64,000 bases of DNA, taken from positions 2,290,501 to 2,354,500 of the forward strand of contig NZ_AP024620.1 of NCBI RefSeq assembly GCF_023734095.1, written 5' to 3'. The DNA comes from Moorella sp. Hama-1 (lineage in GTDB: Bacteria > Bacillota > DSM-521 > Neomoorellales > Neomoorellaceae). The notes beneath the pieces were generated by a model. The model did no database searches. It was given only the letters and a program-made list of their open reading frames with translations, and had not been told where the DNA came from. Positions 1-64,000 of this stretch are shown here, piece by piece (position 1 is the first letter of the stretch; the number at the start of each line of letters is the position of its first letter). Made by a program: the position numbers and the translations under genes.

Positions 1-95
1 ATCCCTGTGTCCCTTTCTCTTGCCACTTCTAATAGCTCGGGCCGTTTAAAGGACGCGAAAACGCCGCCAATCCTCACTGCGGCTTCCCGGTATTT

Positions 96-1238
96 TCATT
101 CCTTCTCTTTCAGGGTTACCGCCCGCCGGACGACGGGCCGGCCGTATTTCTCACGTAATGCGTCCAGGGCTTTATTGAGCTTTTCCCCTTTTTCTTCTTC
201 CGAGCCGGCAAAGAGTGACTCCTGGCGGAAGCCTTTTACCAGGCCCGCCGCCTGGATCCCGGCCAAGCGCCAGGGCGGGGCGACCCTGCTTTGATGGAAC
301 AATTCGACGGCCGCCTGGTATAGCCGGCCGTCATCGTCGGTCCCGGTGTTGAGGGTCCGGGTACGGGTGTAAGTGGTAAAATCGCCCCGCTTTAGCTTCA
401 AAGTTACCGCCAGGCAGGTATACCCCTGCCGGCGCAGGCGGTAGCCGACCTCTCCCGCCAGCCGGGCCAGGACGGCGAGGAGCTCCTCCGGGTTGGCTAT
501 ATCCCGGCCAAAGGTCTCCTCTTTGCCGATGCTCTTAGGCTCGCGCGCCAATTCCAGGGGGCGGTCGTCCCGGCCGTGGGCGAAACGGTAAAGCTCCCGG
601 CCGTTGACCCCCAGCAACCGGGCCAGCTCGTCTTCATTACCGGCGGCCAGGTCGCCAATAGTGGAAATCCCTCTGGCCTGCAAGATTTTCTCCGTCTTAG
701 GGCCTACCCCCGGCAGTTTACCCACCGGCAGCGGCCAGATTACCGTTGGGACATCCTCCGGCAAGATCGCCCGCAGGCCGTCGGGTTTGGCCAGCTCGCT
801 GGCCATCTTGGCCAGGAGTTTGTTGCTGGATATGCCGATACTGATGGGTAGATCCAGTTCCGCCCGCACTATCCGCCGGATGGCCTGCGCCGCCTCTATC
901 CCTTGACCACAAGGCAGGGCCAGGTAGGCTTCATCGATGGACACCCTTTCTATTTCCGGCGTGTAGCGCTCAAAGATGGCGAAAATCTGCCGGGATACGG
1001 CCTTATAGCGGGCCATAGCCACCGGCAGAACTACAGCGTGCGGGCACAGCTTCAGGGCCGTACCCATGGGCATGGCCGAGTGGACGCCATACCTGCGGGC
1101 TGCATAGGAACAGGTGGAAACCACCCCGCGGTTGCGGTCCCCGCCGACGATTACCGGCCGGCCCCGGTATTCCGGGTGGTCGCGCTGTTCTACAGAAGCG
1201 AAGAAGGCGTCCAGGTCACAAAGAAGGATGTCCCGCAT
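96..1238 (-). CDS. dinB: DNA polymerase IV (Y-family translesion polymerase)
   Basis: Error-prone polymerase that copies past DNA lesions. The protein has the Y-family signatures in order: DLDAFFASVE at residues 8-17 (first metal-binding Asp), YAARRYGV at 45-52, and SIDEAYL at 100-106 carrying the catalytic acidic pair. A helix-hairpin-helix stretch (LPGVGPKTEKIL) and a little-finger domain follow. The length of about 380 residues is normal; no clear beta-clamp motif is obvious at the very C-terminus. I chose the ATG at 1238 because GAGGTG lies just upstream. An in-frame ATG at 1250 would give four extra residues and has no ribosome binding site. Confidence 0.96.
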   Translation of the reverse strand: MRDILLCDLDAFFASVEQRDHPEYRGRPVIVGGDRNRGVVSTCSYAARRYGVHSAMPMGTALKLCPHAVVLPVAMARYKAVSRQIFAIFERYTPEIERVSIDEAYLALPCGQGIEAAQAIRRIVRAELDLPISIGISSNKLLAKMASELAKPDGLRAILPEDVPTVIWPLPVGKLPGVGPKTEKILQARGISTIGDLAAGNEDELARLLGVNGRELYRFAHGRDDRPLELAREPKSIGKEETFGRDIANPEELLAVLARLAGEVGYRLRRQGYTCLAVTLKLKRGDFTTYTRTRTLNTGTDDDGRLYQAAVELFHQSRVAPPWRLAGIQAAGLVKGFRQESLFAGSEEEKGEKLNKALDALREKYGRPVVRRAVTLKEKE

Positions 1239-1239
1239 A

Positions 1240-1389
1240 TTACACCTCATCCGCGGTCTCCACTACAGCAAACGGCACACCCAGTGCCTCGAAATGCTTT
1301 TGGCCGCAGCGTGCTGGTCTTCTTATGTTTAACAATTCGACGACGGCCTGGAATATCCTGCTATCGGCATCTGGAGCCGTATATCGGCA
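1240..1389 (-). other. Open 49-codon stretch ending at the dinB start, possible gene remnant
   Basis: On the minus strand a frame without stops runs into dinB and ends with TAA one base before the dinB ATG, so its last codons contain the dinB ribosome binding site. The peptide ends FEALGVPFAVVETADEV, which looks like real protein rather than noise. There is no convincing start codon and the frame is closed upstream by TGA. It may be the 3' end of a decayed gene once coupled to dinB. I cannot assign a family. Confidence 0.3.
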
Positions 1390-1556
1390 TCATTACATCC
1401 AAGCATCAGGACTCTATTTGACAACTGGCCCGATTACCATGAATGAGGAAGATAAAAAAGCGCTCTGGCCAGCCACCATAATACTTATCTTTATCCCCTT
1501 TTATCCCCTGAAATATTGACAGAAGCAGTTATGTCGGCTAGAATAGATATTGTCAT
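1390..1556. other. Intergenic spacer before tRNA-Pro
   Basis: No gene is seen here. Apart from the tRNA promoter near its right end, the stretch holds only short open frames without ribosome binding sites. Confidence 0.5.
1516..1544 (+). promoter_or_regulatory. Sigma-A promoter of tRNA-Pro
   Basis: TTGACA at 1516-1521 and TAGAAT at 1539-1544 are separated by exactly 17 bases, which puts the start of transcription a few bases before the mature tRNA end at 1557. Confidence 0.85.
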
Positions 1557-1634
1557 CGGGGCGTAGCTCAGTTTGGCTAGAGCGCACGGTTCGGGACCGT
1601 GAGGTCGGGTGTTCAAATCACCTCGCCCCGACCA
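1557..1634 (+). tRNA. tRNA-Pro (anticodon CGG)
   Basis: The 7-bp acceptor stem pairs CGGGGCG (1557-1563) with CGCCCCG (1624-1630). The discriminator A and an encoded CCA follow. The anticodon stem is CACGG/CCGTG (1585-1589 with 1597-1601), and the loop TTCGGGA places CGG at 1592-1594. GTTCAAATC is the T-arm. It decodes CCG proline codons, which suits a GC-rich genome. Confidence 0.95.
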
Positions 1635-1653
1635 TATTATGATGGGACCTCAC

Positions 1654-1690
1654 GCCTGTTACGTCGGAGTAACAGGCCTTTTAAATTTTA
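1654..1690 (+). terminator. Rho-independent terminator after tRNA-Pro
   Basis: A 9-bp stem GCCTGTTAC (1654-1662) pairs with GTAACAGGC (1669-1677) around a six-base loop, followed by CTTTTAAATTTTA. Confidence 0.85.
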
Positions 1691-1716
1691 GGGAGGTAAC
1701 AAGAACAGAAATGATA

Positions 1717-1766
1717 AGCCCGCCCCCACCTGCTGTTTTTAACCTCCCGGGGCGGGCTGTTATTTT
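1717..1766. terminator. Second hairpin between tRNA-Pro and the convergent formyltransferase gene
   Basis: AGCCCGCCCC (1717-1726) pairs perfectly with GGGGCGGGCT (1749-1758) around a 22-base loop. The plus-strand tail is GTTATTTT. On the minus strand the sequence after the stem is also moderately T-rich, so it may end transcripts from both sides. Confidence 0.55.
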
Positions 1767-1805
1767 AAGGCTGGTATATTTAGGCTACGGCGAGGCGTCT
1801 AACAG

Positions 1806-2723
1806 TTAGGTGCAGCTTTCCCCAACTCGGAGGTTAATCTCCCGCACCAGCTGGCCTGCGGGCAGCTTAGAGGGGACCCGATCATACTGCACTCGCCGGG
1901 CCAGGATCGCCCCATCACCGGTAGCGATAACAAACCCCTCTTCCCGGCAGGCTACTATGCTGCCCGGCGTACCCTTTTCCTGACAGGGGCTGGCCTCCCA
2001 GATGGTAAGCTTCTTGCCCCGCAGGGTAGTCCAGGCGCCTGGGTGGGGGTTGGTACCGCGGATCAGGTTGTAAACCCTTCCCGCGCTTTGCCGCCAATCG
2101 ATCCGGGCATCCCCCTCCTTAATGACCGGCTGGAAAGAGGCCCGGCTTTCATCCTGGGGCACTGGGACGGCTTTCCCTTCCCGGATCAGGCGCACCGCCG
2201 CAGCCACCATCTTGACACCCAGAGGATAAAGTTTCTCGAAATAAAGTGATTTTACCGTATCATCCGGGCTGATGGTGACCTTTTCCTGAAGGATAATGGG
2301 CCCGGTGTCGACACCGGCGTCGATTTGATGGATGGTAACGCCAGTTTCCGTTTCCCCATTGATAATGGCCCAGTTCATGGCACTGCCGCCACGGTAGGCC
2401 GGCAGCAGGGAGGGGTGGTAGTTGATGGCCCCATGGGTGGCCAGGTCGATCATGGCCAGGGGAAGAATGTCGGTAACGTAGGCCAGGACCAGCAGATCAG
2501 GCCGGAGGTCCTGCACCCAGGCGATGGCCCGCGGTTCCTTTAAGCGGGCCGGCTGTAACAGGGGCAAAGCCCTGTCCATGGCCAGTTCTTTAACCGGGTT
2601 GGGGGACCTGGCCCCCGGGCGATCCGGCACAGTGAGGACGCCAACCACTTCTTCCCCCTGTTCCAGGAGGGCCTGCAGGCAGTCGCGGCCAAAGGGGGCC
2701 TGGCCAATAAAAACGATGCGCAT
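1806..2723 (-). CDS. Formyl-folate transferase/hydrolase family protein (Fmt-like, resembles the FDH hydrolase domain)
   Basis: Member of the glycinamide-ribotide/methionyl-tRNA formyltransferase fold. Visible are the catalytic block NYHPSLLP (Asn101, His103) and Asp139 in DAGVDTGPI, followed by an OB-like C-terminal part, for 305 residues in all. Two readings are possible: methionyl-tRNA formyltransferase, or a stand-alone relative of the hydrolase domain of 10-formyltetrahydrofolate dehydrogenase. I lean to the second because the N-terminus reads IGQAPFG like FDH rather than AGTPEFA of Fmt. The stretch around RLIREGKAVPVPQ and the PHPGAW block also recall FDH. No def or priA gene is adjacent. 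The ATG at 2723 has AAGGGGAG upstream; the frame is open further upstream but overlaps trmL. Confidence 0.8.
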   Translation of the reverse strand: MRIVFIGQAPFGRDCLQALLEQGEEVVGVLTVPDRPGARSPNPVKELAMDRALPLLQPARLKEPRAIAWVQDLRPDLLVLAYVTDILPLAMIDLATHGAINYHPSLLPAYRGGSAMNWAIINGETETGVTIHQIDAGVDTGPIILQEKVTISPDDTVKSLYFEKLYPLGVKMVAAAVRLIREGKAVPVPQDESRASFQPVIKEGDARIDWRQSAGRVYNLIRGTNPHPGAWTTLRGKKLTIWEASPCQEKGTPGSIVACREEGFVIATGDGAILARRVQYDRVPSKLPAGQLVREINLRVGESCT

Positions 2724-2833
2724 GGTTTCTCCCCTTTCTTTTAGCTGGAGCTGGTAACGCCTGCTAAGTTCAGGCGTAGCCCACGTACCCTGGTGGCACT
2801 GGGAAGTATTTACAGCAAATAACGGGTATTTTT

Positions 2834-3301
2834 TTATGGCATCAGGCCGGGGAAATCCAGCTGGCGCAGGGCCTCGTAAAGGACGAGGGCCACAGTGTTG
2901 GCCAGGTTTAAGGATCTCAGGCCCGGTCGCATGGGCACCCGCAGCACCCTGGCGCCCGCCGGTTCCAGGATGTCGGCGGGCAGGCCCCGGGTTTCGGGAC
3001 CGAAGACGAGAAAGTCCTCCGGCTGATACTCGACCTCCGTATAGCGCCGGTGGCCTTTGGTGGAGAGGTAATAGCAATTAGCGTCCGGGTAGGCCTCCTG
3101 GAAGGCCGTCCAGCTACTATGCTCCTGGATGTTCACCTCATTCCAGTAATCCAGGCCGGCGCGTTTGAGGTGCTTTTCGTCCAGGGTGAAGCCCAGGGGG
3201 TAAACAAGGTGCAGCATCGCCCCGGTGGCGGCGCAGGTACGGGCGATATTGCCGGTGTTATGGGGGATTTCTGGTTGGTATAGGACTACGTGGATGGGCA
3301 A
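2834..3301 (-). CDS. trmL: tRNA (cytidine(34)-2'-O)-methyltransferase
   Basis: SPOUT-class methyltransferase that methylates the wobble ribose of tRNA-Leu species. The 155-residue length is that of TrmL. Signatures are PEIPHNTGNIARTC at the N-terminus, VFGPETRGLP in the middle, and the C-terminal knot region MRPGLRSLNLANTVALVLYE that binds S-adenosylmethionine. It lies between the ylxP-type gene and the formyltransferase gene on the same strand with short gaps, so the three are probably co-transcribed. Confidence 0.95.
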   Translation of the reverse strand: MPIHVVLYQPEIPHNTGNIARTCAATGAMLHLVYPLGFTLDEKHLKRAGLDYWNEVNIQEHSSWTAFQEAYPDANCYYLSTKGHRRYTEVEYQPEDFLVFGPETRGLPADILEPAGARVLRVPMRPGLRSLNLANTVALVLYEALRQLDFPGLMP

Positions 3302-3322
3302 GGTGACGGCATCTCCTATCTC

Positions 3323-3604
3323 TCATAGCAGCTCCGTATGGTAAGTCACCAGCTCGATTTCGCCTTCGGCCTCTAAGAAGCCTTGGACGGCCGCCAGGAT
3401 CTGGTCGGCATGGCTGCCGGCGGTGCTGATGCAGGCAATAGCGATCTCGGCTTCCTGGTGGCTATCGTGGTGCCCCACCTCGGCGGCAGCGATATTAAAA
3501 CGATTATGTAAACGGGCCAGGATACTCTTTACCACCCGCCGTTTATCCTTTAAACTCCTGGCCCCTGCCAGGCGCAGGTTTGCCGTACCGATGCCAACGA
3601 CCAT
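3323..3604 (-). CDS. DUF503 family protein (YlxP type)
   Basis: Small conserved protein of about 93 residues. The motif SLKDKRRVVKSILARLHNRFN is replaced here in part but the core SLKDKRRVVKS, the NRFN block and the AEVGHHDSHQEAEIAI stretch are characteristic of the family. In other Firmicutes this gene sits near infB/rbfA; its molecular role is not firmly known. I chose the ATG at 3604 because AAAGGGTGG lies five bases upstream; a GTG at 3613 is in frame but overlaps that site. Probably first gene of a short operon with trmL. Confidence 0.88.
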   Translation of the reverse strand: MVVGIGTANLRLAGARSLKDKRRVVKSILARLHNRFNIAAAEVGHHDSHQEAEIAIACISTAGSHADQILAAVQGFLEAEGEIELVTYHTELL

Positions 3605-3774
3605 GATAACCACCCTTTCATTCCACTATGACCCGCTCTAATCAGGCCGGATTGCCGGTCGCCGCACAGTTACTGATGCCGTCGTCCACTCCGTAACCAT
3701 TGCCATCCTTTGCCGTTGCCGAAGACATTGACCTGCACGGCGGTGGAGCCTGGGAAACTACTACCCCGGGTGGG

Positions 3775-3803
3775 TTCACATTCCGGCCGGTTTCTGTTAT
3801 ATT
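3775..3803 (+). promoter_or_regulatory. Sigma-A promoter of the aconitase gene
   Basis: TTCACA (3775-3780) and TATATT (3798-3803), each one mismatch from consensus, are separated by 17 bases. They lie about 40 bases upstream of the aconitase ATG. Confidence 0.7.
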
Positions 3804-3839
3804 ATAAAAGATTGTTCAATGTGAGAGGAGGAACCTGCA

Positions 3840-5765
3840 ATGGGCCAGAACCTCGCCCAAAAGATAATCGGCCAGCACCTGATTAGCGGTAAAATGGTAC
3901 CCGGTGAGGAAATTGCCATCCGTATCGACCAGACCCTGACCCAGGACGCCACCGGCACCATGGCTTACCTGCAACTGGAGGCCATGGGCATCCCCCGGGT
4001 GCGGACCAGGCTTTCCGTCAGTTACGTCGACCATAATACCCTCCAGACCGGCTTTGAAAACGCCGACGACCACCTCTTCCTCCAGGGTATCGCCGCCAAA
4101 TACGGTATTATCTTTTCCCGGCCCGGCAACGGCATCTGCCACCAGGTCCACCTGGAACGCTTCGCCGTCCCGGGGGCGACCCTGCTGGGTTCCGACAGCC
4201 ATACCCCCACTGCCGGCGGGGTAGGTGCCTTAGGGATAGGCGCCGGCGGCCTGGATGTAGCCGTGGCCATGGCCGGCGGCCCCTTCTATTTTAACATGCC
4301 GGCCGTCATCCGTGTCAATCTACACGGTCGTTTGGCCCCCTGGGTGAGCGCCAAGGACATCATCCTGGAGGTCCTGCGCAGGTTGAGCGTCAAGGGCGGC
4401 GTGGGCAAGATCGTCGAGTACGGCGGCGAAGGCGTGGCCACCCTTTCGGTGCCGGAACGGGCGACCATCACCAACATGGGCGCCGAACTGGGAGCCACCA
4501 CCTCCATCTTCCCCAGCGACGCGGTTACCCGGGCCTTCCTGGCTGCCCAGGGCCGCGCTGCCGACTGGGTAGAACTCCTGCCCGATGCCGATGCTACCTA
4601 TGATCAGGTCATCGATATCGACCTGGCCACCCTGGAACCCCTGGTGGCCCGACCCCACATGCCTGATAACGTGGCCCCCGTGCGGGAGGTAGGACCCATC
4701 AAAGTCAATCAGGTGGCCATCGGCAGTTGCACCAATTCTTCCTATGCCGATCTCATGCGGGTGGCGGCCATCCTCAAGGGTAAGCGGGTCCACCCGGAGG
4801 TCAGCCTGGTGATCGCCCCGGGGTCGCGCCAGGTCTTCCGCCTGCTGGCCCAGAACGGCGCCCTGGCCGACCTGGTCGCGGCCGGCGCCCGCATCCTGGA
4901 GTGCGCCTGCGGCCCCTGCATCGGCATGGGACAGGCCCCGCCTTCAGGTGGCGTTTCGGTACGCACCTTCAACCGTAACTTCCAGGGCCGCAGCGGTACG
5001 GCCGACGCGTTAATTTATCTGGCCAGCCCGGAAGTGGCCGCAGCCACGGCCCTCAAGGGTTACCTGGCCGATCCCCGGGAGCTGGGTGAACCCATAGAGG
5101 TACCCCTGCCGGCAAGTTTCCCGGTGGACGACGGCATGTTCATCTTCCCGCCGGAGGACGGTTTGAACGTGGAAATCCGGCGCGGGCCCAATATCAAGCC
5201 CCTGCCCCTGCCCCAGCCGCCGGCAGAAGTTATTAGCGCTCCGGTCCTTTTAAAGGCCGGCGACAATATTACCACCGACCATATTTCCCCGGCTGGCGCC
5301 AGATATTTACCCTTGCGTTCCAATATCCCGGCCCTGGCCGAGCACGCCTTCGAGGGAGTAGACCCGACCTTTGCCCGGCGGGCTAAGGAAGCGGGCCAGG
5401 GAATAATTGTCGGCGGGCAAAACTACGGCCAGGGCTCGAGCCGCGAGCACGCCGCCCTCTGCCCCATGTACCTGGGCATCAAGGCGGTCATCGCCCAATC
5501 CTTCGCCCGCATCCACCGCAGCAACCTGGTGAATTTCGGCATCCTGCCCCTGACCTTTATCGACCCGGACGATTACGACCGGATCGCAGCCGGCGACACT
5601 CTGGCCATCGACCTGAGCCAGGGACTTAAGCCGGAGGAAATAACGGTCACCAATACCAGCCAAGGCTTTACCTTCAAAGTGCGTCACGGCCTCTCCCCCC
5701 GCCAGCAGGCCGTCATCCTGGCCGGAGGGCTACTGAACTACACCAAACAGCAGGCAGGTAAGTAA
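3840..5765 (+). CDS. Aconitate hydratase
   Basis: Isomerises citrate and isocitrate through cis-aconitate with a [4Fe-4S] cluster. At 641 residues it is the short Aquifex/mitochondrial-like bacterial type rather than the roughly 900-residue AcnA. The three cluster ligands are Cys297 in GSCTNSS and Cys357/Cys360 in CACGPC. SDSHTPTAGGVGALGIGAGG is the substrate-side signature, and the swivel domain near the C-terminus has GQNYGQGSSREHAA. The start ATG follows GAGAGGAGGAACCTGCA and is unambiguous. It is monocistronic here, with its own promoter and a strong terminator. In an acetogen it would feed an incomplete TCA pathway toward 2-oxoglutarate. Confidence 0.95.
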   Translation: MGQNLAQKIIGQHLISGKMVPGEEIAIRIDQTLTQDATGTMAYLQLEAMGIPRVRTRLSVSYVDHNTLQTGFENADDHLFLQGIAAKYGIIFSRPGNGICHQVHLERFAVPGATLLGSDSHTPTAGGVGALGIGAGGLDVAVAMAGGPFYFNMPAVIRVNLHGRLAPWVSAKDIILEVLRRLSVKGGVGKIVEYGGEGVATLSVPERATITNMGAELGATTSIFPSDAVTRAFLAAQGRAADWVELLPDADATYDQVIDIDLATLEPLVARPHMPDNVAPVREVGPIKVNQVAIGSCTNSSYADLMRVAAILKGKRVHPEVSLVIAPGSRQVFRLLAQNGALADLVAAGARILECACGPCIGMGQAPPSGGVSVRTFNRNFQGRSGTADALIYLASPEVAAATALKGYLADPRELGEPIEVPLPASFPVDDGMFIFPPEDGLNVEIRRGPNIKPLPLPQPPAEVISAPVLLKAGDNITTDHISPAGARYLPLRSNIPALAEHAFEGVDPTFARRAKEAGQGIIVGGQNYGQGSSREHAALCPMYLGIKAVIAQSFARIHRSNLVNFGILPLTFIDPDDYDRIAAGDTLAIDLSQGLKPEEITVTNTSQGFTFKVRHGLSPRQQAVILAGGLLNYTKQQAGK

Positions 5766-5918
5766 GCTCCCGGCCCACCAGGCCCGCCGCGAGAACCATC
5801 GGCCGCCTTTACTGTATGTCGCCCTTAAAACTCTAGGTTAGACTTTCATGCCCCCAGGCGGCACCATCATTAGATGAAAATGGTAGAACCTATTTGCAGG
5901 TTAACCGAAGCAACTAAG

Positions 5919-5965
5919 AACCAGGCCCCGGGTCCGCCGTCGGGCGGCCCGGGGCCTGGTTTTAT
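5919..5965 (+). terminator. Terminator after aconitase
   Basis: A 14-bp stem AACCAGGCCCCGGG (5919-5932) pairs with its exact complement at 5948-5961 and runs into TTTT. A second GC-rich hairpin (GCCCGGCA/TGCCGGGC) follows near 5968-5991 and may serve the opposing small gene. Confidence 0.9.
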
Positions 5966-6010
5966 GCGCCCGGCACGGGTGCTGCCGGGCCTACTTTATT
6001 AATCCCGGCA

Positions 6011-6190
6011 TCATGAATTTTTGCCGGGAAAGACGCGGTAATAGGCCGGCTGAAGCGTCCTTGTTCTGGGCAGGTGGCGAAGGATGTTTATCTCATGATA
6101 GCAAAGGTCACAAAGAAGCCACCTGTCCACCTGCTGCTGGTGCTCCTGCCCGCACCTGGGGCAAAAACGAAGCCCCCTCCTCGCCTGCAT
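6011..6190 (-). CDS. Small zinc-ribbon protein of unknown function
   Basis: A 59-residue protein with a CPRCG...CDLC pair of Cys knuckles, which predicts one structural zinc. The remainder is basic and unrecognised. The ATG at 6190 is preceded by AGGAGGTG at ideal spacing, the main reason to believe the gene. A GTG at 6217 would add nine residues but has no ribosome binding site. It is divergent from the hydrogenase operon, so its upstream region overlaps the operon's control region. Confidence 0.6.
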   Translation of the reverse strand: MQARRGLRFCPRCGQEHQQQVDRWLLCDLCYHEINILRHLPRTRTLQPAYYRVFPGKNS

Positions 6191-6274
6191 GGCCAACACC
6201 TCCTGCCAGATTTCCACGCAAGGATTGTGCCAGGTAATTCCTGGTTGACCCCCGGCGCCTTCCGGTCCAGGTTT

Positions 6275-6312
6275 TAATGCAGGTGTGCATTACTTAATGC
6301 GAGGCGGCATTA
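6275..6312 (+). promoter_or_regulatory. Two tandem inverted repeats, probable activator-binding sites
   Basis: TAATGC-N6-GCATTA occurs at 6275-6292 and again at 6295-6312. The copies are two bases apart, so their centres are 20 bp (about two helical turns) apart. They lie about 50-90 bp upstream of the sigma-54 promoter, the usual place for a bacterial enhancer-binding protein. I infer that the activator encoded at 11981-14239 binds them. Confidence 0.75.
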
Positions 6313-6363
6313 AACACACCCGGGAGATTTAATAGAAGCACTGTTTCCTCTATTCTTACCCTA

Positions 6364-6379
6364 TGGCACGAGACTTGCA
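6364..6379 (+). promoter_or_regulatory. Sigma-54 (-24/-12) promoter of the hydrogenase operon
   Basis: TGGCACGAGACTTGCA matches the sigma-54 consensus, with GG at 6365-6366 and GC at 6377-6378 separated by exactly ten bases. Transcription should begin near 6390, some 30-40 bases before the first gene. Confidence 0.92.
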
Positions 6380-6429
6380 TTAACTTTCAGGCAGGGAGCT
6401 AAATTTGTTCATCAGGAGGGATGGCTATC

Positions 6430-7812
6430 GTGATTTATATTGATCGGGATCTTTGTACCGGTTGCCGCCGCTGCGCCGAAATCTGCCCCGCAGGGGCCAT
6501 TGAGGGCAACCAGGGTGAACCCCAGATAGTTAACAGCGAACTCTGTGTAAACTGTGGCCAGTGTGTGCAAATTTGCAGCGCCTATGCTTCCCCCTATACG
6601 ACCAGCCCCGAGACCATGGCTGCTAAAAACCGCGAACGCCACCTGCTCCCGGCGGCCGCACCTGAACCCTTATTTGCAGCCCATAACGAAAGCCACGAGG
6701 AGCTGGTCAAGGAAGCCCTGTCCCGGCCGGACCTTTTTAATGCCGTGCAGTTCGCCCCGGCGATCCGGTTCGCCCTGGCAGAGGACTTTGGCCTGTCGCC
6801 CCAGGTCGTTACCGTCGGCCGTATCGTTGCCGCCCTCAGGCGCCTGGGCTTTAAATATGTCTATGACACCAACTTTGCCGCCGACCTGACGGTGATGGAA
6901 GAAGGCTACGAGCTGCTGCAGCGCTTGCAGGGTGACGGTGCTTTACCCCTTTTTAGCTCCTGCTGCCCGGCCTGGGTTAAATTTGTCGAGCAGGCTTACC
7001 CGCAGCTAATCGCCAACCTCTCTACCTGTAAATCGCCCCAGCAAATGGCCGGTGCTATCTTTAAAACCTACACCTGCCAGCTTGACCCCGATTTGCGCTC
7101 CCGGCACCTCTTTGTAACGGCAGTCATGCCCTGCATAGCCAAAAAATTTGAATGTAACCGTCCCGAGCTCGGTGGTAGCTATGGCCGCGACGTCGACGCC
7201 GTCCTGACGACCCGGGAACTGGCCCACCTCATCAAGGATAAGGGTATTGACTGGCACAGCCTGGCTGAGGAAGAACCCGACCAGCCCCTGGGCAAATACA
7301 GCGGCGCCGGGGCTATCTTCGGCGTTACCGGCGGGGTCACCGAGGCCGTTCTAAGGACGGCGGCCGAAGTTGTAGGCGGTAAGCCCTTGGAGGAGATTGA
7401 GTTCCATGAGGTACGGGGTATGGCCGGTACCCGCAGGGTTAATATCAACCTCGGCAAAGAACAGTTGGAAATTATTATCGTGGCCGGGCTGAAGAATGTC
7501 GTCCCCATCCTGGACGACCTGATAGCCGGAAAGGCCAGCTTCCACTTTATGGAGGTCATGGCCTGCCCCGCCGGCTGTCTCAGCGGCGGTGGCCAGCCGA
7601 AAATCCTGGTAGAAACCTATCGCGGCTCCATCTATCGCCAGCGGGCGGCCAGCATCTACAACCACGACCGGGACCTCCCCGTGCGCAAGGCCCATGAAAA
7701 TCCCTCCATTAAACAGCTCTACGCCGATTTTTTAGGACAGCCCCTGAGCGAGTTATCCCACTCCCTGCTCCACACCCATTATACCGTGAGGAGGTCAGAT
7801 GATAGTGTTTAA
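6430..7812 (+). CDS. [FeFe] hydrogenase catalytic subunit (H-cluster protein with two [4Fe-4S] clusters)
   Basis: Reversible proton reduction/H2 oxidation subunit. The N-terminus carries two ferredoxin-type clusters (CTGCRRCAEIC and CVNCGQCVQIC). The H-cluster motifs are all present, numbering from the ATG at 6421: SSCCPAW at 179-185, MPCIAKK at about 236-242 and MACPAGCLSGGGQP at about 380-393. It lacks the NuoG-like N-terminal [2Fe-2S] extension of typical HydA; that module is a separate gene at 11044. The ATG at 6421 abuts AGGAGGG with no spacing, so I prefer the GTG at 6430, nine bases from it. First gene of a six-gene sigma-54 operon; its end overlaps the next start by 14 bases. Confidence 0.93.
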   Translation: MIYIDRDLCTGCRRCAEICPAGAIEGNQGEPQIVNSELCVNCGQCVQICSAYASPYTTSPETMAAKNRERHLLPAAAPEPLFAAHNESHEELVKEALSRPDLFNAVQFAPAIRFALAEDFGLSPQVVTVGRIVAALRRLGFKYVYDTNFAADLTVMEEGYELLQRLQGDGALPLFSSCCPAWVKFVEQAYPQLIANLSTCKSPQQMAGAIFKTYTCQLDPDLRSRHLFVTAVMPCIAKKFECNRPELGGSYGRDVDAVLTTRELAHLIKDKGIDWHSLAEEEPDQPLGKYSGAGAIFGVTGGVTEAVLRTAAEVVGGKPLEEIEFHEVRGMAGTRRVNINLGKEQLEIIIVAGLKNVVPILDDLIAGKASFHFMEVMACPAGCLSGGGQPKILVETYRGSIYRQRAASIYNHDRDLPVRKAHENPSIKQLYADFLGQPLSELSHSLLHTHYTVRRSDDSV

Positions 7813-8335
7813 TTCTCTCATTATCGCCGACCCGCGTAACTGTACCGGGTGCAAGGCCTGTGAAGTCGCCTGCGCCATTGCCCATATGGAAAAACCGGTC
7901 CTCACCGCCGGGATGGTTACCGAGCCCCTGTATAGCCGGGTCTTTGTGGTTAAAAGCGGCAGTGCCTCCCTCTCCGTCCGTTGCCGCCACTGTGAAGACG
8001 CGCCCTGTGCCCGGGCCTGCCCGGTAGGGGCCATTACCCAGAAAAACAACGTGGTCCTGATTAACTCCGACAAGTGCATCGGCTGTAAAACCTGCGCCAT
8101 TGTTTGCCCCTTTGGCTCTATCGAGTTGGTCTACAGGGAAAAAGAGCACAAGGTGGTGGCCCATAAATGCGATCTCTGCGAAGGGCGGCCGGGGGGGCCG
8201 GCCTGTGTGGAGGCCTGTTCCTCCAAGGCTCTCTCCCTGCTGGACGGCAATTCCCTCCGCAGCCTGATTCAAAACCATCGCCTGGCCTCCGTCCAGGATT
8301 TGATGAACTGGGTTCACATCCACCAGTCTGCCTAA
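7799..8335 (+). CDS. HydN/HycB-like ferredoxin subunit with multiple [4Fe-4S] clusters
   Basis: A 178-residue electron-transfer protein. Cys-rich blocks appear in order: CTGCKACEVAC, CRHCEDAPCARAC, CIGCKTCAIVC, and CDLCEGRPGGPACVEAC, which together fit four cubane clusters in the HycB/HydN/DmsB pattern. No signal peptide or membrane segment is seen, so it should be cytoplasmic. It overlaps the catalytic subunit gene and has GAGGAGG before its ATG. It probably passes electrons between the H-cluster subunit and the NADH- or ferredoxin-binding subunits. HycB-type proteins also connect hydrogenase to formate dehydrogenase in hydrogen-dependent CO2 reductases, but no formate dehydrogenase catalytic gene lies beside it. 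Confidence 0.88.
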   Translation: MIVFNSLIIADPRNCTGCKACEVACAIAHMEKPVLTAGMVTEPLYSRVFVVKSGSASLSVRCRHCEDAPCARACPVGAITQKNNVVLINSDKCIGCKTCAIVCPFGSIELVYREKEHKVVAHKCDLCEGRPGGPACVEACSSKALSLLDGNSLRSLIQNHRLASVQDLMNWVHIHQSA

Positions 8336-8356
8336 CGGAGAAAGAAGGAGGGCTCC

Positions 8357-8758
8357 ATGATAGCTACCACTGCTTTGATCCTCGATCCAGAAAAGTGTAT
8401 CCGTTGCGAAATATGCACCCGCCTGTGCTGGACCGGGGCCCTGCAGGGCGAGAATGACGGCGCGGCCCTTATCCTGCGCTTTCTACCCGAACTCTGCCCG
8501 AAGGAATGCCGTATCTGCATCGATAAATGCCCCGTCTGGGCCTTAAGCCGGGGACCCGGACGGCAAAAGGAAGAGTGGTATTTAAAATATCCCCGCTGCC
8601 GGATTTGTGGCCGTCCCAGCCTGCCCTATCTTCCCCTGGTAGGAGAGGCCAACACCCCCGGCATGGCCGAACCTTTATGCCCTACCTGCCGGCGCGAGCT
8701 GGGCGCGCAAAAGCTGGAGGAAACGGTCCAGGGAAAGATTCGGCCCGCCGAGCTGTGA
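8357..8758 (+). CDS. Ferredoxin-like protein with C-terminal zinc-ribbon-like Cys pairs
   Basis: A 133-residue protein. The N-terminal half has CIRCEICTRLC followed by CPKECRICIDKCP, which is consistent with one or two Fe-S clusters, although the spacing in the second set is irregular. The C-terminal half has CRICGRP and CPTCRREL, two CxxC pairs that could bind zinc or another cluster. It sits between the HycB-like and NuoE-like genes with GAAGGAGG upstream. I do not recognise a named family. It is probably an accessory electron-transfer or assembly subunit specific to this operon type. Confidence 0.75.
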   Translation: MIATTALILDPEKCIRCEICTRLCWTGALQGENDGAALILRFLPELCPKECRICIDKCPVWALSRGPGRQKEEWYLKYPRCRICGRPSLPYLPLVGEANTPGMAEPLCPTCRRELGAQKLEETVQGKIRPAEL

Positions 8759-8786
8759 TAGATGTCCGAGGAGGGTGGTACAACCG

Positions 8787-9239
8787 ATGCCAGCCGAGAC
8801 CATAAAGCAAATTGTGGCCCGCTACCGGGAAGAAAAGGGCGCCCTGATCCCCGTCCTGCAGGCAACCCAAGAAGCCCTTGGATACCTGCCCCCGGAGGCT
8901 TTAAAGGAGATTGCCGCCGCCATGGCCCTGCCCTTGAGCACCGTTTACAGCGTCGTGACCTTTTATGCCCAGTTCCACCTGCAGCCCCGCGGCCGGCATG
9001 TTATCCATGTCTGCCAGGGAACGGCCTGCCACATCCGCGGCGGCAACCATATCTTAAATAAAATCAAAGAGCTTTTACAAATCGATGCCGGGGAAACAAC
9101 GCCTGATCTGCGCTTTACCCTGGAGCCGGTGGCCTGCCTGGGAGCCTGTGCCCTGGCCCCGGTAATGAGTATCAGCGGGGATACCTATGGCCACTTAAAA
9201 CCCGATATGATCGCCGGCATCCTCGAAAAGTACCAGTAG
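8787..9239 (+). CDS. NuoE/HydC-like [2Fe-2S] subunit
   Basis: Thioredoxin-fold [2Fe-2S] protein of 150 residues, the small partner of the flavin subunit in NADH dehydrogenases and electron-bifurcating hydrogenases. The cluster ligands are the first pair in VCQGTACH and the second pair in CLGACALAP. The helical N-terminal segment with GYLPPEALKEIA is typical of NuoE. I place the start at the ATG at 8787, eight bases after GAGGGTGG; a GTG at 8775 is in frame but overlaps that site. It is followed within 11 bases by the NuoF-like gene. Confidence 0.93.
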   Translation: MPAETIKQIVARYREEKGALIPVLQATQEALGYLPPEALKEIAAAMALPLSTVYSVVTFYAQFHLQPRGRHVIHVCQGTACHIRGGNHILNKIKELLQIDAGETTPDLRFTLEPVACLGACALAPVMSISGDTYGHLKPDMIAGILEKYQ

Positions 9240-9250
9240 GAGGAGTTATC

Positions 9251-11029
9251 ATGCGCCGTATACTAGTCTGCGCCGGGACCGGGTGTGTCGCCTCCCACTC
9301 CCGCCAGGTTACCGCCCGGCTGAAGGCCGCCCTGCACGCGCACCACCTGGAAGACAAGTTCCAGGTGGATAATACAGGCTGCCATGGTTTCTGCGAGCAG
9401 GGGCCGCTGGTGATTATCGAGCCGGAGGAAATCCTCTACTGCCGGGTGCAGGAGGAAGACGTGGAAGCCATCGTCACCGAACACCTGGAGCAAGGTCGCC
9501 CCGTTGAACGTCTTCTCTATCAGGACCCGGTAACAAAGGAAAAAATAGCCACTTATAACCAAATCAATTTCTACCGGCAGCAGTCGCGTCACGTCCTGAA
9601 AAACTGCGGTCATATCAATCCGGAAAATATCGACGCCTACCTGGCCGTCGAGGGCTACCAGGGGTTACAAAAGGCCCTCGCCCTGCCCCGGGAAGAAGTC
9701 ATTAATATAATCAAGCAAGCGGGCTTGCGGGGGCGCGGCGGGGCCGGTTTCCCTACCGGACTGAAGTGGGAGTACACCTTTAAAGCCCCCGGCGACCGGA
9801 AGTATGTAGTCTGTAACGCCGATGAGGGCGACCCCGGCGCCTTTATGGACCGCAGCGTCCTGGAGGGCGACCCCCACGCCGTCCTCGAAGGCATGCTCAT
9901 CGCCGCCTACGCCATCGGCGCTCAGGAGGGGTATATCTACGTCCGGGCCGAGTATCCCCTGGCCGTACAGCGGTTGCGGATCGCCCTGGCCCAGGCCCGG
10001 GAAAGGGGTTTTTGCGGCGAGCATATCCTGGGGACGGATTTTAGCTGCGACCTTCACATCCGGGAAGGGGCCGGGGCCTTCGTCTGCGGGGAAGAAACGG
10101 CCCTCCTGGCTTCCATCCAGGGGGAGAGGGGTATGCCCCGGCCGCGGCCGCCCTTCCCCGCCCGGCAGGGCCTCTGGGGCCAGCCCACCAACATAAACAA
10201 CGTGGAAACCTATGCCAACGTGCCGTTGATCTTACGCCGGGGTGCCGGCTGGTATGCTTCCCTGGGTACGGCGAAAAGCAAAGGCACCAAAATCTTTGCC
10301 CTGACGGGGAAGGTCAAAAACACCGGCCTGGTGGAAGTCCCCATGGGCATTACCCTGCGGGAGATTATCTTTAACATCGGCGGCGGCATCCTGGAGGACC
10401 GGGGGTTCAAAGCGGTCCAGATCGGCGGTCCTTCCGGCGGGTGCTTGCCGGCCGAACACCTGGATCTCCCGGTGGACTACGATTCCCTCACTGCGGCCGG
10501 GGCCATGATGGGTTCCGGCGGCCTGGTGGTTATGGACGATAGCACCTGTATGGTTGAAGTAGCCCGTTTTTTCCTTAATTTTACCCAGGCGGAATCCTGC
10601 GGTAAATGTACCCCCTGCCGGGAGGGCATCCAGCAGATGCTGGCCATCCTCACCCGCATCACCCGGGGTCAGGGCCGAGAGGGCGACCTCGAGCAACTTG
10701 AGCAACTGGCCCGGGTGATCAAGGGTACGGCCCTTTGCGGCCTGGGGCAGACGGCGCCCAACCCGGTCCTGTCCACCCTGCGCTATTTCCGCGCCGAATA
10801 TGAAGCCCATATCCGGGACCACAGGTGCCCGGCGAAAAGCTGCCGGGATCTCCTTGCCTACCACATCGACCCGGAGAAATGCAACGGTTGCACCCGTTGC
10901 CGGCGCCGCTGCCCGGCGGGAGCCATCAGCGGCGAGGCTAAAAAACCCCATACCATTAACCTGGAACTGTGCGCCCGTTGCGGTACCTGCCTGGATCTAT
11001 GCCGCCCGAAAGCTATTTATGTTGAGTAG
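9251..11029 (+). CDS. NuoF/HydB-like flavin subunit, NAD(P)-binding
   Basis: Binds FMN and NAD(P)H and is the likely site of electron bifurcation in HydABC-type enzymes. Domains in order: an N-terminal [2Fe-2S] thioredoxin-like domain (CAGTGCVAS, then CHGFCEQGP); the nucleotide/FMN domain with GRGGAGFPTG at 161-170; the SLBB region; the [4Fe-4S] motif ESCGKCTPCREG at 448-459; and a C-terminal pair of ferredoxin clusters (CNGCTRCRRRC and CARCGTCLDLC). The 592-residue length and domain order match HydB of bifurcating hydrogenases. Its ATG has AGGAGGAG upstream. It should form a core with the NuoE-like and NuoG-like proteins encoded on either side. Confidence 0.94.
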   Translation: MRRILVCAGTGCVASHSRQVTARLKAALHAHHLEDKFQVDNTGCHGFCEQGPLVIIEPEEILYCRVQEEDVEAIVTEHLEQGRPVERLLYQDPVTKEKIATYNQINFYRQQSRHVLKNCGHINPENIDAYLAVEGYQGLQKALALPREEVINIIKQAGLRGRGGAGFPTGLKWEYTFKAPGDRKYVVCNADEGDPGAFMDRSVLEGDPHAVLEGMLIAAYAIGAQEGYIYVRAEYPLAVQRLRIALAQARERGFCGEHILGTDFSCDLHIREGAGAFVCGEETALLASIQGERGMPRPRPPFPARQGLWGQPTNINNVETYANVPLILRRGAGWYASLGTAKSKGTKIFALTGKVKNTGLVEVPMGITLREIIFNIGGGILEDRGFKAVQIGGPSGGCLPAEHLDLPVDYDSLTAAGAMMGSGGLVVMDDSTCMVEVARFFLNFTQAESCGKCTPCREGIQQMLAILTRITRGQGREGDLEQLEQLARVIKGTALCGLGQTAPNPVLSTLRYFRAEYEAHIRDHRCPAKSCRDLLAYHIDPEKCNGCTRCRRRCPAGAISGEAKKPHTINLELCARCGTCLDLCRPKAIYVE

Positions 11030-11043
11030 ATGGGGGTGAAAAA

Positions 11044-11967
11044 ATGCCAGGTGTTTCTTTAACCATCAATGATCAAAAAATCCGGGTGCCGGCCGGGACT
11101 ACCATCCTGGAGGCGGCCAAGGAATTAAATATCGCTATACCCACACTGTGTCACGATAAACGCCTTTCCCCCTTCGGCGCCTGTCGTCTCTGCGTAGTCG
11201 AAGTCCAGGGGAGGAAAAACCTGCCTGCCGCCTGTGTCACCCCGGCGGAAGAGGGCATGAACGTCCTGACGGAATCGCCGGCGGTAGTCGAAGCCCGGCG
11301 GACCATCATCGAACTCCTGTTGGCCAACCATCCCCTGGATTGCCTGACCTGCGAAAAAAGCGGCAACTGCCGCTTGCAGGACTATGCCTATCGCTACGGG
11401 GTCAAGAAAACGCCCTTCGAGGGAACGAGGGACCCGCTTCCCCTGGACGACAGCAACCCCTTTATCATCCGGGATCCCCACAAGTGCATCCTCTGCGGCA
11501 AGTGCGTACGGGCCTGCCAGGAGATTCGCGGCCAGGCCGTCCTCGGCTTTGCCTTCCGGGGCCCGGCCACCAGGATTGTTCCACCCCTGGATACATCCCT
11601 GGGGGAATCCGATTGCGTCTTTTGCCAGAACTGTGTGGCCGTCTGTCCCACCGGCGCCCTGCGGGACAAATACCTGGCCGGCAAGGGCCGCTGGTGGGAA
11701 TTCCAACCGGAATCCGTCACCTGTCCCTTCTGCGCCAATGGCTGCCACTTTTACCTCTTGAGGAAGGGGGGCAAAGTGGTGGCGGTGGCTGCCGGCGGCG
11801 CGGCACCAGGCCGGCCCATGTGCCTGCGCGGCCGCCTGGCCCTGACCCTCATTTTCTGCGAGGAACCGCCCCAGCCCCAGATTAAGACGGAAAAAGGCTT
11901 TGCGGCCGTCAGCTGGACTGAGGCCCTGGGTCTGGAAGAGCTGGCCGGAAAACTCTGGCCCAAATAA
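11044..11967 (+). CDS. NuoG-like Fe-S subunit ending after a formate-dehydrogenase-type [4Fe-4S] domain
   Basis: A 307-residue electron-wire protein. It begins with a [2Fe-2S] plant-ferredoxin domain (CHDKRLSPFGACRLC), followed by the His/Cys-ligated cluster region (HPLDCLTCEKSGNC), then two ferredoxin clusters (CILCGKCVRAC and CVFCQNCVAVC). It ends with CPFCANGCHFYL...GRPMCLRGR, the N-terminal [4Fe-4S] domain of molybdopterin oxidoreductases. The molybdopterin catalytic domain that normally follows in NuoG/FdhA is missing; translation stops within about 30 residues of the expected domain start. It supplies the module that usual HydA carries at its N-terminus. It ends 13 bases from the convergent regulator with no terminator between them. 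Confidence 0.88.
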   Translation: MPGVSLTINDQKIRVPAGTTILEAAKELNIAIPTLCHDKRLSPFGACRLCVVEVQGRKNLPAACVTPAEEGMNVLTESPAVVEARRTIIELLLANHPLDCLTCEKSGNCRLQDYAYRYGVKKTPFEGTRDPLPLDDSNPFIIRDPHKCILCGKCVRACQEIRGQAVLGFAFRGPATRIVPPLDTSLGESDCVFCQNCVAVCPTGALRDKYLAGKGRWWEFQPESVTCPFCANGCHFYLLRKGGKVVAVAAGGAAPGRPMCLRGRLALTLIFCEEPPQPQIKTEKGFAAVSWTEALGLEELAGKLWPK

Positions 11968-11980
11968 TTCACTGCCGGGA

Positions 11981-14239
11981 TTATTGATGCTCCAACCCGT
12001 ACTTTTTGATTTTGCGCACTACCGTCGACTGGTTTACCCCCAGCTTTTCGGCCACCTGGTAGGTGCTCCTGTACTTCTCCAGGGCCTTCAACAGCAACTG
12101 TTTTTCAACCTCTTCAACGGCCTCTTTCATGGGCATAATGTCTTTTACCAGCATATGCGTGCTGCGTCGCGCCTGGTCGTCGCGGAGGTAATAGGGTAAA
12201 TGCTCGGGGAGGATCTCCGTCCCTTCTACCAGGACGAAAAGCTGCTCGATGACGTTATGGAGCTCCCTTACATTGCCGGGCCAGGGATAGGCCAGGAGAT
12301 ACATCCTGGCCCGGCGGCTGATCTTTTTTTCTTGATTGTAACGCTGGTTCAGCCGGGCCATAAAGTGGTCGATGAGGGCTTCGATATCTTCCGGCCGTTC
12401 CCGCAAAGGGGGAATGGTCAGGGGGATTACATTCAGGCGGTAATACAGATCCTCCCGGAAGGTCCCCTCCTTGACCATCTGCAAAAGGTTTTTATTGGTC
12501 GCCGAGATAATGCGAATATTGAGCTGGATCTCCTTGATCCCCCCCACCCGTACCAGGCGCTGCTCCTGTAAGACCTGCAGGAGCTTAACCTGAAGTTTTA
12601 AGGGGAGTTCAGCGATCTCGTCCAGGAATACCGTACCCCCGTTGCCCAGCTCCAGCTGGCCCATCTTCCCCTCCCGGTTGGCCCCGGTAAAGGCCCCCCG
12701 CTCGTAGCCGAAAAGCTCGGATTCCAGCAGATTTTCCGGAATAGCGCCGCAGTTAATTTTCACAAACGGCCCCTTACCGCGCTCGCTTAAGGTATGGATC
12801 AGGCGGGCGACCACCTCCTTACCGACACCCGATTCCCCCAGGATCAACACTGTGGAATCCACCCTGGCTACCCGTTCCGCCAGGTAGAGGACCCTTAACA
12901 TCCGCGGACTTTCAATGATAATGTTTCTCGCTTTCAGCAAGTCCATGACCCCGGAGCTGGGCCTGTCGCCGGGGCTTTTATAAAAACTGACGATATGCAT
13001 CAGGTTGCTGGTCGCCCGCGACAACAGGTCGCTCTTCTGTTCCAGGAGATAGGGCAGGCACATATCGATCTCCGCCAAGCCTTGGTAAACGGCTATGGCT
13101 TTCTCCCGGCAGGAGTGATAGCCGCAGGCGCCACAGTTAAGTTCATCGGCCGGCGTGAATTTGTTGGTCAACCGCAATATACGTTGAATATCTTCCTCCC
13201 GGGGGAAGGGCAGGGGCGATTGTTTATTGTGAAAGCTCCGCGCCAGGTCGGGGGCGGGTATTTCCGGTTCGCGCGTCTCTTGATAGCTGCGGTAGTAGGC
13301 GGCTACCAGTTCCTTTCTCTTTACCTGGTTGACCTCGACGCCCATCCCGGGCCCCATGATGCAGCCGTCGCAAAAAAGGGCGTCAATTAAGCGGGGCCGG
13401 ATCTCCCCCCGCGCCAGGCCCTCCAGGGCCGCCAGCACAGCTTCTTTCCCTTCCACCAGCAAGAGATCCTGGTTGGCAATATCCAGGGCCGTACCCATGC
13501 TCCGGCTGAGTCCCCCGGGCAGGGGAAAAAGGCGGCTGACTGCCACCGGCGGGCTGTCCAGGGCTGCCGCAACCCCGGGATGCTCCAGATGCTCAACTGC
13601 AAGTAACTCCTTAATTTCCGCAAATGTCAGTACATAGTCTACAGCGCCGGCTACCTCCGCAGCCAGGATCTCTTCTTTTTTGGCGATACAGGGGCCGATA
13701 AAGACCACCTTAACGGGACCCAGGTGTTGCTTGAGGAGCCTTCCCAGGGCTATGGAAGGAGAGACTACCGGTAACAGGTAAGGAGTGAGGGACGGGAAGT
13801 GCCTCTCGACCAGATTGACCACTGCATAGCAGGCCGTGCTGATGGCGGGAGTCTTCCTCTGTTTTAACACCCTTTGATACTCCCTGGCTACCAGGAGGGC
13901 CCCCACGGCCACCTCCCATACCCGGGTAAAACCCAGTTTCTTCAGGGCACCGGCCACCTGGCCGGTGGTCCAACCAGGAAAGGCCGCCGGAAAGGATGGC
14001 GCCAGGCAGGCTACCATTTCTTCGTGCTCCTTCAAGGCCGCCAGGACGGCCGCCTGGCTGTCGGCCACCTGTTTGGCCCCCTGGGAGCAAAAAGCCAGGC
14101 ACATGCCGCAACTGATGCAGCGTTCGGCGATGACCTCCGCCTGGCCCTGGTTTATTCTGATGGCCTTCACCGGGCAATTGCGCACACAGGAATAACACTG
14201 GCGGCACCTGCCGGTGGCAGTGTTCACGATCCCACCCAT
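11981..14239 (-). CDS. Sigma-54-dependent activator with a degenerate [FeFe]-hydrogenase sensor domain
   Basis: A 752-residue enhancer-binding protein. Domains in order: two ferredoxin clusters (residues 12-52), a hydrogenase H-domain fold (about 65-330), a further Cys cluster CGACGYHSC...C (369-394), the AAA+ sigma-54 domain with GESGVGKE (468-475) and GAFTGA (515-520), and a Fis-type helix-turn-helix at the end. In the H-domain the first motif reads STACYA (134-139) instead of TSCCP, the second is GPCIAKKEE (182-190), the third [10 protein letters not shown] (290-299). Catalysis is therefore unlikely, but a redox or H2 sensing role is plausible. ATG 14239 has GGGAGG seven bases upstream. 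A weak sigma-A promoter (TTGTTT, 17 bases, TAAACT) lies at 14288-14316. Confidence 0.93.
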
Positions 14240-14555
14240 TTTTCTGCCTCCCGAGCCTGACACCAGGATATTAGGTACTACCTCACTAGTTTAACCTTTT
14301 TCCCAAAGAAAAACAACCTTCATAATTCTGCCTGCTAATGGCAATAGCCGCCCCGGCATAAGTACCAAAAGGCCGCCCGGGCATTCATGCCGGGAGGCCT
14401 TCTGAGTCATAACCGCTACTATGATTTTAACTATCTGGGACGTTTCCCGTCACGGCGGGTGGCCTTCTTGCTGCAGCCAGTGATGATTTTAGCGCCGTGG
14501 CCAGGCACTCCGGGTTACGCCAGGTGGTTTTATCTTCGTAACGGCAGGATAAATG
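14240..14555. other. Intergenic region between the regulator and a ferredoxin gene
   Basis: Apart from the regulator's probable promoter (14288-14316) and a hairpin at 14369-14401, I see no gene. The stretch 14402-14555 has no open frame with a ribosome binding site on either strand. Confidence 0.5.
14369..14401 (-). terminator. Probable terminator for the ferredoxin gene at 14556
   Basis: AAGGCC (14369-14374) pairs with GGCCTT (14396-14401), with an inner CCGGGCAT/ATGCCGG stem. On the minus strand the stem is followed by TTTT, so it fits termination of leftward transcripts. Confidence 0.5.
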
Positions 14556-14930
14556 TTAGCCGTGGATCAGTACCGGCAGGCAATGGGTGCAGACCCAGGT
14601 GCTTTCACCCCGGTGGCGGGCAAAAAGGAGCACGGCCTCCCCTTCACCGGCGCCGCAACGGGCGCAGCGGGGAGCTTCACCCTGACTCCTTTTGGCGGCC
14701 AGGTTGGCCTCGGCAGCCACGGGATCGAAGGCCGGTGCTTCCCGTTCCTCAATGGTCAAGGCGCCGGTGGGGCAGACGTTCAAGCAAACCCCGGCGCCGT
14801 CGCACAGCTCCTCCCGCAGGACCCGGGCCTTACCGTTTACCAGCTCAATAGCCCCTTCAGCACAGGGGGTGACGCACAGGCCGCAGCCGGTGCACTTTTC
14901 GTCGTCAATGCGGACAATCTTGCGCTTCAT
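14556..14930 (-). CDS. Two-cluster ferredoxin with C-terminal CxxC pairs
   Basis: A 124-residue protein. The N-terminal 2x[4Fe-4S] ferredoxin has CTGCGLCVTPC and CDGAGVCLNVCP; in the second set the usual second Cys is replaced (CDGAGVC), as in several clostridial hydrogenase-linked ferredoxins. The C-terminus has CARCG and CTHCLP, likely another metal site. The protein resembles the ferredoxin-type partners seen next to hydrogenase sensors. It sits upstream of the hydrogenase regulator on the same strand but is separated from it by about 300 bases and a hairpin. The start at 14930 uses GGAAGGTGG five bases upstream. Confidence 0.82.
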   Translation of the reverse strand: MKRKIVRIDDEKCTGCGLCVTPCAEGAIELVNGKARVLREELCDGAGVCLNVCPTGALTIEEREAPAFDPVAAEANLAAKRSQGEAPRCARCGAGEGEAVLLFARHRGESTWVCTHCLPVLIHG

Positions 14931-15046
14931 AACAACCACCTTCCGGTCTCAATCTTTTTAACCAGCCGTTCCTTTATTATTCTATCACCCTGGCCGGAAG
15001 ATAGTTGTGATACCTTTTTTAAAACCGTTGTGATCCTCATCACTAA

Positions 15047-15682
15047 TTACGCGGGTTCAATACCCGCTTCCCGGCAGTAACCGCGCAGGACACAGTCCTC
15101 GCAGCGGGGGTGGCGCGCCCGACAGACCTCCCGGCCGTGGTGGATTAGCAGGTGGTGGGCTTCGCCCCGGCTGCCCGGGGGCAGGACGGCTGTGAGCTGC
15201 CTTTCCGTTTCGCGCACATCATTAGCCCGGGCCAGACCCAGGCGGTTGGCTACCCGGAAGACATGGGTATCTACGGCGATGACGTCCCGGCCGAAAGCAT
15301 TGCTCAAGACCACATTGGCCACCTTCCGCCCCACCCCCGGCAGGCGTAAAAGATCCTCCAGATTATCCGGAACCCGGCCGCTATAATCTCTAACCATGGT
15401 ACGGCCGGCTTCTATCAAATGAGCGGCTTTCATCCGGTAGAGGCCCAGGCTTTTAATACAGGCCGCTACCTCTTCGGGGTCGGCCGTCGCTAAGGCCGCC
15501 GGGTCGGGATAGCGCGGGAAAAGGACCGTGGTTACCCGGTTTACCTGATCGTCGGTAGTCTGGGCCGAAAGAATGGCCGCCACCAGGAGTTCGAAGGGGT
15601 TGCGGTAATGCAGGCGGGAACGCGCCCCGGGATAAGCGGCCCGCAAAGCCTGCAAAATTGCTTCCACCCTGTCCCTTTGCAT
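15047..15682 (-). CDS. nth: Endonuclease III
   Basis: Bifunctional DNA glycosylase/AP lyase that removes oxidised pyrimidines. The 211-residue length is exactly that of the family. The helix-hairpin-helix LPGVGRKVANVVL carries the catalytic Lys, and the catalytic Asp lies in VDTHVFRV. The C-terminal [4Fe-4S] loop has the correct C-x6-C-x2-C-x5-C spacing (CRARHPRCEDCVLRGYC). The ATG at 15682 follows GGGGTGG; upstream in-frame codons overlap the divergent thiamine-binding-like gene and are unlikely to be translated. The gene is divergent from that gene with about 70 bases between starts. Confidence 0.96.
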   Translation of the reverse strand: MQRDRVEAILQALRAAYPGARSRLHYRNPFELLVAAILSAQTTDDQVNRVTTVLFPRYPDPAALATADPEEVAACIKSLGLYRMKAAHLIEAGRTMVRDYSGRVPDNLEDLLRLPGVGRKVANVVLSNAFGRDVIAVDTHVFRVANRLGLARANDVRETERQLTAVLPPGSRGEAHHLLIHHGREVCRARHPRCEDCVLRGYCREAGIEPA

Positions 15683-15751
15683 AACTTCCACCCCCGGTAC
15701 AAACAATAAAACAGTAGGCTTTGTTTTCAAAAGAAGGAGGTATCGAATCCT

Positions 15752-16000
15752 ATGCTCAGTGCCGAGGTAAGTCTTTATCCCCAGAAAACCACCCGGGCCA
15801 GTGAGATTATCAATGAATCCCTGCAATCCCTGGCCCAGCAGGGAGTTAACTACCAGGTCGGACCCATCAGCACCGAGATTCACGGTTCCGAGGAACAGGT
15901 CTGGTCCGGTATCCGCTCCCTATTCAACAAGGCCAGTTCCGCCGGGGAAGTCAACATGGTAGTGACCTTTTCCAATTCAGCTCATAAAGACCAAAAATAG
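15752..16000 (+). CDS. MTH1187/YkoF-type thiamine-binding-like protein
   Basis: An 82-residue ferredoxin-like-fold protein of the UPF0045 family. The pattern VSLYP, the middle VGPISTEIHG and VWSGIRSLF near the C-terminus match the family, whose members form tetramers and in some cases bind thiamine or hydroxymethylpyrimidine. The ATG follows AGAAGGAGG with a rather long spacer. No thiamine gene is adjacent, so its ligand here is unknown. A terminator follows directly, so it appears to be a single-gene transcript. Confidence 0.85.
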   Translation: MLSAEVSLYPQKTTRASEIINESLQSLAQQGVNYQVGPISTEIHGSEEQVWSGIRSLFNKASSAGEVNMVVTFSNSAHKDQK

Positions 16001-16025
16001 CCGCTGGTAGCGTTTCTCACCTCCA

Positions 16026-16072
16026 GCCATGGGAAATCCTCCACATACCTATTTCCCACGGCTACTTTTTTT
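16026..16072 (+). terminator. Terminator after the thiamine-binding-like gene
   Basis: GCCATGGGAAAT (16026-16037) pairs with ATTTCCCACGGC (16051-16062), with one mismatch, and is followed by TACTTTTTTT. Confidence 0.8.
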
Positions 16073-16145
16073 GCTTCACATAACTATATTATCGTGCTAT
16101 CATGTACAAGATCAAACTATACCATTTGTGAAAGGAATGACCAGT

Positions 16146-16592
16146 ATGGCTAAAACTACTTTCACCGCCACTGTAAAGTGGAGCGGCGAGGGCCTGTACT
16201 GCCAGGGCCAGGCCCGGGGCTTCCAGATAGCCGTCGACGAGCCCCCGGATCTGGGTGGCAGCGATAAGGCCATGAACCCGGTGGAACTCCTCCTCTGCTC
16301 CCTGGGGGGCTGCATGTCCATCTGCGCCGCCGCCTTCGCCCCGGCCTGTCACGTGGAACTCAAGGACTTCCGGGTCGAGCTGGAAGGTGACCTGGACCCC
16401 GACGGTTTCCTGGGTAAAAACCGCGATGTCCGCAAGGGATACCAGCAGATCCGCTACCGCATCCATATCGACTCCCCTTCGCCGGAACGTAATATTAAAC
16501 GCCTGCTGGAGATGATCGAAGAGCGTTGCCCGGTATCGGATACCCTGAAGGGCGTCGAGGTAGTGCGGCAGGTTATCGGCGACGACAAGTAA
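16146..16592 (+). CDS. OsmC family protein
   Basis: A 148-residue peroxide-reducing or redox-related protein of the OsmC/Ohr superfamily. The two redox Cys positions are present, one in LCSLGGCMSICAA and one in ERCPVSDTL. The first block has an additional Cys typical of the YhfA-like subgroup rather than Ohr. I use the ATG at 16146, nine bases after AAAGGA; an ATG at 16137 is in frame but overlaps the ribosome binding site. It is a single gene bounded by terminators on both sides. Confidence 0.9.
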   Translation: MAKTTFTATVKWSGEGLYCQGQARGFQIAVDEPPDLGGSDKAMNPVELLLCSLGGCMSICAAAFAPACHVELKDFRVELEGDLDPDGFLGKNRDVRKGYQQIRYRIHIDSPSPERNIKRLLEMIEERCPVSDTLKGVEVVRQVIGDDK

Positions 16593-16600
16593 AGCAGCTA

Positions 16601-16628
16601 AAAAGCCGGCCTAGACGCCGGCTTTTCT
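16601..16628. terminator. Bidirectional terminator between the OsmC gene and pckA
   Basis: AAAAGCCGGC (16601-16610) pairs with GCCGGCTTTT (16617-16626) around a six-base loop. Both strands end in a T run, so it can serve both convergent genes. Confidence 0.88.
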
Positions 16629-16654
16629 GCTGCCCACAAATCCCTTTAATCTAC

Positions 16655-18235
16655 CTACCGGGTCACCGGGCCGGCGGCCCGGATGTGCTCCGGGACATCA
16701 CGGAATTTGGCGAAGTTCTCATTAAAACGACCGGCCAGTTTGCGGGCCATGGCGTCGTACTTCTCTGCATCCGCCCAGGTGCGGCGGGGGTTCAGGACCT
16801 CGGCCGGCACCCCCGGGCACGAAGCCGGCACCAGGACGCCGAAAATCGGGTCAGGGACGAACTCTACCCCTTCCAGTTCTCCCTTAACGGCCGCCCGGAC
16901 TATGGCCCGGGTGTAGGGCAGGCTCATCCGCCGGCCGACACCATGGGGTCCCCCCGTCCAACCGGTGTTGACCAGGTAGACGTTGACGCCGTGCCGGGCT
17001 ATCCTTTCTCCCAAGAGGTTGGCGTAGACCAGGGGCGACCGGGGCAGGAAGGGCGCGCCGAAACAGGTGGAAAAGGTCGCCTGGGGGTCGGTAATCCCCC
17101 GCTCTGTACCCGCCAGTTTGCTGGTATAGCCGGAAAGGAAGTGGTACAGGGCCTGCTCCCGGGTCAGTCTGGCAATAGGCGGCATCACGCCGAAGGCATC
17201 GGCCGTCAGGAAGACCACGGTCCGCGGGTGACCGCCCACGCCGGGAATGACGGCATTGGGGATAAAATCGACCGGGTAGGCGGCCCGGGTATTTTCCGTC
17301 AGGTCATCACAGTCGTAATCAATAGCCCGGCAGTCGGGGTCGACGGCTACATTCTCCAGGACGCTACCAAAGCGGATGGCGTTCCAGATCTGGGGCTCGT
17401 GTTCGGCCGAGAGTTTAATGCACTTGGCGTAGCAACCGCCCTCAAAGTTAAAGATACCCTTATCCGACCAGCCGTGTTCATCATCACCAATGAGGCGCCG
17501 CTCCGGGTCGGCCGACAGGGTGGTCTTGCCGGTACCGGAGAGGCCGAAGAAGAGGGCCGTATCCCCTTCCGGGCCCATGTTGGCCGAGCAGTGCATGGGG
17601 CAGACGCCCCGCTCCGGCAACAGGTAGTTCATCACCGTAAAGATAGACTTCTTCATTTCCCCGGCGTAGGAGGTCCCGCCGATGACAATCAGCCGCCGGT
17701 CGAAGTGCAGGAGGACAAAGGCCTCCGAATGGGTACCGTCGACCTCAGGGGTGGCCTGGAAACCGGGGGCGCAGATGACGGTAAACTGCGGTTCATGGGC
17801 CTCCAGTTCGGCCACCGACGGCCGCACAAAGAGCTGGTGGACGAAGAGGTTCTGCCAAGCGTACTGGTTGACAATGCGCACGGGCATCCGGTAGGTGGGA
17901 TCAGCGCCGACAAAACCGTCGAAGATAAACAGGTCCCGGCCCTGGAGGTAGGCCGCCAGGCGGCGGTAAAGGGCCTCAAATTTAGCTTCGTCAATAGGCT
18001 GGTTGACTGCTCCCCAGCTGATAGTATCGTGCACCGAAGTAGTATCCACCATAAACCTGTCCCCGGGGGAACGACCGGTGTACTTGCCGGTCTTAACACT
18101 CAGGGCCCCATTGGGGGCCAGGACGCCCTCTCCCCGGGCCAGGGCCATTTCTACCAGGCGGGCCACCGGCAGGTTGCGATAGATGCTGCCGGTATTTATT
18201 AGACCTAATTTTTCCAAACCATAAGTATCGCCCAC
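16655..18235 (-). CDS. pckA: Phosphoenolpyruvate carboxykinase (ATP)
   Basis: Interconverts oxaloacetate plus ATP with PEP plus CO2 and ADP, linking C4 acids to gluconeogenesis or anaplerosis. The 526-residue length fits the ATP-dependent family. [14 protein letters not shown] is the kinase-1a loop and DDEHGWSD the following metal-binding segment; TGRSPGDRF and the R-rich [14 protein letters not shown] region are further signatures. I chose the GTG at 18235, because AAGGGAG is five bases upstream and homology starts there. A longer frame to 18343 crosses the promoter. Confidence 0.96.
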
Positions 18236-18286
18236 AGATTCTCCCTTCCCTCTCCCAGTACATTGTTTGTTTTTATGATCTTTTGC

Positions 18287-18316
18287 AATATACCATAAGC
18301 CCAGCGGGACGGTCAA
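18287..18316 (-). promoter_or_regulatory. Sigma-A promoter of pckA
   Basis: On the minus strand TTGACC (18316-18311) and TATATT (18292-18287) are separated by 18 bases, about 50 bases before the GTG start. Confidence 0.65.
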
Positions 18317-18348
18317 CAGAATCGCGACATGTATACAATACACCTGTT

Positions 18349-20127
18349 TTAGACATCCCGCTTGCGCATGCGCAAACTTTTTGGCGTCACTTCCAGGAAC
18401 TCATCGTCAGCGATAAACTCCAGGCACTGCTCCAGGCTCATCTCCGGGGGCGGCACCAGCTTGATGGCAATATCGGCGGTAGAGCTGCGGACGTTGGTCA
18501 GCTGCTTTTTCTTACAGACATTGATCATCAGGTCGCCGGGCCGGGAGTGCTCGCCGACGATCATGCCCCGGTAGACGGGCACCCCCGGACCGACAAAGAG
18601 CTCGCCCCGCTCCTGGGCATTTTCCAGGCCGTAACTAGTCGTTTCTCCGGTCTCAAAGGCCACCAGGGAACCCCGGGTCCGGGCGGCAATCTCCCCGGCA
18701 TAGGGAGCATAGTGGTGAAAAGCGTGGTACATAATGCCCAGCCCTTTGGTGTCGGTAAGGAATTCGGAGCGGAAACCAAAGAGCCCCCGGGTGGGGATGT
18801 GAAAGGTCAGGCGCACCTGGCCGTCGCCCTTGTTCTCCAGGTTGACCATCTCGCTCTTGCGGGGGCCCAGGCGCTCAATAACGATCCCCATATAGGTCTC
18901 GGGAACCTCGATGACCAGTTCCTCGATGGGCTCGCATTTGACGCCCTTGATTTCCTTAATAATCGCCTGGGGCCGGGAGACCTCGAACTCGTAGCCCTCG
19001 CGACGCAGGGTTTCTATTAAAATCGAAAGGTGCAGTTCGCCCCGGCCGGAAACAGTCAAGGCATCGGGGGAATCCGTTTCCGCCACCCGCAGGCTGACGT
19101 CGGACTCCGCCTCCCGGAAAAGACGCTCCCGCAGTTTGCGGGAGGTGACGTACTCCCCTTCCCGGCCGGCGAAGGGGCTCTTATTGACCATGAAGGTCAT
19201 AGCCACCGTGGGCTCGTCGATGCGGACGAAGTCCAGGGGCCGGGGGTCCTCCGGCGAGGTGATGGTATTGGCGACGTTGATGTCCTCCAGGCCGCTGACG
19301 ACGACGATTTCCCCGGCGGCGGCCTCCTCCACCGGTACCTTGTTGAGGCCGTCAAAGACGTGGAGGGCGGCTACGTGCCCCCTGGTCTGGCTGCCGTCGG
19401 CCCTGACGATGGCTACCTCCTGTTTGGTGTGGATAGTACCATTATAGACCCGGCCGATGGCCTGGCGGCCGACGTAGGTGTCGTAATCGATCAGGTTGAC
19501 CCCCACCTGGATGGTGGCCGCCGGGTCCCCGCCGGGGGCCGGGATATGGCAGATAATGGTCTCAAAGAGGGGTTGCAGATCCTCCCCGGGCTGGTCCGGG
19601 TCCAGGCTGGCCGTCCCCTGGCGGGCAACGGTGTAGACCACCGGGAAATCCAGCTGTTCCTCGGTGGCCCCCAGGTCGATAAAGAGGTCCAGAACCTCGT
19701 CCACCACCGCCCCGGGCCTGGCGTTGGGCCGGTCCATTTTATTGATGACCACGATGGGTTTCAGGCCCACCGCCAGGGCCTTTTTCAGGACAAAGCGGGT
19801 CTGGGGCATGGGGCCTTCGAAGGCATCCACCAGCAGCAGGGCGCCGTCTACCATCTGGACGATGCGCTCCACCTCGCCGCCGAAATCGGCGTGGCCGGGG
19901 GTGTCGACGATGTTCAACTTATAACCCCGGTAAAAGACGGCGGTATTTTTGGCCATGATGGTGATACCGCGTTCCCGCTCCAGATCGTTACGGTCCAGGA
20001 TACGCTCCTGGACCACCTGCTTCTCGTGGAAAATGCCGCTTTGTTTCAGCATACCGTCGACCAGGGTCGTCTTGCCGTGGTCGACGTGGGCAATAATCGC
20101 CAGGTTGCGTAGCTTTTGCTGCTCCAT
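18349..20127 (-). CDS. typA: Ribosome-associated GTPase BipA/TypA
   Basis: Translational GTPase that binds the 70S ribosome and helps 50S assembly, especially under stress. The protein is 592 residues. G-domain motifs are [23 protein letters not shown] and NKMDRP; domain V and the BipA-specific C-terminus ([15 protein letters not shown] and [14 protein letters not shown]) follow. I take the ATG at 20127 with GGAAGGA four bases upstream; 19 further residues to 20184 lack family similarity. It is a single gene; upstream lies the fragment zone beginning at 20.2 kb. Confidence 0.95.
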
Positions 20128-20199
20128 AAATTCCTTCCGTTCCTTTACGTCGTGCATTTTTTGCCGTATAGAAGTATAACGCAAGGAAGGGGAGGAAGC

Positions 20200-20305
20200 A
20201 AGGGGAGAGGTGCATGGCTTCCTGGGGCCGAACGGCGTCGGTCAAACCACGACCATCCTCATCCTGCTCGGCCTGCTCCGGGCCGACGCCGGCCAAGCTG
20301 CACTT
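20200..20305 (+). pseudogene. Fragment of an ABC transporter ATPase with broken Walker A
   Basis: About 35 codons encode the Walker A region of an ABC ATPase ([13 protein letters not shown], then [12 protein letters not shown]). The P-loop Lys is replaced by Gln, and no upstream or downstream domain follows. Decay is therefore clear both from length and from the lost catalytic residue. The fragment abuts the 3' remnant of the HEPN gene. Confidence 0.75.
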
Positions 20306-20331
20306 CATTTGACTTTCTACAGCTGGATAGA

Positions 20332-20405
20332 TCAGCCAGGACTGCGGATCTCTTTAACCATAAGAGTTTCAATCTCATCTACAAGAGATTTTACTTCCTC
20401 AAACC
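20332..20405 (-). pseudogene. 3' end of the HEPN gene cut off by the IS
   Basis: Read on the minus strand from the IS left edge, the frame continues the HEPN protein: after ...PWFE come [20 protein letters not shown] and Gly, then TGA at 20334-20332. Joined to 22290-22633 this restores a 135-residue protein of normal HEPN length, which shows where the insertion occurred. Confidence 0.85.
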
Positions 20406-22289
20406 CACATTCCGCACCTCTGGATATAGTTACCAACATTTTTGGGGGGCCTTAAAAAATATTCCTACCCACCACCGCTAGGTGGGAAAAGGTAGATTTC
20501 CTTACCGAACCCCGCGAGTTCAAGGGCTCTAATCACCTCCGTACCGTGGTAATTGATTAACGCCCTGTCCGGACCTTGTTTAACTACCAGGAGATAATCA
20601 AACATCTCCAGGAGTGCCCGGGCCGTAGGGTTAGTACTTTTCCTCTTCCCCGGCAGGATTAAAGGAGCCTCTTGTTGCTCCAGATTTTTTCTAACCCGAT
20701 ACTCCAGGTAAGCTGCCACCAGAAGGGCTAACTGAAAGACGAAGGACATGGCTTCTACCCGGTCCTTGTTTTTGAGAAAGATAGGCCCCAGGAGGACCGG
20801 CTGTTTAAGAAAACGGAACTGCCTCTCGACAGCGTTCTGTTCCTTATACTCCTTGAGCACTTCCCCGTCGGGGTAGGCTGCGGTATCCATGAGATTGGTA
20901 ATAAGGACGAAGGTGGAAGCCAGGTCCTTCTCCTGGGCCATTGCTTCCGGATCTTCATCTACCTGGATGTAGGCATGGTAAACAACTGTGTTCTGGGGCT
21001 GCTCTTCTTTCTTGGGCCGCCCCCGTTTGGCATAGCTGCTCTCTATCTCTTCAGTAACTGTACCCTTGAAGATGAAAGGTTGGTGGCGGTATTCCTGGCA
21101 GAAGAGCTCTATGGCTTTCCTGGCATCGGCATCACAGGCGAAGGGACGCCGGGAGAGTTCCCGGGCGGCCTTTGCTAAAGTTTCCTTTTGCTTGGCCCAC
21201 TTTTTTAAGAGGCTCTTCTCTTTGCGTTTATCCAAGGTCGTGGAGTGAACTACGATTAACCGGAAGTCCTTGCCGTCTATTTCCCGGACAAAGCTCTGGC
21301 TTTTATACCTGGCGGCGTCTTCCTTCTGGCTTAAATTCCCGATCTCCTGCCAGGCGCCGGTGTGAAAGGCCTCGGCTTTGATCTCCTTGTTAAGGCCAAA
21401 GTTCTCCGGTAACAGGGAGATGAATTGGAGGGCTGGTTTGTTTTCTTCCTCCTGGACCAGCAGCGCCAGGTTATCCTTGGTTACCAGGGCGCAGTCCGCC
21501 ACAAAGATGATCTCTTTAAGCTTTGCCGGGCTGAAGTTTTGCACCAATTCCTCAATAACCTGAGGATACCAGGACTTATCACTCGTATTGCCGTCCAGGC
21601 TCTGACCTAAAATGGGTAACCCGTCCTTGTTTACGGTTAAACCGATGAGAAACTGCTTGAGGTCGGGGCGATGATCTTTGCTAAAACCGAAGGTGATATC
21701 TAAATCTCCTTCACCCTCATAGGCTCCCTGCACGGAAATGGAGGTAGTATCGACGTGGATGCCTTCGATAGGCACGTTGTGAGTTGCGGCGGCAGTTAAG
21801 GCAATGCTGGAGAACAACTTCTTTAACTGGCCGCTGGCGAAGAGTTTATCCAGGGCCCGACCCAAGGCGTCGTCGTTAAAATCTTCAGCCCGGATCTGTT
21901 GCTCAGTTCCAAACAAGACCTCCAGGTCCTGGTTCTCAAAAAAGCGCTCGACATGATAAAGGGCCTCCCGGTCTACTAGGAGATTAATGATCAGCGCCTT
22001 AACCCGAGTGCCCGGGGAAAGATGGCACTGGACCGGGTCCCATTCGACTACGGCATCAATGATTTCTGTTATCTTTAGGACGTCACATAGCCTGGCGATC
22101 AGGGCTGCGGGACCGGCCCGGAAGAAGCGCATATTATCGATGGCTACGGGCATCGAACATTCCTCCAGAATTCTCTTGGAGAAATGATTCGACATGGAAT
22201 TAGTAATTCCTGGTTAGAAGATTCTCTCTACTTTTATTTTCTTCTGCACCTAAAAATCATTTTTAGTTGCTCACAGGGTGCGGAATGTG
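20406..22289 (-). mobile_element. Insertion sequence of the IS1634 type (IS4 superfamily)
   Basis: The 13-bp inverted ends CACATTCCGCACC lie at 20406-20418 and, reversed, at 22277-22289, giving an element of 1884 bp with one transposase gene. CTCAAACC stands directly outside the left end (20398-20405) and again two bases outside the right end (22292-22299), as expected for a target duplication. The exact outermost base pairs are uncertain by about two bases. Confidence 0.88.
20465..22153 (-). CDS. IS1634-family transposase
   Basis: DDE transposase of about 562 residues. The N-terminal part (around FRAGPAALIARLCD and the SPGTRVKALI region) resembles the DUF4277 domain of IS1634 transposases. 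The catalytic core shows HVDTTSISVQG and FVADCALVTK with candidate Asp residues, and the C-terminal YKEQNAVERQFRFLK contains the family's conserved Glu region (Y-(2)-R-(3)-E-like). The ATG at 22153 has GGAGGA seven bases upstream; an earlier in-frame codon at 22195 lacks one. The frame is intact, so the element may still be active. Confidence 0.93.
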   Translation of the reverse strand: MPVAIDNMRFFRAGPAALIARLCDVLKITEIIDAVVEWDPVQCHLSPGTRVKALIINLLVDREALYHVERFFENQDLEVLFGTEQQIRAEDFNDDALGRALDKLFASGQLKKLFSSIALTAAATHNVPIEGIHVDTTSISVQGAYEGEGDLDITFGFSKDHRPDLKQFLIGLTVNKDGLPILGQSLDGNTSDKSWYPQVIEELVQNFSPAKLKEIIFVADCALVTKDNLALLVQEEENKPALQFISLLPENFGLNKEIKAEAFHTGAWQEIGNLSQKEDAARYKSQSFVREIDGKDFRLIVVHSTTLDKRKEKSLLKKWAKQKETLAKAARELSRRPFACDADARKAIELFCQEYRHQPFIFKGTVTEEIESSYAKRGRPKKEEQPQNTVVYHAYIQVDEDPEAMAQEKDLASTFVLITNLMDTAAYPDGEVLKEYKEQNAVERQFRFLKQPVLLGPIFLKNKDRVEAMSFVFQLALLVAAYLEYRVRKNLEQQEAPLILPGKRKSTNPTARALLEMFDYLLVVKQGPDRALINYHGTEVIRALELAGFGKEIYLFPPSGGG

Positions 22290-22633
22290 AGCTCAAACCA
22301 GGGAGCAACAATATCGGCTTCAAATTTAACCAGGTCGGCATAATCCGCTTTCTGGCGGGCATCGAACAGCCTGTTATATAATGTTCCGGCCGAAGGGTTA
22401 ACCAAACCAGCTTTAACGATCTTCTGGTGGAAAAGCGAACGGATACCTGAATGTTTGGCTGACGAGTAACCCTTGGCAAGGAGAATGGCCGAAACGGCGT
22501 AGAAACAGGCATAATATAACCGGTTAACGGAAGTACGTATATGTCCTTCTGAAAAAAGCAATTCTGCCTCGGCTATAGCTTCTTTAGCGCGTTCCATCCT
22601 GTACAGGATTAATTGCTTAATTTCTTCTTTCAT
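22290..22633 (-). pseudogene. HEPN-domain protein (toxin partner), interrupted by the IS
   Basis: The first 114 residues of a HEPN-domain protein. NRLYYACFYAVSAILL is the conserved core and KHSGIRSLFHQ follows. Without the insertion the protein would be 135 residues. As it stands, translation runs into the IS end and stops after six foreign residues (ends at 22271). The start ATG overlaps the stop of the upstream nucleotidyltransferase gene, so the pair was an operon. HEPN/MNT pairs are toxin-antitoxin systems in which the HEPN partner is an RNase or is itself modified by the nucleotidyltransferase. Loss of the last helix probably inactivates it. Confidence 0.88.
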
Positions 22634-23004
22634 AGAACTATCCCCTCACGTCTTACATTCTGGTTGAAAGGCATGGCCTGGTATAGAGGGGAATTCCACT
22701 CCTGTTCGCTAAAAACCGCTATAGATAAAGCTGCTCCTGTCTCTAACTCCAGCGGGTAAAGTTTCTCGCGGATCGCATCTTCCAGGTACCAATTAACAGG
22801 TCCTTTCGTAAGGATTAGTACATCATAGTCCGAATCTGGTTCGGCATCACCACGAGCCCTGGAGCCATAGAGTATTACTGTCGCACCGGGAACAACTTCG
22901 CGAATAAGATCGCGGCAGCGTTCTAATAAGCGTTGTTCTTTATCTCCCGGGTGGTGACGAATAAATCGGTAGCTTGTCGGGCTGCTCTTGTCCTCAACGG
23001 CCAC
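22630..23004 (-). CDS. MNT-type minimal nucleotidyltransferase (antitoxin partner)
   Basis: A small nucleotidyltransferase with the signature GSRARGDAEPDSDYDVLI, containing GSxxRG and the catalytic SDxD. It is the usual partner of HEPN proteins. I place the start at the GTG at 23004, nine bases after CAGGGGTG, because the frame's first codon (GTG 23025) lies one base from a TATAAT hexamer (23032-23027) and would then be upstream of the transcript start. The start remains uncertain. The antitoxin frame is intact while the toxin gene is broken. Confidence 0.87.
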   Translation of the reverse strand: MAVEDKSSPTSYRFIRHHPGDKEQRLLERCRDLIREVVPGATVILYGSRARGDAEPDSDYDVLILTKGPVNWYLEDAIREKLYPLELETGAALSIAVFSEQEWNSPLYQAMPFNQNVRREGIVL

Positions 23005-23268
23005 GTTAATAATCACCCCTGCCACTATTATACACTATGACCACAACTGCATACCAGTATTTTCAAACTCAAAAGTAAGTAGTTCAATTACTTTAACTTA
23101 GATCCGGCATGTAAGCGCAAAGAAGCCTTATGCCGCAAAGCATAATACCTAAAAAGAAGGGTAAAAAATTTAGCAAAAAGAAGGAAAACCCCTTCCAAAT
23201 CAGAATTGGTAGGTAGCACCCGCTCGCGGGTTGGCGGCTTAACTCTTCATAACGGTTAACTCTCCATA

Positions 23269-23302
23269 ACCGGTGTTATGTGGAGCTCCACATAACACCG
23301 GT
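23269..23302. repeat. 34-bp perfect palindrome with nearby partial copies
   Basis: The 17-base arms 23269-23285 and 23286-23302 are exact reverse complements, centred on GGAG/CTCC. Immediately to the left AACTCTTCATAACGG and AACTCTCCATAACCGG form an imperfect direct repeat that shares the CATAAC core of the arms. It could be a recombination or transposon-end site, an operator, or a hairpin RNA. Confidence 0.8.
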
Positions 23303-23577
23303 AAGTCCGAAGGCTCTTTTAATACCACATTATTAACTCCCCGGTCAAAGTAGCAGTTTTATGTCCCCTGCACCCCCAGTCAGCGCTTATCTTAGTATGT
23401 GCACTGGGTGCCCAAAAAAGCCAACGGAAGCCCTAAAGACAGCTACTTCATCCTACCGTTCTCTTGCTCTCTTTGAGTATTTCAATGGCGCGGCCAATCC
23501 GGTTTCTACGGCTCTCTTCCCACCCGGCCTCCTCAAATCCGTGTATATACCCTTACCATCGACTACCCTGCTGATGT

Positions 23578-23612
23578 AAAGCCCCCGAACTATACGATCC
23601 GGGGGCTTTTTC
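23578..23612 (+). terminator. Orphan rho-independent terminator
   Basis: AAAGCCCCCG (23578-23587) pairs with CGGGGGCTTT (23600-23609), followed by TT. No intact gene precedes it. Confidence 0.8.
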
Positions 23613-23690
23613 GACCTCACTTATAAAAGGTGTACGTGCTCATGGCAGCATTCCCATCATTTCACCAATATCCTTACCTGGGGGGCAGAA

Positions 23691-23798
23691 CTACAGATCG
23701 ATTACCTTGACTTCGCCTGCTTTAGCCTGGACAGGATAAGAATAGTTTACAGGTCCGACAAATTTTATCTCCACTTTCAGGCCTTCTTTTAGATCAGC
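23691..23798 (-). pseudogene. C-terminal fragment of a DUF3221-like protein
   Basis: 35 codons on the minus strand read DLKEGLKVEIKFVGPV then NYSYPVQAKAGEVKVIDL and stop. This matches the C-terminal beta strands of DUF3221 proteins (GxxVxVxxxGxxxxSYPxQ). No upstream part is present: the frame runs straight into the terminator hairpin at 23800. Confidence 0.55.
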
Positions 23799-23799
23799 G

Positions 23800-23832
23800 G
23801 AGGAGGACGAAGCCGTCCTCCTCATTTTTTTA
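23800..23832 (+). terminator. Orphan terminator
   Basis: GAGGAGGAC (23800-23808) pairs with GTCCTCCTC (23815-23823) around GAAGCC, followed by ATTTTTTT. Confidence 0.85.
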
Positions 23833-23848
23833 TTTTTATACTCTCCGC

Positions 23849-24348
23849 AAAGCGTTCGCGCGTACACTTTTCGGTTGCCTGCTTTTTCCTGGCGATACAG
23901 TCCTGAAGCGAGTCGCCGTGCTCTCAGGGGGAGAAAAAGTGCGGCTGGCTATCGCCAAAATACTCCTTAGTACGCCCGACCTTTTAGTTCTAGAGAACCA
24001 ACCAACGGACTGGACTTGCTATCGCGTGAGCGGATTGAGGAGGCCCTGGATGCCTATCAGGGCACTTTGCTCCTGGTCTCCCACGATCGTTACCTTTTGC
24101 GCCGTATTGCCGGAAAGATAATAGCCCTCCGGGATGGGCGACTGGACGTATTCCCGGACGGATATGAGGAATTCCAGCGGCGGAAAACAAAAGCCGGCCA
24201 GGCGGACAAGGCCGCTCGCCGCCTGCTCCTTGAAGTCCGTTTGGCCCAGCTTTCTGCCGCCCTGGCTGACCCGAAGGCCAGGGAGGTAGAAAAACTAACT
24301 TCAGAGTTCATGCAGGTTAGCCAGGAACTGCAATCTTTACACCACTAG
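23849..24348 (+). pseudogene. ABC-F ATPase C-terminal fragment with a frameshift in Walker B
   Basis: The sequence encodes the end of an ABC-F (translation factor/antibiotic resistance type) protein: FPGDTVLKRVAVLSGGEKVR, LLSTPDLLVLE, then after a shift LLSRERIEEALDAYQGTLLL, SHDRY and a C-terminal coiled tail. A single base is missing at about 23995 (GAGAACCA where GAGGAACCA restores EEPTNGLD), exactly in Walker B. The first ABC cassette and linker are absent. It is doubly inactivated. Confidence 0.88.
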
Positions 24349-24370
24349 CCGACATGTGACAGGTTAAAAA

Positions 24371-24430
24371 CGGCCTGGCCCACCGAAGGCCACCGGTTTG
24401 GTTGCTTTCACCGGGCCAGGGCCGCTTTCT
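24371..24430 (+). terminator. Terminator after the ABC-F remnant
   Basis: CGGCCTGGCCC (24371-24381) pairs with GGGCCAGGGCCG (24413-24424) with one bulge, followed by CTTTCT. The loop is long. Confidence 0.5.
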
Positions 24431-24604
24431 GATCGGCTGAATGCACCAATAAGAAAGGCTAGCCGGCATTCTGGACCGGGTTCCTGAGCCGGGCCAAAGT
24501 ATGGTAAAATAAGCATGACGGCCCGGTCATTCCCAGCACTGCTGAACACCAACCGGTACTATCGCCAGCCAAACTTATTGTCCAACACCTTCGCGATTAA
24601 TGGA

Positions 24605-24940
24605 CTATAAGCTGGCTATATCTTTAATTGCGGATACCTTGTCCTCTTGTAGCCCATCAAGGTCGGATTCGTCTAACCACCCTTCTTTTAGCAGTCTGGC
24701 GAACACAAAAGTAAGAACCGAATACCTGTAATCGTACTTGTTGTCCACCTCACAGCGCTTCTTGCTCAAGAAATCGTGCACGCGCCAGATATCATCAGCG
24801 TTAGTAAGTTTGGCCAGCATGGCCCTGACATGCTTTTGGATAGCTTCACATTCCCGTTGATAGGCGCGCTCAAAGGCCTGCCTGGCGATCTTCTTTTCTG
24901 AATTGGACCATTTATGATCTCTTACACCTGCCACGTTCAT
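24605..24940 (-). CDS. Conserved protein of unknown function (111 aa)
   Basis: A soluble, highly charged, mostly helical 111-residue protein. The C-terminal half has KYDYRYSVLTFVFARLLKEG followed by WLDESDLDGLQEDK, a pattern I associate with a conserved family found in clostridia and cyanobacteria, but I cannot give it a function. The ATG has AAAAGGGAATGG directly upstream. It lies between the ABC-F remnant and the hicB gene, reading the same way as hicBA, and may be part of that small accessory cluster. The frame is intact, unlike many of its neighbours. Confidence 0.65.
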   Translation of the reverse strand: MNVAGVRDHKWSNSEKKIARQAFERAYQRECEAIQKHVRAMLAKLTNADDIWRVHDFLSKKRCEVDNKYDYRYSVLTFVFARLLKEGWLDESDLDGLQEDKVSAIKDIASL

Positions 24941-24978
24941 CCATTCCCTTTTGCTCTTTATATCCTACTCCGTCTTCC

Positions 24979-25356
24979 TTAAGGTCGCCTCTTGATTCCC
25001 CCAATACCAAGACTTATCAGGTGGGAGATTAACTGGTTAGTGCTCACTCCTTCTTTTCTTGCGACCTCCGCTACACTTTTATGCAGAGATTTTGGGATCC
25101 TCAAGGAGACGCGCCCGCTATATTCTTCCGCGTTTGCCGGTTCCGGGATTGCGATACCGTCTTCATATGCAGCCTTGAGCCATTCTTCCTTAACGATCAT
25201 AGCGTCTGCAATCGCTGCGGCAATAGTATCACCTGTACCTACACAGTAGTGCAAGTCTGGGAACTCTATAATATAGCCCCCGTCGTTGGTGTCCGGTCTA
25301 ACGGTAAAAGGATAGTCGGCCTTAAGGTAATACTCCAATGGCTTTCTTTTCATCAA
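24979..25356 (-). CDS. hicB: HicB family antitoxin
   Basis: A 125-residue antitoxin. The N-terminal half is the RNase-H-like HicB fold (YIIEFPDLHYCVGTGDTIAA, then KEEWLKAAYEDG). The C-terminal half, SGRVSLRIPKSLHKSVAEVA followed by GVSTNQLI, is a ribbon-helix-helix DNA-binding domain, so it should repress its own promoter as well as neutralise HicA. It begins 12 bases after the hicA stop. TGATAAT precedes the ATG closely and GGGGTGAT is the likely ribosome binding site. Confidence 0.9.
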   Translation of the reverse strand: MMKRKPLEYYLKADYPFTVRPDTNDGGYIIEFPDLHYCVGTGDTIAAAIADAMIVKEEWLKAAYEDGIAIPEPANAEEYSGRVSLRIPKSLHKSVAEVARKEGVSTNQLISHLISLGIGGIKRRP

Positions 25357-25368
25357 TTATCACCCCTT

Positions 25369-25594
25369 TTACAGCCCCATTCGTTCCAGCAGTTCTTTAA
25401 CGTTCTCCAGGTAAACCCTCTTTACCTGCTGGCCGTGCTTTACAATGCCTATAACATATGGGGGGTTTGTATATGTATAATGCGAGGTTCCGCGGTTTCG
25501 CCGCTTGAAGCCCAGTTGTGTTAGCAACAGGTCTATCTCGTCGAAGTCGGCGGTCTTGGCATTTTTTATCTTGTCAACTTGCTCTTTTAGTCAT
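25369..25594 (-). pseudogene. hicA: HicA-type toxin gene with a +1 frameshift at codon 4
   Basis: On the minus strand ATG at 25594 follows GGGAGG six bases upstream. The frame ATG ACT AAA AGA stops after six codons. Removing one A from the AAAA run (25588-25585) opens a 74-residue protein: MTKEQVDKIKNAKTADFDEI, then LGFKRRNRGTSHY, and a C-terminus ending NVKELLERMGL. GTSHY supplies the HicA double-stranded-RNA-binding-like active His. It could be a true inactivating mutation or a sequencing error in a homopolymer. The antitoxin downstream is intact. Confidence 0.8.
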
Positions 25595-25612
25595 CTCCTG
25601 CCTCCCAACTGC

Positions 25613-25641
25613 ATTATATAAGATGTCGTATATGATGTCAA
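25613..25641 (-). promoter_or_regulatory. Consensus sigma-A promoter of hicAB with repeat operator
   Basis: TTGACA (25641-25636) and TATAAT (25618-25613) are separated by 17 bases, a perfect consensus on both hexamers. Between them the direct repeat GACATC-N6-GACATC overlaps the -35 box, a likely binding site for the HicB ribbon-helix-helix domain. Confidence 0.85.
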
Positions 25642-25788
25642 TGCTGCAACAAAAATCAAGGCCTATAAACAAATAGGCATCTTGCCACAGCAAATATTTT
25701 GATCTAATCGTGACATAAACTACACCGGTATAGTATAGTGTAATCACTATATAACGGCCAGCCCAGATTTACTTGATCCACCAAGTGG

Positions 25789-26032
25789 GGAGCGGACCTG
25801 GTCCTGGCGGGACATACCCACGGTGGGATCGTGCGTGTACCCTTTAAGGGGGGGCTCATCTCTCCCGAAGGGGAGCTGTTCCCGCAATACGATGCCGGCA
25901 GGTTTACCCTGAACGATACCACCATGATCATCAACAGGGGCTGGGGAATTACACCATCAACCGCGCCTCTTCAACCGGCCGGAGCTGACACTGATCCATC
26001 TACAGCGGGAGGATGATAACTTGCACGACTAA
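25789..26032 (+). pseudogene. Metallophosphoesterase C-terminal fragment, frameshifted
   Basis: GADLVLAGHTHGGIVRVPF contains the last metal-binding GHTHGG motif of calcineurin-like phosphoesterases. LFPQYDAGRFTLNDTTMIIN and RGWG follow. After about 25945 the frame shifts; the proper C-terminus PRLFNRPELTLIHLQREDD is read one base off and ends with TAA at 26030-26032. Everything before GADLV is lost. Confidence 0.82.
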
Positions 26033-26071
26033 GTAAAATAGAGGCGTTTAAAAAGTCTCGAATCACCCAGG

Positions 26072-26250
26072 CTAAGGCAGTAGTCCGATCAGGGCAGGAA
26101 GCAGCCCGTAGACGAAAAACAGAAAAAAGGTTCCCAGAAAGATGTCTACCAGGGTGTAGTCACGATGCCGATAACTGCGGCGGTGATCGTCAGGTTGGCC
26201 GCCAGGCAGGCCAGGTCGTACGGGTGGCCGGCCACCACATCAAGGTATGA
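26072..26250 (-). pseudogene. C-terminal remnant of a membrane protein
   Basis: Two minus-strand frames join by a one-base shift near 26165: [20 protein letters not shown] with TITAAVIG, then DYTLVDIFLGTFFLFFVYGL with LPALIGLLP and stop at 26072. The second half is a plausible membrane helix. I do not recognise the family. Confidence 0.45.
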
Positions 26251-26856
26251 GGGCGATAAAACGAAAAACCGCCCAGAAATGGCTAAGACCGCCTGCCAGG
26301 ACAAAAAAGTGCCAGGTCTCGTGGAAGCCAAACACTCCTGGCGCAGGATCGGGCCGGCGCGTGGCATAGATTATAGCGCCTACGGTGTAGAACAACCCCC
26401 CACCAGCAACCACTTCAGTCCTCCTGGAGGAACCGTCAGCAGCAGCGGGACCACAGCGATGGCCACCAGCCACCCCGTAATCACATAAAGGACTGTAGCC
26501 AGCCAGCGGGGAGCATTCAGCCACAGGGCGGCCATGACAATACCGGCTACGGCCAGGGCCCAGATGGTGCCCAGCAGGCTCCAACCCCATAATCCCCACA
26601 AAGGAATCAGGCACAGCGGCGTGTATGTCCCGACGATCAGGACGTAAATCATGATATGATCCGCACGCCGCAGGGCCAGCGTGCCGGCGGGCGAAAGCAG
26701 CAGCAGGTGATAGGCTGCGCTGGCACCGAACAGAAGGACCAGGGCGATCCCGAATACTGCCAGGGCGCTCTCCCTCCAGAAGCCCTGCCCATGCGAAACG
26801 ATAAGCAACGCCACCAGCCCGGCTATATGAGCTTTGCTTTCAAGGTTTCCACACAT
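26240..26856 (-). pseudogene. Hemolysin III family membrane protein, 5'-truncated and frameshifted
   Basis: The seven-helix HlyIII/PAQR fold is recognisable: [34 protein letters not shown], and, in the other frame, [18 protein letters not shown] and [20 protein letters not shown] with the metal-binding His residues. The frames switch in a run of six G at about 26388-26393; one additional G would restore the reading frame. The usual N-terminal EExxNxxTHG segment is absent, so there is a second lesion at about 26830, where the sequence joins the YhbD-like gene. Confidence 0.88.
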
Positions 26857-27395
26857 TGAGCAAGGTTAAGCCGGAAAATAAGGCGGGCGCTTTTTTCAAA
26901 AGCGATAGGGATCGCGCTGGGCGCCAGGCAGCAGGTGGCGATCCCCATTTTACGTAAAAATATGAGGTCACAGGGTTGCTCAGAGAATGCCGGGTAATGC
27001 TCGATCAATAACTGTAATACCATCGCCCCCTCCTCGCGGCTGATCTCACCCGCAGCAAAAAGTTGGTCAAGAACATGCATGTAAAGCACCTGGGCGAAGG
27101 TCCAGAGGGGCGTTTCGCCTTGTTGCTGGACAAAAAAATCCAGGGTCATTTCTGTAACAATGTTCCGTTGCAATAACTCTACCGAGGTAAAGGTAGCCCG
27201 AACCGGGTGGGGGGAAAATAACTCCGCCAGTTCATCCAGGGAGATGTCTTCTTTCAAATGCCTGATTTTTTCGATCCGCGCCAGGATCTTCTCTTTGGGG
27301 AAAAAAGTCTCCTGGCCGGTATAAGTTGATTTCCGGATAAACCATCTTTCCGGAATCAATCCTGTTACTTGCAAATCCCGTTCAAAGATTGCCAC
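26823..27395 (-). CDS. YhbD-like (DUF4004) protein lacking its N-terminal helix-turn-helix
   Basis: From residue 12 it matches the YhbD family: [20 protein letters not shown] followed by [19 protein letters not shown]. In the family about 25 residues with a MerR-like helix-turn-helix precede GLIPE; here they are replaced by [11 protein letters not shown], so DNA binding is probably lost. The start is a GTG within GGAAGGTGG and overlaps the stop of the kinase fragment. Its 3' end overlaps the truncated HlyIII gene and may itself be displaced. I regard it as a remnant that still has an open frame of 190 codons. Confidence 0.6.
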
Positions 27396-27665
27396 CTTCC
27401 TGTGCCGGTATGGCCGGTAGGGTTATTTTTACGCAGGCCCCGCCGGCAGGGGCATTATAGGCGGTTATCGTGCCGCCGTGTTTTTCCACCAGGGTTTTCG
27501 CAATATACAGCCCCAGGCCGGAATGGCCCCCGGACCTTGAAGCCTCGCGGCTGCCCTGGTAAAACCTGGCAAAGATCTGGGGCAGGTCTGCCGGGGCAAA
27601 ACCGGGCCCGGTATCGCAAAAGGTCATCTCCCGGCGCAGGTGCGCCCTGATCCTGGCCTTTAGCT
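27382..27665 (-). pseudogene. Histidine kinase ATPase-domain fragment
   Basis: Only the C-terminal part of a HATPase_c domain is present: CDTGPGFAPADLPQIFARFY (G1 box), SGLGLYIAKTLVEKHGG (G2 box) and a natural end after [10 protein letters not shown]. The dimerisation His box and sensor domain are missing; the region upstream is taken by the divergent ABC ATPase gene starting at 27674. Confidence 0.85.
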
Positions 27666-27673
27666 CCCGGATT

Positions 27674-28398
27674 ATGTCCGATTTCATTTTGGTAACCAAA
27701 AACCTGGGTAAATATTATGGGAAGCAACCTGCCGTCAAAGATGTGTCCCTGCAAATACCCGCCGGCGCCATATATGGGCTGCTGGGGCCGAACGGTGCCG
27801 GAAAAACAACAACATTAAAGATGCTGGTTGGGCTTTTGCGACCGAGTAGCGGTGTGATCTACGTTTTCGGCCAGCCCTGGCAACGGCAACACCTTGAACG
27901 CATTGGTGCCTTAATTGAAGCACCGGCTTTATACGGCAACCTTACCGCCGTCGAGAATCTTGAAGTTCATGCGAAATTGATGGGCCTGGCCCAGGACAGG
28001 ATCGATGAAGTTCTGGAGACGGTTGATCTGAAAAATACGGGTAAGAAACTGGCATTCCAGTTCTCCCTGGGAATGAAACAAAGACTGGGAATCGCTATTG
28101 CTCTACTGGGAAAACCGGATTTGCTCATCCTTGATGAGCCGACAAACGGGCTTGATCCTATAGGCATTCAGGAACTGCGGGAATTGATCCGTTCCTTCCC
28201 CTCACAGGGGATTACGGTAATCCTCTCCAGCCATATCCTGACTGAAGTGTCCCAGCTAGTCAGCCACGTCGGGTCATCAGTGATGGTGAACTTAAATACC
28301 AGGGAGATATAGATCATGATGAGGATCTCGAGGCCTTGTTTATGAAGGTTGTAGGAACGGGTAGGAAATTAAGCACTGGAGGGAGAAAAAATGGTTAA
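27674..28398 (+). pseudogene. ABC exporter ATPase (BcrA/lantibiotic-type) with a late frameshift
   Basis: All nucleotide-binding motifs are present: GPNGAGKTTT (Walker A), a Q-loop region, FSLGMKQRLGIA (signature) and LLILDEPTNGLD (Walker B), then SSHIL. The open frame stops at 28312. One missing base near 28273 (GGGTCATC where GGGGTCATC fits) hides the natural tail ISDGELKYQGDIDHDEDLEA, which ends at a TAA (28396-28398) overlapping the permease ATG. The first 200 residues could still form an ATPase, but the partner permease is destroyed. Confidence 0.85.
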
Positions 28399-28486
28399 TA
28401 TAATCCAAGCCGAGTACCTGAAATTCAGGCGGACATTTACCAGACGCCTGGCAGTACTGGCACCAACATTTTTTATTCTTTTTGCG
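28391..28486 (+). pseudogene. ABC permease, N-terminal fragment
   Basis: About 32 codons, MVNIIQAEYLKFRRTFTRRL then AVLAPTFFILFALP, show the cytosolic start and first membrane helix of an ABC-2 type permease. At about 28487 the sequence switches to the 3' end of the opposing Rpn-like gene. Confidence 0.75.
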
Positions 28487-29050
28487 TTACCGCAGGTCGC
28501 TGCTGATAATATCCTCCACGCAGCGCCGGAGGAATTCCTTACCACCTTTTTGGCGCTTTTCCCTGTCCGCTACAGGTAGTAAGGAAAGCAACCGCTGGTG
28601 GGGGCTGTTTTTTAATTCTTCATAGGTTATATTACCCACATCGATAAGGTGGTAACGATAATCCAACAAGTTTCGGTCTCCCAGATGATATGCGAGTTGA
28701 CTGGTCATGTTCATTTGCCACTGGCCAAAGTAGATGACCATTTGGTAGACCGGTAAGTGATAGGTCCTATGGATTTCCAGGGCGTAGCGCAACATGCGGT
28801 AGGGCATCTCATCATCATTACGGCTCTGGAATTCCAGGTGGATGGCCACAGGACCCTGCTGGCTTTCAGCCCTCATAACCAGGTCGGAAACCCTGGTTTC
28901 TACTTGAGGAAATTCGATTTTCAAGTCGCCGACTACTTTGGCCTCAAGGTGGCCAAAGTAGTTAATGAGTTCCTGGGTTTCGTCGGCGAAAAGGTCCTTG
29001 ATGGTGATATCATACCTGTTACCACTTTGCGGCTGCAAATAAACCACCAC
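28487..29050 (-). CDS. Rpn/PD-(D/E)XK nuclease-transposase family protein, probably 3'-truncated
   Basis: A 187-residue protein. The N-terminal half matches the Rpn-type domain: DITIKDLFADETQELINYF, VETRVSDLVMRA (with the D of the catalytic core) and VAIHLEFQSRND (E-x-Q motif). Members promote RecA-independent recombination or accompany transposons. Family proteins usually run on to 250-300 residues with a charged repeat tail; here the frame stops at the junction with the permease fragment, so it is likely cut short. The start is a GTG with a weak AAGGCAGG upstream. Confidence 0.75.
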   Translation of the reverse strand: MVVYLQPQSGNRYDITIKDLFADETQELINYFGHLEAKVVGDLKIEFPQVETRVSDLVMRAESQQGPVAIHLEFQSRNDDEMPYRMLRYALEIHRTYHLPVYQMVIYFGQWQMNMTSQLAYHLGDRNLLDYRYHLIDVGNITYEELKNSPHQRLLSLLPVADREKRQKGGKEFLRRCVEDIISSDLR

Positions 29051-29250
29051 CTGCCTTAATTCTACCAGTGAATTATCGCAGGGGCAAGTCTGTTCTGAAA
29101 TCTTTACGTCGCTTTTACCGGTAGCCCGGGGGAAGAGGGCTTTACTGTACTACATGATAAAGCCGGAAACGTTCCAGTCCGGCATTTCCAGACCCTGCTG
29201 GTAACTAACGGCTAACGGCTCTCCGCCACGAATGGTTACTCATGTCAGTA

Positions 29251-30246
29251 TCACCCTTCCCCGGAACCCCCCGTCAGATAAGCCTTAAGGGCCAGCAGCA
29301 AGATGCCGGCCTCGGCGGCGTGGTAGGGCCAGGGGTGGCCGCGGGCGATAATGTTCTCCCGCAGGCCGGTCACATACTGGCGCACCCGCCAGCGGTCCTC
29401 CATGAGGGTGGCAGCGTAGACCACCAGGGTGGTGAGGAAATTAACCGGCGTCGTCTGCTCGTACCAGCGCGGGTAATTACGCAGGAAATTACCGTAGATC
29501 CGCCGGGCCGTCTCTTCCTCCGGGGACAAAACGCCGGTGATTAGGGGAAATAGCTGGGCCAGGGCGTCGGGGTACCACTTCTTCCAGTTGGGCCGCCGGC
29601 GCAGGCCGGCGCGATAAATAGCCGGGCAGTAGCCGCCGTTAACCCGCATCTTGGCCTCCAGGGCCTCCCTGACCTTCCCGGCCAGGGCCTCATACCTTTC
29701 TGCCTCCCCTGCACCTTTGACCTGAGCCAGCAGCCAGGCGTAATCCTTTAACCCCCGGTAGACCTCACAGTTGTCCATCAGGTATTTAACCTTCCAGTCC
29801 GGCCGGGCCAGGGTTAGGTTGTCACGCTGCAGGGTAGCCAGCATGGCCCCGGCTACCTGGTCCAGCTCCGGCCAGTGGTGCTCCAGCCAGCCCCCGTCAC
29901 CGCTGGTTTCATAATAGCGCCGCACCAGGGTGAGGAAGGTGGCGGCATAAGAATCGGAAGAATCGTAGCTAAAGGTAGGGCTCTCCACCCCCTCCCCGTC
30001 CAGATGATAATCGTAGACGGTTCCAGTGACACCGTAGCGATCCGGCTTTTCCAGGTGGGCCAGGTACCAGTCCAGATAGGCCCGCACCCGCTCCGGGCTA
30101 TAACCCCAGGCCGCCAGGCCGTAGAGGGCCAGGTGGGCGAAATAGGGGACAATTTTGGGCTGGCCCGGATAGGCGGTGACCACCACCCCGCTGGCCAGTT
30201 GCTGGGTAAGGATCCAGCCGGCTTCCTGCCGGATAATGGCTTCCAT
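29251..30246 (-). CDS. Predicted six-hairpin glycosidase-like protein
   Basis: A 331-residue soluble protein whose pattern of repeated aromatic helices (HLALYGLAAWGYSPERVRAY, SPTFSYDSSDSYAATFLTLV, WPYHAAEAGILLLALKAYL) suggests an (alpha/alpha)6 toroid as in many glycoside hydrolases. Acidic residues in YDSSDSYA are candidates for a catalytic or binding site. No signal peptide or membrane segment is visible. I cannot assign a substrate. The ATG at 30246 has TGGGGGTG six bases upstream. The leader between 30247 and 30360 can fold (see separate entry). Confidence 0.7.
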   Translation of the reverse strand: MEAIIRQEAGWILTQQLASGVVVTAYPGQPKIVPYFAHLALYGLAAWGYSPERVRAYLDWYLAHLEKPDRYGVTGTVYDYHLDGEGVESPTFSYDSSDSYAATFLTLVRRYYETSGDGGWLEHHWPELDQVAGAMLATLQRDNLTLARPDWKVKYLMDNCEVYRGLKDYAWLLAQVKGAGEAERYEALAGKVREALEAKMRVNGGYCPAIYRAGLRRRPNWKKWYPDALAQLFPLITGVLSPEEETARRIYGNFLRNYPRWYEQTTPVNFLTTLVVYAATLMEDRWRVRQYVTGLRENIIARGHPWPYHAAEAGILLLALKAYLTGGSGEG

Positions 30247-30267
30247 AAAAAACACCCCCACCCTATC

Positions 30268-30362
30268 TTATGGTGAAGGGTGGATCCTGGTCAGGGTTAG
30301 GGGCACCTACCCCTTTGGGGGAGGCCCCGGCCGCCTAAACTCCTTTAGCTAAAGGGTAGAGT
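30268..30362 (-). other. Possible structured mRNA leader of the glycosidase-like gene
   Basis: On the minus strand AACTCTACCCTTTAGCTAAAGG with AGTT forms one hairpin, and GGGGCCTCCCCC with GGGGTAGGTGCCCC forms a nested second stem. No T-run follows the second hairpin directly. It does not match a riboswitch class that I recognise. Confidence 0.35.
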
Positions 30363-30523
30363 TCCTCCTCTTCAGCTTTGTAATTAAGATCACGCCGGAG
30401 ATGCAGCCCGGCTCACAGCTCGATGCAGGTAAGAAACGGTAAATTTAAATAAACAGAGCTGCGGGTAGAGGTAACCGGCACCGGCCAGTTGAAAAAAACT
30501 TTACTTTTTAGGAGGCACCAACC

Positions 30524-30973
30524 ATGGCCAAAATTACCGTAGCCAGTCTGAATGAACCCCACCGTCCCCGCCTGGGGCCGGAAGTACCCCTTTCCACCTT
30601 CCGGCTCCTGCGCCTGGTGGGTATGCCGGAAATCTTCGGGGAGAGTACCGGTCCGGCCCTTTACATGACCGGCAAGACCATCGGCCGGCAATTAGCCCTG
30701 CGGACGATTGATGATTTTCTCCGCTTTGTGGAAAGGCAGAAAATCGGCGTGCCGGAAATAGAGCAACTGGATGGCAGCAACCTTATAATTCGCGTCTGGG
30801 AGTGTATGACCTGCTCAGGGCTACCTAATATTGGCCAGTTCGTGTGCCATTTTGAGAGCGGCCTCGTCGCCGGGGCCCTGGAAAATATCCGGCAACAGCA
30901 CGCCAAATCGACCCAGACGAAAGGGGTTTCCCATGGCGACCCGTACTGCCAGTTCGAAGTATTTTTCTTTTAA
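30524..30973 (+). CDS. V4R-domain protein
   Basis: A 149-residue small-molecule-binding protein. The C-terminal part has the V4R pattern: WECMTCSGLPNIGQFVCHFE, SGLVAGALENI and GDPYCQFEV. Such domains bind hydrophobic ligands, haem-like groups or metals and often act as sensors. One Cys usual in the family (in the ETxC segment) is replaced (QTKGVS). The ATG has TTAGGAGG upstream. It is followed 16 bases later by the HD-GYP gene, so the two may form a small signalling operon. Confidence 0.8.
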   Translation: MAKITVASLNEPHRPRLGPEVPLSTFRLLRLVGMPEIFGESTGPALYMTGKTIGRQLALRTIDDFLRFVERQKIGVPEIEQLDGSNLIIRVWECMTCSGLPNIGQFVCHFESGLVAGALENIRQQHAKSTQTKGVSHGDPYCQFEVFFF

Positions 30974-30989
30974 AAGAGGGTCAGGGATT

Positions 30990-31706
30990 ATGAAAAGGGC
31001 CAGGCTCAACAGGCAACAAGGGCCGGTTGCTGAATTAACCGGGACGGCAACGACAGGGCAACCGGCGGGAGGGGGAGAATTGGATTTCCTGGAGATCGCT
31101 GCTGTTGCTGCTGCCAAAGAAAAGCTGCTGCTGCTCCATATCCGGGAAATGGAGGAACTCTACAATGTCCTGCATAATAGGGTTCAGGAACTGGATAAAG
31201 CCCGGCGTGCACATCAAGAAATGTTCCTGGCCGCCATGGAAACCCTGGCGCGTACCCTGGAGGCCAGGGACGGCTATACCAGAGGACACTCCGAGCGGGT
31301 AGCCGGCTACGTGGTACGCCTGGCTTCCCGCCTGGGCCTGGAAACAGCCAGGGTTGAAAAGTTACGCCTGGCTGCCTCCTTGCATGATCTGGGCAAAATC
31401 GGCATCCACGATGCCATCCTCAACAAGGCAGCCTCCCTTACCGCCGCAGAATTCGTCTTGATTAAACAGCACCCCGTTATCGGTGCCAAGATCTTGCAGC
31501 CCCTGGTACCCTTAAAGGAGCAGATACCATGGATCCGGCACCATCACGAGCGCTATGACGGCAAGGGTTATCCCGACGGCTTGCGAGGCGAAGCCATCCC
31601 CCTGGGAGCCAGGATCATCGCCCTGGCCGATAGCTTCGACGCCATGACCAGCGACCGTCCCTACCGCCGGGCCCTGTCTTTCTCGCTGCCTCTTCCCTGG
31701 GAGTAA
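30990..31706 (+). CDS. HD-GYP cyclic-di-GMP phosphodiesterase, C-terminally truncated
   Basis: A 238-residue protein. A coiled-coil (residues about 35-75) leads into the HD-GYP domain: RGHSERVAGYVVRLA, LHDLGKIGIHDAILNK, HHERYDGKGYPDGLRG and ARIIALADSFDAMTSDRPYR, with metal-binding His/Asp residues and GYP in place. After DRPYRRALSF the protein reads SLPLPWE and stops; family members continue for about 40-50 residues with GTQFDPxxV. The catalytic centre is complete, so activity is possible but stability is doubtful. The next bases belong to an unrelated GGDEF gene fragment. The ATG is preceded by GAGGGTCAGGG. Confidence 0.8.
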   Translation: MKRARLNRQQGPVAELTGTATTGQPAGGGELDFLEIAAVAAAKEKLLLLHIREMEELYNVLHNRVQELDKARRAHQEMFLAAMETLARTLEARDGYTRGHSERVAGYVVRLASRLGLETARVEKLRLAASLHDLGKIGIHDAILNKAASLTAAEFVLIKQHPVIGAKILQPLVPLKEQIPWIRHHHERYDGKGYPDGLRGEAIPLGARIIALADSFDAMTSDRPYRRALSFSLPLPWE

Positions 31707-31708
31707 TA

Positions 31709-32050
31709 ATGGTTGATGTCAACGGCTTCAAAAGCATCAACGATACTTTCGGCCATCGCACGGGAGACAGGTTCCTGCAACAGACGGCCGCCCTGCTCCA
31801 AAAACAGATCCGCAAAAACGACCTGGCCATACGCTACGGGGGTGATGAGTTTTTATTACTACTCCCCGGCTGTGATTATAAACAAACCGTGGAAGTGGTC
31901 CAGCGTCTCCGCGCCGAAACGGCAGCCTGGAATAAAAAACAGGACGCCGGCAACCCGGAACTAGCCCTGGCCATAGGCCTGGCCGCCGGTCCAGTGACGG
32001 AACTGGATGAACTTATCCGTACAGCTGACCGGGCCATGTACCGCGATAAG
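31709..32050 (+). pseudogene. GGDEF (diguanylate cyclase) domain fragment
   Basis: The sequence encodes MVDVNGFKSINDTFGHRTGD, RYGGDEFLLLLPG (active site) and ADRAMYRDK, i.e. the domain without its first beta strand and DxLTGLxNR motif. It is out of frame with the HD-GYP gene and joined to it at about 31690. After YRDK it runs into non-homologous sequence leading to the IS607-type element. Confidence 0.82.
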
Positions 32051-32129
32051 CCATTTTTTCACGGCTATGCTCCTGGTTCAAATAACTTAACAATTCCTGA
32101 TACGCTGTACCATTTCTTGTTAAGCGGCC

Positions 32130-32368
32130 TCCCCATGACCAGGCTTTACACCTCCATGGAAATATTTCCTGGGGTGACAGGGGGGCCTCGGCCCCGGGAG
32201 TCCCACCCGGACGGGAAAACGGCGCTTGACGGGCGCAGGACGCGGACTTTCGGGAAACTACGAGGGTTTCCGTCCTGCGTTGACCGTCAAGGGAAAGGGC
32301 TTTTAGGCCCTGCCTCCCGCGATCTGTTGGATGCGGCCTACCGGTTTGTCCGATACCGGCTAACGGGG
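32130..32368 (-). ncRNA. Probable omega/guide RNA downstream of tnpB
   Basis: The stretch after the tnpB stop is non-coding and strongly structured. CTTGACGG (32225-32232) pairs with CCGTCAAG (32284-32291), CGCAGGACG (32234-32242) with CGTCCTGCG (32271-32279), and GGAAAC with GTTTCC inside. Further hairpins are GGGCTTTTAGGCCC and ACCGG...CCGG nearer tnpB. TnpB guide RNAs come from this position and end at the element boundary. Confidence 0.6.
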
Positions 32369-34069
32369 TCACCTATTCGCTAAAGCGAGCTGCTTCAAGT
32401 CGTGCCAGGCGGAATAAAACGATTCCTGTTTGAAACGGGTCAGCCCGTTGTGAACGGGAATCTTGCCGTCCAGCTGTGTGACAAGCCGCTTTACCTTTCG
32501 GGTCATCCCTTTTCCTTCCCCAGGCAAGGAATTTGCCTTTGGGATCAGCTTTTCTCTTACGGCTTGGACCCTTTGTTTCAATTCTTTGGTGATGCGCTCT
32601 TTAAAACCTATCGCCCGGCGGGCGATGACTAAGGCTGCGGCATGGTGGATAGTTATCCCGTACCGCTGCCTGTACTTCCAGTAACCGATGGTGGAAGTGT
32701 GTGCCGGCCAAACCGGTCTTACTTCCACGCCTTCTTTGAAAGCTTTGCGCATGACGGCTACAATCATCTTTTTAAACGGGAAATTTGCTGCCATGCGGTT
32801 GAATCTTTTGTTCGTGTCCAATCGGTCTTTACCGAAGTCCAGTTTTTCCACCGCCAGGGGTTTGCCCAGGGCTCTGGTTATGCTTACCACTACCTGGGCC
32901 AGCACGCCGATCAGGTAGGTGCGCCGGTATCCCCGGCTGTAAGCCAGCTCGGGTACCTTGATGTAGAGAAAACCGTTCGGGTGTATGGTTACCTGGAATT
33001 CCCCGGCGAATTTATGCAGTGTTTTCGGATAGGGTACACTGAAGCCTTCCGGCCAGGGTTCCGGCTGGCCAGTGTAACCTACGTTGGCTAACGCTACGCC
33101 GTCCGGGTTGGTGTCCATTCCCAGGTAGCCCCGGTTGGGATTGGTCACTGTTGCGGGTGCGGCAATGGTAAAGGTAATGTGGGCCCGGTAACGACCGTCA
33201 TTGTCTCTGATTAGCTCCACGGTGTAGGGTGCACCGGAAAGTAACAGTTCCCACATTTTTAGCCGGTGCTTTTCCGGCAGCCACAATTTACCTTCTACCC
33301 GGGGCGCTTTGGTCATAATTGGTCGCCCTTTGCTATCGGTACCTATCTGTTCCGACAAGTGGGAGATGGTTACCGCCAGGGTGAAGCCGCCATTCTGGTA
33401 ACTTAGCTTCATATTCGGGTTGCCGCCTTTGGTTTCGTCTCCCCGGGCGTAGAGCCGGTTTTGTCTAGCGTTCCGCCACTCTTCCCGGGTGGCTCTGCCT
33501 TGGCAGACCCGCTTCCACAGGGAACAGCCGCCGAAGACTACTTTGGGTATGGTGCCGTTGTTCTGGTGGTCTTGCAATCCCACCAGTTTTTCGGCCAGTT
33601 TTTTGACCCGCATTTTACGACCATGGACGGTACGTTTGGCTTTTTCACTTTTAACGGTGTCGCCGGCTTTAATCGCCTTAGCCAGGTCTTTTTCGGCCCA
33701 ACCGAGCTTCTTTTTGGCACGAGCCAGTTTAGTTTCTGTTTCCTTGATTTCCATGACCAGCAGTTCTCTTTGGGAACCGATGATTTCTCTTGCCTTTAGT
33801 ATGGCGTCGTCGCAAAAACGGGAGTTTAAGCCGAACACTTCCTGTCCCTGTTTTTTAAGTTCTTCCCGCGAATCGCCTTCCAGCAGCCGGTTGAAAGCCC
33901 AGCGGGTACAGGCGCAGAAAAGACGCATCTCGGTGGTCAGGGGGTCTTCCACACCCTTCGCCCACTTCTCGTTGCGCCGGGCCGGATAGATTGCCGGGAA
34001 AAATTCGCCGCAGACGGTGTATTTGATGCCTTCAACCGGGTTAATCGGTCTCTTTTTCTGCTTCCCCAT
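32369..34069 (-). CDS. tnpB: TnpB-related RNA-guided nuclease family protein with altered RuvC site
   Basis: A 566-residue TnpB-like protein, longer than the common 370-420. RuvC-I is GMDTNPDGVALANV (Asp319), RuvC-II is LAVEKLDFGKD (Glu408). Where the third catalytic Asp is expected in DxNAAxN, the protein reads TIHHAAALVIARRA (474-487), so the canonical Asp is missing. No CxxC...CxxC zinc finger is seen. A Lys/Arg-rich coiled region lies at 100-165. It overlaps tnpA by 29 bases. This is the TnpB-related subgroup with the PAxTSxIGxxKY pattern; whether it cleaves DNA cannot be said from sequence. Confidence 0.88.
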   Translation of the reverse strand: MGKQKKRPINPVEGIKYTVCGEFFPAIYPARRNEKWAKGVEDPLTTEMRLFCACTRWAFNRLLEGDSREELKKQGQEVFGLNSRFCDDAILKAREIIGSQRELLVMEIKETETKLARAKKKLGWAEKDLAKAIKAGDTVKSEKAKRTVHGRKMRVKKLAEKLVGLQDHQNNGTIPKVVFGGCSLWKRVCQGRATREEWRNARQNRLYARGDETKGGNPNMKLSYQNGGFTLAVTISHLSEQIGTDSKGRPIMTKAPRVEGKLWLPEKHRLKMWELLLSGAPYTVELIRDNDGRYRAHITFTIAAPATVTNPNRGYLGMDTNPDGVALANVGYTGQPEPWPEGFSVPYPKTLHKFAGEFQVTIHPNGFLYIKVPELAYSRGYRRTYLIGVLAQVVVSITRALGKPLAVEKLDFGKDRLDTNKRFNRMAANFPFKKMIVAVMRKAFKEGVEVRPVWPAHTSTIGYWKYRQRYGITIHHAAALVIARRAIGFKERITKELKQRVQAVREKLIPKANSLPGEGKGMTRKVKRLVTQLDGKIPVHNGLTRFKQESFYSAWHDLKQLALANR

Positions 34070-34697
34070 CCCTCTCCACCCCCGCCATCAGTTCCCGAAA
34101 ACCCTGCCTGACTTTCTTGCCGCCCCTGGCTCCATACAGCCGGGCTGAAAAAGAGGTGACGATGGACAGCAGGTCCCGCACCAGTTCCGATTGGGCGTCC
34201 TCCGGTTCCTTTTCCGCGACGGCGATTATTTCTACGCCGCAGTATTTTAGGTGCCGCTCAATATACGAGTAACCAAAACGGGCCAGCCGATCAGGATATG
34301 CGATGATGAGTTTTTTGTACTCCCCTTGTTCGGCCAATTTGAGGACATTCGCTAAACCCCGGCGTTTCTGGTTCAAGCCGCTGGCTACATCTGCTAATTC
34401 CGCTTTGATGGTAAAGTTGTGTTCCTGGGCATATTGGCGCAGCCGGTCCATCTGCCGGTCCAGGTTGCCGGCGTCGGCCTGCTTTTTTGTGGATACCCGG
34501 GCGTAAAGCACAACCGCTTCCGGTTCACGGAATAACTGACCGGAAGACAACAGCCGGTTCAATTCGTCCATGGAGTACCGGCGTTGTCCGCCAGGCAAAC
34601 GAACGGGTTTGATCAAACCCTGCTTCTCCCAATTACGCAGGCTGTTCGGGTGAACGCCCAATTTTTTTGCTGCTTTGCTGATGGTTAACAGTTCCAT
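34041..34697 (-). CDS. tnpA: IS607-family serine recombinase TnpA
   Basis: A 218-residue transposase. An N-terminal MerR-like helix-turn-helix (TISKAAKKLGVHPNSLRNWE, then GGQRRYS) precedes a resolvase domain: VVLYARVSTKKQADAGNLDR with the catalytic Ser in ARVSTKKQ, and AYPDRLARFGY. IS607 TnpA inserts DNA with little target specificity. A Lys/Glu-rich tail ends the protein. The ATG at 34697 is preceded by AGAATC only, so the ribosome binding site is weak. Confidence 0.93.
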   Translation of the reverse strand: MELLTISKAAKKLGVHPNSLRNWEKQGLIKPVRLPGGQRRYSMDELNRLLSSGQLFREPEAVVLYARVSTKKQADAGNLDRQMDRLRQYAQEHNFTIKAELADVASGLNQKRRGLANVLKLAEQGEYKKLIIAYPDRLARFGYSYIERHLKYCGVEIIAVAEKEPEDAQSELVRDLLSIVTSFSARLYGARGGKKVRQGFRELMAGVERDGEAEKETD

Positions 34698-34740
34698 GAT
34701 TCTATGGTAGCATTTTTGTTATGTTTTGTCAATATTTATT

Positions 34741-35016
34741 GACCTGTCGGTAGCTGCTACAAACCTCCACCCTAAAGGTACGTTTCACAGGCTAGGACAT
34801 TTTTGCTGCCTTTGTGTGCTTCACATCACTGTTCGTGTTCTAGAAATAGCCTCCGCTTCCTGAAGTAAGGATATCTAATTATTCATGTTTACTCAGCCTG
34901 GCCAGTTCACTACGTAGTTCCCCCAACCTGGTTTCAGCCAGTTCCCAGGCAAAATAATCCTGCTCAACTTCCCAATCTCCCTGTGGTAATGAATACTGTC
35001 AAAGCCCGGCTTATTT
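34741..35016. other. Intergenic region with a possible gene remnant
   Basis: On the minus strand 34879-34998 reads QYSLPQGDWEVEQDYFAWEL, then AETRLGELRSELARLSKHE and stop, with no start codon and a TGA directly before it. Its composition looks protein-like, so it may be the end of a decayed gene. Otherwise nothing is seen. Confidence 0.35.
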
Positions 35017-35379
35017 CTAAATATTACCCCGAACCCTTTCCAGGGCCAGGCGGACCCGTTCCGGGTCGAAGGGTTTGACGATAAAGTCCACCGCCCCGAG
35101 GGACCGGGCTTCCTGGACCATCCACCCCTGGCTCATGGCGGTGATCATGATGACCTTCACCCCGGGGTCGTAGCCCCGCAGCAGCCGCAGGGTTTTCAGC
35201 CCGTCCAGGTCGGGTAGAGTAAAATCCAGGGTGACGACATCGGGTTTGAGCAGGGGGTATTGCGCCACTGCCTCCTTGCTGCTGCCGGCCTCGCCGACGA
35301 CCTCATGTCCCTGATCTTCCAGGATGCTCCGCAGCACTTTACGCATAAATAGGGCATCATCAACAATGAGAACGCGCAA
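35017..35379 (-). CDS. CheY-like single-domain response regulator
   Basis: A 120-residue receiver domain without an output domain. The acidic pocket is in LIVDDALFMRKVL, the phospho-acceptor Asp in VVTLDFTLPDLDGL, the conserved Thr in IMITAMSQG and the Lys in DFIVKPFD. It is probably used in chemotaxis-like or phosphorelay signalling; no kinase is adjacent. The best start is TTG at 35379, nine bases after GGGGG, which gives the normal CheY length. An earlier in-frame codon at 35409 would add an unlikely FYYRGFLF leader. Confidence 0.88.
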   Translation of the reverse strand: MRVLIVDDALFMRKVLRSILEDQGHEVVGEAGSSKEAVAQYPLLKPDVVTLDFTLPDLDGLKTLRLLRGYDPGVKVIMITAMSQGWMVQEARSLGAVDFIVKPFDPERVRLALERVRGNI

Positions 35380-35762
35380 AAACAGAAACCCCCTGTAGTA
35401 GAACCTCAATGTAAGCTTATCTTGTTTAACATAACATCATTATTTCGCCCTTTTATTATTAATACCTGCAAGGGGTAAAAGTTCTTTCCGCCACAAGAAC
35501 ACGGGAGGAACCTCTATAAAACCCGTTACTACTTTTAAAATTATACCCTATTATTTTTAATTTCATTTTTCTGCTGGCGCCACGCATCTGACGTGAAATT
35601 TTTACCATGTTGATGTGACTAGCATCACTGCCCTTTGTAAAGGAAAGTTTAAAATTATAACTGCAAGATTGCCGAAGCGCCCCATGGAGGCCGGCGCGCC
35701 CCTCCGTGGGCCGCCAGGATCTCGCCAGGAGTATATCCGGCAGGAAGGAGAATAAATTAAAT
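35380..35762. other. AT-rich intergenic region before the cupin gene
   Basis: No gene is seen. One perfect hairpin, CCCATGGAGG (35681-35690) with CCTCCGTGGG (35701-35710), has no T-run, so it is more likely a leader or operator structure than a terminator. Confidence 0.45.
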
Positions 35763-36095
35763 ATGGAAATTATCCGCATTGCCGAGCAGCCGCAGCAGGT
35801 TACCCCCAGGGGTGTAAAGGCCCGGGCCGTGTTAGATTTACCCTACATCAATATCATGAACCTGACCCTGGCCCCGGGTGACGAGGTGCCGTCCCACACC
35901 ACCCCGGTAGACGTCCTGTTCCATGTCATCGAGGGTGAGGGTTCCATTACCATCGGTCCGGAAACGGCCCGGGTCGCCGCCGGAGACATAGTGGTCAGCC
36001 CGGCCGGTATCCCCCACGCCCTGGAAGCCAATACCGGCACCCATTTTAGTGTATTGGTCATGAAGATACCTAACCCGAAAAAAATGGCCAAATAA
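35763..36095 (+). CDS. Cupin-domain protein
   Basis: A 110-residue single cupin barrel. The first cupin motif is degenerate ([20 protein letters not shown], with one His instead of HxH), and the second is [16 protein letters not shown], so a metal site is possible but incomplete. The ligand is unknown. The ATG at 35763 is some distance from AAGGAG. It is followed 13 bases later by the truncated DUF488 gene in the same direction. Confidence 0.82.
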
Positions 36096-36108
36096 AGACT
36101 GTACCAGG

Positions 36109-36363
36109 ATGTTCAAGCTAAAACGCATTTACGAAGAAGCGGCGGCCGATGATGGGCTAAGGGTCCTGGTTGATCGCCTCTGGCCGCGGGGAATGAGCAA
36201 AGAAAAGGCGGCGGTGGATCTTTGGTTAAAAGACATCGCCCCCAGCCCCGGGTTGCGGCAATGGTTCGCCCATGACCCGGCCCGGTGGGAGGAATTTCGC
36301 CCCTGGCTCCCGATAACAGCCCCGATACAGCGGGCGCCGTACCAAAGCTTTTTTTCTCGATGA
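36109..36363 (+). pseudogene. DUF488-family protein, C-terminally truncated
   Basis: The first 65 residues match the family closely: [40 protein letters not shown] and [12 protein letters not shown]. Family members then continue for about 50 residues with a conserved TLLYAARDxxHN segment. Here the sequence changes after EEFRPW and stops at 36363, just before a terminator. A deletion is the simplest reading. Confidence 0.75.
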
Positions 36364-36368
36364 AGTAT

Positions 36369-36414
36369 AGGGAGAAGACGCGGTAAAAACCGCAATTCTT
36401 CTCCCTAATTTTTT
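36369..36414 (+). terminator. Terminator after the cupin/DUF488 genes
   Basis: AGGGAGAAG (36369-36377) pairs with CTTCTCCCT (36398-36406), with an inner GCGGT/CCGC stem, followed by AATTTTTT. Confidence 0.88.
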
Positions 36415-36442
36415 ACGTGGATACCGTAAAACCCGGGAAGTT

Positions 36443-37606
36443 CTATTCCAGGTTCTTACGAAATTTCAGGGCGCTAATGGCCATGATAGCCAAACCAAAA
36501 ACCAGCAAATAGAAGATCTGGAACAACAGGTAACCTATGCCCACGCCTTTGAGAATAATGGCGCGTAAAATTTCAATGAAATACGTCAGGGGGATGAGGG
36601 CGCTAATTTTTTCAATAAATCCGGGCATGGCGTCCTGGGGGAACATGAACCCGGACAGCAGGATGTTGGGCATAACCAAAAACATCGTCAGCTGCATGGC
36701 CTGAAGCTGGGTGCGGGAAATAGTCGAAATAAGGAGGCCGATACCCAGGGCGCCTACCAGGAAGATAAAAGAAAGGGCCAGCAAAAGCAACAGGTTCCCG
36801 TGGACAGGCACACCGAACCATAAAATTCCTACGGCAATTGCCAGCAGTAAATCAGCAAAACCTATGATGATGTAAGGGATAACCTTGCCCCACATCAATT
36901 CAAAGGATTTAATAGGTGTTACGATGAGCTGCTCCAGGGTGCCCCTCTCCCGTTCCCTGACCACGGCAAAGGCGGTGAGCATCATGGTGATATTCTGCAG
37001 GATTACGCCAATGAGGCCCGGGATGTTGAAATTGACGCTTTTCATCTCCGGGTTGTACCACACCCAGGGCCGGAGATCTATTTTAGCCAGCCCCAGCTTA
37101 CCGCTCGCCATCCCGCGCCTCTCTAAAGTTGAGGCCGTCAATTGAGCGGATTTAGCCTGGACAATGGCCCCTGCCGCCGACAGTACGGTGCTGGCCGTGG
37201 TGGGATCGGAACCGTCCAGCAGCATCTGGACGGGCGCCGTTTCCCCCCGGTCAATACGCCGGGAAAAATCGGCCGGGATGACAAACCCCACCCGGGCTTT
37301 GCCCCGGTCCACCCAGCCGCGAATATCGTCATGGCTTTCGACGTAGGCCACGACATCAAAGTAATTAGATTGGACCAAAGCCTGGCTCAACTCCCGGCTC
37401 CTTTGATCTTTGGCCTGATCCCAGATTACTGTTTTGATATGTTCAACATTGGTGGAAACGGCATAACCGAAGAGAAACATCTGCATAATGGGCATGAGAA
37501 GAATCAGGGCGATGGTCCGGGGGTCCCTCCGGATATGAATAAACTCTTTGCGAACAATGGACCAGATGCGTTTCCAGCTCAATTGCCGCAACCTCCTTTT
37601 TTTCAA
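36443..37606 (-). CDS. ABC-2 type exporter permease
   Basis: A 387-residue membrane protein of the YhhJ/YbhR type. One N-terminal helix (TIALILLMPIMQMFLFGYAV) precedes a large extracytoplasmic domain (residues about 60-200). Five or six helices follow, including ITMMLTAFAVVRERERGTLE with the family's RERGTxE motif, and PNILLSGFMFPQDAMPG. It is the last gene of an operon with two ABC ATPases and a HlyD-type protein, the architecture of YbhGFSR-like drug exporters. Only one permease gene is present, so it would act as a homodimer. Confidence 0.9.
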   Translation of the reverse strand: MKKRRLRQLSWKRIWSIVRKEFIHIRRDPRTIALILLMPIMQMFLFGYAVSTNVEHIKTVIWDQAKDQRSRELSQALVQSNYFDVVAYVESHDDIRGWVDRGKARVGFVIPADFSRRIDRGETAPVQMLLDGSDPTTASTVLSAAGAIVQAKSAQLTASTLERRGMASGKLGLAKIDLRPWVWYNPEMKSVNFNIPGLIGVILQNITMMLTAFAVVRERERGTLEQLIVTPIKSFELMWGKVIPYIIIGFADLLLAIAVGILWFGVPVHGNLLLLLALSFIFLVGALGIGLLISTISRTQLQAMQLTMFLVMPNILLSGFMFPQDAMPGFIEKISALIPLTYFIEILRAIILKGVGIGYLLFQIFYLLVFGLAIMAISALKFRKNLE

Positions 37607-37650
37607 CCTTTGTTTGCAGACGGGTGCCGCCGGGGGGCGGCGCCCAGTTC

Positions 37651-38595
37651 CTAGGGGGATTGGGCCTCGACCAGGGAGACAAAAATGTCTTCCAGGGCCG
37701 GCTCTACCGGCGTGATGGCCTCCACCCGGACATTGGCCCGGTTCAAGGCCTGGCGTACCACGGGAGTATCCCTGGCTATATCTTCTACCACTACGTGCAG
37801 GCCGGCCCCGTGCATGGCGGCTTCTATTACCTCCGGGACGTCCTTAATTGCCTCCAGAGCCGGCAACAGAGGAGCGCATTCGACCTGGAGTATCTGGCCC
37901 CGCATTTTTGTTTTCTTCAGGTTCTCCGGCGTCCCCAGGGCCACCAGTTTGCCATTATAAATAAAACCGATGGTATGGCAGTGTTCCGCTTCATCCATAT
38001 AATGGGTTGTTACCAGGACGGTAACGCCGGAGCGGGAGAGATCGTAAATTAAATCCCAAAAATTGCGCCGCGACACCGGGTCGACACCCCCGGTGGGTTC
38101 GTCCAAAAAAACCAGCCCCGGCTCGTGAATCAGGGCGCAGCCCAGGGCCAGCCTTTGTTTCCAGCCTATAGAAAGGGTTCCGGTAATACTTTTCTCCCGT
38201 CCCCAAAGGCCGGCCATGGCCAGGATATCTTTTTTGCGCTCTTTTATCCGCCCGGGGGTCAACTGGTAGATGCCGGCGTAAAAATCCAGGTTTTCTTCCA
38301 CGGTAAGGTCTTCGTAAAGGCTGAACTTCTGGGACATGTACCCGATGTTCAAGCGGATTGCCTCGGAATCCCGTACGATGTCATAGCCCAGGACAGAAGC
38401 CCTGCCGCTGGTGGGTGATAGAAGGCCGCAGAGCATGCGAATGGTGGTGGACTTGCCGGATCCATTGGGGCCAAGAAACCCGAAGATCTCTCCCCGGCGG
38501 ACCTGGAAAGAAACGTCTTCAACGGCGGTAAAGCTGCCAAAACGTTTGGTCAGGCCTTCGACAATGATCGCCGCGGGGGCGCTTTTGGTTATCAA
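37651..38595 (-). CDS. ABC exporter ATPase (second of two)
   Basis: A 314-residue ATP-binding subunit. Motifs: GFLGPNGSGKSTTIRML (Walker A), the Q loop in YMSQKFSLYEDLT, a poorly conserved signature at TGTLSIGWKQRLALGCAL (in place of LSGGxKQR), GLVFLDEPTGGVDP (Walker B) and VTTHYMDEAEHC. The signature Leu-Ser-Gly-Gly reads LSIG, common in the second half of YbhF-like fused ATPases. It overlaps the first ATPase gene by four bases. The two proteins correspond to the two halves of the fused YbhF ATPase. Confidence 0.92.
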   Translation of the reverse strand: MITKSAPAAIIVEGLTKRFGSFTAVEDVSFQVRRGEIFGFLGPNGSGKSTTIRMLCGLLSPTSGRASVLGYDIVRDSEAIRLNIGYMSQKFSLYEDLTVEENLDFYAGIYQLTPGRIKERKKDILAMAGLWGREKSITGTLSIGWKQRLALGCALIHEPGLVFLDEPTGGVDPVSRRNFWDLIYDLSRSGVTVLVTTHYMDEAEHCHTIGFIYNGKLVALGTPENLKKTKMRGQILQVECAPLLPALEAIKDVPEVIEAAMHGAGLHVVVEDIARDTPVVRQALNRANVRVEAITPVEPALEDIFVSLVEAQSP

Positions 38596-39563
38596 GCGGA
38601 CTCCCTCCCCGCGAATCCTCCTGCTTGTCTGACCAGGTAAGCAAAGGTATCTTCCAGAGAAGGAGGAATAGGCTTAAGATGGGTAACCCGGATGCCCTGG
38701 CGTTCCAGGATTCCCGGCAACAGCCTGGCCGTTTCCAGGGCATCGTCGGTCACCAGGTGCAAAGCGTCGCCATAAATCAAGACATCAGCCAGCAAATGTT
38801 CCTGGCGGAGGTAGTCCCTGGCGGCGTGGAGCATGGCAATAGTCTCCGTACGCAAGAGCAGGAGCTGGCCCCGGAATAAGTTCTTAACTGCCGCCGGGGT
38901 ACCGCATGTCAGGAGGCGGCCGTTATAAGTAAAGGCGATGCGGTCACACCGCTCGGCTTCATCCATATAAGGGGTGCTGACCAGGATCGTCGCCCCCTGC
39001 TCGCGCAACCTGAAGAGGATGCGCCAGAAATCGCGCCGCGCCACCGGGTCTACTCCTGTGCTGGGTTCATCCAGGAAAAGAACAGCGGGTTCGTGGATCA
39101 GGTTACACGCCAGGGCCAGTTTTTGTTTCATTCCCCCCGACAACTGGTCGGCCTGTTTATAACTGTGCCGGGTAAGGCTGGCCCATTCCAGGAGATCTTT
39201 TTTGCGCTGTTCCCGCACTTGACGGGAAACTCCGTAAATTTCGGCGTAAAATTCCAGGTTTTCCATCACGGTTAGATCCCCGTACAGGCTGAACCGCTGG
39301 GGCATATAACCAATATGCTCCTTAATCCGCTCGGCTTCATTCCGGCCGTCATAACCCAGAACGGATATCGCCCCGGCATCAGCCGGAAGGATAGTTGCCA
39401 GCATGCGCATGGTCGTTGTCTTCCCGGCCCCGTCCGGTCCTACCAGGCCAAAAATTTCCCCCTTCGCCACCTGTAAATCAATGTGATCCACGGCCCGGAT
39501 CGGCCCAAAGCTTTTCACTAGATTGCGCGCTGCAATGATCGCGGCAGGATTGTCATTAACCAT
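38592..39563 (-). CDS. ABC exporter ATPase (first of two)
   Basis: A 323-residue ATP-binding subunit. Motifs: GLVGPDGAGKTTTMRML (Walker A), YMPQRFSLYGDLT (Q loop), ADQLSGGMKQKLALACNLIH (signature), AVLFLDEPSTGVDP (Walker B) and STPYMDEAERC, where the switch His is replaced by Pro-Tyr. That replacement suggests one degenerate ATP site, as is common in heterodimeric ABC pairs. The gene begins just after the HlyD-type gene and overlaps the next ATPase gene. Confidence 0.92.
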   Translation of the reverse strand: MVNDNPAAIIAARNLVKSFGPIRAVDHIDLQVAKGEIFGLVGPDGAGKTTTMRMLATILPADAGAISVLGYDGRNEAERIKEHIGYMPQRFSLYGDLTVMENLEFYAEIYGVSRQVREQRKKDLLEWASLTRHSYKQADQLSGGMKQKLALACNLIHEPAVLFLDEPSTGVDPVARRDFWRILFRLREQGATILVSTPYMDEAERCDRIAFTYNGRLLTCGTPAAVKNLFRGQLLLLRTETIAMLHAARDYLRQEHLLADVLIYGDALHLVTDDALETARLLPGILERQGIRVTHLKPIPPSLEDTFAYLVRQAGGFAGRESA

Positions 39564-39566
39564 GGT

Positions 39567-40754
39567 TTAATTTGCCCCCTGGCTGTCCAGGTAAACCATG
39601 GCATCCGCCGGCATACCTGGCTTTAGCAGTTGTTCTTCGTTGGCCAGGAAAATTTTTACTTTAAACACCAGGTCTACCCGCTCTTCCTTGGTCTGGATAT
39701 TTTTGGGAGTAAATTCGGCCTGGCCGGCGATCTCCTTAACGCGGCCATTAAAGTGTTTACCCGGGAAGGAATCCACCGTTACGACTGCCTGCTGGCCCAC
39801 CTTTACCTTGCCGATTGCGGTCTCGGGAACGTAGATGGCCAGCCAGATGTCCGCGGGATCGCTAAGGGTAACAATGGGAATACCGGGATTCACGACTTCG
39901 CCGGCATGAAAATTACACCTTAGAACAATACCGCTGGTTTTAGCCCGGATGGTTGCCTTGGCCAGTTGCTTCTCGGCAGTCTTTAACGCCGCCTTTGCTT
40001 TATCAAGGGCTGCGGCCGCGGCATCTACATCTTTCCGGCGGGCTTCTACCTGGGAGCGACCGGCAAGGGCGACTTCATAATTGGCCCTGGCAGCGGCTAT
40101 ATCTTCCGGCCGGGAACCGGAGGCCAGCAAAGACAAACTGTCTTCGGCCGCCCCTGACTTGGCCCGGGCAACTTCATAGTTTGTTTTGGCCTGCTGGTAC
40201 TCCTCGTCGGAGATAACCCCCTGCTGGTGCAGCGTTTCCATGCGGCGGAGCTGATCCTGGGCGCTTTGGAAAACGGCCCTGGCCTGGTCGACGTTTTTTT
40301 GGGCGGCATCAATCTCTTGCCGGCGGGCACCAGCCGTCAGCTTCTGCAGGCCGGCCAGGGCCGTTTGAATGTTCCCTTCCACCCTGGCCTGTTCGGCTGT
40401 ATACACAGCTCTGGCCTGGGCCAGCTGGGCCTCGGCCCCGGCAACCGCGGCTTTGGCCTGGGCCACCTGTCCTTGCAGCTCGGCGTCATCTAAAACAGCA
40501 ATAATGCTCCCTGCGGTTACAAACTGGCCCTCCTGCACCAGCACCTGACGGATCCTGCCGGGAATTTCCGAGCCCACACCAACTTCGGTTGTCTCGATCA
40601 CCCCGGAACCGTAGAGAACCGGGCGCCCTGCGGATATGCCGACGGTGGCGGGCTTGGGGTTACGGGCAATAAGGGCCAAGGCGACGCCGGCCAAAATGAC
40701 CGCGCCGGCTATTAACAATCTTTTTAATATAGGGGGCCACTGTTTGACTTTCAT
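39567..40754 (-). CDS. HlyD/YbhG-type membrane fusion protein
   Basis: A 395-residue protein anchored by one N-terminal membrane helix (LLIAGAVILAGVALALIA). A biotinyl-lipoyl half (VGSEIPGRIRQVLVQEGQFV), a long coiled-coil hairpin at about 95-265 rich in Ala/Gln/Lys, the second lipoyl half (GIVLRCNFHAGEVVNPG) and a beta-barrel domain follow. In an organism of Firmicute type it would sit on the outside of the membrane beside the ABC exporter. The ATG at 40754 has GGAGGG eight bases upstream. Confidence 0.9.
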   Translation of the reverse strand: MKVKQWPPILKRLLIAGAVILAGVALALIARNPKPATVGISAGRPVLYGSGVIETTEVGVGSEIPGRIRQVLVQEGQFVTAGSIIAVLDDAELQGQVAQAKAAVAGAEAQLAQARAVYTAEQARVEGNIQTALAGLQKLTAGARRQEIDAAQKNVDQARAVFQSAQDQLRRMETLHQQGVISDEEYQQAKTNYEVARAKSGAAEDSLSLLASGSRPEDIAAARANYEVALAGRSQVEARRKDVDAAAAALDKAKAALKTAEKQLAKATIRAKTSGIVLRCNFHAGEVVNPGIPIVTLSDPADIWLAIYVPETAIGKVKVGQQAVVTVDSFPGKHFNGRVKEIAGQAEFTPKNIQTKEERVDLVFKVKIFLANEEQLLKPGMPADAMVYLDSQGAN

Positions 40755-40814
40755 TAAGGTATCCCTCCACGCTAAAACCTTATGTATGCAAGTAACCAAT
40801 TACTCTCTTGAAGT

Positions 40815-40847
40815 TATAACAGTTTAATTAAAAGAATTCCTGTTATA
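40815..40847. promoter_or_regulatory. Inverted repeat in the tetR-hlyD spacer
   Basis: TATAACAG (40815-40822) and CTGTTATA (40840-40847) form an inverted repeat around 17 AT-rich bases. It may be an mRNA hairpin that separates expression of the regulator from the exporter genes, or a binding site. Confidence 0.4.
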
Positions 40848-40887
40848 GCGTCTGGTATATAATAGCCTACGGCTGACATTGCCGTTG

Positions 40888-41481
40888 CTAACAGCCAACC
40901 ATAAACATAATGGCCCGGTAAATGTTCTGGCCTTGCTGCCGGGGATCAATGCCGTCATCAAGCCGCCAGCGAATTATGGTGCTCTGGATCAGGCCAATAA
41001 AGATAAAGGCCAGGGTATGGGCAGGGAAAAAGGGTTTGAATTCGCCCGTTTCCATCCCTGCGTTAAAAATCGCTTCCAGGGCCCGGGTATAGCCGGCAAT
41101 AATCCCCCTGATGATTTCCTTCAGGCTGGCATAGCTGGCATATAATTCGTCGGAAAAGAGAATGCGCGGCATAGCCGGGCTGGCTGCCGCCAGGGACAGA
41201 TGCAGGTCTAAAATTAATTGCAATTTCTCCCCCGGCGGCACGTCCTTGCGGCCGGCTATGGCTGCAGCCTGGCTGGCCAAACGGCCGCCGACACTCTTAA
41301 CGGCCGCTGCCAGGATGGCCTCTTTACCGGGAAAATGCTTGAAAATAGCCCCCTCGCTGAACCCTACCTCCTGGGCGATGGCGGCGGTGGTAAGATTGGC
41401 CAGCCCGCGCTTAGCTATAATGTCCAGGGCGGCGGCTATTATTTGTTGCTGCCTGACGGCGCTGGTTTCTTTCACAGTCAT
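40888..41481 (-). CDS. TetR-family repressor
   Basis: A 197-residue regulator. The N-terminal helix-turn-helix is typical: QQIIAAALDIIAKRGLANLT, TAAIAQEVGFSEGAIFKHFP and GKEAILAAAV. The C-terminal ligand-binding part is helical and of the CecR/YbiH-like kind. The gene sits inside the exporter operon, directly after the Fe-S membrane protein gene. The ATG at 41481 has GGGGAGGTGA four bases upstream. I infer that it represses the operon through the palindrome at 42211-42228 and responds to an exported compound. Confidence 0.9.
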   Translation of the reverse strand: MTVKETSAVRQQQIIAAALDIIAKRGLANLTTAAIAQEVGFSEGAIFKHFPGKEAILAAAVKSVGGRLASQAAAIAGRKDVPPGEKLQLILDLHLSLAAASPAMPRILFSDELYASYASLKEIIRGIIAGYTRALEAIFNAGMETGEFKPFFPAHTLAFIFIGLIQSTIIRWRLDDGIDPRQQGQNIYRAIMFMVGC

Positions 41482-41485
41482 GCTG

Positions 41486-42193
41486 TCACCTCCCCTGCTG
41501 GTAGATGCCAAGGTTTTTCGTCATATCCGCCCTGGAACTAGCCGGCCTGGCAGCAGTTAGCTCAATGCTGCTGCGCGGGCAAATCTCCAGGCAGGCGAAG
41601 CAAAAAAGGCAATAACGGGGCAGTATGCGGTAGCTTTTTTCCGGGGCTTCATTGACAGCGATGGCCCCCGCCGGGCATACCCGCCGGCAGCGGCCGCAGG
41701 CCAGGCAGCGCTCCGGGTTAATATGGAATCGCCAGCGGCTGACGCCTGCGGGCAAGCTAAAGAGTACACCAAAGGGACAAAGGTACCGATGCCAGGCCGC
41801 CCCGGTGAAAAAGATGGTGGTCAAAATGGCGAAGGGGGCAAGGAGCACAATGAGGTTTATTTTGATAATACCTCGCAGCGTCATCAAGAAAACAAGGAGG
41901 AAAAGGATAAAAATTACAGCCCGCAACCAGGGACTTTTGCAAACACGGGGTATGTCTTTCGCTAACCGCGGGCTCTTTTTACTCACCAGCCAGTTAACGG
42001 GGCGCAAGAGGGTATTAAGGGGGCAGAGCCAGCCGCAGTAGAGGCGCCCCCAAAACGGAGTTATAAGCAGGAAAGCCATCATGATCAGCATCCAGAGCTT
42101 GTTTTTCCCGCTAATCAACAGGAAAACAAACAACAGTAATGTAATGATTTGCACCCCTAGACGGACGTACCGGAGTGAAAATTTTAATTTCAT
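41486..42193 (-). CDS. Membrane-bound ferredoxin of the NapH/YccM type
   Basis: A 235-residue protein with four or so membrane helices (VQIITLLLFVFLLISG, LIMMAFLLITPFWG, AVIFILFLLVFLMTL, LIVLLAPFAILTTIFFTGAA). The conserved CxxxCP loops are YCGWLCPLN and YLCPFG, and two ferredoxin clusters lie at the end (CLACGRCRRVCP and CLFCFACLEICP). Such proteins shuttle electrons between membrane quinol or flavin and periplasmic or cytoplasmic partners. Its presence at the head of a drug-exporter operon is unusual. The ATG at 42193 has GGAGG six bases upstream. Confidence 0.88.
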   Translation of the reverse strand: MKLKFSLRYVRLGVQIITLLLFVFLLISGKNKLWMLIMMAFLLITPFWGRLYCGWLCPLNTLLRPVNWLVSKKSPRLAKDIPRVCKSPWLRAVIFILFLLVFLMTLRGIIKINLIVLLAPFAILTTIFFTGAAWHRYLCPFGVLFSLPAGVSRWRFHINPERCLACGRCRRVCPAGAIAVNEAPEKSYRILPRYCLFCFACLEICPRSSIELTAARPASSRADMTKNLGIYQQGR

Positions 42194-42210
42194 CAGTGTC
42201 CTCCTTTTTT

Positions 42211-42228
42211 TAAGTAAGTGTTTACTTA
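42211..42228. promoter_or_regulatory. TetR-type operator
   Basis: TAAGTAA (42211-42217), four bases, then TTACTTA (42222-42228): an 18-bp palindrome immediately downstream of the -10 box, covering the transcription start, as expected for repression by the TetR protein of the same operon. Confidence 0.75.
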
Positions 42229-42229
42229 T

Positions 42230-42258
42230 ATTATGACTGGTAAGGCCTTTCCTGTCAA
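42230..42258 (-). promoter_or_regulatory. Sigma-A promoter of the exporter operon
   Basis: On the minus strand TTGACA (42258-42253) and CATAAT (42235-42230) are separated by 17 bases. The operator begins two bases further on. Confidence 0.8.
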
Positions 42259-42374
42259 GGGTATAAATCCCACATAAATCCCACATTCCGCGCCCTTCCC
42301 CGCAAAGCCTTAAATATAAGGTTTGTACATTTCAACGCCATATACTGATGGGTCACAAATTACAACAGATAGTA

Positions 42375-42390
42375 TGTGATAAGGATCACA
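42375..42390. promoter_or_regulatory. CRP/FNR-type palindrome
   Basis: TGTGA (42375-42379), six bases, TCACA (42386-42390): the exact CRP-family half-site arrangement. It lies about 105 bases upstream of the MetE-like gene and 120 bases upstream of the divergent exporter promoter. No CRP-family gene is in the window. Confidence 0.65.
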
Positions 42391-42493
42391 CTGGCAGAAG
42401 AGTCCTGCTCACAATTACCGCAAGTAAAAAAGGATAAAATTGTTATATAGGCTAAAAGAGCAACAAACCGCCATGATAAAGGAGGGCCGCTTC

Positions 42494-43519
42494 GTGAAAC
42501 TCCCCGGTAATTGTTTAACCACAGCCATGGGTATTCTGCCCCACGTCGATCCGGAGGCAGCCCTAAGACTGGCTCTTTCTCTGAATATCCCCTTCTGGCC
42601 GCAACTACCCCGGCTGAGCTTTTATGAAGATATGTATACCCAGGTATCAGAACACCTGCCCGGCATTAAACTGGATTTTAACGCGAAGGTTATCCGCTTC
42701 AATGTAAACGACTTTTACGAAGAGCTTCCTGCTTATATCGAGAACTGGGAAGACCCGGATTACTTTCACCTCTCACCCCAGTACGCCAGGGTTTACCGGC
42801 GTTTTTTGGCGGAAGATTTAGCCGCTTATCCCGCTATTCGCGGCCAGTCCATCGGCCCCGTTAGCTATGGTCTCAAAATCATTGACGAGAAACAGGCGCC
42901 GATCATCTACAACGACGAAGTCCGGGGGTTCCTCTATGATTTCATCGCTAAAAAAATCCAGGCCCAATACCGGGACCTGGTAGCCAAAAACATTCGAGCC
43001 TTTGTCTGGATAGACGAACCGGGGCTGGAACTGGTCTTTATGGCCGTTACCGGCTATAGTTCGGAAAGGGCCTGGGAAGACTATCGCCATTTCCTGGCCA
43101 TGCTCCCCGGACCTAAAGGGGTACATCTCTGCGGCAATCCCGACTGGTCTTTTTTGCTGGGCCTGGAACTTGACATTATCTCCCTCGATGCCCTGCAGTG
43201 GGGGCACATTTTTACCCGTTACACCGGAGAAGTAAAAGAGTTTCTGCAAAAAGGCGGTATTATCTCCTGGGGCATCACCCCCACCCTCACCGAAGAGGTA
43301 GAAAAGGTAACGATTGAAAAGCTGGTAGCCCAACTGGAAAATCTCTGGGATTATTTGAACGGGCAGGGGATTAGCAAAGAAACTATTATAACCCAGGCCT
43401 GGCTGGCGCCGGCCCGCTGCTGCCTGGTAAATGCCGACGGCACCGCTTCCGTCGAAAAATCCTTCCGGTTGCTCAAAGAAGTGGCCGGGGTAATCAGGAA
43501 GAAATACGGATTATTATAA
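42494..43519 (+). CDS. MetE/UroD-superfamily protein (methyltransferase-like)
   Basis: A 341-residue TIM-barrel protein resembling the C-terminal domain of cobalamin-independent methionine synthase. Candidate zinc ligands are His and Cys in GVHLCGNPDW and a Cys near the end in APARCCLV. FVWIDEPGLELVF carries the conserved D-E-P. Acetogens have several such proteins of uncertain substrate, possibly in methyl transfer. I choose the GTG at 42494, eight bases after AGGAGG; the frame is open 18 codons further upstream. It is a single gene, perhaps controlled by the CRP-type site. Confidence 0.8.
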   Translation: MKLPGNCLTTAMGILPHVDPEAALRLALSLNIPFWPQLPRLSFYEDMYTQVSEHLPGIKLDFNAKVIRFNVNDFYEELPAYIENWEDPDYFHLSPQYARVYRRFLAEDLAAYPAIRGQSIGPVSYGLKIIDEKQAPIIYNDEVRGFLYDFIAKKIQAQYRDLVAKNIRAFVWIDEPGLELVFMAVTGYSSERAWEDYRHFLAMLPGPKGVHLCGNPDWSFLLGLELDIISLDALQWGHIFTRYTGEVKEFLQKGGIISWGITPTLTEEVEKVTIEKLVAQLENLWDYLNGQGISKETIITQAWLAPARCCLVNADGTASVEKSFRLLKEVAGVIRKKYGLL

Positions 43520-43624
43520 TTAAGCCGGGCCCATCGTCCCGGCTTAACGCATTTCTGGTATCTATGCCCTTGCTTCTTCCGGAAAACACCAGCGTTTTTT
43601 CATTTCATCAAACAGGAATTCGCG

Positions 43625-44890
43625 TTAGTTGTTATTTAATGAAGGGACTTTCGGCGGGAGGAAATTATAAGAACTCACCAGCAAGGAAATAATTAACAAG
43701 GCCAGGCCAAAGGGTAAAAGAGCAACGGCAACTTCAAATAAGGTGGGCACGTAGGGCCAGGAGCCGGCAAACACCGGCGCTCCTGCCTTAAATTCACCAA
43801 CTGCTACGGGGTAATGCCAGCCTTCGACCTCCATTCCCGCGAGGGAAAGGCTTAAAGGGAACTGGTTGAAGGCCGGGAACATCAACATCAGCCGGTGGGC
43901 AAAGACGCCGGTAAAAAGCAAAGCGCAGCCCAGGAGCAGGGAACCGGCCGACCGCCCGCCTTTTTCGCTGAAGAAGTAAACCATGACAAAGGCCGGCAGG
44001 GCGATTTCCACCAGGTAGACCGGGGCGTAGCGGTTAAACACCAGGGATAGAATGCCTATGGCTTCGGGACTGCCCCACCACCAGTGGATAAGAAGATCCA
44101 TGGCTACGCAAAAGAAGTGGACGACCAGGGCGCCGGCTGCAATCCGGGCCAGAGTCTGAAAGGCGCCGGCATACTGGTCAAACCTTTCCCGCCCGGCTAC
44201 CACCAGGCTGACCACCAGAACCAGGGCCGTACCCGAGGCTACTGCCACGGCAATGAAATCCGGGGGTAAAATGGCCGTATACCACCAACCACGCGAGGCC
44301 TGGGTGGCAAAAATCAAGGCCGTGATAGTGTGAATTAGAATCGCCACCGGGAGCCCCACCATGGCTACCCGCCGGGACCACCTGGCAGCAATGCTTTCTA
44401 CTTCCTCCTGGGTAAGCTTCCTTGTCCAGCCGTTAAGAAAACCGCGTCCTTCCTTTTTCCAGTCCGGTAATAGCTGGAAATAGACGCTTAAGAAGGTTAA
44501 TATGGTATACGCGCTAACAACGATTACGTCCCAGATTAAAGGCGACCGGAAATTGGGGTGTAGCAGCAAGTTGTAAATCCTGTCTACCCGCCCCAGGTCA
44601 GGCAGGATGATTACCGCCGCGGCCATAATGCTGGCAAAGGCGGAAAGGGAAGCAATGCGGGTAAAAGGCTTTAACTGCTTAAGATTGAAAAGGTAAACCG
44701 AAGAAGAAACGATTAGCCCCCCGGCGGCAATCCCTACAAAGAAGGCAAAGGTGGCTATATAGAGACCCCAGCTAAAGGGGTTGCGCATATTGGTGACTAT
44801 GAGGCCGTTTTTGACCTGATATACCCACGTTAATAAGCTTACCAGCAAAAACGCCAGCGCCAGGCCAGAGGCCAAATTCCTTTTCCTCAT
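43625..44890 (-). CDS. NrfD/PsrC-type membrane anchor subunit
   Basis: A 421-residue integral membrane protein with about ten helices (LASGLALAFLLVSLLTWVYQ, FAFFVGIAAGGLIVSSSVYL and so on). NrfD proteins hold the electron-transfer and catalytic subunits on the outer face of the membrane and exchange electrons with quinones. It is the third gene of an operon after the molybdoenzyme and the ferredoxin subunits and begins 12 bases after the latter. Confidence 0.92.
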   Translation of the reverse strand: MRKRNLASGLALAFLLVSLLTWVYQVKNGLIVTNMRNPFSWGLYIATFAFFVGIAAGGLIVSSSVYLFNLKQLKPFTRIASLSAFASIMAAAVIILPDLGRVDRIYNLLLHPNFRSPLIWDVIVVSAYTILTFLSVYFQLLPDWKKEGRGFLNGWTRKLTQEEVESIAARWSRRVAMVGLPVAILIHTITALIFATQASRGWWYTAILPPDFIAVAVASGTALVLVVSLVVAGRERFDQYAGAFQTLARIAAGALVVHFFCVAMDLLIHWWWGSPEAIGILSLVFNRYAPVYLVEIALPAFVMVYFFSEKGGRSAGSLLLGCALLFTGVFAHRLMLMFPAFNQFPLSLSLAGMEVEGWHYPVAVGEFKAGAPVFAGSWPYVPTLFEVAVALLPFGLALLIISLLVSSYNFLPPKVPSLNNN

Positions 44891-44902
44891 GCTGTTTCCC
44901 TC

Positions 44903-45589
44903 CTATTTCCGCGGTCCTGCGGGCGGCAGGTAGAATACCTTGGGCCTGGTGCCCAGTTCCTCCTGCAAACGCGTCGCCGCCCGCTCCCGCACCAGGCGGC
45001 TGACCTCAGAGTTCGGGTCGTCCAGGTCACCAAAGAAGCGCGCCCCGGCCGGGCAGGCCTGAACACAGATAGGTAATTCTCCTGTGTCGGTATATTGCAC
45101 GCAGAAGGTGCATTTTTCCACAATTCCTTTGGGACGATCCGGCGTGTAAACCAGGCGGCCGTTCCGGTCACGATGCTCGAAAGGATAGCCGTAATCATAT
45201 CCTGGCATATAACCCGCCTTCGCTTTGGCCTTTTGCTGGTCCTCCCAGTTGAACTGGCGCACGCCGTAGGGACAGGCGGCCATACAGTAGCGGCAACCGA
45301 TGCAGCGCTCGTAGTCCACCAGCACCCGACCGCGGTCGTCAGTATAGGTAGCTCCCACCGGGCAGACTTTCTCGCAGGGGGCGTTCTCGCACATCTGGCA
45401 GGAGACGGGCAGGAAGGTCATCCCCACTCCCCCGTTCCCGCCCACCGGGAGCTGGTGTTCCTTGCTACCCGGCGTAAAGACCCGGTTCCACCACATCCCC
45501 GGCGGCTGGGAGTTGTGCCCCTTACAGACCACAGCGCAGGTACGGCAGCCGATACAGCGATCCAGGTCGATAACCATGCCCAGCCTCAT
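44903..45589 (-). CDS. DmsB/PsrB-type ferredoxin subunit
   Basis: A 228-residue protein with four [4Fe-4S] clusters: CIGCRTCAVVC, CQMCENAPCEKVCP, CIGCRYCMAACPYG and CTFCVQY...CVQACP. It transfers electrons between the NrfD subunit and the molybdoenzyme. No signal peptide is seen, as usual, since it is exported attached to the Tat-targeted catalytic subunit. Its ATG overlaps the catalytic subunit's stop by four bases, showing translational coupling. Confidence 0.95.
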   Translation of the reverse strand: MRLGMVIDLDRCIGCRTCAVVCKGHNSQPPGMWWNRVFTPGSKEHQLPVGGNGGVGMTFLPVSCQMCENAPCEKVCPVGATYTDDRGRVLVDYERCIGCRYCMAACPYGVRQFNWEDQQKAKAKAGYMPGYDYGYPFEHRDRNGRLVYTPDRPKGIVEKCTFCVQYTDTGELPICVQACPAGARFFGDLDDPNSEVSRLVRERAATRLQEELGTRPKVFYLPPAGPRK

Positions 45590-48150
45590 TGCCCTTCACC
45601 AACCTTTCGCACATCACACAGGGCCTCGTTCCAGGCCGTGTTGGGGGCCCAGATACCGGGGGTAAAGTAGACCTCGTGGGTAGGTTTGATAAAGGGGTAG
45701 GTCAGGGAATTATAGAAGTTCCCATCGAGGTACCTGCTCCACCACCCCTGCTCAAAGACGACGACCTGCCGCCCCTGGCCCGGGTCCAGGGCGACGTAGC
45801 CCCGCACCCGGCCGCGGTCATTGTAAACCTCCACCATATCCCCTTCCTTAATTCCTTTGGCAGCGGCGTCCTCCGGGTTTAAGAAAACCCGCGGCCGGTA
45901 GTCCTGGAGTTCGTTCATCCAGATATTGTTGGAGTGGGTGGAATGGACCCGGTAGAGGGAGTTGCGGGTAATATAGGCGAACTGGTATTTACCCTTGACC
46001 TGCGGGTTCAAGGCATACTCACTCTCATTAAAGGGCGGTTTGTGCACCGGCAGGGTTTCGCCCAGCTGGATAAAGGTATCCTCTTCTTTGTAAAACTCGA
46101 TGCGCCCGCTCTTGACGAAACGGGCCGTCGCCGCCAGGGCCGCCGGCCGGCTGACTGGGGGAAAGGGTTTTTTAAACTGCACCTGCTCGTAAAAGGGGAT
46201 CTGCCGGTCACCCGGGGCTTCACTATGCACCCGCACCGGCCCTTTTTTAAGCTGTTCCAGGGTGATCCCGGCCACCGGCGGCCCGCCTTTGGCCAGCAGC
46301 AACTCGATGGCTTTTTCGGCGGCCTGGTTCTCCTCCTGGCCGGGGAAGAAGTGCGCCTCGAACTCCGGATTCAGCCTCCGGGCGAGTTCCCGGGCCATCC
46401 ACAGCTCGGAGTGGGACTCATAAAGGGGTTTAATGGCCGGCTGCTGCAGCTGTATATAGGGGTGCAGGGGCGTAGTGACCAGCTCGGTCTTCTCGTACCA
46501 GGTGGCTGCCGGGAAGACGACGTCGCTGTAGCGGCAGCTGGTGGTCAGGGAGAAGTCCAGGCCGACGATTAATTCCAGTTCGTTCTTCAGGGCCATTTGC
46601 CGCAACCTGTCGGCCATATTGTGCTGGTCCAGGGGGTTGCCCCAGCCGTAGATCAGGGCCTTGAGGCTGTTCCGGGGCCAGGGCGCCGTCATACTGGTAG
46701 TCGGGCCGTGGAGGATATAGAGCCACGGCACCCAGCGGGGGGCCTTGGGGAACCACCAGTCCTGGACGTCAAAGCGGATCTTGTACTGGCCGGCGTAAGT
46801 GGAGATCCCCGCCCCCGGTTTACCGATATTGCCGGTTAAAACGGGCAGCAGGGCCAGGGCGCGGCCCTTCAGGTCGCCGTGGTACCACTGGTAATTGCTG
46901 GCACCGTAAATGACGTTCAAGGGCTTCGCTAGTGCCATCTCCCGGCCCAGGCGGACCACCGTCGCCGCGGGCACCCCTGTCTCCTGGGCCACATAAGCCG
47001 GGGTGTAGCGGCCTAGTTGCTCCTGGAGGAGCTGGAAGATGGGCTTGGCTGTAACCCTCTGCCCGTCCCGGAGCTCGACCTCTACTTCCCCCTCCAGGAG
47101 GACGTCGGCGGGGAGGTCCAATTTTTCCGGGTGCACGGCCAGGGGCCGGCCGTTATAGGCGACAAAGGCCTCCCGGTAGGCCGGCAAGCCCGGCGGCGGC
47201 TCCAGCCCCCGGACCTCCTGCGCCCGCAGGCGCTTATGGGTATCCAGGCGCACCAGGAGGGGCAGGTCGGTAAAGGTCTTGATAAAATCAACGTCGTAAA
47301 GCTTCTCCGCCACGATTATCCGGGCAATACCTAAGGCCAGGGCAGCGTCGCTGCTGGGTTTAAGCTGCACCCACTCGTCGGCCTTGGCGGCCGTGGGCGA
47401 ATAGTTGGGGTCAAAGACGACCACCCGGGCGCCGTTATTCCGGGCTTTGATCAGCAGATCAGCATCAATCAGCCGGGTCACCAGGACGTTGGAGCCAAAA
47501 ATGGCGATATAGCGGGAGTTGAGCCACTCCAGGGGTTCCAGTTCCTCCGACTGGACGCCGAAGGTCATGGGCCAGAACATAGGCAGGTCGCCGTTCTGGT
47601 CGTAGGGGTGGATGAGGCTCCAGCCCGCCAGGGTGGCGAGGGCGATCCAGGCGCCCTTCTGGACGTGGCCGGTGCCGCCCACCTGGAAGATAAAGCCGAT
47701 GCTCTCGGGACCGTATTTGGCGGCAATTTCTTTCAGGCGGCCGGCGGTATAGTCCAGGGCCTCTTCCCAGGAGACCTCCTTGAATTCACCCTTACCCCGG
47801 TCCCCGGTCCTAATTAAAGGTTTTTTAACGCGGTCAGGACCGTAGATGAGGTTGGTGAAGGAGAGCCCCCGCAGGCAACCCCGGGGGCCGTATTCCGGCT
47901 CCGGGTAGTCGTTGGACGGTAGAAGGGCCTTGATTTGCCCGTCCACCACCATGGCGCGGATGCCGCAGGCCAGGGTGCAGTTGGGCGAGCAGGTGGTGCG
48001 GACGTATTGAACTTCTTTGTTCGCCCTCGTACCTGTAGCCCCGGCTTTCGGAATAAAATATCTCGTAGCCCCCGCCGTACCCGCCAGGGCGGCGGCGGCC
48101 GCCGACGCCTTTAAAAACTGGCGCCGGGTGAGTTTAAGCTTCTGTTTCAT
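45586..48150 (-). CDS. Tat-exported molybdopterin oxidoreductase, DMSO-reductase family, catalytic subunit
   Basis: An 854-residue enzyme. The N-terminus is a twin-arginine signal (KLTRRQFLKASAAAAALAGT). Next is the [4Fe-4S] motif CSPNCTLACG...GCLRG, then the bis-MGD-binding domains (FGSNVLVTRLIDADLL, YSPTAAKADEWVQLKPSSDA, GASNYQWYHGDLKGRA) and the C-terminal dinucleotide-binding barrel (RVHSTHSNNIWMNELQD). The YSPTAAKADEW and THSNNIW stretches recall the nitrate/selenate/perchlorate (type II) branch, but the substrate cannot be read from sequence. The ATG at 48150 follows AGGGGG. A sigma-54 promoter lies about 70 bases upstream. Confidence 0.9.
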   Translation of the reverse strand: MKQKLKLTRRQFLKASAAAAALAGTAGATRYFIPKAGATGTRANKEVQYVRTTCSPNCTLACGIRAMVVDGQIKALLPSNDYPEPEYGPRGCLRGLSFTNLIYGPDRVKKPLIRTGDRGKGEFKEVSWEEALDYTAGRLKEIAAKYGPESIGFIFQVGGTGHVQKGAWIALATLAGWSLIHPYDQNGDLPMFWPMTFGVQSEELEPLEWLNSRYIAIFGSNVLVTRLIDADLLIKARNNGARVVVFDPNYSPTAAKADEWVQLKPSSDAALALGIARIIVAEKLYDVDFIKTFTDLPLLVRLDTHKRLRAQEVRGLEPPPGLPAYREAFVAYNGRPLAVHPEKLDLPADVLLEGEVEVELRDGQRVTAKPIFQLLQEQLGRYTPAYVAQETGVPAATVVRLGREMALAKPLNVIYGASNYQWYHGDLKGRALALLPVLTGNIGKPGAGISTYAGQYKIRFDVQDWWFPKAPRWVPWLYILHGPTTSMTAPWPRNSLKALIYGWGNPLDQHNMADRLRQMALKNELELIVGLDFSLTTSCRYSDVVFPAATWYEKTELVTTPLHPYIQLQQPAIKPLYESHSELWMARELARRLNPEFEAHFFPGQEENQAAEKAIELLLAKGGPPVAGITLEQLKKGPVRVHSEAPGDRQIPFYEQVQFKKPFPPVSRPAALAATARFVKSGRIEFYKEEDTFIQLGETLPVHKPPFNESEYALNPQVKGKYQFAYITRNSLYRVHSTHSNNIWMNELQDYRPRVFLNPEDAAAKGIKEGDMVEVYNDRGRVRGYVALDPGQGRQVVVFEQGWWSRYLDGNFYNSLTYPFIKPTHEVYFTPGIWAPNTAWNEALCDVRKVGEGQ

Positions 48151-48221
48151 ATATACCCCCTCATCCTCCTTGTGATAGTAACCCGTGGTACAAACCAGGG
48201 CAATTTTTATTACTATCGTAA

Positions 48222-48237
48222 TGCAAGATCCATGCCA
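48222..48237 (-). promoter_or_regulatory. Sigma-54 promoter of the molybdoenzyme operon
   Basis: On the minus strand TGGCATGGATCTTGCA (48237-48222) has GG and GC separated by exactly ten bases. Transcription should begin near 48211, about 60 bases before the ATG. Confidence 0.85.
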
Positions 48238-48246
48238 GCCCATAAA

Positions 48247-48277
48247 AAAATCCCGGGGCTTGTCCGGCCGGGATTTT
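48247..48277 (-). terminator. Terminator ending transcripts from the nitrate-reductase-like gene
   Basis: AAAATCCCGG (48247-48256) pairs with CCGGGATTTT (48268-48277). On the minus strand the stem is followed by seven T, so it insulates the sigma-54 promoter from leftward read-through. Confidence 0.82.
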
Positions 48278-48301
48278 GGGTCCACCTGTTTTAACCATGT
48301 C

Positions 48302-48336
48302 TCTAAAATTTTATAATGTCTCTCTAAGATTTTAGA
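48302..48336 (-). promoter_or_regulatory. Paired upstream palindromes, probable activator-binding sites
   Basis: TCTAA-N4-TTATA (48302-48315) and TCTAA-N4-TTAGA (48323-48336) are two near-identical palindromes with centres 21 bp apart, 65-100 bp upstream of the -24 box. The arrangement mirrors that at the hydrogenase operon. I infer binding by a sigma-54 activator, possibly the one encoded at 51046. Confidence 0.65.
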
Positions 48337-48347
48337 ATATCCCTCTT

Positions 48348-48680
48348 TCCTCCGTAAATAGGGTTCTGTTAAAAATGGTTGTGACTTGCATTATCGCTGC
48401 GGGGCTGGCGGTACAGGTTCCAGGCTCCGGTAGTTCTCGGCGAGTAAATTATGCGCTCAGCCTTTCTCGGCGGCGGGGGTGGCTCGGGGCGTGGTACTTC
48501 TCTTTTCTGAAGCCACGTTACGATCCCCATCCCGTTCACCGCCGCCTCGCTACGGCTTCCCTAAGTTTGCTAGCGCCTCGAACCAAATCGCCTTCCGCCT
48601 GTAGCCGCCAGCCCCTTGCCAGCTTGCATTTTCTTCCTCCGTGGTAATGGCCCGCCGCCATGAGGGGCTCCTCCGAAAAT
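48348..48680 (+). repeat. Long non-coding repeat, copy A
   Basis: About 330 bp closely similar to the reverse complement of 55265-55629. Shared blocks, in order, include TCCTCCG.AAATAG, AAAATGGTT, GGCGGTACAGGT, AGGCTCCG, GTTCTCGGCGAG, TCCCGTTCACCGCCGC, GCGCCTCGAACCAA, TCGCCTGTA and TGCATTTT. No ribosome binding site or conserved reading frame accounts for it. Confidence 0.85.
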
Positions 48681-48757
48681 AGACTTCTCCCCAAAATGGT
48701 TACAACTTACAGCAACTGCTGCGGGGCTGGCGGTACAGGTCTCCAGGCTCCCCGGCC
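48669..48757 (+). repeat. Long non-coding repeat, partial tandem copy A'
   Basis: Directly after copy A the first 90 bases of the unit start again (TCCTCCGAAAATAGACTTCT, CCAAAATGGTTA, GGCTGGCGGTACAGGTC) and break off at the 3' end of the nitrate-reductase-like gene. Confidence 0.8.
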
Positions 48758-48777
48758 TATCCCGGAGCCCTTGCCAC

Positions 48778-50985
48778 TCAATCTCCGTTTGCCACCAACT
48801 TCTCAAGGCGGCATACCCCGGCCTTGGCCAGGGGTTGGCCGGAGAGGGGGTCGACGTTACGGCCGGTCAAGTGGTTGGCCGCCTGCTGCCGCCCTCCTTC
48901 ACCCGGGTCCAGGTCGCCAAAGTGGAAGGGCACAAAGAGTTCCCCGGGCGCTACTACATCTGTCAGCCTGGCCGGTACCTCAATCCAGCCCCGGCGGGAC
49001 ACTACCCGGACCACCTCGCCCTCAGCTACTTTTAAACGCGCCGCGTCGTGCGGATTAATTTCCACATAGGCCCCCGCTACCAGGGCCTGGAGTTCCGGTA
49101 TACGTTTGGTCTTGGTCCGGGTATGGTAATGTTCGATAATCCGCCCGGTATTGAGCCGGAAGGGAAATTCCCCGTCAGGAACTTCCGGCGGCGGTGCATA
49201 AGGAACAGCCCAGAGGCGCGCCCTGCCCTCCGGGTGATTGAACTCGCCGTAACCCTGGGCTTCTTCCGACCGGGTGGGAAAAACACCGGCGGTATAGAGC
49301 CGCGGCGTTCCCCGGGCACCCTCCGGGCAGGGCCACTGCACGCCCCCCAGGCGTTCCAGCAGGGCATAATCTACCCCTGTCATGTCGTTGGGCCGGCCGC
49401 GGGTGAGCTCCCGTAATTCCCGGAAGGCATCCTCCGGGCCCTGCCAGGCAAAGAGGCCCCCTACACCCAGGTAACGGGCCACATGGCTGACGATGGCCAG
49501 GTCGTCCCGCGCCTCTCCTGGCGGGTCCACGGCCCGGCGGACCAGGTTCAGGCGCCGCTCGGAGTTGGTAATCACCCCTGTCTTCTCGCCCCAGCCGGCG
49601 CCGGGGAGGAAAAGATCGGCAAAGGCCGCCGTCTCCATGGGATAAAAGACGTCCTGGACAATTAAAAAAACCTTTTCCAGTTGGCGGCGGCTGAAGCCCA
49701 GATCCGGCAGGGAGACGGCCGGGTTGGTGCCGATAACCCACAGGACCTTCAGCCTGCCGTCTTCCACCAGCTCCAGCATGCGGTTGATGTCGTTGACCCG
49801 GCGGGGCAACCGGTCTTCCGGGATACCCCAGTAGTTGGCCACCTGGCAGCGATGGGCAGGATTCTCCGGGTTACGGAAGCCGGGCAGGGTGCTGCCACCG
49901 CCTATCTCCCGCATACTAAGGGCCGAAGCCTGGCCGGTAAGGGAAAAGGGCGCCGAACCTGGCCGGCCGATTTTACCGGTGATGAGGTGCAGGGAGTTAA
50001 TCAAAGCTACCGTCTCAACCGCCTGGCTGCTCTGGTTAACCCCCTGGCAAAAAACGGTGACGGCGCTGGGGGATTGGCCGAAGAGGCGGGCGGCAGCCAC
50101 AATATCCGCCGCCGGCACGCCGGTAAGGCCGGCCACCCGCTCCGGCGGGTAGGCGGCCGCCGCCCGGGCCAGTTCCTCCAAGCCTGTCGTCGCCCGCCGG
50201 ATGAAGTCCCGGTCAAGCATGTTTTCCTTAATCAAAATATTGATCAAGCCGTACAGCAGGGGAATATTGCTGCCGCAGCGCAGCCGCAGGTGGAGGTCGG
50301 CCACCCGGGCCGGCAGGGTAAGGCGCGGGTCGGCCACCACGATTTGGGCGCCGTTGAGTTTCCGGTTACGTAAGATACGCTGCCAGAGCTGGGGGTGCAT
50401 TTCGGCCGGGTTGGCACCAAAGATAAAGATCAGGGGGCTGACGTCCAGGTCCTCGTAGCACCCCGGGGGAGCGTCCACACCAAAGGAGCGGATATAGCCG
50501 CTCACTGTAGAGGCCATACAGAGGCGGGTATTGGCGTCGATATTGGGCGTACCCAGTACACCCTTGGCCAGCTTGTGGATGGCGTAGTATTCCTCCAGGG
50601 TCAGCTGGCCGCCGTGGTAAATGCCGGTGGCTTCCGGCCCGCCGGTTGCCAGGGCTTCCCGGAGGCGCTGCGCCACCTCCTCCAGAGCCCTTTCCCAGGT
50701 TACGGGGTGCATCTCCTTACCCTGGCGGCGGAGGGGTACCGTCGCCCGCTCCGGGTGGTGCAGGGCTTTCCACTCATAAAGGCCCTTAAGGCACAGGTGG
50801 CCTCTATTTACCGGCGCGGCGGCGTCAGGCTTTACGGCCACCGCCCGGCCGTCTTTCACCCCGAGGTACAGGCCGCAGCCGGTACCGCAATAACCGCAGG
50901 TGGTAGCCACCCAGCGGTCCACGACTGCTTCCCCCTGGTCCCGGAAAAGATTGATTATGCCCTGTTGTAACTCTGCCGGTGCCAT
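48778..50985 (-). CDS. Molybdopterin oxidoreductase resembling assimilatory nitrate reductase
   Basis: A 735-residue cytoplasmic enzyme without a Tat signal. The [4Fe-4S] motif is CGYCGTGCGLYL...GHLCLKG. The Mo-ligand Cys lies in NTRLCMASTVSGY, followed by FGVDAPPGCYEDLD, typical of NasC/NarB-type nitrate reductases. SLTGQASALSMREIGGGSTL and the C-terminal dinucleotide-binding domain complete it. Formate dehydrogenases share the fold, but they carry Sec or Cys in a different context. No nitrite reductase or transporter is adjacent. The PAS/sigma-54 activator gene lies 60 bases upstream on the same strand, so the two may be co-transcribed. Confidence 0.88.
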   Translation of the reverse strand: MAPAELQQGIINLFRDQGEAVVDRWVATTCGYCGTGCGLYLGVKDGRAVAVKPDAAAPVNRGHLCLKGLYEWKALHHPERATVPLRRQGKEMHPVTWERALEEVAQRLREALATGGPEATGIYHGGQLTLEEYYAIHKLAKGVLGTPNIDANTRLCMASTVSGYIRSFGVDAPPGCYEDLDVSPLIFIFGANPAEMHPQLWQRILRNRKLNGAQIVVADPRLTLPARVADLHLRLRCGSNIPLLYGLINILIKENMLDRDFIRRATTGLEELARAAAAYPPERVAGLTGVPAADIVAAARLFGQSPSAVTVFCQGVNQSSQAVETVALINSLHLITGKIGRPGSAPFSLTGQASALSMREIGGGSTLPGFRNPENPAHRCQVANYWGIPEDRLPRRVNDINRMLELVEDGRLKVLWVIGTNPAVSLPDLGFSRRQLEKVFLIVQDVFYPMETAAFADLFLPGAGWGEKTGVITNSERRLNLVRRAVDPPGEARDDLAIVSHVARYLGVGGLFAWQGPEDAFRELRELTRGRPNDMTGVDYALLERLGGVQWPCPEGARGTPRLYTAGVFPTRSEEAQGYGEFNHPEGRARLWAVPYAPPPEVPDGEFPFRLNTGRIIEHYHTRTKTKRIPELQALVAGAYVEINPHDAARLKVAEGEVVRVVSRRGWIEVPARLTDVVAPGELFVPFHFGDLDPGEGGRQQAANHLTGRNVDPLSGQPLAKAGVCRLEKLVANGD

Positions 50986-51045
50986 CAGCGTTCCCCCAAA
51001 TGAGACGTGAGAAGTGGGAGGTGAGAAGTGGGATAGCGGACCATT

Positions 51046-52743
51046 TTATTCTATTTCTATACTGTAGCGTTTCAGTTTCTGGTACAGGCCGGAGGGATGG
51101 ATTCCCAGGATCCTGGCTGCCTCTTGCTTGTTGCCGCCGGCAGCCGCCAGGGCCCGCTGGATAGCCTCCCTCTCCGCCGCAGCTACGGCTTCCTTTAACT
51201 CCAGGCCCGGCTCCCTGCCTGGTACCTGGGACAGCGTGGCCGGCAGGTGCTCCCGGCGGATAATCTCTTCCCCCGGTTCCAGGAAATTAAAAGCATGTTC
51301 CAGAACGTTCTCCAACTCGCGAACGTTACCCGGCCAGGTATAACAATAGAAGAGCTCCTGCACCTCCGGAGCCAGGCCCTTTACAGCCAGGCCATAACGG
51401 CTGTTCAGGCGCCGGATAATGGCCGCCGTCATAACCTCGATATCTTCCGGCCGCTCGCGCAGGGACGGTATATGCAGGGTCACTACTGCCAGGCGGTAAT
51501 AAAGGTCGCGGCGAAACTTGCCGGCCGCCTCCAGAGCCAGGAGATCCTGGTTGGTGGCGGCGATAATCCGCACGTCCACTTTGATGGTCTTGCGTCCCCC
51601 GACGCGCTCAAAGGAACGTTCCTGTAAAGCCCGCAGGAGCTTGGGCTGCATACTTAAGGGCAAATCGCCGATTTCATCAAGAAAGATGGTGCCACCGTCG
51701 GCCAGTTCAAACTTGCCCGGTTTGCCGCCCCGGGCCGCCCCGGTAAAGGCCCCCTCTTCATAGCCGAAGAGCTCCGCCTCCAGCAGGTTCTCCGGGATGG
51801 CGGCGCAGTTAATTTTAATCAAGGGCTCATTGCCACGGGGGCTGGACCGGTGGAGGGCCTGGGCGAGAAGTTCCTTCCCGGTGCCACTCTCGCCGGTGAT
51901 TAAAACGTTAGCCTCCCCGCCGGCCACCCGGGCCGCCAGGTGTTTCAGCCGAACTATGGCCGGGCTGTTCCCCAGGATGCCCTGCCAGGCATCCTGCTCC
52001 CCCTGGAGGGAACGGAGTTCCTGCCGGTAAAAAATAATTTTGTTTTCCAGGACCTGGAGGCGACGGGAGATATCCGTAAGACCTGAGGCAGCCAGGTCTT
52101 CCAGGGCCAGGGCCTTGCCCGCGGCCCCTAGGAGGTTACCGCCAGCATCTTTCACCGGCATTTCCGATAATAGCAATTTCTTACCGGCATACTGGACCTC
52201 ATGGCCCACCACTGGCTTGCCGGTAGCCAGGACCTCAGGCAGGCGGCTGAAGGGTAAAACAGATCTTACCTCCCGGCCGATAAGGGTCTCGGCCCTCTGG
52301 CCCAGGAGCCCGGCATAGATCTGATTGATGCTGACGATTATTCCCTGGCGGTTTACTACCACCAGGTAGAGGGGAAAGTCATCCAGGAGGGAGGCATAGA
52401 GCCCGTTAATGGTTTGCAGCTGGGCCGCGTCTGGTTCCCTGGCCTTAAAGAGAAGGGCTACGCCACCCTGACCGTCGGGGAAATAGTCAACGCGGTAGTT
52501 TTTACCCCCGGTGGCAAAAAGGGTGTTCATCAGGGGTCTACCACCGGTAAACACTTCCGCCAAGCGCGTCTCAGGAAAAACCTCCGTCAGCCGCCGACCT
52601 TTTAGATCCTGGCCGGCCAGTCCCATGATGGCCGCTGCCGGGGTATTTGCCGCGATGATACGGTGGTCGGCATCAACGTAGATCATCCCCTCTTCCCCGG
52701 TTGCCAGAACTCTCCCCCAAAACTCCAGGTCGGTACCCGGCAC
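51046..52743 (-). CDS. PAS-domain sigma-54-dependent activator
   Basis: A 565-residue enhancer-binding protein. Two PAS-like domains (about 10-100 and 108-215; YVDADHRIIAANTPAAAIMG and VVNRQGIIVSINQIYAGLLG) precede the AAA+ domain with GESGTGKE and GAFTGAARGG. A Fis-type helix-turn-helix with NKQEAARILGIHPSGLYQKL ends it. The PAS domains suggest redox or small-molecule sensing. The frame begins with GTG at 52743, only two bases from AGGAGG, so the true start may differ. Likely targets are the sigma-54 promoter at 48222 and perhaps others outside the window. Confidence 0.92.
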   Translation of the reverse strand: MPGTDLEFWGRVLATGEEGMIYVDADHRIIAANTPAAAIMGLAGQDLKGRRLTEVFPETRLAEVFTGGRPLMNTLFATGGKNYRVDYFPDGQGGVALLFKAREPDAAQLQTINGLYASLLDDFPLYLVVVNRQGIIVSINQIYAGLLGQRAETLIGREVRSVLPFSRLPEVLATGKPVVGHEVQYAGKKLLLSEMPVKDAGGNLLGAAGKALALEDLAASGLTDISRRLQVLENKIIFYRQELRSLQGEQDAWQGILGNSPAIVRLKHLAARVAGGEANVLITGESGTGKELLAQALHRSSPRGNEPLIKINCAAIPENLLEAELFGYEEGAFTGAARGGKPGKFELADGGTIFLDEIGDLPLSMQPKLLRALQERSFERVGGRKTIKVDVRIIAATNQDLLALEAAGKFRRDLYYRLAVVTLHIPSLRERPEDIEVMTAAIIRRLNSRYGLAVKGLAPEVQELFYCYTWPGNVRELENVLEHAFNFLEPGEEIIRREHLPATLSQVPGREPGLELKEAVAAAEREAIQRALAAAGGNKQEAARILGIHPSGLYQKLKRYSIEIE

Positions 52744-52891
52744 TTCCTCCTCTCACCACCTTGCCCCTGCAGGTTTCTTGTTTTATGTTAACATTTATGG
52801 GCTGCTTTTGTAAAGCGTACGCACCAGCCGCCAGGCCGTGCGATCGATAATCCTGTCGCCGCTGCCGGCAGTTGCGCTCAGCAGTATACAC

Positions 52892-54388
52892 CTAATAAGC
52901 GGGTTTCTTTTCCAGCCCGACCACACACTCGATGTGATGGGTATGGGGAAACATGTCCACCGGCTGCACCGGGCCGGGTGCAAAGCCGGCTTCCTGCAAG
53001 TAAGCCAGGTCGCGGGCTAAAGTCGCCGGGTTGCAGGAGACATATACCACCCGCCGCGGCGCCATGGCCGCCACCGCTGCCAGCACCCGCTGGTGGCAAC
53101 CGGCCCGGGGCGGGTCCAGGATTACTACCTCCGGCCGGTAACCTGCCCCGGCCAGGTGCGGCAGTACTGCCTCGGCCGCCCCGACGCGAAAGCGCGTATT
53201 GGTAATATTGTTTAAGACCGCGTTCCGCCGGGCGTCGCTAACGGCTCCCGGTACCAACTCCACCCCCCTCACCCTTCCGGCCCGGCGGCTGAGCCACAGG
53301 GCGATGGAACCGCTGCCGCAGTAAGCATCCAGGACCTCCTCCCCACCCTGTAACCGCGCCCTGGTCGCGGCCTGATCATAGAGCACCTCCGCCTGGGCGG
53401 AATTAACCTGAAAGAAGGTCGCGGCCGATATGTGGAAGCGCAGCTCCCCCAGGCGTTCCTCCAAATAATCGCGGCCATAAATAAGTGACTGTTGGGGGCC
53501 ACCCCTCTGCTCAGGCTGCCCTTCCTCGGGGGGCTTGCTGGCTGCCGCCGGTGTCCATCCCCGCCTGCCTGGTACTACTCTTTCCTGGTGATCTGGTCCC
53601 CCGGCTTCTTGCCTCTTTGTTTTTCGGCGATTGCTATTAGCATCGAAAGGTTTATCAGTAAAATTCTGTACCTCGTTCCGGCTTCTGCCACCAGCCGTCA
53701 GGGATACAACTCCTACCAATTCTGGCAATCTACCCGCCAGTTTCTCCGCTAGCTCCTCTCCTCCCGTCCAGCCCGCCCTGTTCTCCAGGGCTACCAGCAG
53801 TTCACCGGTGGCCCGGCCCTGGCGCAGGGTTACATGTTGCAGGCCCGGGGTCAATCCCGGTAGCAACCGGGCTATTTCCCAGGCCGCCGCCAGAAGACCT
53901 TCAGACAACAACGGGCAGCAGGAAAAGGGAGCTACTTCATGGCTCCCCGGGCGATAAAATCCCAGCCGGTTTTTAGCAACGTGCAACCGCACCTTGTTAC
54001 GGTAACCCCAGGGGTTGGCCATGCCCAGAACCGGTAACACCCGCACCTCCTGCAGGTGTCCCAGGCGCAACAGGGCATCGACCACCAGGCGCCTTTTCCA
54101 GTGTAACTGGGCGCGATAATCCAGGTGCTGCAGGTCACAGCCGCCGCAGGTGGCCGCCTCCGGACAGGGAGGCAATACCCGGTCCGGCGACGCCTTAACG
54201 ACCTGCACCAGCCGGCCCAAGGCGTAATTTTTTTTAGTGGTCACCACTACCGCCCCGACCTGCTCCCCCGGTAGGGCACCGGGCACAAAAATGACCCGGC
54301 CGTCCTGAAGGTGGCCGACGCCGGCCCCTTCATGGCTTAAGCCGGTAATGGTGATAAGGTTATTGACTGGATGCATTGCTGTACCCAT
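52892..54388 (-). CDS. rlmD: 23S rRNA (uracil-5-)-methyltransferase, RlmD type
   Basis: A TRAM domain at the N-terminus (ITGLSHEGAGVG) is followed by the Fe-S Cys set (CPEAATCGGCDLQHL) and the methyltransferase domain: VLDAYCGSGSIALWLS (SAM binding), LDPPRAGC, and the catalytic Cys in VYVSCNPATLARDL. The 498-residue length exceeds the usual 450-460. The excess is a hydrophilic low-complexity insert at about residues 243-302, rich in Pro/Gly/Gln/Arg, between the second and third segments. The ATG has GGGGGAG five bases upstream. It is a single gene. Confidence 0.92.
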   Translation of the reverse strand: MGTAMHPVNNLITITGLSHEGAGVGHLQDGRVIFVPGALPGEQVGAVVVTTKKNYALGRLVQVVKASPDRVLPPCPEAATCGGCDLQHLDYRAQLHWKRRLVVDALLRLGHLQEVRVLPVLGMANPWGYRNKVRLHVAKNRLGFYRPGSHEVAPFSCCPLLSEGLLAAAWEIARLLPGLTPGLQHVTLRQGRATGELLVALENRAGWTGGEELAEKLAGRLPELVGVVSLTAGGRSRNEVQNFTDKPFDANSNRRKTKRQEAGGPDHQERVVPGRRGWTPAAASKPPEEGQPEQRGGPQQSLIYGRDYLEERLGELRFHISAATFFQVNSAQAEVLYDQAATRARLQGGEEVLDAYCGSGSIALWLSRRAGRVRGVELVPGAVSDARRNAVLNNITNTRFRVGAAEAVLPHLAGAGYRPEVVILDPPRAGCHQRVLAAVAAMAPRRVVYVSCNPATLARDLAYLQEAGFAPGPVQPVDMFPHTHHIECVVGLEKKPAY

Positions 54389-54517
54389 CGTGACTCCCCC
54401 TGGCGCCGTATCCCCTGGAACCCCTCATGTTGGGTGCCCCCACTAAAAACGGGAAAACGAGGGAGACGGTAAATTACGGTAAATAGTGGTAAACTAAGGA
54501 AGCGATAAATTCATTTA

Positions 54518-55216
54518 CTAAGCCCACTGTAGCGCATAATAAAGGAGGATAATCATAATCGTGTTCCAGGTAGCGTGGGCCGTGATTGAGGCCAGGATGT
54601 TTCCTGTACGCTCATAAAGGTAGGCCAGGCCTATACCACCCAGGGCCAGGGGTAAAAACCGCATGAGGTCCAGGTGCAGGAGGCCGAAAATAGCGCTGCT
54701 GCCCACCAGGCCGGCTGCGAAACCATAACGAGCCTTCAGGGCCGGGAAAAGAAAACCCCGGAAATAGAGTTCTTCCGTCAGGGGAGCCAGAAAGGACCCC
54801 AAAAACAAAGGAATAAGCAAGTCGGCCGGACGCCTGGCCTGCGTCACCAGGTCGGCGAAGGGCTGGGGGGTCGGGTTGGGAAAGAAGGCCTGGATAAAGG
54901 TCCCCACAACCATTACTAAAAAAAATAAGCCAAGACCGCCGGGCAGGCCTGCCGCCAGGGCCTGCCCGGCCCCTTCCTTCTGTAACCCCAGAGCCGCCAA
55001 GCCCAGGCCGGATTTCCAGCGGACGAAATAATGCAGACCACCCAGAATAGCGGCCGCCTGGGCCAGACCTACCAGGAGGTAGCGATAGGTCGCTGGTAGC
55101 CCTAAGCCAAAAAAGTGGATAAACAACCCCGCTCCATAGCCCGCTATTAGCAGGCCCAGGAGTACCAGCAGAGTATCCCGTAAACCCCAGGGGATCCTGT
55201 TATCTTCTTCTGGCAA
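54518..55216 (-). CDS. CPBP (CAAX-type) intramembrane protease
   Basis: An integral membrane protein of about 232 residues with seven or eight helices. The Abi/CPBP motifs are APLTEELYFRGFLFPAL (Glu-Glu-x3-Arg), FGLLHLDLMRFLPLALGG (His) and ITAHATWNTIM (His and Asn). Family members cleave prenylated or other peptides within the membrane; in bacteria some confer bacteriocin immunity. The start is uncertain: the frame is open to 55309, but that part overlaps the non-coding repeat. I use TTG at 55216, after GGTGAGG. Confidence 0.85.
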   Translation of the reverse strand: MPEEDNRIPWGLRDTLLVLLGLLIAGYGAGLFIHFFGLGLPATYRYLLVGLAQAAAILGGLHYFVRWKSGLGLAALGLQKEGAGQALAAGLPGGLGLFFLVMVVGTFIQAFFPNPTPQPFADLVTQARRPADLLIPLFLGSFLAPLTEELYFRGFLFPALKARYGFAAGLVGSSAIFGLLHLDLMRFLPLALGGIGLAYLYERTGNILASITAHATWNTIMIILLYYALQWA

Positions 55217-55264
55217 AACCTCACCCCATCTCCTGGTTCGACCGGGATTCCGGTGACAAACCCA

Positions 55265-55629
55265 GGATTTTCTTGGGAGCCCCACATGGGGGCTAACGCC
55301 ACCCTCCACGGACCATAAAAATGCAGGCTGAGGGAAGGAGCTGGCCGGGTACAGGCGAAGGGCGACTTGGTTCGAGGCGCAAGCAAACTCAGCGAAGCCG
55401 AGGTAAGCGGCGGTGAACGGGATAGGGAGCGTAACGTAAGTGTAGGAACTAAGAGTGCCAATCCCCGCTGCGGTTATTCAAAGGGATAAAGTGGAGCCAC
55501 CACCGCCGTTTAAGCAACTGAGCGCCAAGTTTGCTCGCCGAGAACCACGGAGCCTGAAGACCTGTACCGCCGGCCCCAGGAAGTTCGACTAGCGATAACC
55601 ATTTTGGGTAGAAGTCTATTTCCGGAGGA
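55265..55629 (-). repeat. Long non-coding repeat, copy B (inverted)
   Basis: The minus strand carries the same unit as copy A at 48348-48680, in inverted orientation. The two ends of the 48.7-55.3 kb segment are therefore homologous inverted repeats. Block order is conserved throughout and differences are scattered, so the copies are not recent. Confidence 0.85.
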
Positions 55630-55827
55630 AAAATAGTCCTGGCGACTGGCAAACAGGAAAATTTATTTTAAATATACCTCAAGGGGAGCCTGTTTAAAAG
55701 TATTTTTTTGTCAAAAGCGCCCGCGTTTCCCTTCACGGGACTAACTTACCGAAAAGTTCCTCCTGCGGATTGTTAAGGCTCTGTGGACTCCACTTTCCTC
55801 ATCTTAACGCCAATAAAGTAGCGGCAA
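55630..55827. other. Intergenic region before the DUF4912 gene
   Basis: AT-rich after 55660. No gene, terminator or repeat is evident. AATTTATTTTAAATATACC may include promoter-like hexamers, but no good pair is present. Confidence 0.4.
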
Positions 55828-55902
55828 GTGGATATACTAAGCGATGAATTTGAACTCCATTTAGCCTTTAGCATTATTCCACCAGAGAGCGGGGAATATG
55901 GC

Positions 55903-56499
55903 ATGGTCACTGCAGTTTCAGTGCTCATTCTGGCCTTCCTGGCTGGAATGTTTCTCTGGTATTGGCGCCGGCGGGTTAATAGACCGGCAGCCAAACCATT
56001 ACCGGTGGCGGTACCACCGTCCCGGGATTTGCCAGCTAAATACGGTAAAGACGAAATCGTCCTCATGGTCAAAGACCCTTACTGGCTCTATGCTTACTGG
56101 GAGCTAAGCGAGGCCAAAAAGGAAGAACTGTACCGCCGGTTTGGCCCGGGTGCCTGGGAGAATTCCCGCCCCATGCTCAGGGTCTATGATCTGACCGATC
56201 ACCCCTACGACTTTCTCCGGGCACCTTTTTTTGAGATCGCCATTACCGACATGGCCGATAACTGGTATATCCATACCGGCAAGCCTTGCAGCACCTTTTG
56301 CATCGACCTGGGACGGTTGATTCCCAATTACGGTTTTGTTACCCTGGCCAGGTCCAATATCGTGACCACGCCAGCGGACAAACCCAGCAGCGTTATCGAT
56401 CCCCTGTGGCCCCCCGTCGAGGCCTGCTGGCAGGCGGTGGAACGTTATGGTAAGGGCCGGGGATTCAGTTCCTCGTCAATGATTAAAAGCCAGAGCTAG
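55903..56499 (+). CDS. DUF4912 protein with N-terminal membrane anchor
   Basis: From the ATG at 55903 the protein begins with a hydrophobic helix (AVSVLILAFLAGMFLWYW) followed by Arg residues, then a linker and the DUF4912 domain (EIVLMVKDPYWLYAYWELSE, with the characteristic DPxWxYxYWE). The domain is SAM-like or carbohydrate-associated in Firmicutes; function unknown. The frame is open to GTG at 55828, but that has no ribosome binding site. DUF4912 genes are often next to GH57 genes, as here (56747), so a role in polysaccharide metabolism is plausible. Confidence 0.82.
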   Translation: MVTAVSVLILAFLAGMFLWYWRRRVNRPAAKPLPVAVPPSRDLPAKYGKDEIVLMVKDPYWLYAYWELSEAKKEELYRRFGPGAWENSRPMLRVYDLTDHPYDFLRAPFFEIAITDMADNWYIHTGKPCSTFCIDLGRLIPNYGFVTLARSNIVTTPADKPSSVIDPLWPPVEACWQAVERYGKGRGFSSSSMIKSQS

Positions 56500-56550
56500 G
56501 GGCGGAACCTTGTCTCTTGTTCCGTCCCCGGTTTACATATATCCATCACG

Positions 56551-56668
56551 GCGGCCTGGAAGTTTTATTTTCGGGTAACCCGCCATGCCGCCAGGCCGCA
56601 AGAAGGATAGGAAGGTATTTAGCCGGGCAAACTACCGGCGAAGCGACAGGAGGTAGAAAGTCCCCGGC
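56551..56668 (+). other. Structured leader upstream of the GH57 gene
   Basis: GCGGCCTGG (56551-56559) pairs with CCAGGCCGC (56591-56599), enclosing a CGGG-TAA-CCCG hairpin. GCCGGG (56622-56627) pairs with CCCGGC (56663-56668), enclosing CTACC/GGTAG. The GGGCAAAC stretch recalls a c-di-GMP-I aptamer, but the rest does not fit that consensus. No terminator follows, so any control would act on translation or stability. Confidence 0.45.
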
Positions 56669-56746
56669 ACTCAAGTATAAAGATAATTTACAGATCGCTT
56701 TGGAAGTTAGCCCGATAATATCTACCTAAGAGAAAGGAACAAGCCT

Positions 56747-58333
56747 ATGCCCCGTGGTTATGTTGCCCTGGTTCTTCATGCCCACTTACCCTATGTCCGT
56801 GACCGGGAAGACGATTTTTCCCTGGCGGAAAAATGGTATCACGAAGCCGTTACTGAGACCTACATCCCCCTGATCTATATCTGCCAGCGCCTGAACCGGG
56901 ATCAGGTGCCTTACAAAATCACCATCTCCCTGAGCCCGCCCTTGACGGCCATGATGGCCGACACCCTGGTCCAGGAGCACTACCGCCATTACCTGGAACG
57001 CCTGCGGGAACTGGCAGCCCGGGAGGTCTGGCGCACCCGCAATGACCCCCGCTTCCATGTCGTGGCCCGTATGTACCAGGATCTGTTTGAAAAGACCTAC
57101 GGTACTTACCTGGTTTACGGCGGCAATTTAATTAACGCCTTCCGGGATCTCCAGGACAGCGGTAACGTGGAGTTGATTACCTGTGCCGCCACCCACGGCT
57201 ACCTGCCTTTAATCGGCCTGCAGCGGGAGGTTGTCCGGGCACAGATTGAGGTAGCCGTCAATAACCACCGCCGCCTCTTCGGCCGGCCCCCGGCGGGCCT
57301 GTGGCTGCCGGAATGCGCCTACAACCCGGGTGACGACGCTATTCTCCGGGATTATGGCCTTAAATACTTCTTTCTGGATGCCCACGGTCTTCTTTATGCC
57401 AGGCCGCGACCGCGCTATAGCATTTTTGCTCCAGTTTACACCCCGGCCGGGGTGGCGGCCTTCGGCCGTGACCTGGAGTCTTCGAAGCAGGTCTGGAGCG
57501 CCCAGGAAGGGTATCCAGGGGATTGTGACTACCGGGAGTTCTACCGGGATATCGGCTACGACCTGGATTTTGACTATATCAAACCCTACATCCACCCTTC
57601 AGGCCTGCGCTTGGATACGGGGATGAAATACTACCGTATTACCGGAAAATCCAATTATAAAGAGCCCTATGTTCCAGAATGGGCGAGTTTCAAGGCCCAC
57701 ACCCACGCCGGTAACTTTTTATTTAACCGCGAGCATCAGATTAACTACCTGGCTGACTATATGGACCGGCCGCCGATCATTGTCTGCCCCTATGACGCCG
57801 AGCTTTTCGGCCACTGGTGGTTTGAAGGCCCCCAGTGGTTGGAATCCCTCTTCCGCCAGGTGGCGGGCCTCGCCCACCGGCCCTTTAGTTTTATCACTCC
57901 CAGCGAGTACCTGGAGCGCTTTCCCGTCAACCAGCCGGCCACGCCCTGCATGTCCAGCTGGGGCAACAATGGCTATAACGACGTCTGGCTCGAGGGTTCC
58001 AACGACTGGATCTACCGCCACCTGCACCACGCCGCGGCGGAGATGATCCGCCTGGCCAACCAGCACCCTACCGCCGAGGGCCTCCTGCTACGGGCCCTGA
58101 ACCAGGCCGCTCGGGAACTCCTGGTCGCCCAGAGCAGCGACTGGGCCTTTATAATGAAAACCGGCACCATGGTCGATTACGCCGTGGGCCGGACAAAAAA
58201 ACATTTACTCAATTTCTGGGTTCTGACACGTTCCATAGAAAAAAGCGACCTGGACCCGGAGAAGGTCCAGGACCTGGAGGAGGATAATAATATTTTTCCG
58301 GATATAAATTACCGGGTCTTCGCCAGCCGGTAG
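56747..58333 (+). CDS. GH57 glycoside hydrolase, probable 1,4-alpha-glucan branching enzyme
   Basis: A 528-residue family-57 enzyme. The first motif is LVLHAHLPYVR, and CAATHGYLPL is the second. The nucleophile Glu lies in GLWLPECAYNPG, the acid/base Asp in CPYDAELFGHWWFEGP, and SDWAFIMKTG closes the helical C-terminal domain (DUF1957). This combination and length fit the branching-enzyme subgroup that makes alpha-1,6 links in glycogen. It carries AGAAAGGAAC before the ATG and has no signal peptide. The structured leader upstream may regulate it. Confidence 0.92.
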   Translation: MPRGYVALVLHAHLPYVRDREDDFSLAEKWYHEAVTETYIPLIYICQRLNRDQVPYKITISLSPPLTAMMADTLVQEHYRHYLERLRELAAREVWRTRNDPRFHVVARMYQDLFEKTYGTYLVYGGNLINAFRDLQDSGNVELITCAATHGYLPLIGLQREVVRAQIEVAVNNHRRLFGRPPAGLWLPECAYNPGDDAILRDYGLKYFFLDAHGLLYARPRPRYSIFAPVYTPAGVAAFGRDLESSKQVWSAQEGYPGDCDYREFYRDIGYDLDFDYIKPYIHPSGLRLDTGMKYYRITGKSNYKEPYVPEWASFKAHTHAGNFLFNREHQINYLADYMDRPPIIVCPYDAELFGHWWFEGPQWLESLFRQVAGLAHRPFSFITPSEYLERFPVNQPATPCMSSWGNNGYNDVWLEGSNDWIYRHLHHAAAEMIRLANQHPTAEGLLLRALNQAARELLVAQSSDWAFIMKTGTMVDYAVGRTKKHLLNFWVLTRSIEKSDLDPEKVQDLEEDNNIFPDINYRVFASR

Positions 58334-58429
58334 ATGACGCAGGCACCTTGACCCTCAGCTTTAATAGCAAAAGCCGGCGGAGCGTACGCTGTCATGGTCA
58401 AACCCTCATCCCAGCTTGTAAATTTAAAG

Positions 58430-59125
58430 TTATCCTTGCCTGGTCATCCCCAGGTAGTTGTGAAGGGTTAACGGTACCCCGGATGGCAGGGCCGTCTGCA
58501 GGCGCCTTTCCACCTCCGGCCAGTTGACCAGCTGCCACCAGGCTTTGACATAGTCGGCGCGCCGGTTCTGGTAGTCCAGGTAATAAGCATGCTCCCAGAC
58601 ATCCAGCACCAGGATGGGGATGCCACCCCACTGGGTCAACTCCTGGTGCTTCTCCGCTGTCAGGATCTCCAGACGGCCCCAGGCCGGCTGCCAGATCAGG
58701 ATGGCCCAACCCGAGCCTTCTACATTAATAGCTGCTTGTGTAAACTGCTCCTGGAAAGCCGTCATGCTGCCAAAGTAATTGTCTATTTTCTCCCGCACCA
58801 AGCTTCCCGGCCCACCTCCCGCCCAGGGGCTCATCACCGTCCAGTAAATGCTATGCAGGATATGACCCGACCCGTGAAAGGCCAGTTCCCGCTCCCAGTG
58901 CTTAACCAGGGCAAAATCGCCCTTCTGCCGCGCTTCCACGAGTTTGATCTCCGCCTTGTTAAGTCCCTCGACATAGGCCAGGTGGTGACGGTCATGATGG
59001 ATACGCAGTTGCCTTTCACTGATAACCGGTTCCAGGGCGTTATAGGGATAAGGTAAAGGCGGCAACTGGTGCCCGCCCGGGGGCACCGCCGGCCGCGGCG
59101 GCCAGAAACTTTGCGCTTCGGCCAT
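58430..59125 (-). CDS. Fe/Mn superoxide dismutase
   Basis: A 231-residue enzyme that disproportionates superoxide. Metal ligands are His in IHHDRHHLAYV, His in FHGSGHILHSIYW, and Asp and His in LDVWEHAYYLDY. The gap WAGGGPGSL instead of the GGGxPxG of many Mn enzymes prevents a firm metal call. The N-terminus has a Pro-rich extension of about 18 residues. ATG 59125 has GGGAGGA six bases upstream. It is a single gene. Confidence 0.94.
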   Translation of the reverse strand: MAEAQSFWPPRPAVPPGGHQLPPLPYPYNALEPVISERQLRIHHDRHHLAYVEGLNKAEIKLVEARQKGDFALVKHWERELAFHGSGHILHSIYWTVMSPWAGGGPGSLVREKIDNYFGSMTAFQEQFTQAAINVEGSGWAILIWQPAWGRLEILTAEKHQELTQWGGIPILVLDVWEHAYYLDYQNRRADYVKAWWQLVNWPEVERRLQTALPSGVPLTLHNYLGMTRQG

Positions 59126-59278
59126 GCCCAATCCTCCCGGAAGTTATTTCCTTATATACTATGCGTTATTGACCCGGGATGGTAATTATTGAATCTAAAA
59201 GAGAAAAACCCTAAGCATATGTTTGAAATACCTCGGTAACTTTGTTAGAATAAAAATAGTTCAAGGAGGTTAAGTAAA

Positions 59279-59545
59279 ATGGATACTTCGAAACAATTCA
59301 TTAAAAAAGTTGTCCTTAAGACTCTGCTGTCTAAGATAGAGGAAATCAACCATAAATTGGCAGATCTGAAAACCAGCCTGGGTTATTTTGAAAAGAAATA
59401 TGGTATGGCAACGGAAGCTTTTTATCACCATTTTATCGAAGGAAGCTTAGAGGATGAAATGGATTTCTTTGAGTGGAAAGCCACCAAGGAAATGTACGAT
59501 GAGCTAAAAGCAGAAAAAGATGCCCTACTTGAGGTATTAAAATGA
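59279..59545 (+). CDS. Small coiled-coil protein, probable antitoxin
   Basis: An 88-residue, highly charged helical protein (KTLLSKIEEINHKLADLKTS, then EKKYGMATEAFYHHFIEG). Proteins of this form usually precede a DUF6516-like toxin gene, and here the next ATG overlaps its stop (59542). The ATG has CAAGGAGG upstream at good spacing. Since the partner is truncated, the pair is probably non-functional. Confidence 0.7.
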   Translation: MDTSKQFIKKVVLKTLLSKIEEINHKLADLKTSLGYFEKKYGMATEAFYHHFIEGSLEDEMDFFEWKATKEMYDELKAEKDALLEVLK

Positions 59546-59648
59546 TCCAGGAGTACCTTGACTTTCTCAAAAACATCGCCAGTACTTTTGCTTTAACCAG
59601 GGATTTCCGCCTTGTTAGGGAAGTTTCGAGCATAAATAGGATTTCCTT
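59542..59648 (+). pseudogene. N-terminal fragment of the partner toxin (DUF6516-like)
   Basis: The ATG overlaps the stop of the antitoxin-like gene. MIQEYLDFLKNIASTFALTR followed by DFRLVREVSSINRI resembles the start of DUF6516-type proteins. At about 59648 the sequence becomes the reverse complement of the radical SAM gene, so the rest is lost. Confidence 0.5.
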
Positions 59649-60263
59649 GATGGCTTCCTTCGCCACCCAGGGATAATCCGGCACATGCGACAGGCGTTTC
59701 CCTACCTCAGGATCGGCATACTTAAAGTCAGGCATATAGATATCTATGAGGCCGGCAATCTGCTCCAGGGTTGACTTCTCTTCATAGCCGCCGCAGTTAT
59801 AGACCAGGGGCAACCGCAAACCTTTTTCGGCGGCAATGGCCAGGGCGGCGATAATCTGGGGGACATAATAGGAAGGCGTCACCAGGTTGATGTTATGGCA
59901 GCCCCGGTCCTGCAAAGAAAACATGATCCGGGCCAGCTTCTCCAGGGAAACCTTCTCGCCATGGTGCCCGCGACTGATATCGTAGTTCTGGCAGAAGACG
60001 CAGCCCAGGTTACAGTGGCTGAAGAAAATAGTCCCCGAGCCGCCCCGCCCTACCAGGGGCGGCTCCTCGCCGAAATGGGGGCCGTAGCTGCCGATTTCCA
60101 CCTGCAGGCCCGCCCGGCAAAAGCCCGGTTCCCCCTCCTGCCGGTTGACATGGCAGTGGTGGGGACAAACGGTGCAATCCTTGAGGCATTCCATGAGCCC
60201 GGCAGCCAGGTCTTTTAGCCTGCCGTTCCTGGAGCTATCGATATACCCCGGGTAACCAGTCAT
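59649..60263 (-). pseudogene. Radical SAM protein (PflA-related), C-terminally truncated
   Basis: The first 205 residues are a radical SAM activase-like protein: CTVCPHHCHVNRQEGEPGFC at the N-terminus, SHCNLGCVFCQNYDISRG (the CxxxCxxC cluster), INLVTPSYYVPQIIAAL and PDFKYADPEVGKRLSHVPDY. Family members continue for about 90 residues with LVLPGG and further motifs. Here after VAKEAIKEI the frame continues through antisense toxin sequence to 59433, giving unrelated residues. The gene is probably dead, though the radical SAM core is there. The ATG is preceded by GGGGGCC only. Confidence 0.82.
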
Positions 60264-60418
60264 AATGGCCCCCCTTAAAGTACTATTTCTTTGCTTAAAG
60301 TAACCCGGGGCTTATTTTTTAGCCCTGGTAAGAGAACTCCCAGTGGTAAGCTCTCGTCATAATATGGTAAAATAATTACGGGACAAATGTTACGGTCTCA
60401 AAAAGGAGTTAAAGCACT

Positions 60419-60874
60419 ATGGCTTACAGGGATTTAAACATCGCCCGTCTCAGCCAAAAAGTTGCTGATATCAAAGAAGCTTTGGCTGTGTTGCGTGATT
60501 ATGCAGTCCGCGACGATGGGGCCTTTTTAAACAATGCTGAAGCTATCAGGTCAGCTAAGTACGCTTTTATTATTCTTATCGAAGCAGCCACCAACATAGC
60601 CAATCATCTTTGTGCCAGGTTATTAAATCTAGCCCCGACAAGTTATGCCGAGAGTTTCTTATTACTGGGGGAAAATAAGCTAATTGATGCTGATCTGGCT
60701 AAACGGCTGGGGAAAATGACCGGTTTTCGCAATCTTTTAGTCCACGGTTACGGAAAAATTGATAACAAAAAAATGCTACAGACTATGCGTGGAGATTTGG
60801 GTGACCTGGATGCTTTCCTGTCCAGTTTACAAAACATAATTCCAAGGGAGAATAAACCGGATGACCTCAAATAG
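60419..60874 (+). CDS. hepT: HepT-type HEPN RNase toxin
   Basis: A 151-residue HEPN (DUF86) protein. The active site R-x4-H-x-Y is present as RNLLVHGY at residues 104-111. In characterised HepT-MntA pairs the toxin cleaves RNA with this motif and is silenced by AMPylation of that Tyr. AAAGGAG precedes the ATG. It overlaps mntA by 14 bases. Confidence 0.92.
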   Translation: MAYRDLNIARLSQKVADIKEALAVLRDYAVRDDGAFLNNAEAIRSAKYAFIILIEAATNIANHLCARLLNLAPTSYAESFLLLGENKLIDADLAKRLGKMTGFRNLLVHGYGKIDNKKMLQTMRGDLGDLDAFLSSLQNIIPRENKPDDLK

Positions 60875-61283
60875 ATATTCCCTTACGGAGGAAGAAAAAG
60901 AGGCTATCATCAAAATCATTAAGGCCTATTTAGATAATATACCGTCTATAAAATTTGCCTACCTCCACGGGTCATTTTTAGGGGATCTGCCCTGCCGCGA
61001 CATTGATATAGCCATTTATTATGATCCAGACCTCACCCCTGGCGAACAGCTCGATTTATCTTTAACCATCTCCGCAGAATTAAGTTTCAAGTTAAAGTTA
61101 CCGGTTGATGCTCACGTTTTAAACGAAACATCCCTTGCTTTCACCTATGAAGTAACTAAAGGTATGGTGATTATCTCACATGATGAACAGGCGCGACTCA
61201 ACTTTTTAGAAAACACCTGGATAAATTATTTTGATTTTGAACCTCTGATGCGGGAAGCCCTTATAGACCTACTTCAGGTTTAA
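60861..61283 (+). CDS. mntA: MntA-type nucleotidyltransferase antitoxin
   Basis: A 140-residue minimal nucleotidyltransferase with HGSFLGDLPCRDIDIAIYYD: Gly37-Ser38 and the metal-binding Asp47 and Asp49. The Arg/Lys of GSxxRG is missing, typical of the MntA branch (GSx10DxD). It should transfer AMP units to the Tyr of HepT. GGAGAATAAACCGGATG supplies the ribosome binding site within hepT. Confidence 0.92.
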   Translation: MTSNRYSLTEEEKEAIIKIIKAYLDNIPSIKFAYLHGSFLGDLPCRDIDIAIYYDPDLTPGEQLDLSLTISAELSFKLKLPVDAHVLNETSLAFTYEVTKGMVIISHDEQARLNFLENTWINYFDFEPLMREALIDLLQV

Positions 61284-61397
61284 AGTAAAGTATGTATAAT
61301 AACAAATTGCCTGGCCGAATAACCCTGGCCAGGCATATTTGCATGCACGTTTTAACGCGATTATCCCGTTTCTTGGGCTTTAGATATTCATTTAACC

Positions 61398-61590
61398 CGG
61401 AATGAGCTCTGGTTTAGCCGCTACGGCCTCAATCATGATTACACGCAGGTTGGGATGCATCTGTAGGTAAGAAGCGGGGCAGGTGGGAGTTATGGGACCG
61501 TAAAGGGCTTTGCGGGCGATTACCGTATGCCAAGTGCGCATAAAGCATAGATGGATGACACGCGCTTTAAGGATTTCTTTCATGCCAGAG
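61398..61590 (-). pseudogene. C-terminal fragment of a glucosamine-6-phosphate deaminase-like (NagB) protein
   Basis: The minus strand reads KEILKARVIHLCFMRTWHTV, then KALYGPITPTCPASYLQMHP and NLRVIMIEAVA. GPxTPxCPASxLQxHP is the conserved end of NagB/6-phosphogluconolactonase-type proteins. The remaining 180 or so residues are absent; at 61590 the sequence switches to the opposing Rpn-like fragment. Confidence 0.7.
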
Positions 61591-62034
61591 GACCCGGCCG
61601 ATAAAGAACTGAAACAATTGGTGGATTTCATGTTTGGCAGCGAATTGGCCGATGATGAACAACTACAGGAGGTGTTACAGATGGCTATGAGGATGCCGGC
61701 AGAGGAGCGGGAGAAAATCTTTCAACTTTTGAACACTCATCCTGTTTCCCAGGAATGGGGTAAGAGATTGGCAGAGATGGCTAAAAGGGAAGGTAAAAAT
61801 GAAGGCAAGCTCGAAGGTAAGCTCGAAGGTATGCTTGAAGAAACCAGGGCAGCCATCCTGGATTATTTAAGCAGCCGTTTTAGCGAATACCCAGCCGACG
61901 TAGTCATCAGCCTGGATACTATTAGTGACCTGGAAAAGCTAAAAAGACTTCGGCGGGAGATATTCAAGAGCAACAGCCTGCCGGAAACTCTGGCCCTCAT
62001 CGCAAGGGCCACCAACGGCGCCCGGGATAATTGA
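61582..62034 (+). pseudogene. C-terminal part of an Rpn-type transposase/nuclease protein
   Basis: About 150 codons begin at MPEDPADKELKQLVDFMFGS and include the charged repeat region GKNEGKLEGKLEGMLEETRA, then the helical tail LDTISDLEKLKRLRREIFKS. This tail is typical of Rpn/PD-(D/E)XK transposase-like proteins, but the nuclease domain itself is missing. The start ATG lies just at the junction with the NagB fragment and has no good ribosome binding site. Confidence 0.6.
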
Positions 62035-62303
62035 GCGTAGGTGCATTCTGGTTCAATTGGCCGCAATGGCAACCATCATTGAGGCCTAAGTATTATGCCG
62101 TTGCTCTGTCGTTGCTCACTATAGCTCAGGCTCCGAGGCTTGCGCCATCCTAAAAACATGCTACCCATATGATAACAAAACGGTATCGCGAACTGGCACC
62201 AGGCATTATACAAAAAAAGCTGCCAGCGGCGGCGAGAGCAATTATTGTAGCGGCCAGAAGGTTATTATTTCTACTGGCGATTGTCCCTTAATGAGGCAAG
62301 GCT

Positions 62304-63410
62304 TTACCTCTCCAGAATAAGGGGTCGTTTAACCCTTCGCCCGCCAATCTCCATCGCTGCCACCGGCCACCATGCCGGTACGGAGGTGATAAAATCCAGG
62401 CCGCCGGGAGCAGTTACCAGCACCGTATCCTCACATTTAGCGCCCTGAACGGTAGGGTTCCAGGCCAGCATCTGGTCCGGTTGGATGATTTCCTCCGCAC
62501 CTTCCCCGGCCCGGTACTCCCGCGGCGCGTAGCCGATGGCGCCGCCCTGGTGGTGGCGCTGCCACTCTTCCGGAAAACCGGCGGCCGCATAAGCCGCCCG
62601 GCCCTGGTCAAAGATAAACCGGCTGCCGGCGCCAACAGTGCTGGCCTGCAGGAAAGCCGCTTCCACCTTTAAAGCCGCATCGTAAAGCCGCCGTAAAGCA
62701 TCCGGTACGGTGCCGAAATAGACGGACCGTGTCAGGGCTATGTGCAAGCCGCCTTGCTCGCCTACCAGGCCGATGACCGCGTATTTCTCCAGCTTTTTAT
62801 TTGTTGGCACGGGATGACGGTACTTTAAAGCACGTTCATCAGTGCCTACCAGCAAAACCGCCGGGCGCACGCCAAATTTAAGCAGCCTCCCGGCAAGCTC
62901 GGCCTGGATCTCCCATTCCGTCATCCCGGGGTTAATGTTCACACAGGTGGCGGCCAGTTCCCGGGAACAAATCGCCCCTATCTCCCTGGCGCGGGCGATT
63001 TCCCCCTTAGTCAGGCTGTAGCGGAGCCGGTTGAGGTCAGCGCCCAATACCGGCCAGTCGCCCAAGGGTATATCGCTGCCAACCCTGCGGCTGCCGACAA
63101 GGTCGGCAATGGCCTTTTCCCTGCTCGCGTACCATTCATAAGTCCAGGGCTCAAAGCCAAGATCGAAGACCTGTTCCTCCATGATGCGTTCGATTTCATT
63201 CTGCGGCGCTACTACATATTTCTTTTCGCCCAGTATTACCAGGGCCGCCGCTCCCGTTTCTGACCCGGTCACCACCCGGTTATTGCCCCCGGCGGTAAAC
63301 CAGGCGAAATTTAACGCCCGCGATAGGCAGATGCCATCTAAACCCATCCTGGCAGCTAAATCCCTGAGACGCTGTTCCTTTTGAGCTGTCTCATTTTGCC
63401 TGTTTGCCAT
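62304..63410 (-). CDS. M24-family (Xaa-Pro peptidase/creatinase-like) protein with altered metal site
   Basis: A 368-residue protein with the creatinase N-terminal domain (LSRALNFAWFTAGGNNRVVT) and the pita-bread C-terminal domain. The late motifs resemble M24: RHHQGGAIGYAPREY (His) and MLAWNPTVQGAKCEDTVLV (Glu327). The first two metal-binding Asp (D-x10-D) are absent: residues 217-228 read GEQGGLHIALTR where dGYxSDxTR is expected. Like creatinase it may therefore work without metal on a small amide, or be inactive. The next gene upstream is a Gfo/Idh/MocA oxidoreductase read the same way. Confidence 0.82.
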   Translation of the reverse strand: MANRQNETAQKEQRLRDLAARMGLDGICLSRALNFAWFTAGGNNRVVTGSETGAAALVILGEKKYVVAPQNEIERIMEEQVFDLGFEPWTYEWYASREKAIADLVGSRRVGSDIPLGDWPVLGADLNRLRYSLTKGEIARAREIGAICSRELAATCVNINPGMTEWEIQAELAGRLLKFGVRPAVLLVGTDERALKYRHPVPTNKKLEKYAVIGLVGEQGGLHIALTRSVYFGTVPDALRRLYDAALKVEAAFLQASTVGAGSRFIFDQGRAAYAAAGFPEEWQRHHQGGAIGYAPREYRAGEGAEEIIQPDQMLAWNPTVQGAKCEDTVLVTAPGGLDFITSVPAWWPVAAMEIGGRRVKRPLILER

Positions 63411-63483
63411 TTTCCTCGCTCCTATTTTAATATCTTAAGTCGGAAAGCTGCATTAATAAAAGGCCTGTGACTTTTGAGGTAGA

Positions 63484-64000
63484 TTAGACCTGGTGGTTTA
63501 TATCAACCCAGCCGCCCTTTTCGCCGGCCTCCAGGGCCGCCTCTATCACTTCCTGGCAGCGCAGGCCATCCGCAAAGGTAGCTCCCCAGGGGGCCACATC
63601 TTCTCCAGTAGCGATACAGCGCAGGAAGTGCTCGATCATATGGATATGGTAATGCTCCCAGCCCAGGTTGTGACCCCGCGGCCACCAGTATTTGGCATAA
63701 TCATGGGCCTCCGGTTCGGATGCATGGATGGTGCGCATGCCCTGGAGATATAAAGGATCGCTCTTGCTATAAAACTGCAGTTCGTTCCCCCGGGAGAGGT
63801 CGAACACCAGGCCCCCCTCGCTACCGTGGACCTCAAGCCGCCACATAGTTTTATAACCGGTGGCTACTTTACTGGCCTCGAGGGAAGCCATCGCTCCATT
63901 AGCCAGCTTGAGCCAGATCATGGAGGCGTCGTCCACGTCCACCTTACACATCTGACCCCTGGCATCGGGTCGCAGGGAATTAAAAGTATGGTTCCACGCC
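63484..64000 (-). CDS. Gfo/Idh/MocA-family oxidoreductase, 3' part
   Basis: The window ends inside this gene. The visible 171 residues form the C-terminal alpha/beta domain: DDASMIWLKLANGAMASLEA, HGSEGGLVFDLSRGNELQFY and a final GATFADGLRCQEVIEAALEA with the usual D-G-x3-xxVIEA. The Rossmann NAD-binding domain would lie beyond 64000. Substrate is unknown, probably a sugar or inositol. It may be co-transcribed with the M24-type gene, 70 bases away. Confidence 0.9.
   Translation of the reverse strand, partial: AWNHTFNSLRPDARGQMCKVDVDDASMIWLKLANGAMASLEASKVATGYKTMWRLEVHGSEGGLVFDLSRGNELQFYSKSDPLYLQGMRTIHASEPEAHDYAKYWWPRGHNLGWEHYHIHMIEHFLRCIATGEDVAPWGATFADGLRCQEVIEAALEAGEKGGWVDINHQV

What the first reader, a model, noticed from the sequence alone, without database searches (positions are those of the whole stretch)
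6275..6379. Complete sigma-54 control region of a hydrogenase operon with a probable cognate activator in the same locus
Seen: a canonical TGGCAC-N5-TTGCA promoter and two copies of TAATGC-N6-GCATTA with centres 20 bp apart. Known: sigma-54 promoters need an enhancer-binding protein, usually bound at tandem sites about 100 bp upstream. Inferred: the convergent gene at 11981-14239 encodes it, and it carries a hydrogenase-like input domain, so the operon may be switched by the redox or H2 state sensed by a protein related to its own product.
Basis: partly seen in the sequence, partly recalled or inferred. Interest (0 to 1): 0.85.

Follow-up and report, generated by a model that had tools for sequence, protein, structure and literature searches.

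The report
Hydrogenase-sensor switch with its DNA site
In an acetate-making, hydrogen-using bacterium (Moorella), a gene switch whose sensor looks like a hydrogenase very probably binds a paired DNA site to turn on a hydrogenase operon; the same activator-and-site pairing recurs beside hydrogenase operons in many distantly related bacteria, so the proposed job of 'sensory' hydrogenases can now be tested directly.

Summary
Two exact TAATGC-N6-GCATTA palindromes, 20 bp apart, are the only two in the 3.32-Mb Moorella genome. They precede a perfect sigma-54 promoter of a six-gene [FeFe]-hydrogenase operon. The convergent gene encodes a sigma-54 activator fused to a HydS-like sensory [FeFe]-hydrogenase module.

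Key evidence:
- In named genomes from a separate collection, 18 of 18 loci whose activator has the same HTH type carry the palindrome beside that gene, against 0 of 27 with other HTHs. Unsupervised search recovers the same motif.
- Scanning 398 genomes for the 20-bp tandem alone finds 19. Eighteen lie at a gene for an activator with this HTH or at the window's own operon; 16 sit at an [FeFe]-hydrogenase operon. The reversed control pattern finds none.

The operon's orthologue in M. thermoacetica DSM 521 (assigned by position) is published as the NADP+-reducing hydrogenase: log2FC +7.9 to +14.3 on H2+CO2, +7.3 to +14.5 on methanol, only -0.6 to +3.4 on CO.

Extension: a divergent sigma-54 promoter shares the enhancer pair.

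Unproven: that H2, rather than iron-sulphur redox state, is the signal. Some relatives keep HTH, site and operon but have only ferredoxin-type sensors.

The parts
6275..6292 (.). Upstream activator site 1, TAATGC-AGGTGT-GCATTA
   Evidence: exact palindrome, unique in genome with site 2; half-sites unchanged in G005; same motif in 18/18 loci with the same HTH type
6295..6312 (.). Upstream activator site 2, TAATGC-GAGGCG-GCATTA, 20 bp from site 1
6364..6379 (+). sigma-54 promoter TGGCACGAGACTTGCA of the hydrogenase operon; -12 GC at 6377-6378, predicted start near 6390
   Evidence: perfect consensus, 1 of 9 in genome; G005 has TGGCATGAAATTTGCA at the same place
6217..6232 (-). Divergent sigma-54-like promoter TGGCACAATCCTTGCG sharing the same enhancer pair
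   Evidence: perfect consensus TGGCACAATCCTTGCT in G005, where this pair of promoters makes up 2 of only 9 exact sites in the genome
6011..6190 (-). Small ORF (59 aa, CPxCG/CxxC) behind the divergent promoter; coding status uncertain
   Evidence: frame, start, stop and Cys kept in G005 (85%), but substitutions are spread evenly over codon positions [4,4,5], so protein constraint is not shown
6421..7812 (+). HydA-type catalytic subunit (463 aa), group A, HDCR HydA2-like
   Evidence: PF02906 3e-87; best PDB match HDCR HydA2 7qv7, 6e-171
7799..8335 (+). HydN/HycB-like polyferredoxin (178 aa)
8357..8758 (+). Ferredoxin-like Fe-S protein (133 aa)
   Evidence: weak Fer4 matches
8775..9239 (+). NuoE-like subunit
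   Evidence: PF01257 1e-53
9251..11029 (+). NuoF-like flavoprotein subunit (592 aa)
   Evidence: PF01512, PF10589
11044..11967 (+). HoxU/NuoG-like Fe-S subunit (307 aa)
   Evidence: PF13510, PF10588; HoxU model 1e-60
11981..14239 (-). Activator: 2x[4Fe-4S] - sensory [FeFe]-hydrogenase H-domain - C-terminal FeS motif - sigma-54 AAA+ - HTH ([23 protein letters not shown])
   Evidence: convergent with the operon, 13 bp apart

Best explanation
6275-6379 is the control region of a hydrogenase operon. The convergent gene product is a one-component, hydrogenase-like sensor fused to a sigma-54 activator. It binds the two TAATGC-N6-GCATTA sites on one face of the DNA, forms its AAA+ ring, and opens the sigma-54 promoter at 6364-6379 (and probably the divergent one at 6217-6232) when its sensory H-domain and Fe-S clusters are reduced, most likely by H2. 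The operon encodes the six-gene NADP+-reducing [FeFe] hydrogenase used for H2 uptake. Shown by sequence: the sites, the promoter, the domains, and the comparative coupling of HTH type to site to hydrogenase operon. Inferred: physical binding, activation, and H2 or redox as the signal.
For: Site pair unique in the genome and kept with operon and activator in G005. HTH-type-to-site coupling: 18/18 against 0/27 loci, shuffled mean 1.1 and maximum 4, de novo motif identical. The window protein is sister to that activator clade (SH-aLRT 99). Motif-only scan of 398 genomes: 19 hits, control 0; 18 at such an activator or its operon, 16 at an [FeFe] hydrogenase operon. Sensor: H-cluster cysteines C145, C192, C298, C301 invariant in 46 relatives; Cx2Cx4Cx16C (C377/C380/C385/C402) and loss of the proton-relay Cys (A144) match the HydS signature given in PMC8163306. 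RNA-seq of the orthologous operon: +7.9 to +14.3 log2FC on H2+CO2, +7.3 to +14.5 on methanol, -0.6 to +3.4 on CO, all against glucose.
Against: No binding, deletion or 5'-end data. Only two genomes share this exact locus. In many relatives one or both sites overlap or abut the 3' end of the activator gene, and the loci are related by descent, so the 18 are not 18 independent events. In the short-activator loci of one family (f51) the sensor is only ferredoxin-like, yet site and operon are the same, so the H-domain cannot be essential for control in general. Equating the window operon with Mothe_c19180-19230 rests on gene order and elimination. All published comparisons use glucose as the reference, so sugar repression may contribute.
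Confidence: 0.82

Rival explanations
1. The activator binds and controls as described, but the signal is the cell's general redox or ferredoxin state read by the 4Fe-4S clusters; the H-domain is only an electron-entry or structural module and H2 is not sensed specifically.
For: Relatives with the same HTH, site and hydABC operon have lost the H-domain: Fer4-FeS-AAA (L180) and Fer4-AAA (L182, L185). Methanol growth also induces the operon.
Against: The H-domain and its four H-cluster cysteines are invariant in all 46 full-length relatives aligned. Growth on CO, also strongly reducing, induces only weakly.
Confidence: 0.35
2. The two palindromes bind another regulator (for example a repressor), and the neighbouring activator controls something else.
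For: No binding data; palindromes with 6-bp spacers suit many dimeric regulators.
Against: Site presence follows the activator's HTH type, 18/18 against 0/27. Motif-only hits lead to these activators, 18/19 counting the two Moorella loci, where the activator lies across the operon. The pair lies upstream of a sigma-54 promoter at normal enhancer distance.
Confidence: 0.06
3. The paralogous hydrogenase-sensor activator at G000:2071514-2073736 (next to hydABC) drives this operon instead.
For: Same domain order, 49% identity, same genome.
Against: Different HTH (LKRSTLNEMIKRY), present in most of the genus without the TAATGC pair. It has its own sigma-54 promoter and different repeats directly downstream.
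Confidence: 0.04
4. The strong published induction is mainly relief from glucose repression, not activation by an H2 sensor.
For: All comparisons are against glucose-grown cells.
Against: CO-grown cells, also without glucose, show only -0.6 to +3.4 log2FC.
Confidence: 0.15

Closest known systems
Bacterial enhancer-binding proteins with Fer4 / Fe_hyd_lg_C / FeS input domains, listed by Nie et al. 2019 (PMC6615313)
   Same: Same input domains, reported among the input types of Clostridiales sigma-54 activators
   Different: The paper's main text and the part of its regulon table seen here name no hydrogenase target, and none of the motifs quoted there is TAATGC-N6-GCATTA. The table was read only in part and the supplement not at all. 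Here the site and target operon are assigned
Putative sensory [FeFe] hydrogenases, groups C and D (TmHydS, TamHydS; PMC8163306, PMC13104023)
   Same: Two N-terminal [4Fe-4S], H-domain without Cys299, C-terminal Cx2Cx4Cx16C
   Different: Fused directly to a sigma-54 AAA+ and HTH. HydDB lists only kinase-, chemotaxis- and phosphatase-linked group C. The Moorella copy lacks the PAS domain found in clade relatives
HoxBC/HoxJ/HoxA and FhlA systems (from general knowledge)
   Same: H2 or formate sensing ends at a sigma-54 activator that turns on hydrogenase genes
   Different: Hox uses a separate [NiFe] sensor and a kinase, FhlA senses formate; here sensor and activator are one protein and the sensor is [FeFe]-like
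NADP+-reducing hydrogenase of M. thermoacetica (Mothe_c19180-19230) and Hyt of C. autoethanogenum (Hyt from general knowledge)
   Same: Six-gene, HDCR-HydA-like, NuoE/NuoF-containing operon
   Different: Its regulator was not named in the passages read

Membership tests
sigma-54 enhancer-binding protein | AAA+ sigma-54 interaction domain with GAFTGA and Walker motifs | tested here: met
   PF00158 1.2e-69; GAFTGA and GESGVGKE in the sequence; model matches NtrC1 and FlrC AAA+ structures
sigma-54 enhancer-binding protein | C-terminal HTH and a sigma-54 factor in the genome | tested here: met
   HTH_50 2.3e-16; PF04552 once in the genome
sigma-54 enhancer-binding protein | binds upstream sites and activates a sigma-54 promoter | not testable with these tools
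   comparative evidence only
sensory [FeFe] hydrogenase, group C/D (HydS) | four H-cluster cysteines in an H-domain | tested here: met
   C145, C192, C298, C301 invariant in 46 sequences; the last two are CxxC, where the operon's own catalytic HydA has CxxxC
sensory [FeFe] hydrogenase, group C/D (HydS) | loss of proton-relay Cys299 and a C-terminal Cx2Cx4Cx16C motif | tested here: met
   A144; C377/C380/C385/C402 against PMC8163306
sensory [FeFe] hydrogenase, group C | PAS domain after the FeS domain | tested here: not met
   no PAS hit in the window protein; PAS present in clade relatives L061, L074
sensory [FeFe] hydrogenase, group C/D (HydS) | assembled H-cluster that reacts with H2 | not testable with these tools
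   needs spectroscopy
NADP+-reducing six-gene [FeFe] hydrogenase (Mothe_c19180-19230) | one of two soluble hydrogenases in M. thermoacetica, six consecutive genes about 192 loci after hydABC | tested here: met
   G005 has only two NuoF loci, about 185 kb apart, i.e. 0.97 kb per locus tag; genome average 0.97 kb per gene; locus tags from PMC13391211

The most novel reading that the evidence does not exclude
A one-component H2 receptor: a sensory [FeFe]-hydrogenase module wired directly to a sigma-54 AAA+ motor, with no kinase, that explains the very large H2-linked induction of the uptake hydrogenase in Moorella. The same HTH/site pair is reused across Bacillota with sensors graded from full H-cluster to bare ferredoxin, that is, from H2 sensing to redox sensing.
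Probability: 0.5. Interest if true: 0.85.

Novelty: new variant of a known kind. Interest (0 to 1): 0.76.

Why it matters
Sensory [FeFe] hydrogenases have been proposed as H2 sensors, but a 2022 review still calls that role putative for want of direct physiological evidence (PMC8924675). This locus supplies a defined promoter, a defined DNA site and a published, very strong induction of the orthologous operon, so the question becomes a direct experiment. It also gives a transferable motif for finding hydrogenase regulons in other anaerobes, and a candidate H2-inducible switch for gas fermentation.

Tried and rejected
Known RNA element in 5700-6500: none reached an Rfam threshold. Further targets of the same site in the genome: the four one-mismatch palindromes have no sigma-54-like site nearby and three lie inside predicted ORFs. 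Protein-coding constraint on the divergent small ORF: not supported by codon positions. Sigma-54 promoter directly before hydABC in Moorella: not found in the fetched loci; the paralogue's sigma-54 promoter drives a small conserved ORF instead. The Foldseek list was taken up by AAA+ domains, so the H-domain fold rests on sequence profiles and model confidence.

Full report
Observation. The two palindromes and the sigma-54 element are present exactly as described. In the whole 3,324,617-bp chromosome the two copies of TAATGC-N6-GCATTA are the only exact matches, and the promoter is one of nine exact TGGCAY-N5-TTGCW sites. Four one-mismatch palindromes elsewhere have no sigma-54-like site within 400 bp. 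Sigma-54 is encoded once.

What the genes are. The operon 6421-11967 encodes a 463-aa [FeFe] hydrogenase whose closest solved relative is HydA2 of the hydrogen-dependent CO2 reductase, a HydN-like polyferredoxin, a small Fe-S protein, NuoE, NuoF and a HoxU/NuoG-like subunit. The convergent activator has two 4Fe-4S clusters, a hydrogenase H-domain, a PF04060 FeS domain, the sigma-54 AAA+ domain and HTH_50. Aligned with relatives, its four H-cluster cysteines (C145, C192, C298, C301) are invariant in 46 sequences. The proton-relay cysteine is replaced by A144, and C377/C380/C385/C402 spell Cx2Cx4Cx16C; both are listed as marks of putative sensory hydrogenases of groups C and D (PMC8163306). AlphaFold gives mean pLDDT 86.7, with most of the H-domain above 90.

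Close relatives. Of eleven Moorella genomes searched (including the window's own), only the window's and G005 have this activator, and only these two have the tandem site. G005 is a closed genome of 2,527,564 bp; M. thermoacetica DSM 521 is a closed 2.53-Mb chromosome (PMC4599090). The operon and activator are intact there, and all half-site bases of both palindromes are identical. A paralogous activator (49%) sits next to hydABC in this and most related genomes.

HTH-to-site test. Those with a sigma-54 domain fall into groups by HTH. In 18 loci the HTH is of the window type (VNQST(V/I)VRK and close variants), nearly all directly upstream of NuoE-NuoF-HydA. All 18 carry TAATGC-N6-GCATTA with at most two mismatches in the region from the activator's 3' end to the next gene; none of 27 loci with other HTHs does. 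Shuffled sequence gives 1.1 loci on average, 4 at most. An unsupervised search over gapped palindromes with spacers of 0 to 12 ranks TAATGC with spacer 6 first. Many pairs are again 20 bp apart. The tree places the window protein as sister to this clade with SH-aLRT 99. Caveats: the loci are related by descent, and in several the sites overlap or abut the 3' end of the activator gene. Sigma-54 elements in some of these loci are weak (for example TGGCATGTAATATGCA), and in L084 and L097 the scored stretch held none, although L097 has a strong one at 3285 that the gene caller put inside NuoE.

Motif-only test. Scanning 398 genomes of the phylum for ATGC-N6-GCAT-N6-ATGC-N6-GCAT found 19 genomes; the reversed control pattern found none. 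Two are the Moorella loci. In 16 of the other 17 the site abuts or lies close to a gene for an activator with this HTH type, and in 14 of those the next operon is an [FeFe] hydrogenase. The exceptions are an HAD-phosphatase/aldolase locus (L178), an Etf/thiolase locus (L188) and one site with no activator (L189). Domain scans show that the sensor varies while HTH, site and operon stay: H-domain with or without the FeS motif or PAS, FeS without H-domain (L180), or ferredoxin alone (L182, L185).

Published expression. Two papers on M. thermoacetica DSM 521 report two soluble hydrogenases. The NADP+-reducing one (Mothe_c19180-19230, six locus tags) rises +7.9 to +14.3 log2 on H2+CO2 (PMC13040438) and +7.3 to +14.5 on methanol (PMC13391211), but only -0.6 to +3.4 on CO, while hydABC (Mothe_c17260-17280) falls. 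G005 has exactly two NuoF loci. Their spacing of about 185 kb fits 192 locus tags at the genome's 0.97 kb per gene, and the one with six genes is the window operon. This identity is inferred, not read from an annotation. The passages read name no regulator for these genes.

Divergent promoter. On the minus strand 6217-6232 is a near-perfect sigma-54 element; in G005 it is perfect, and the two promoters flanking the site pair are two of only nine such sites in that genome. The 59-aa ORF behind it keeps its cysteines, but its substitutions are spread evenly over codon positions, so it may be a small RNA or a weakly constrained peptide.

Mechanism and its limits. Shown: sites, promoter, domains, and cross-genome coupling of HTH type, site and hydrogenase operon. 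Inferred: binding by this protein, ring assembly, promoter opening, and H2 (or Fe-S redox state) as input. H2 is favoured by the HydS-like sensor, the response to H2+CO2 and the weak response to CO; redox is favoured by relatives that lack the H-domain. Sugar repression may add to the published contrasts.

Novelty. The input-domain types were listed in 2019 (PMC6615313) and [FeFe] sensors have been proposed for years, so this is a new variant of a known kind. In the papers read, the binding site and the target operon of these activators were not found; supplements and most subscription papers could not be read.

Noticed in passing
own genome G000:C1:2071514-2073736; L047-L053, L039, L040, L057: The paralogous sensor-activator next to hydABC is followed by a strong sigma-54 promoter driving a conserved unknown protein of about 62 aa (ELNEAYARLDERYNCLRSNWEWF...RVDQN), with no Pfam match.
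   Followed up: partly
L107, L108, L110, L113, L120, L123, L125, L128, L130, L134, L135, L138, L139: A third clade of these activators (RATLY-type HTH) lies upstream of [NiFe] hydrogenase operons (Desulfosporosinus, Thermincola and others); a palindrome TGTCTA-N5-TAGACA recurs in 9 of the 15 loci of this HTH group.
   Followed up: partly
L089, L104, L111, L112, L118, L121: Two-gene versions: a hydrogenase-like sensor without the sigma-54 domain is followed by a separate sigma-54 activator and hydABC-type genes.
   Followed up: no
L178 2708; L188 9647: Activators with the same HTH and the same tandem site but PAS or CBS sensors sit at non-hydrogenase loci (HAD phosphatase/aldolase; Etf/thiolase), so the site follows the HTH, not the pathway.
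   Followed up: partly
window 14556-14939 (-): A small ferredoxin-like gene lies just upstream of the activator on the same strand; a possible redox partner.
   Followed up: no
window 5926-5960: Strong G+C hairpin between the aconitase gene and the divergent small ORF, placed to act as a terminator in both directions; kept in G005.
   Followed up: no
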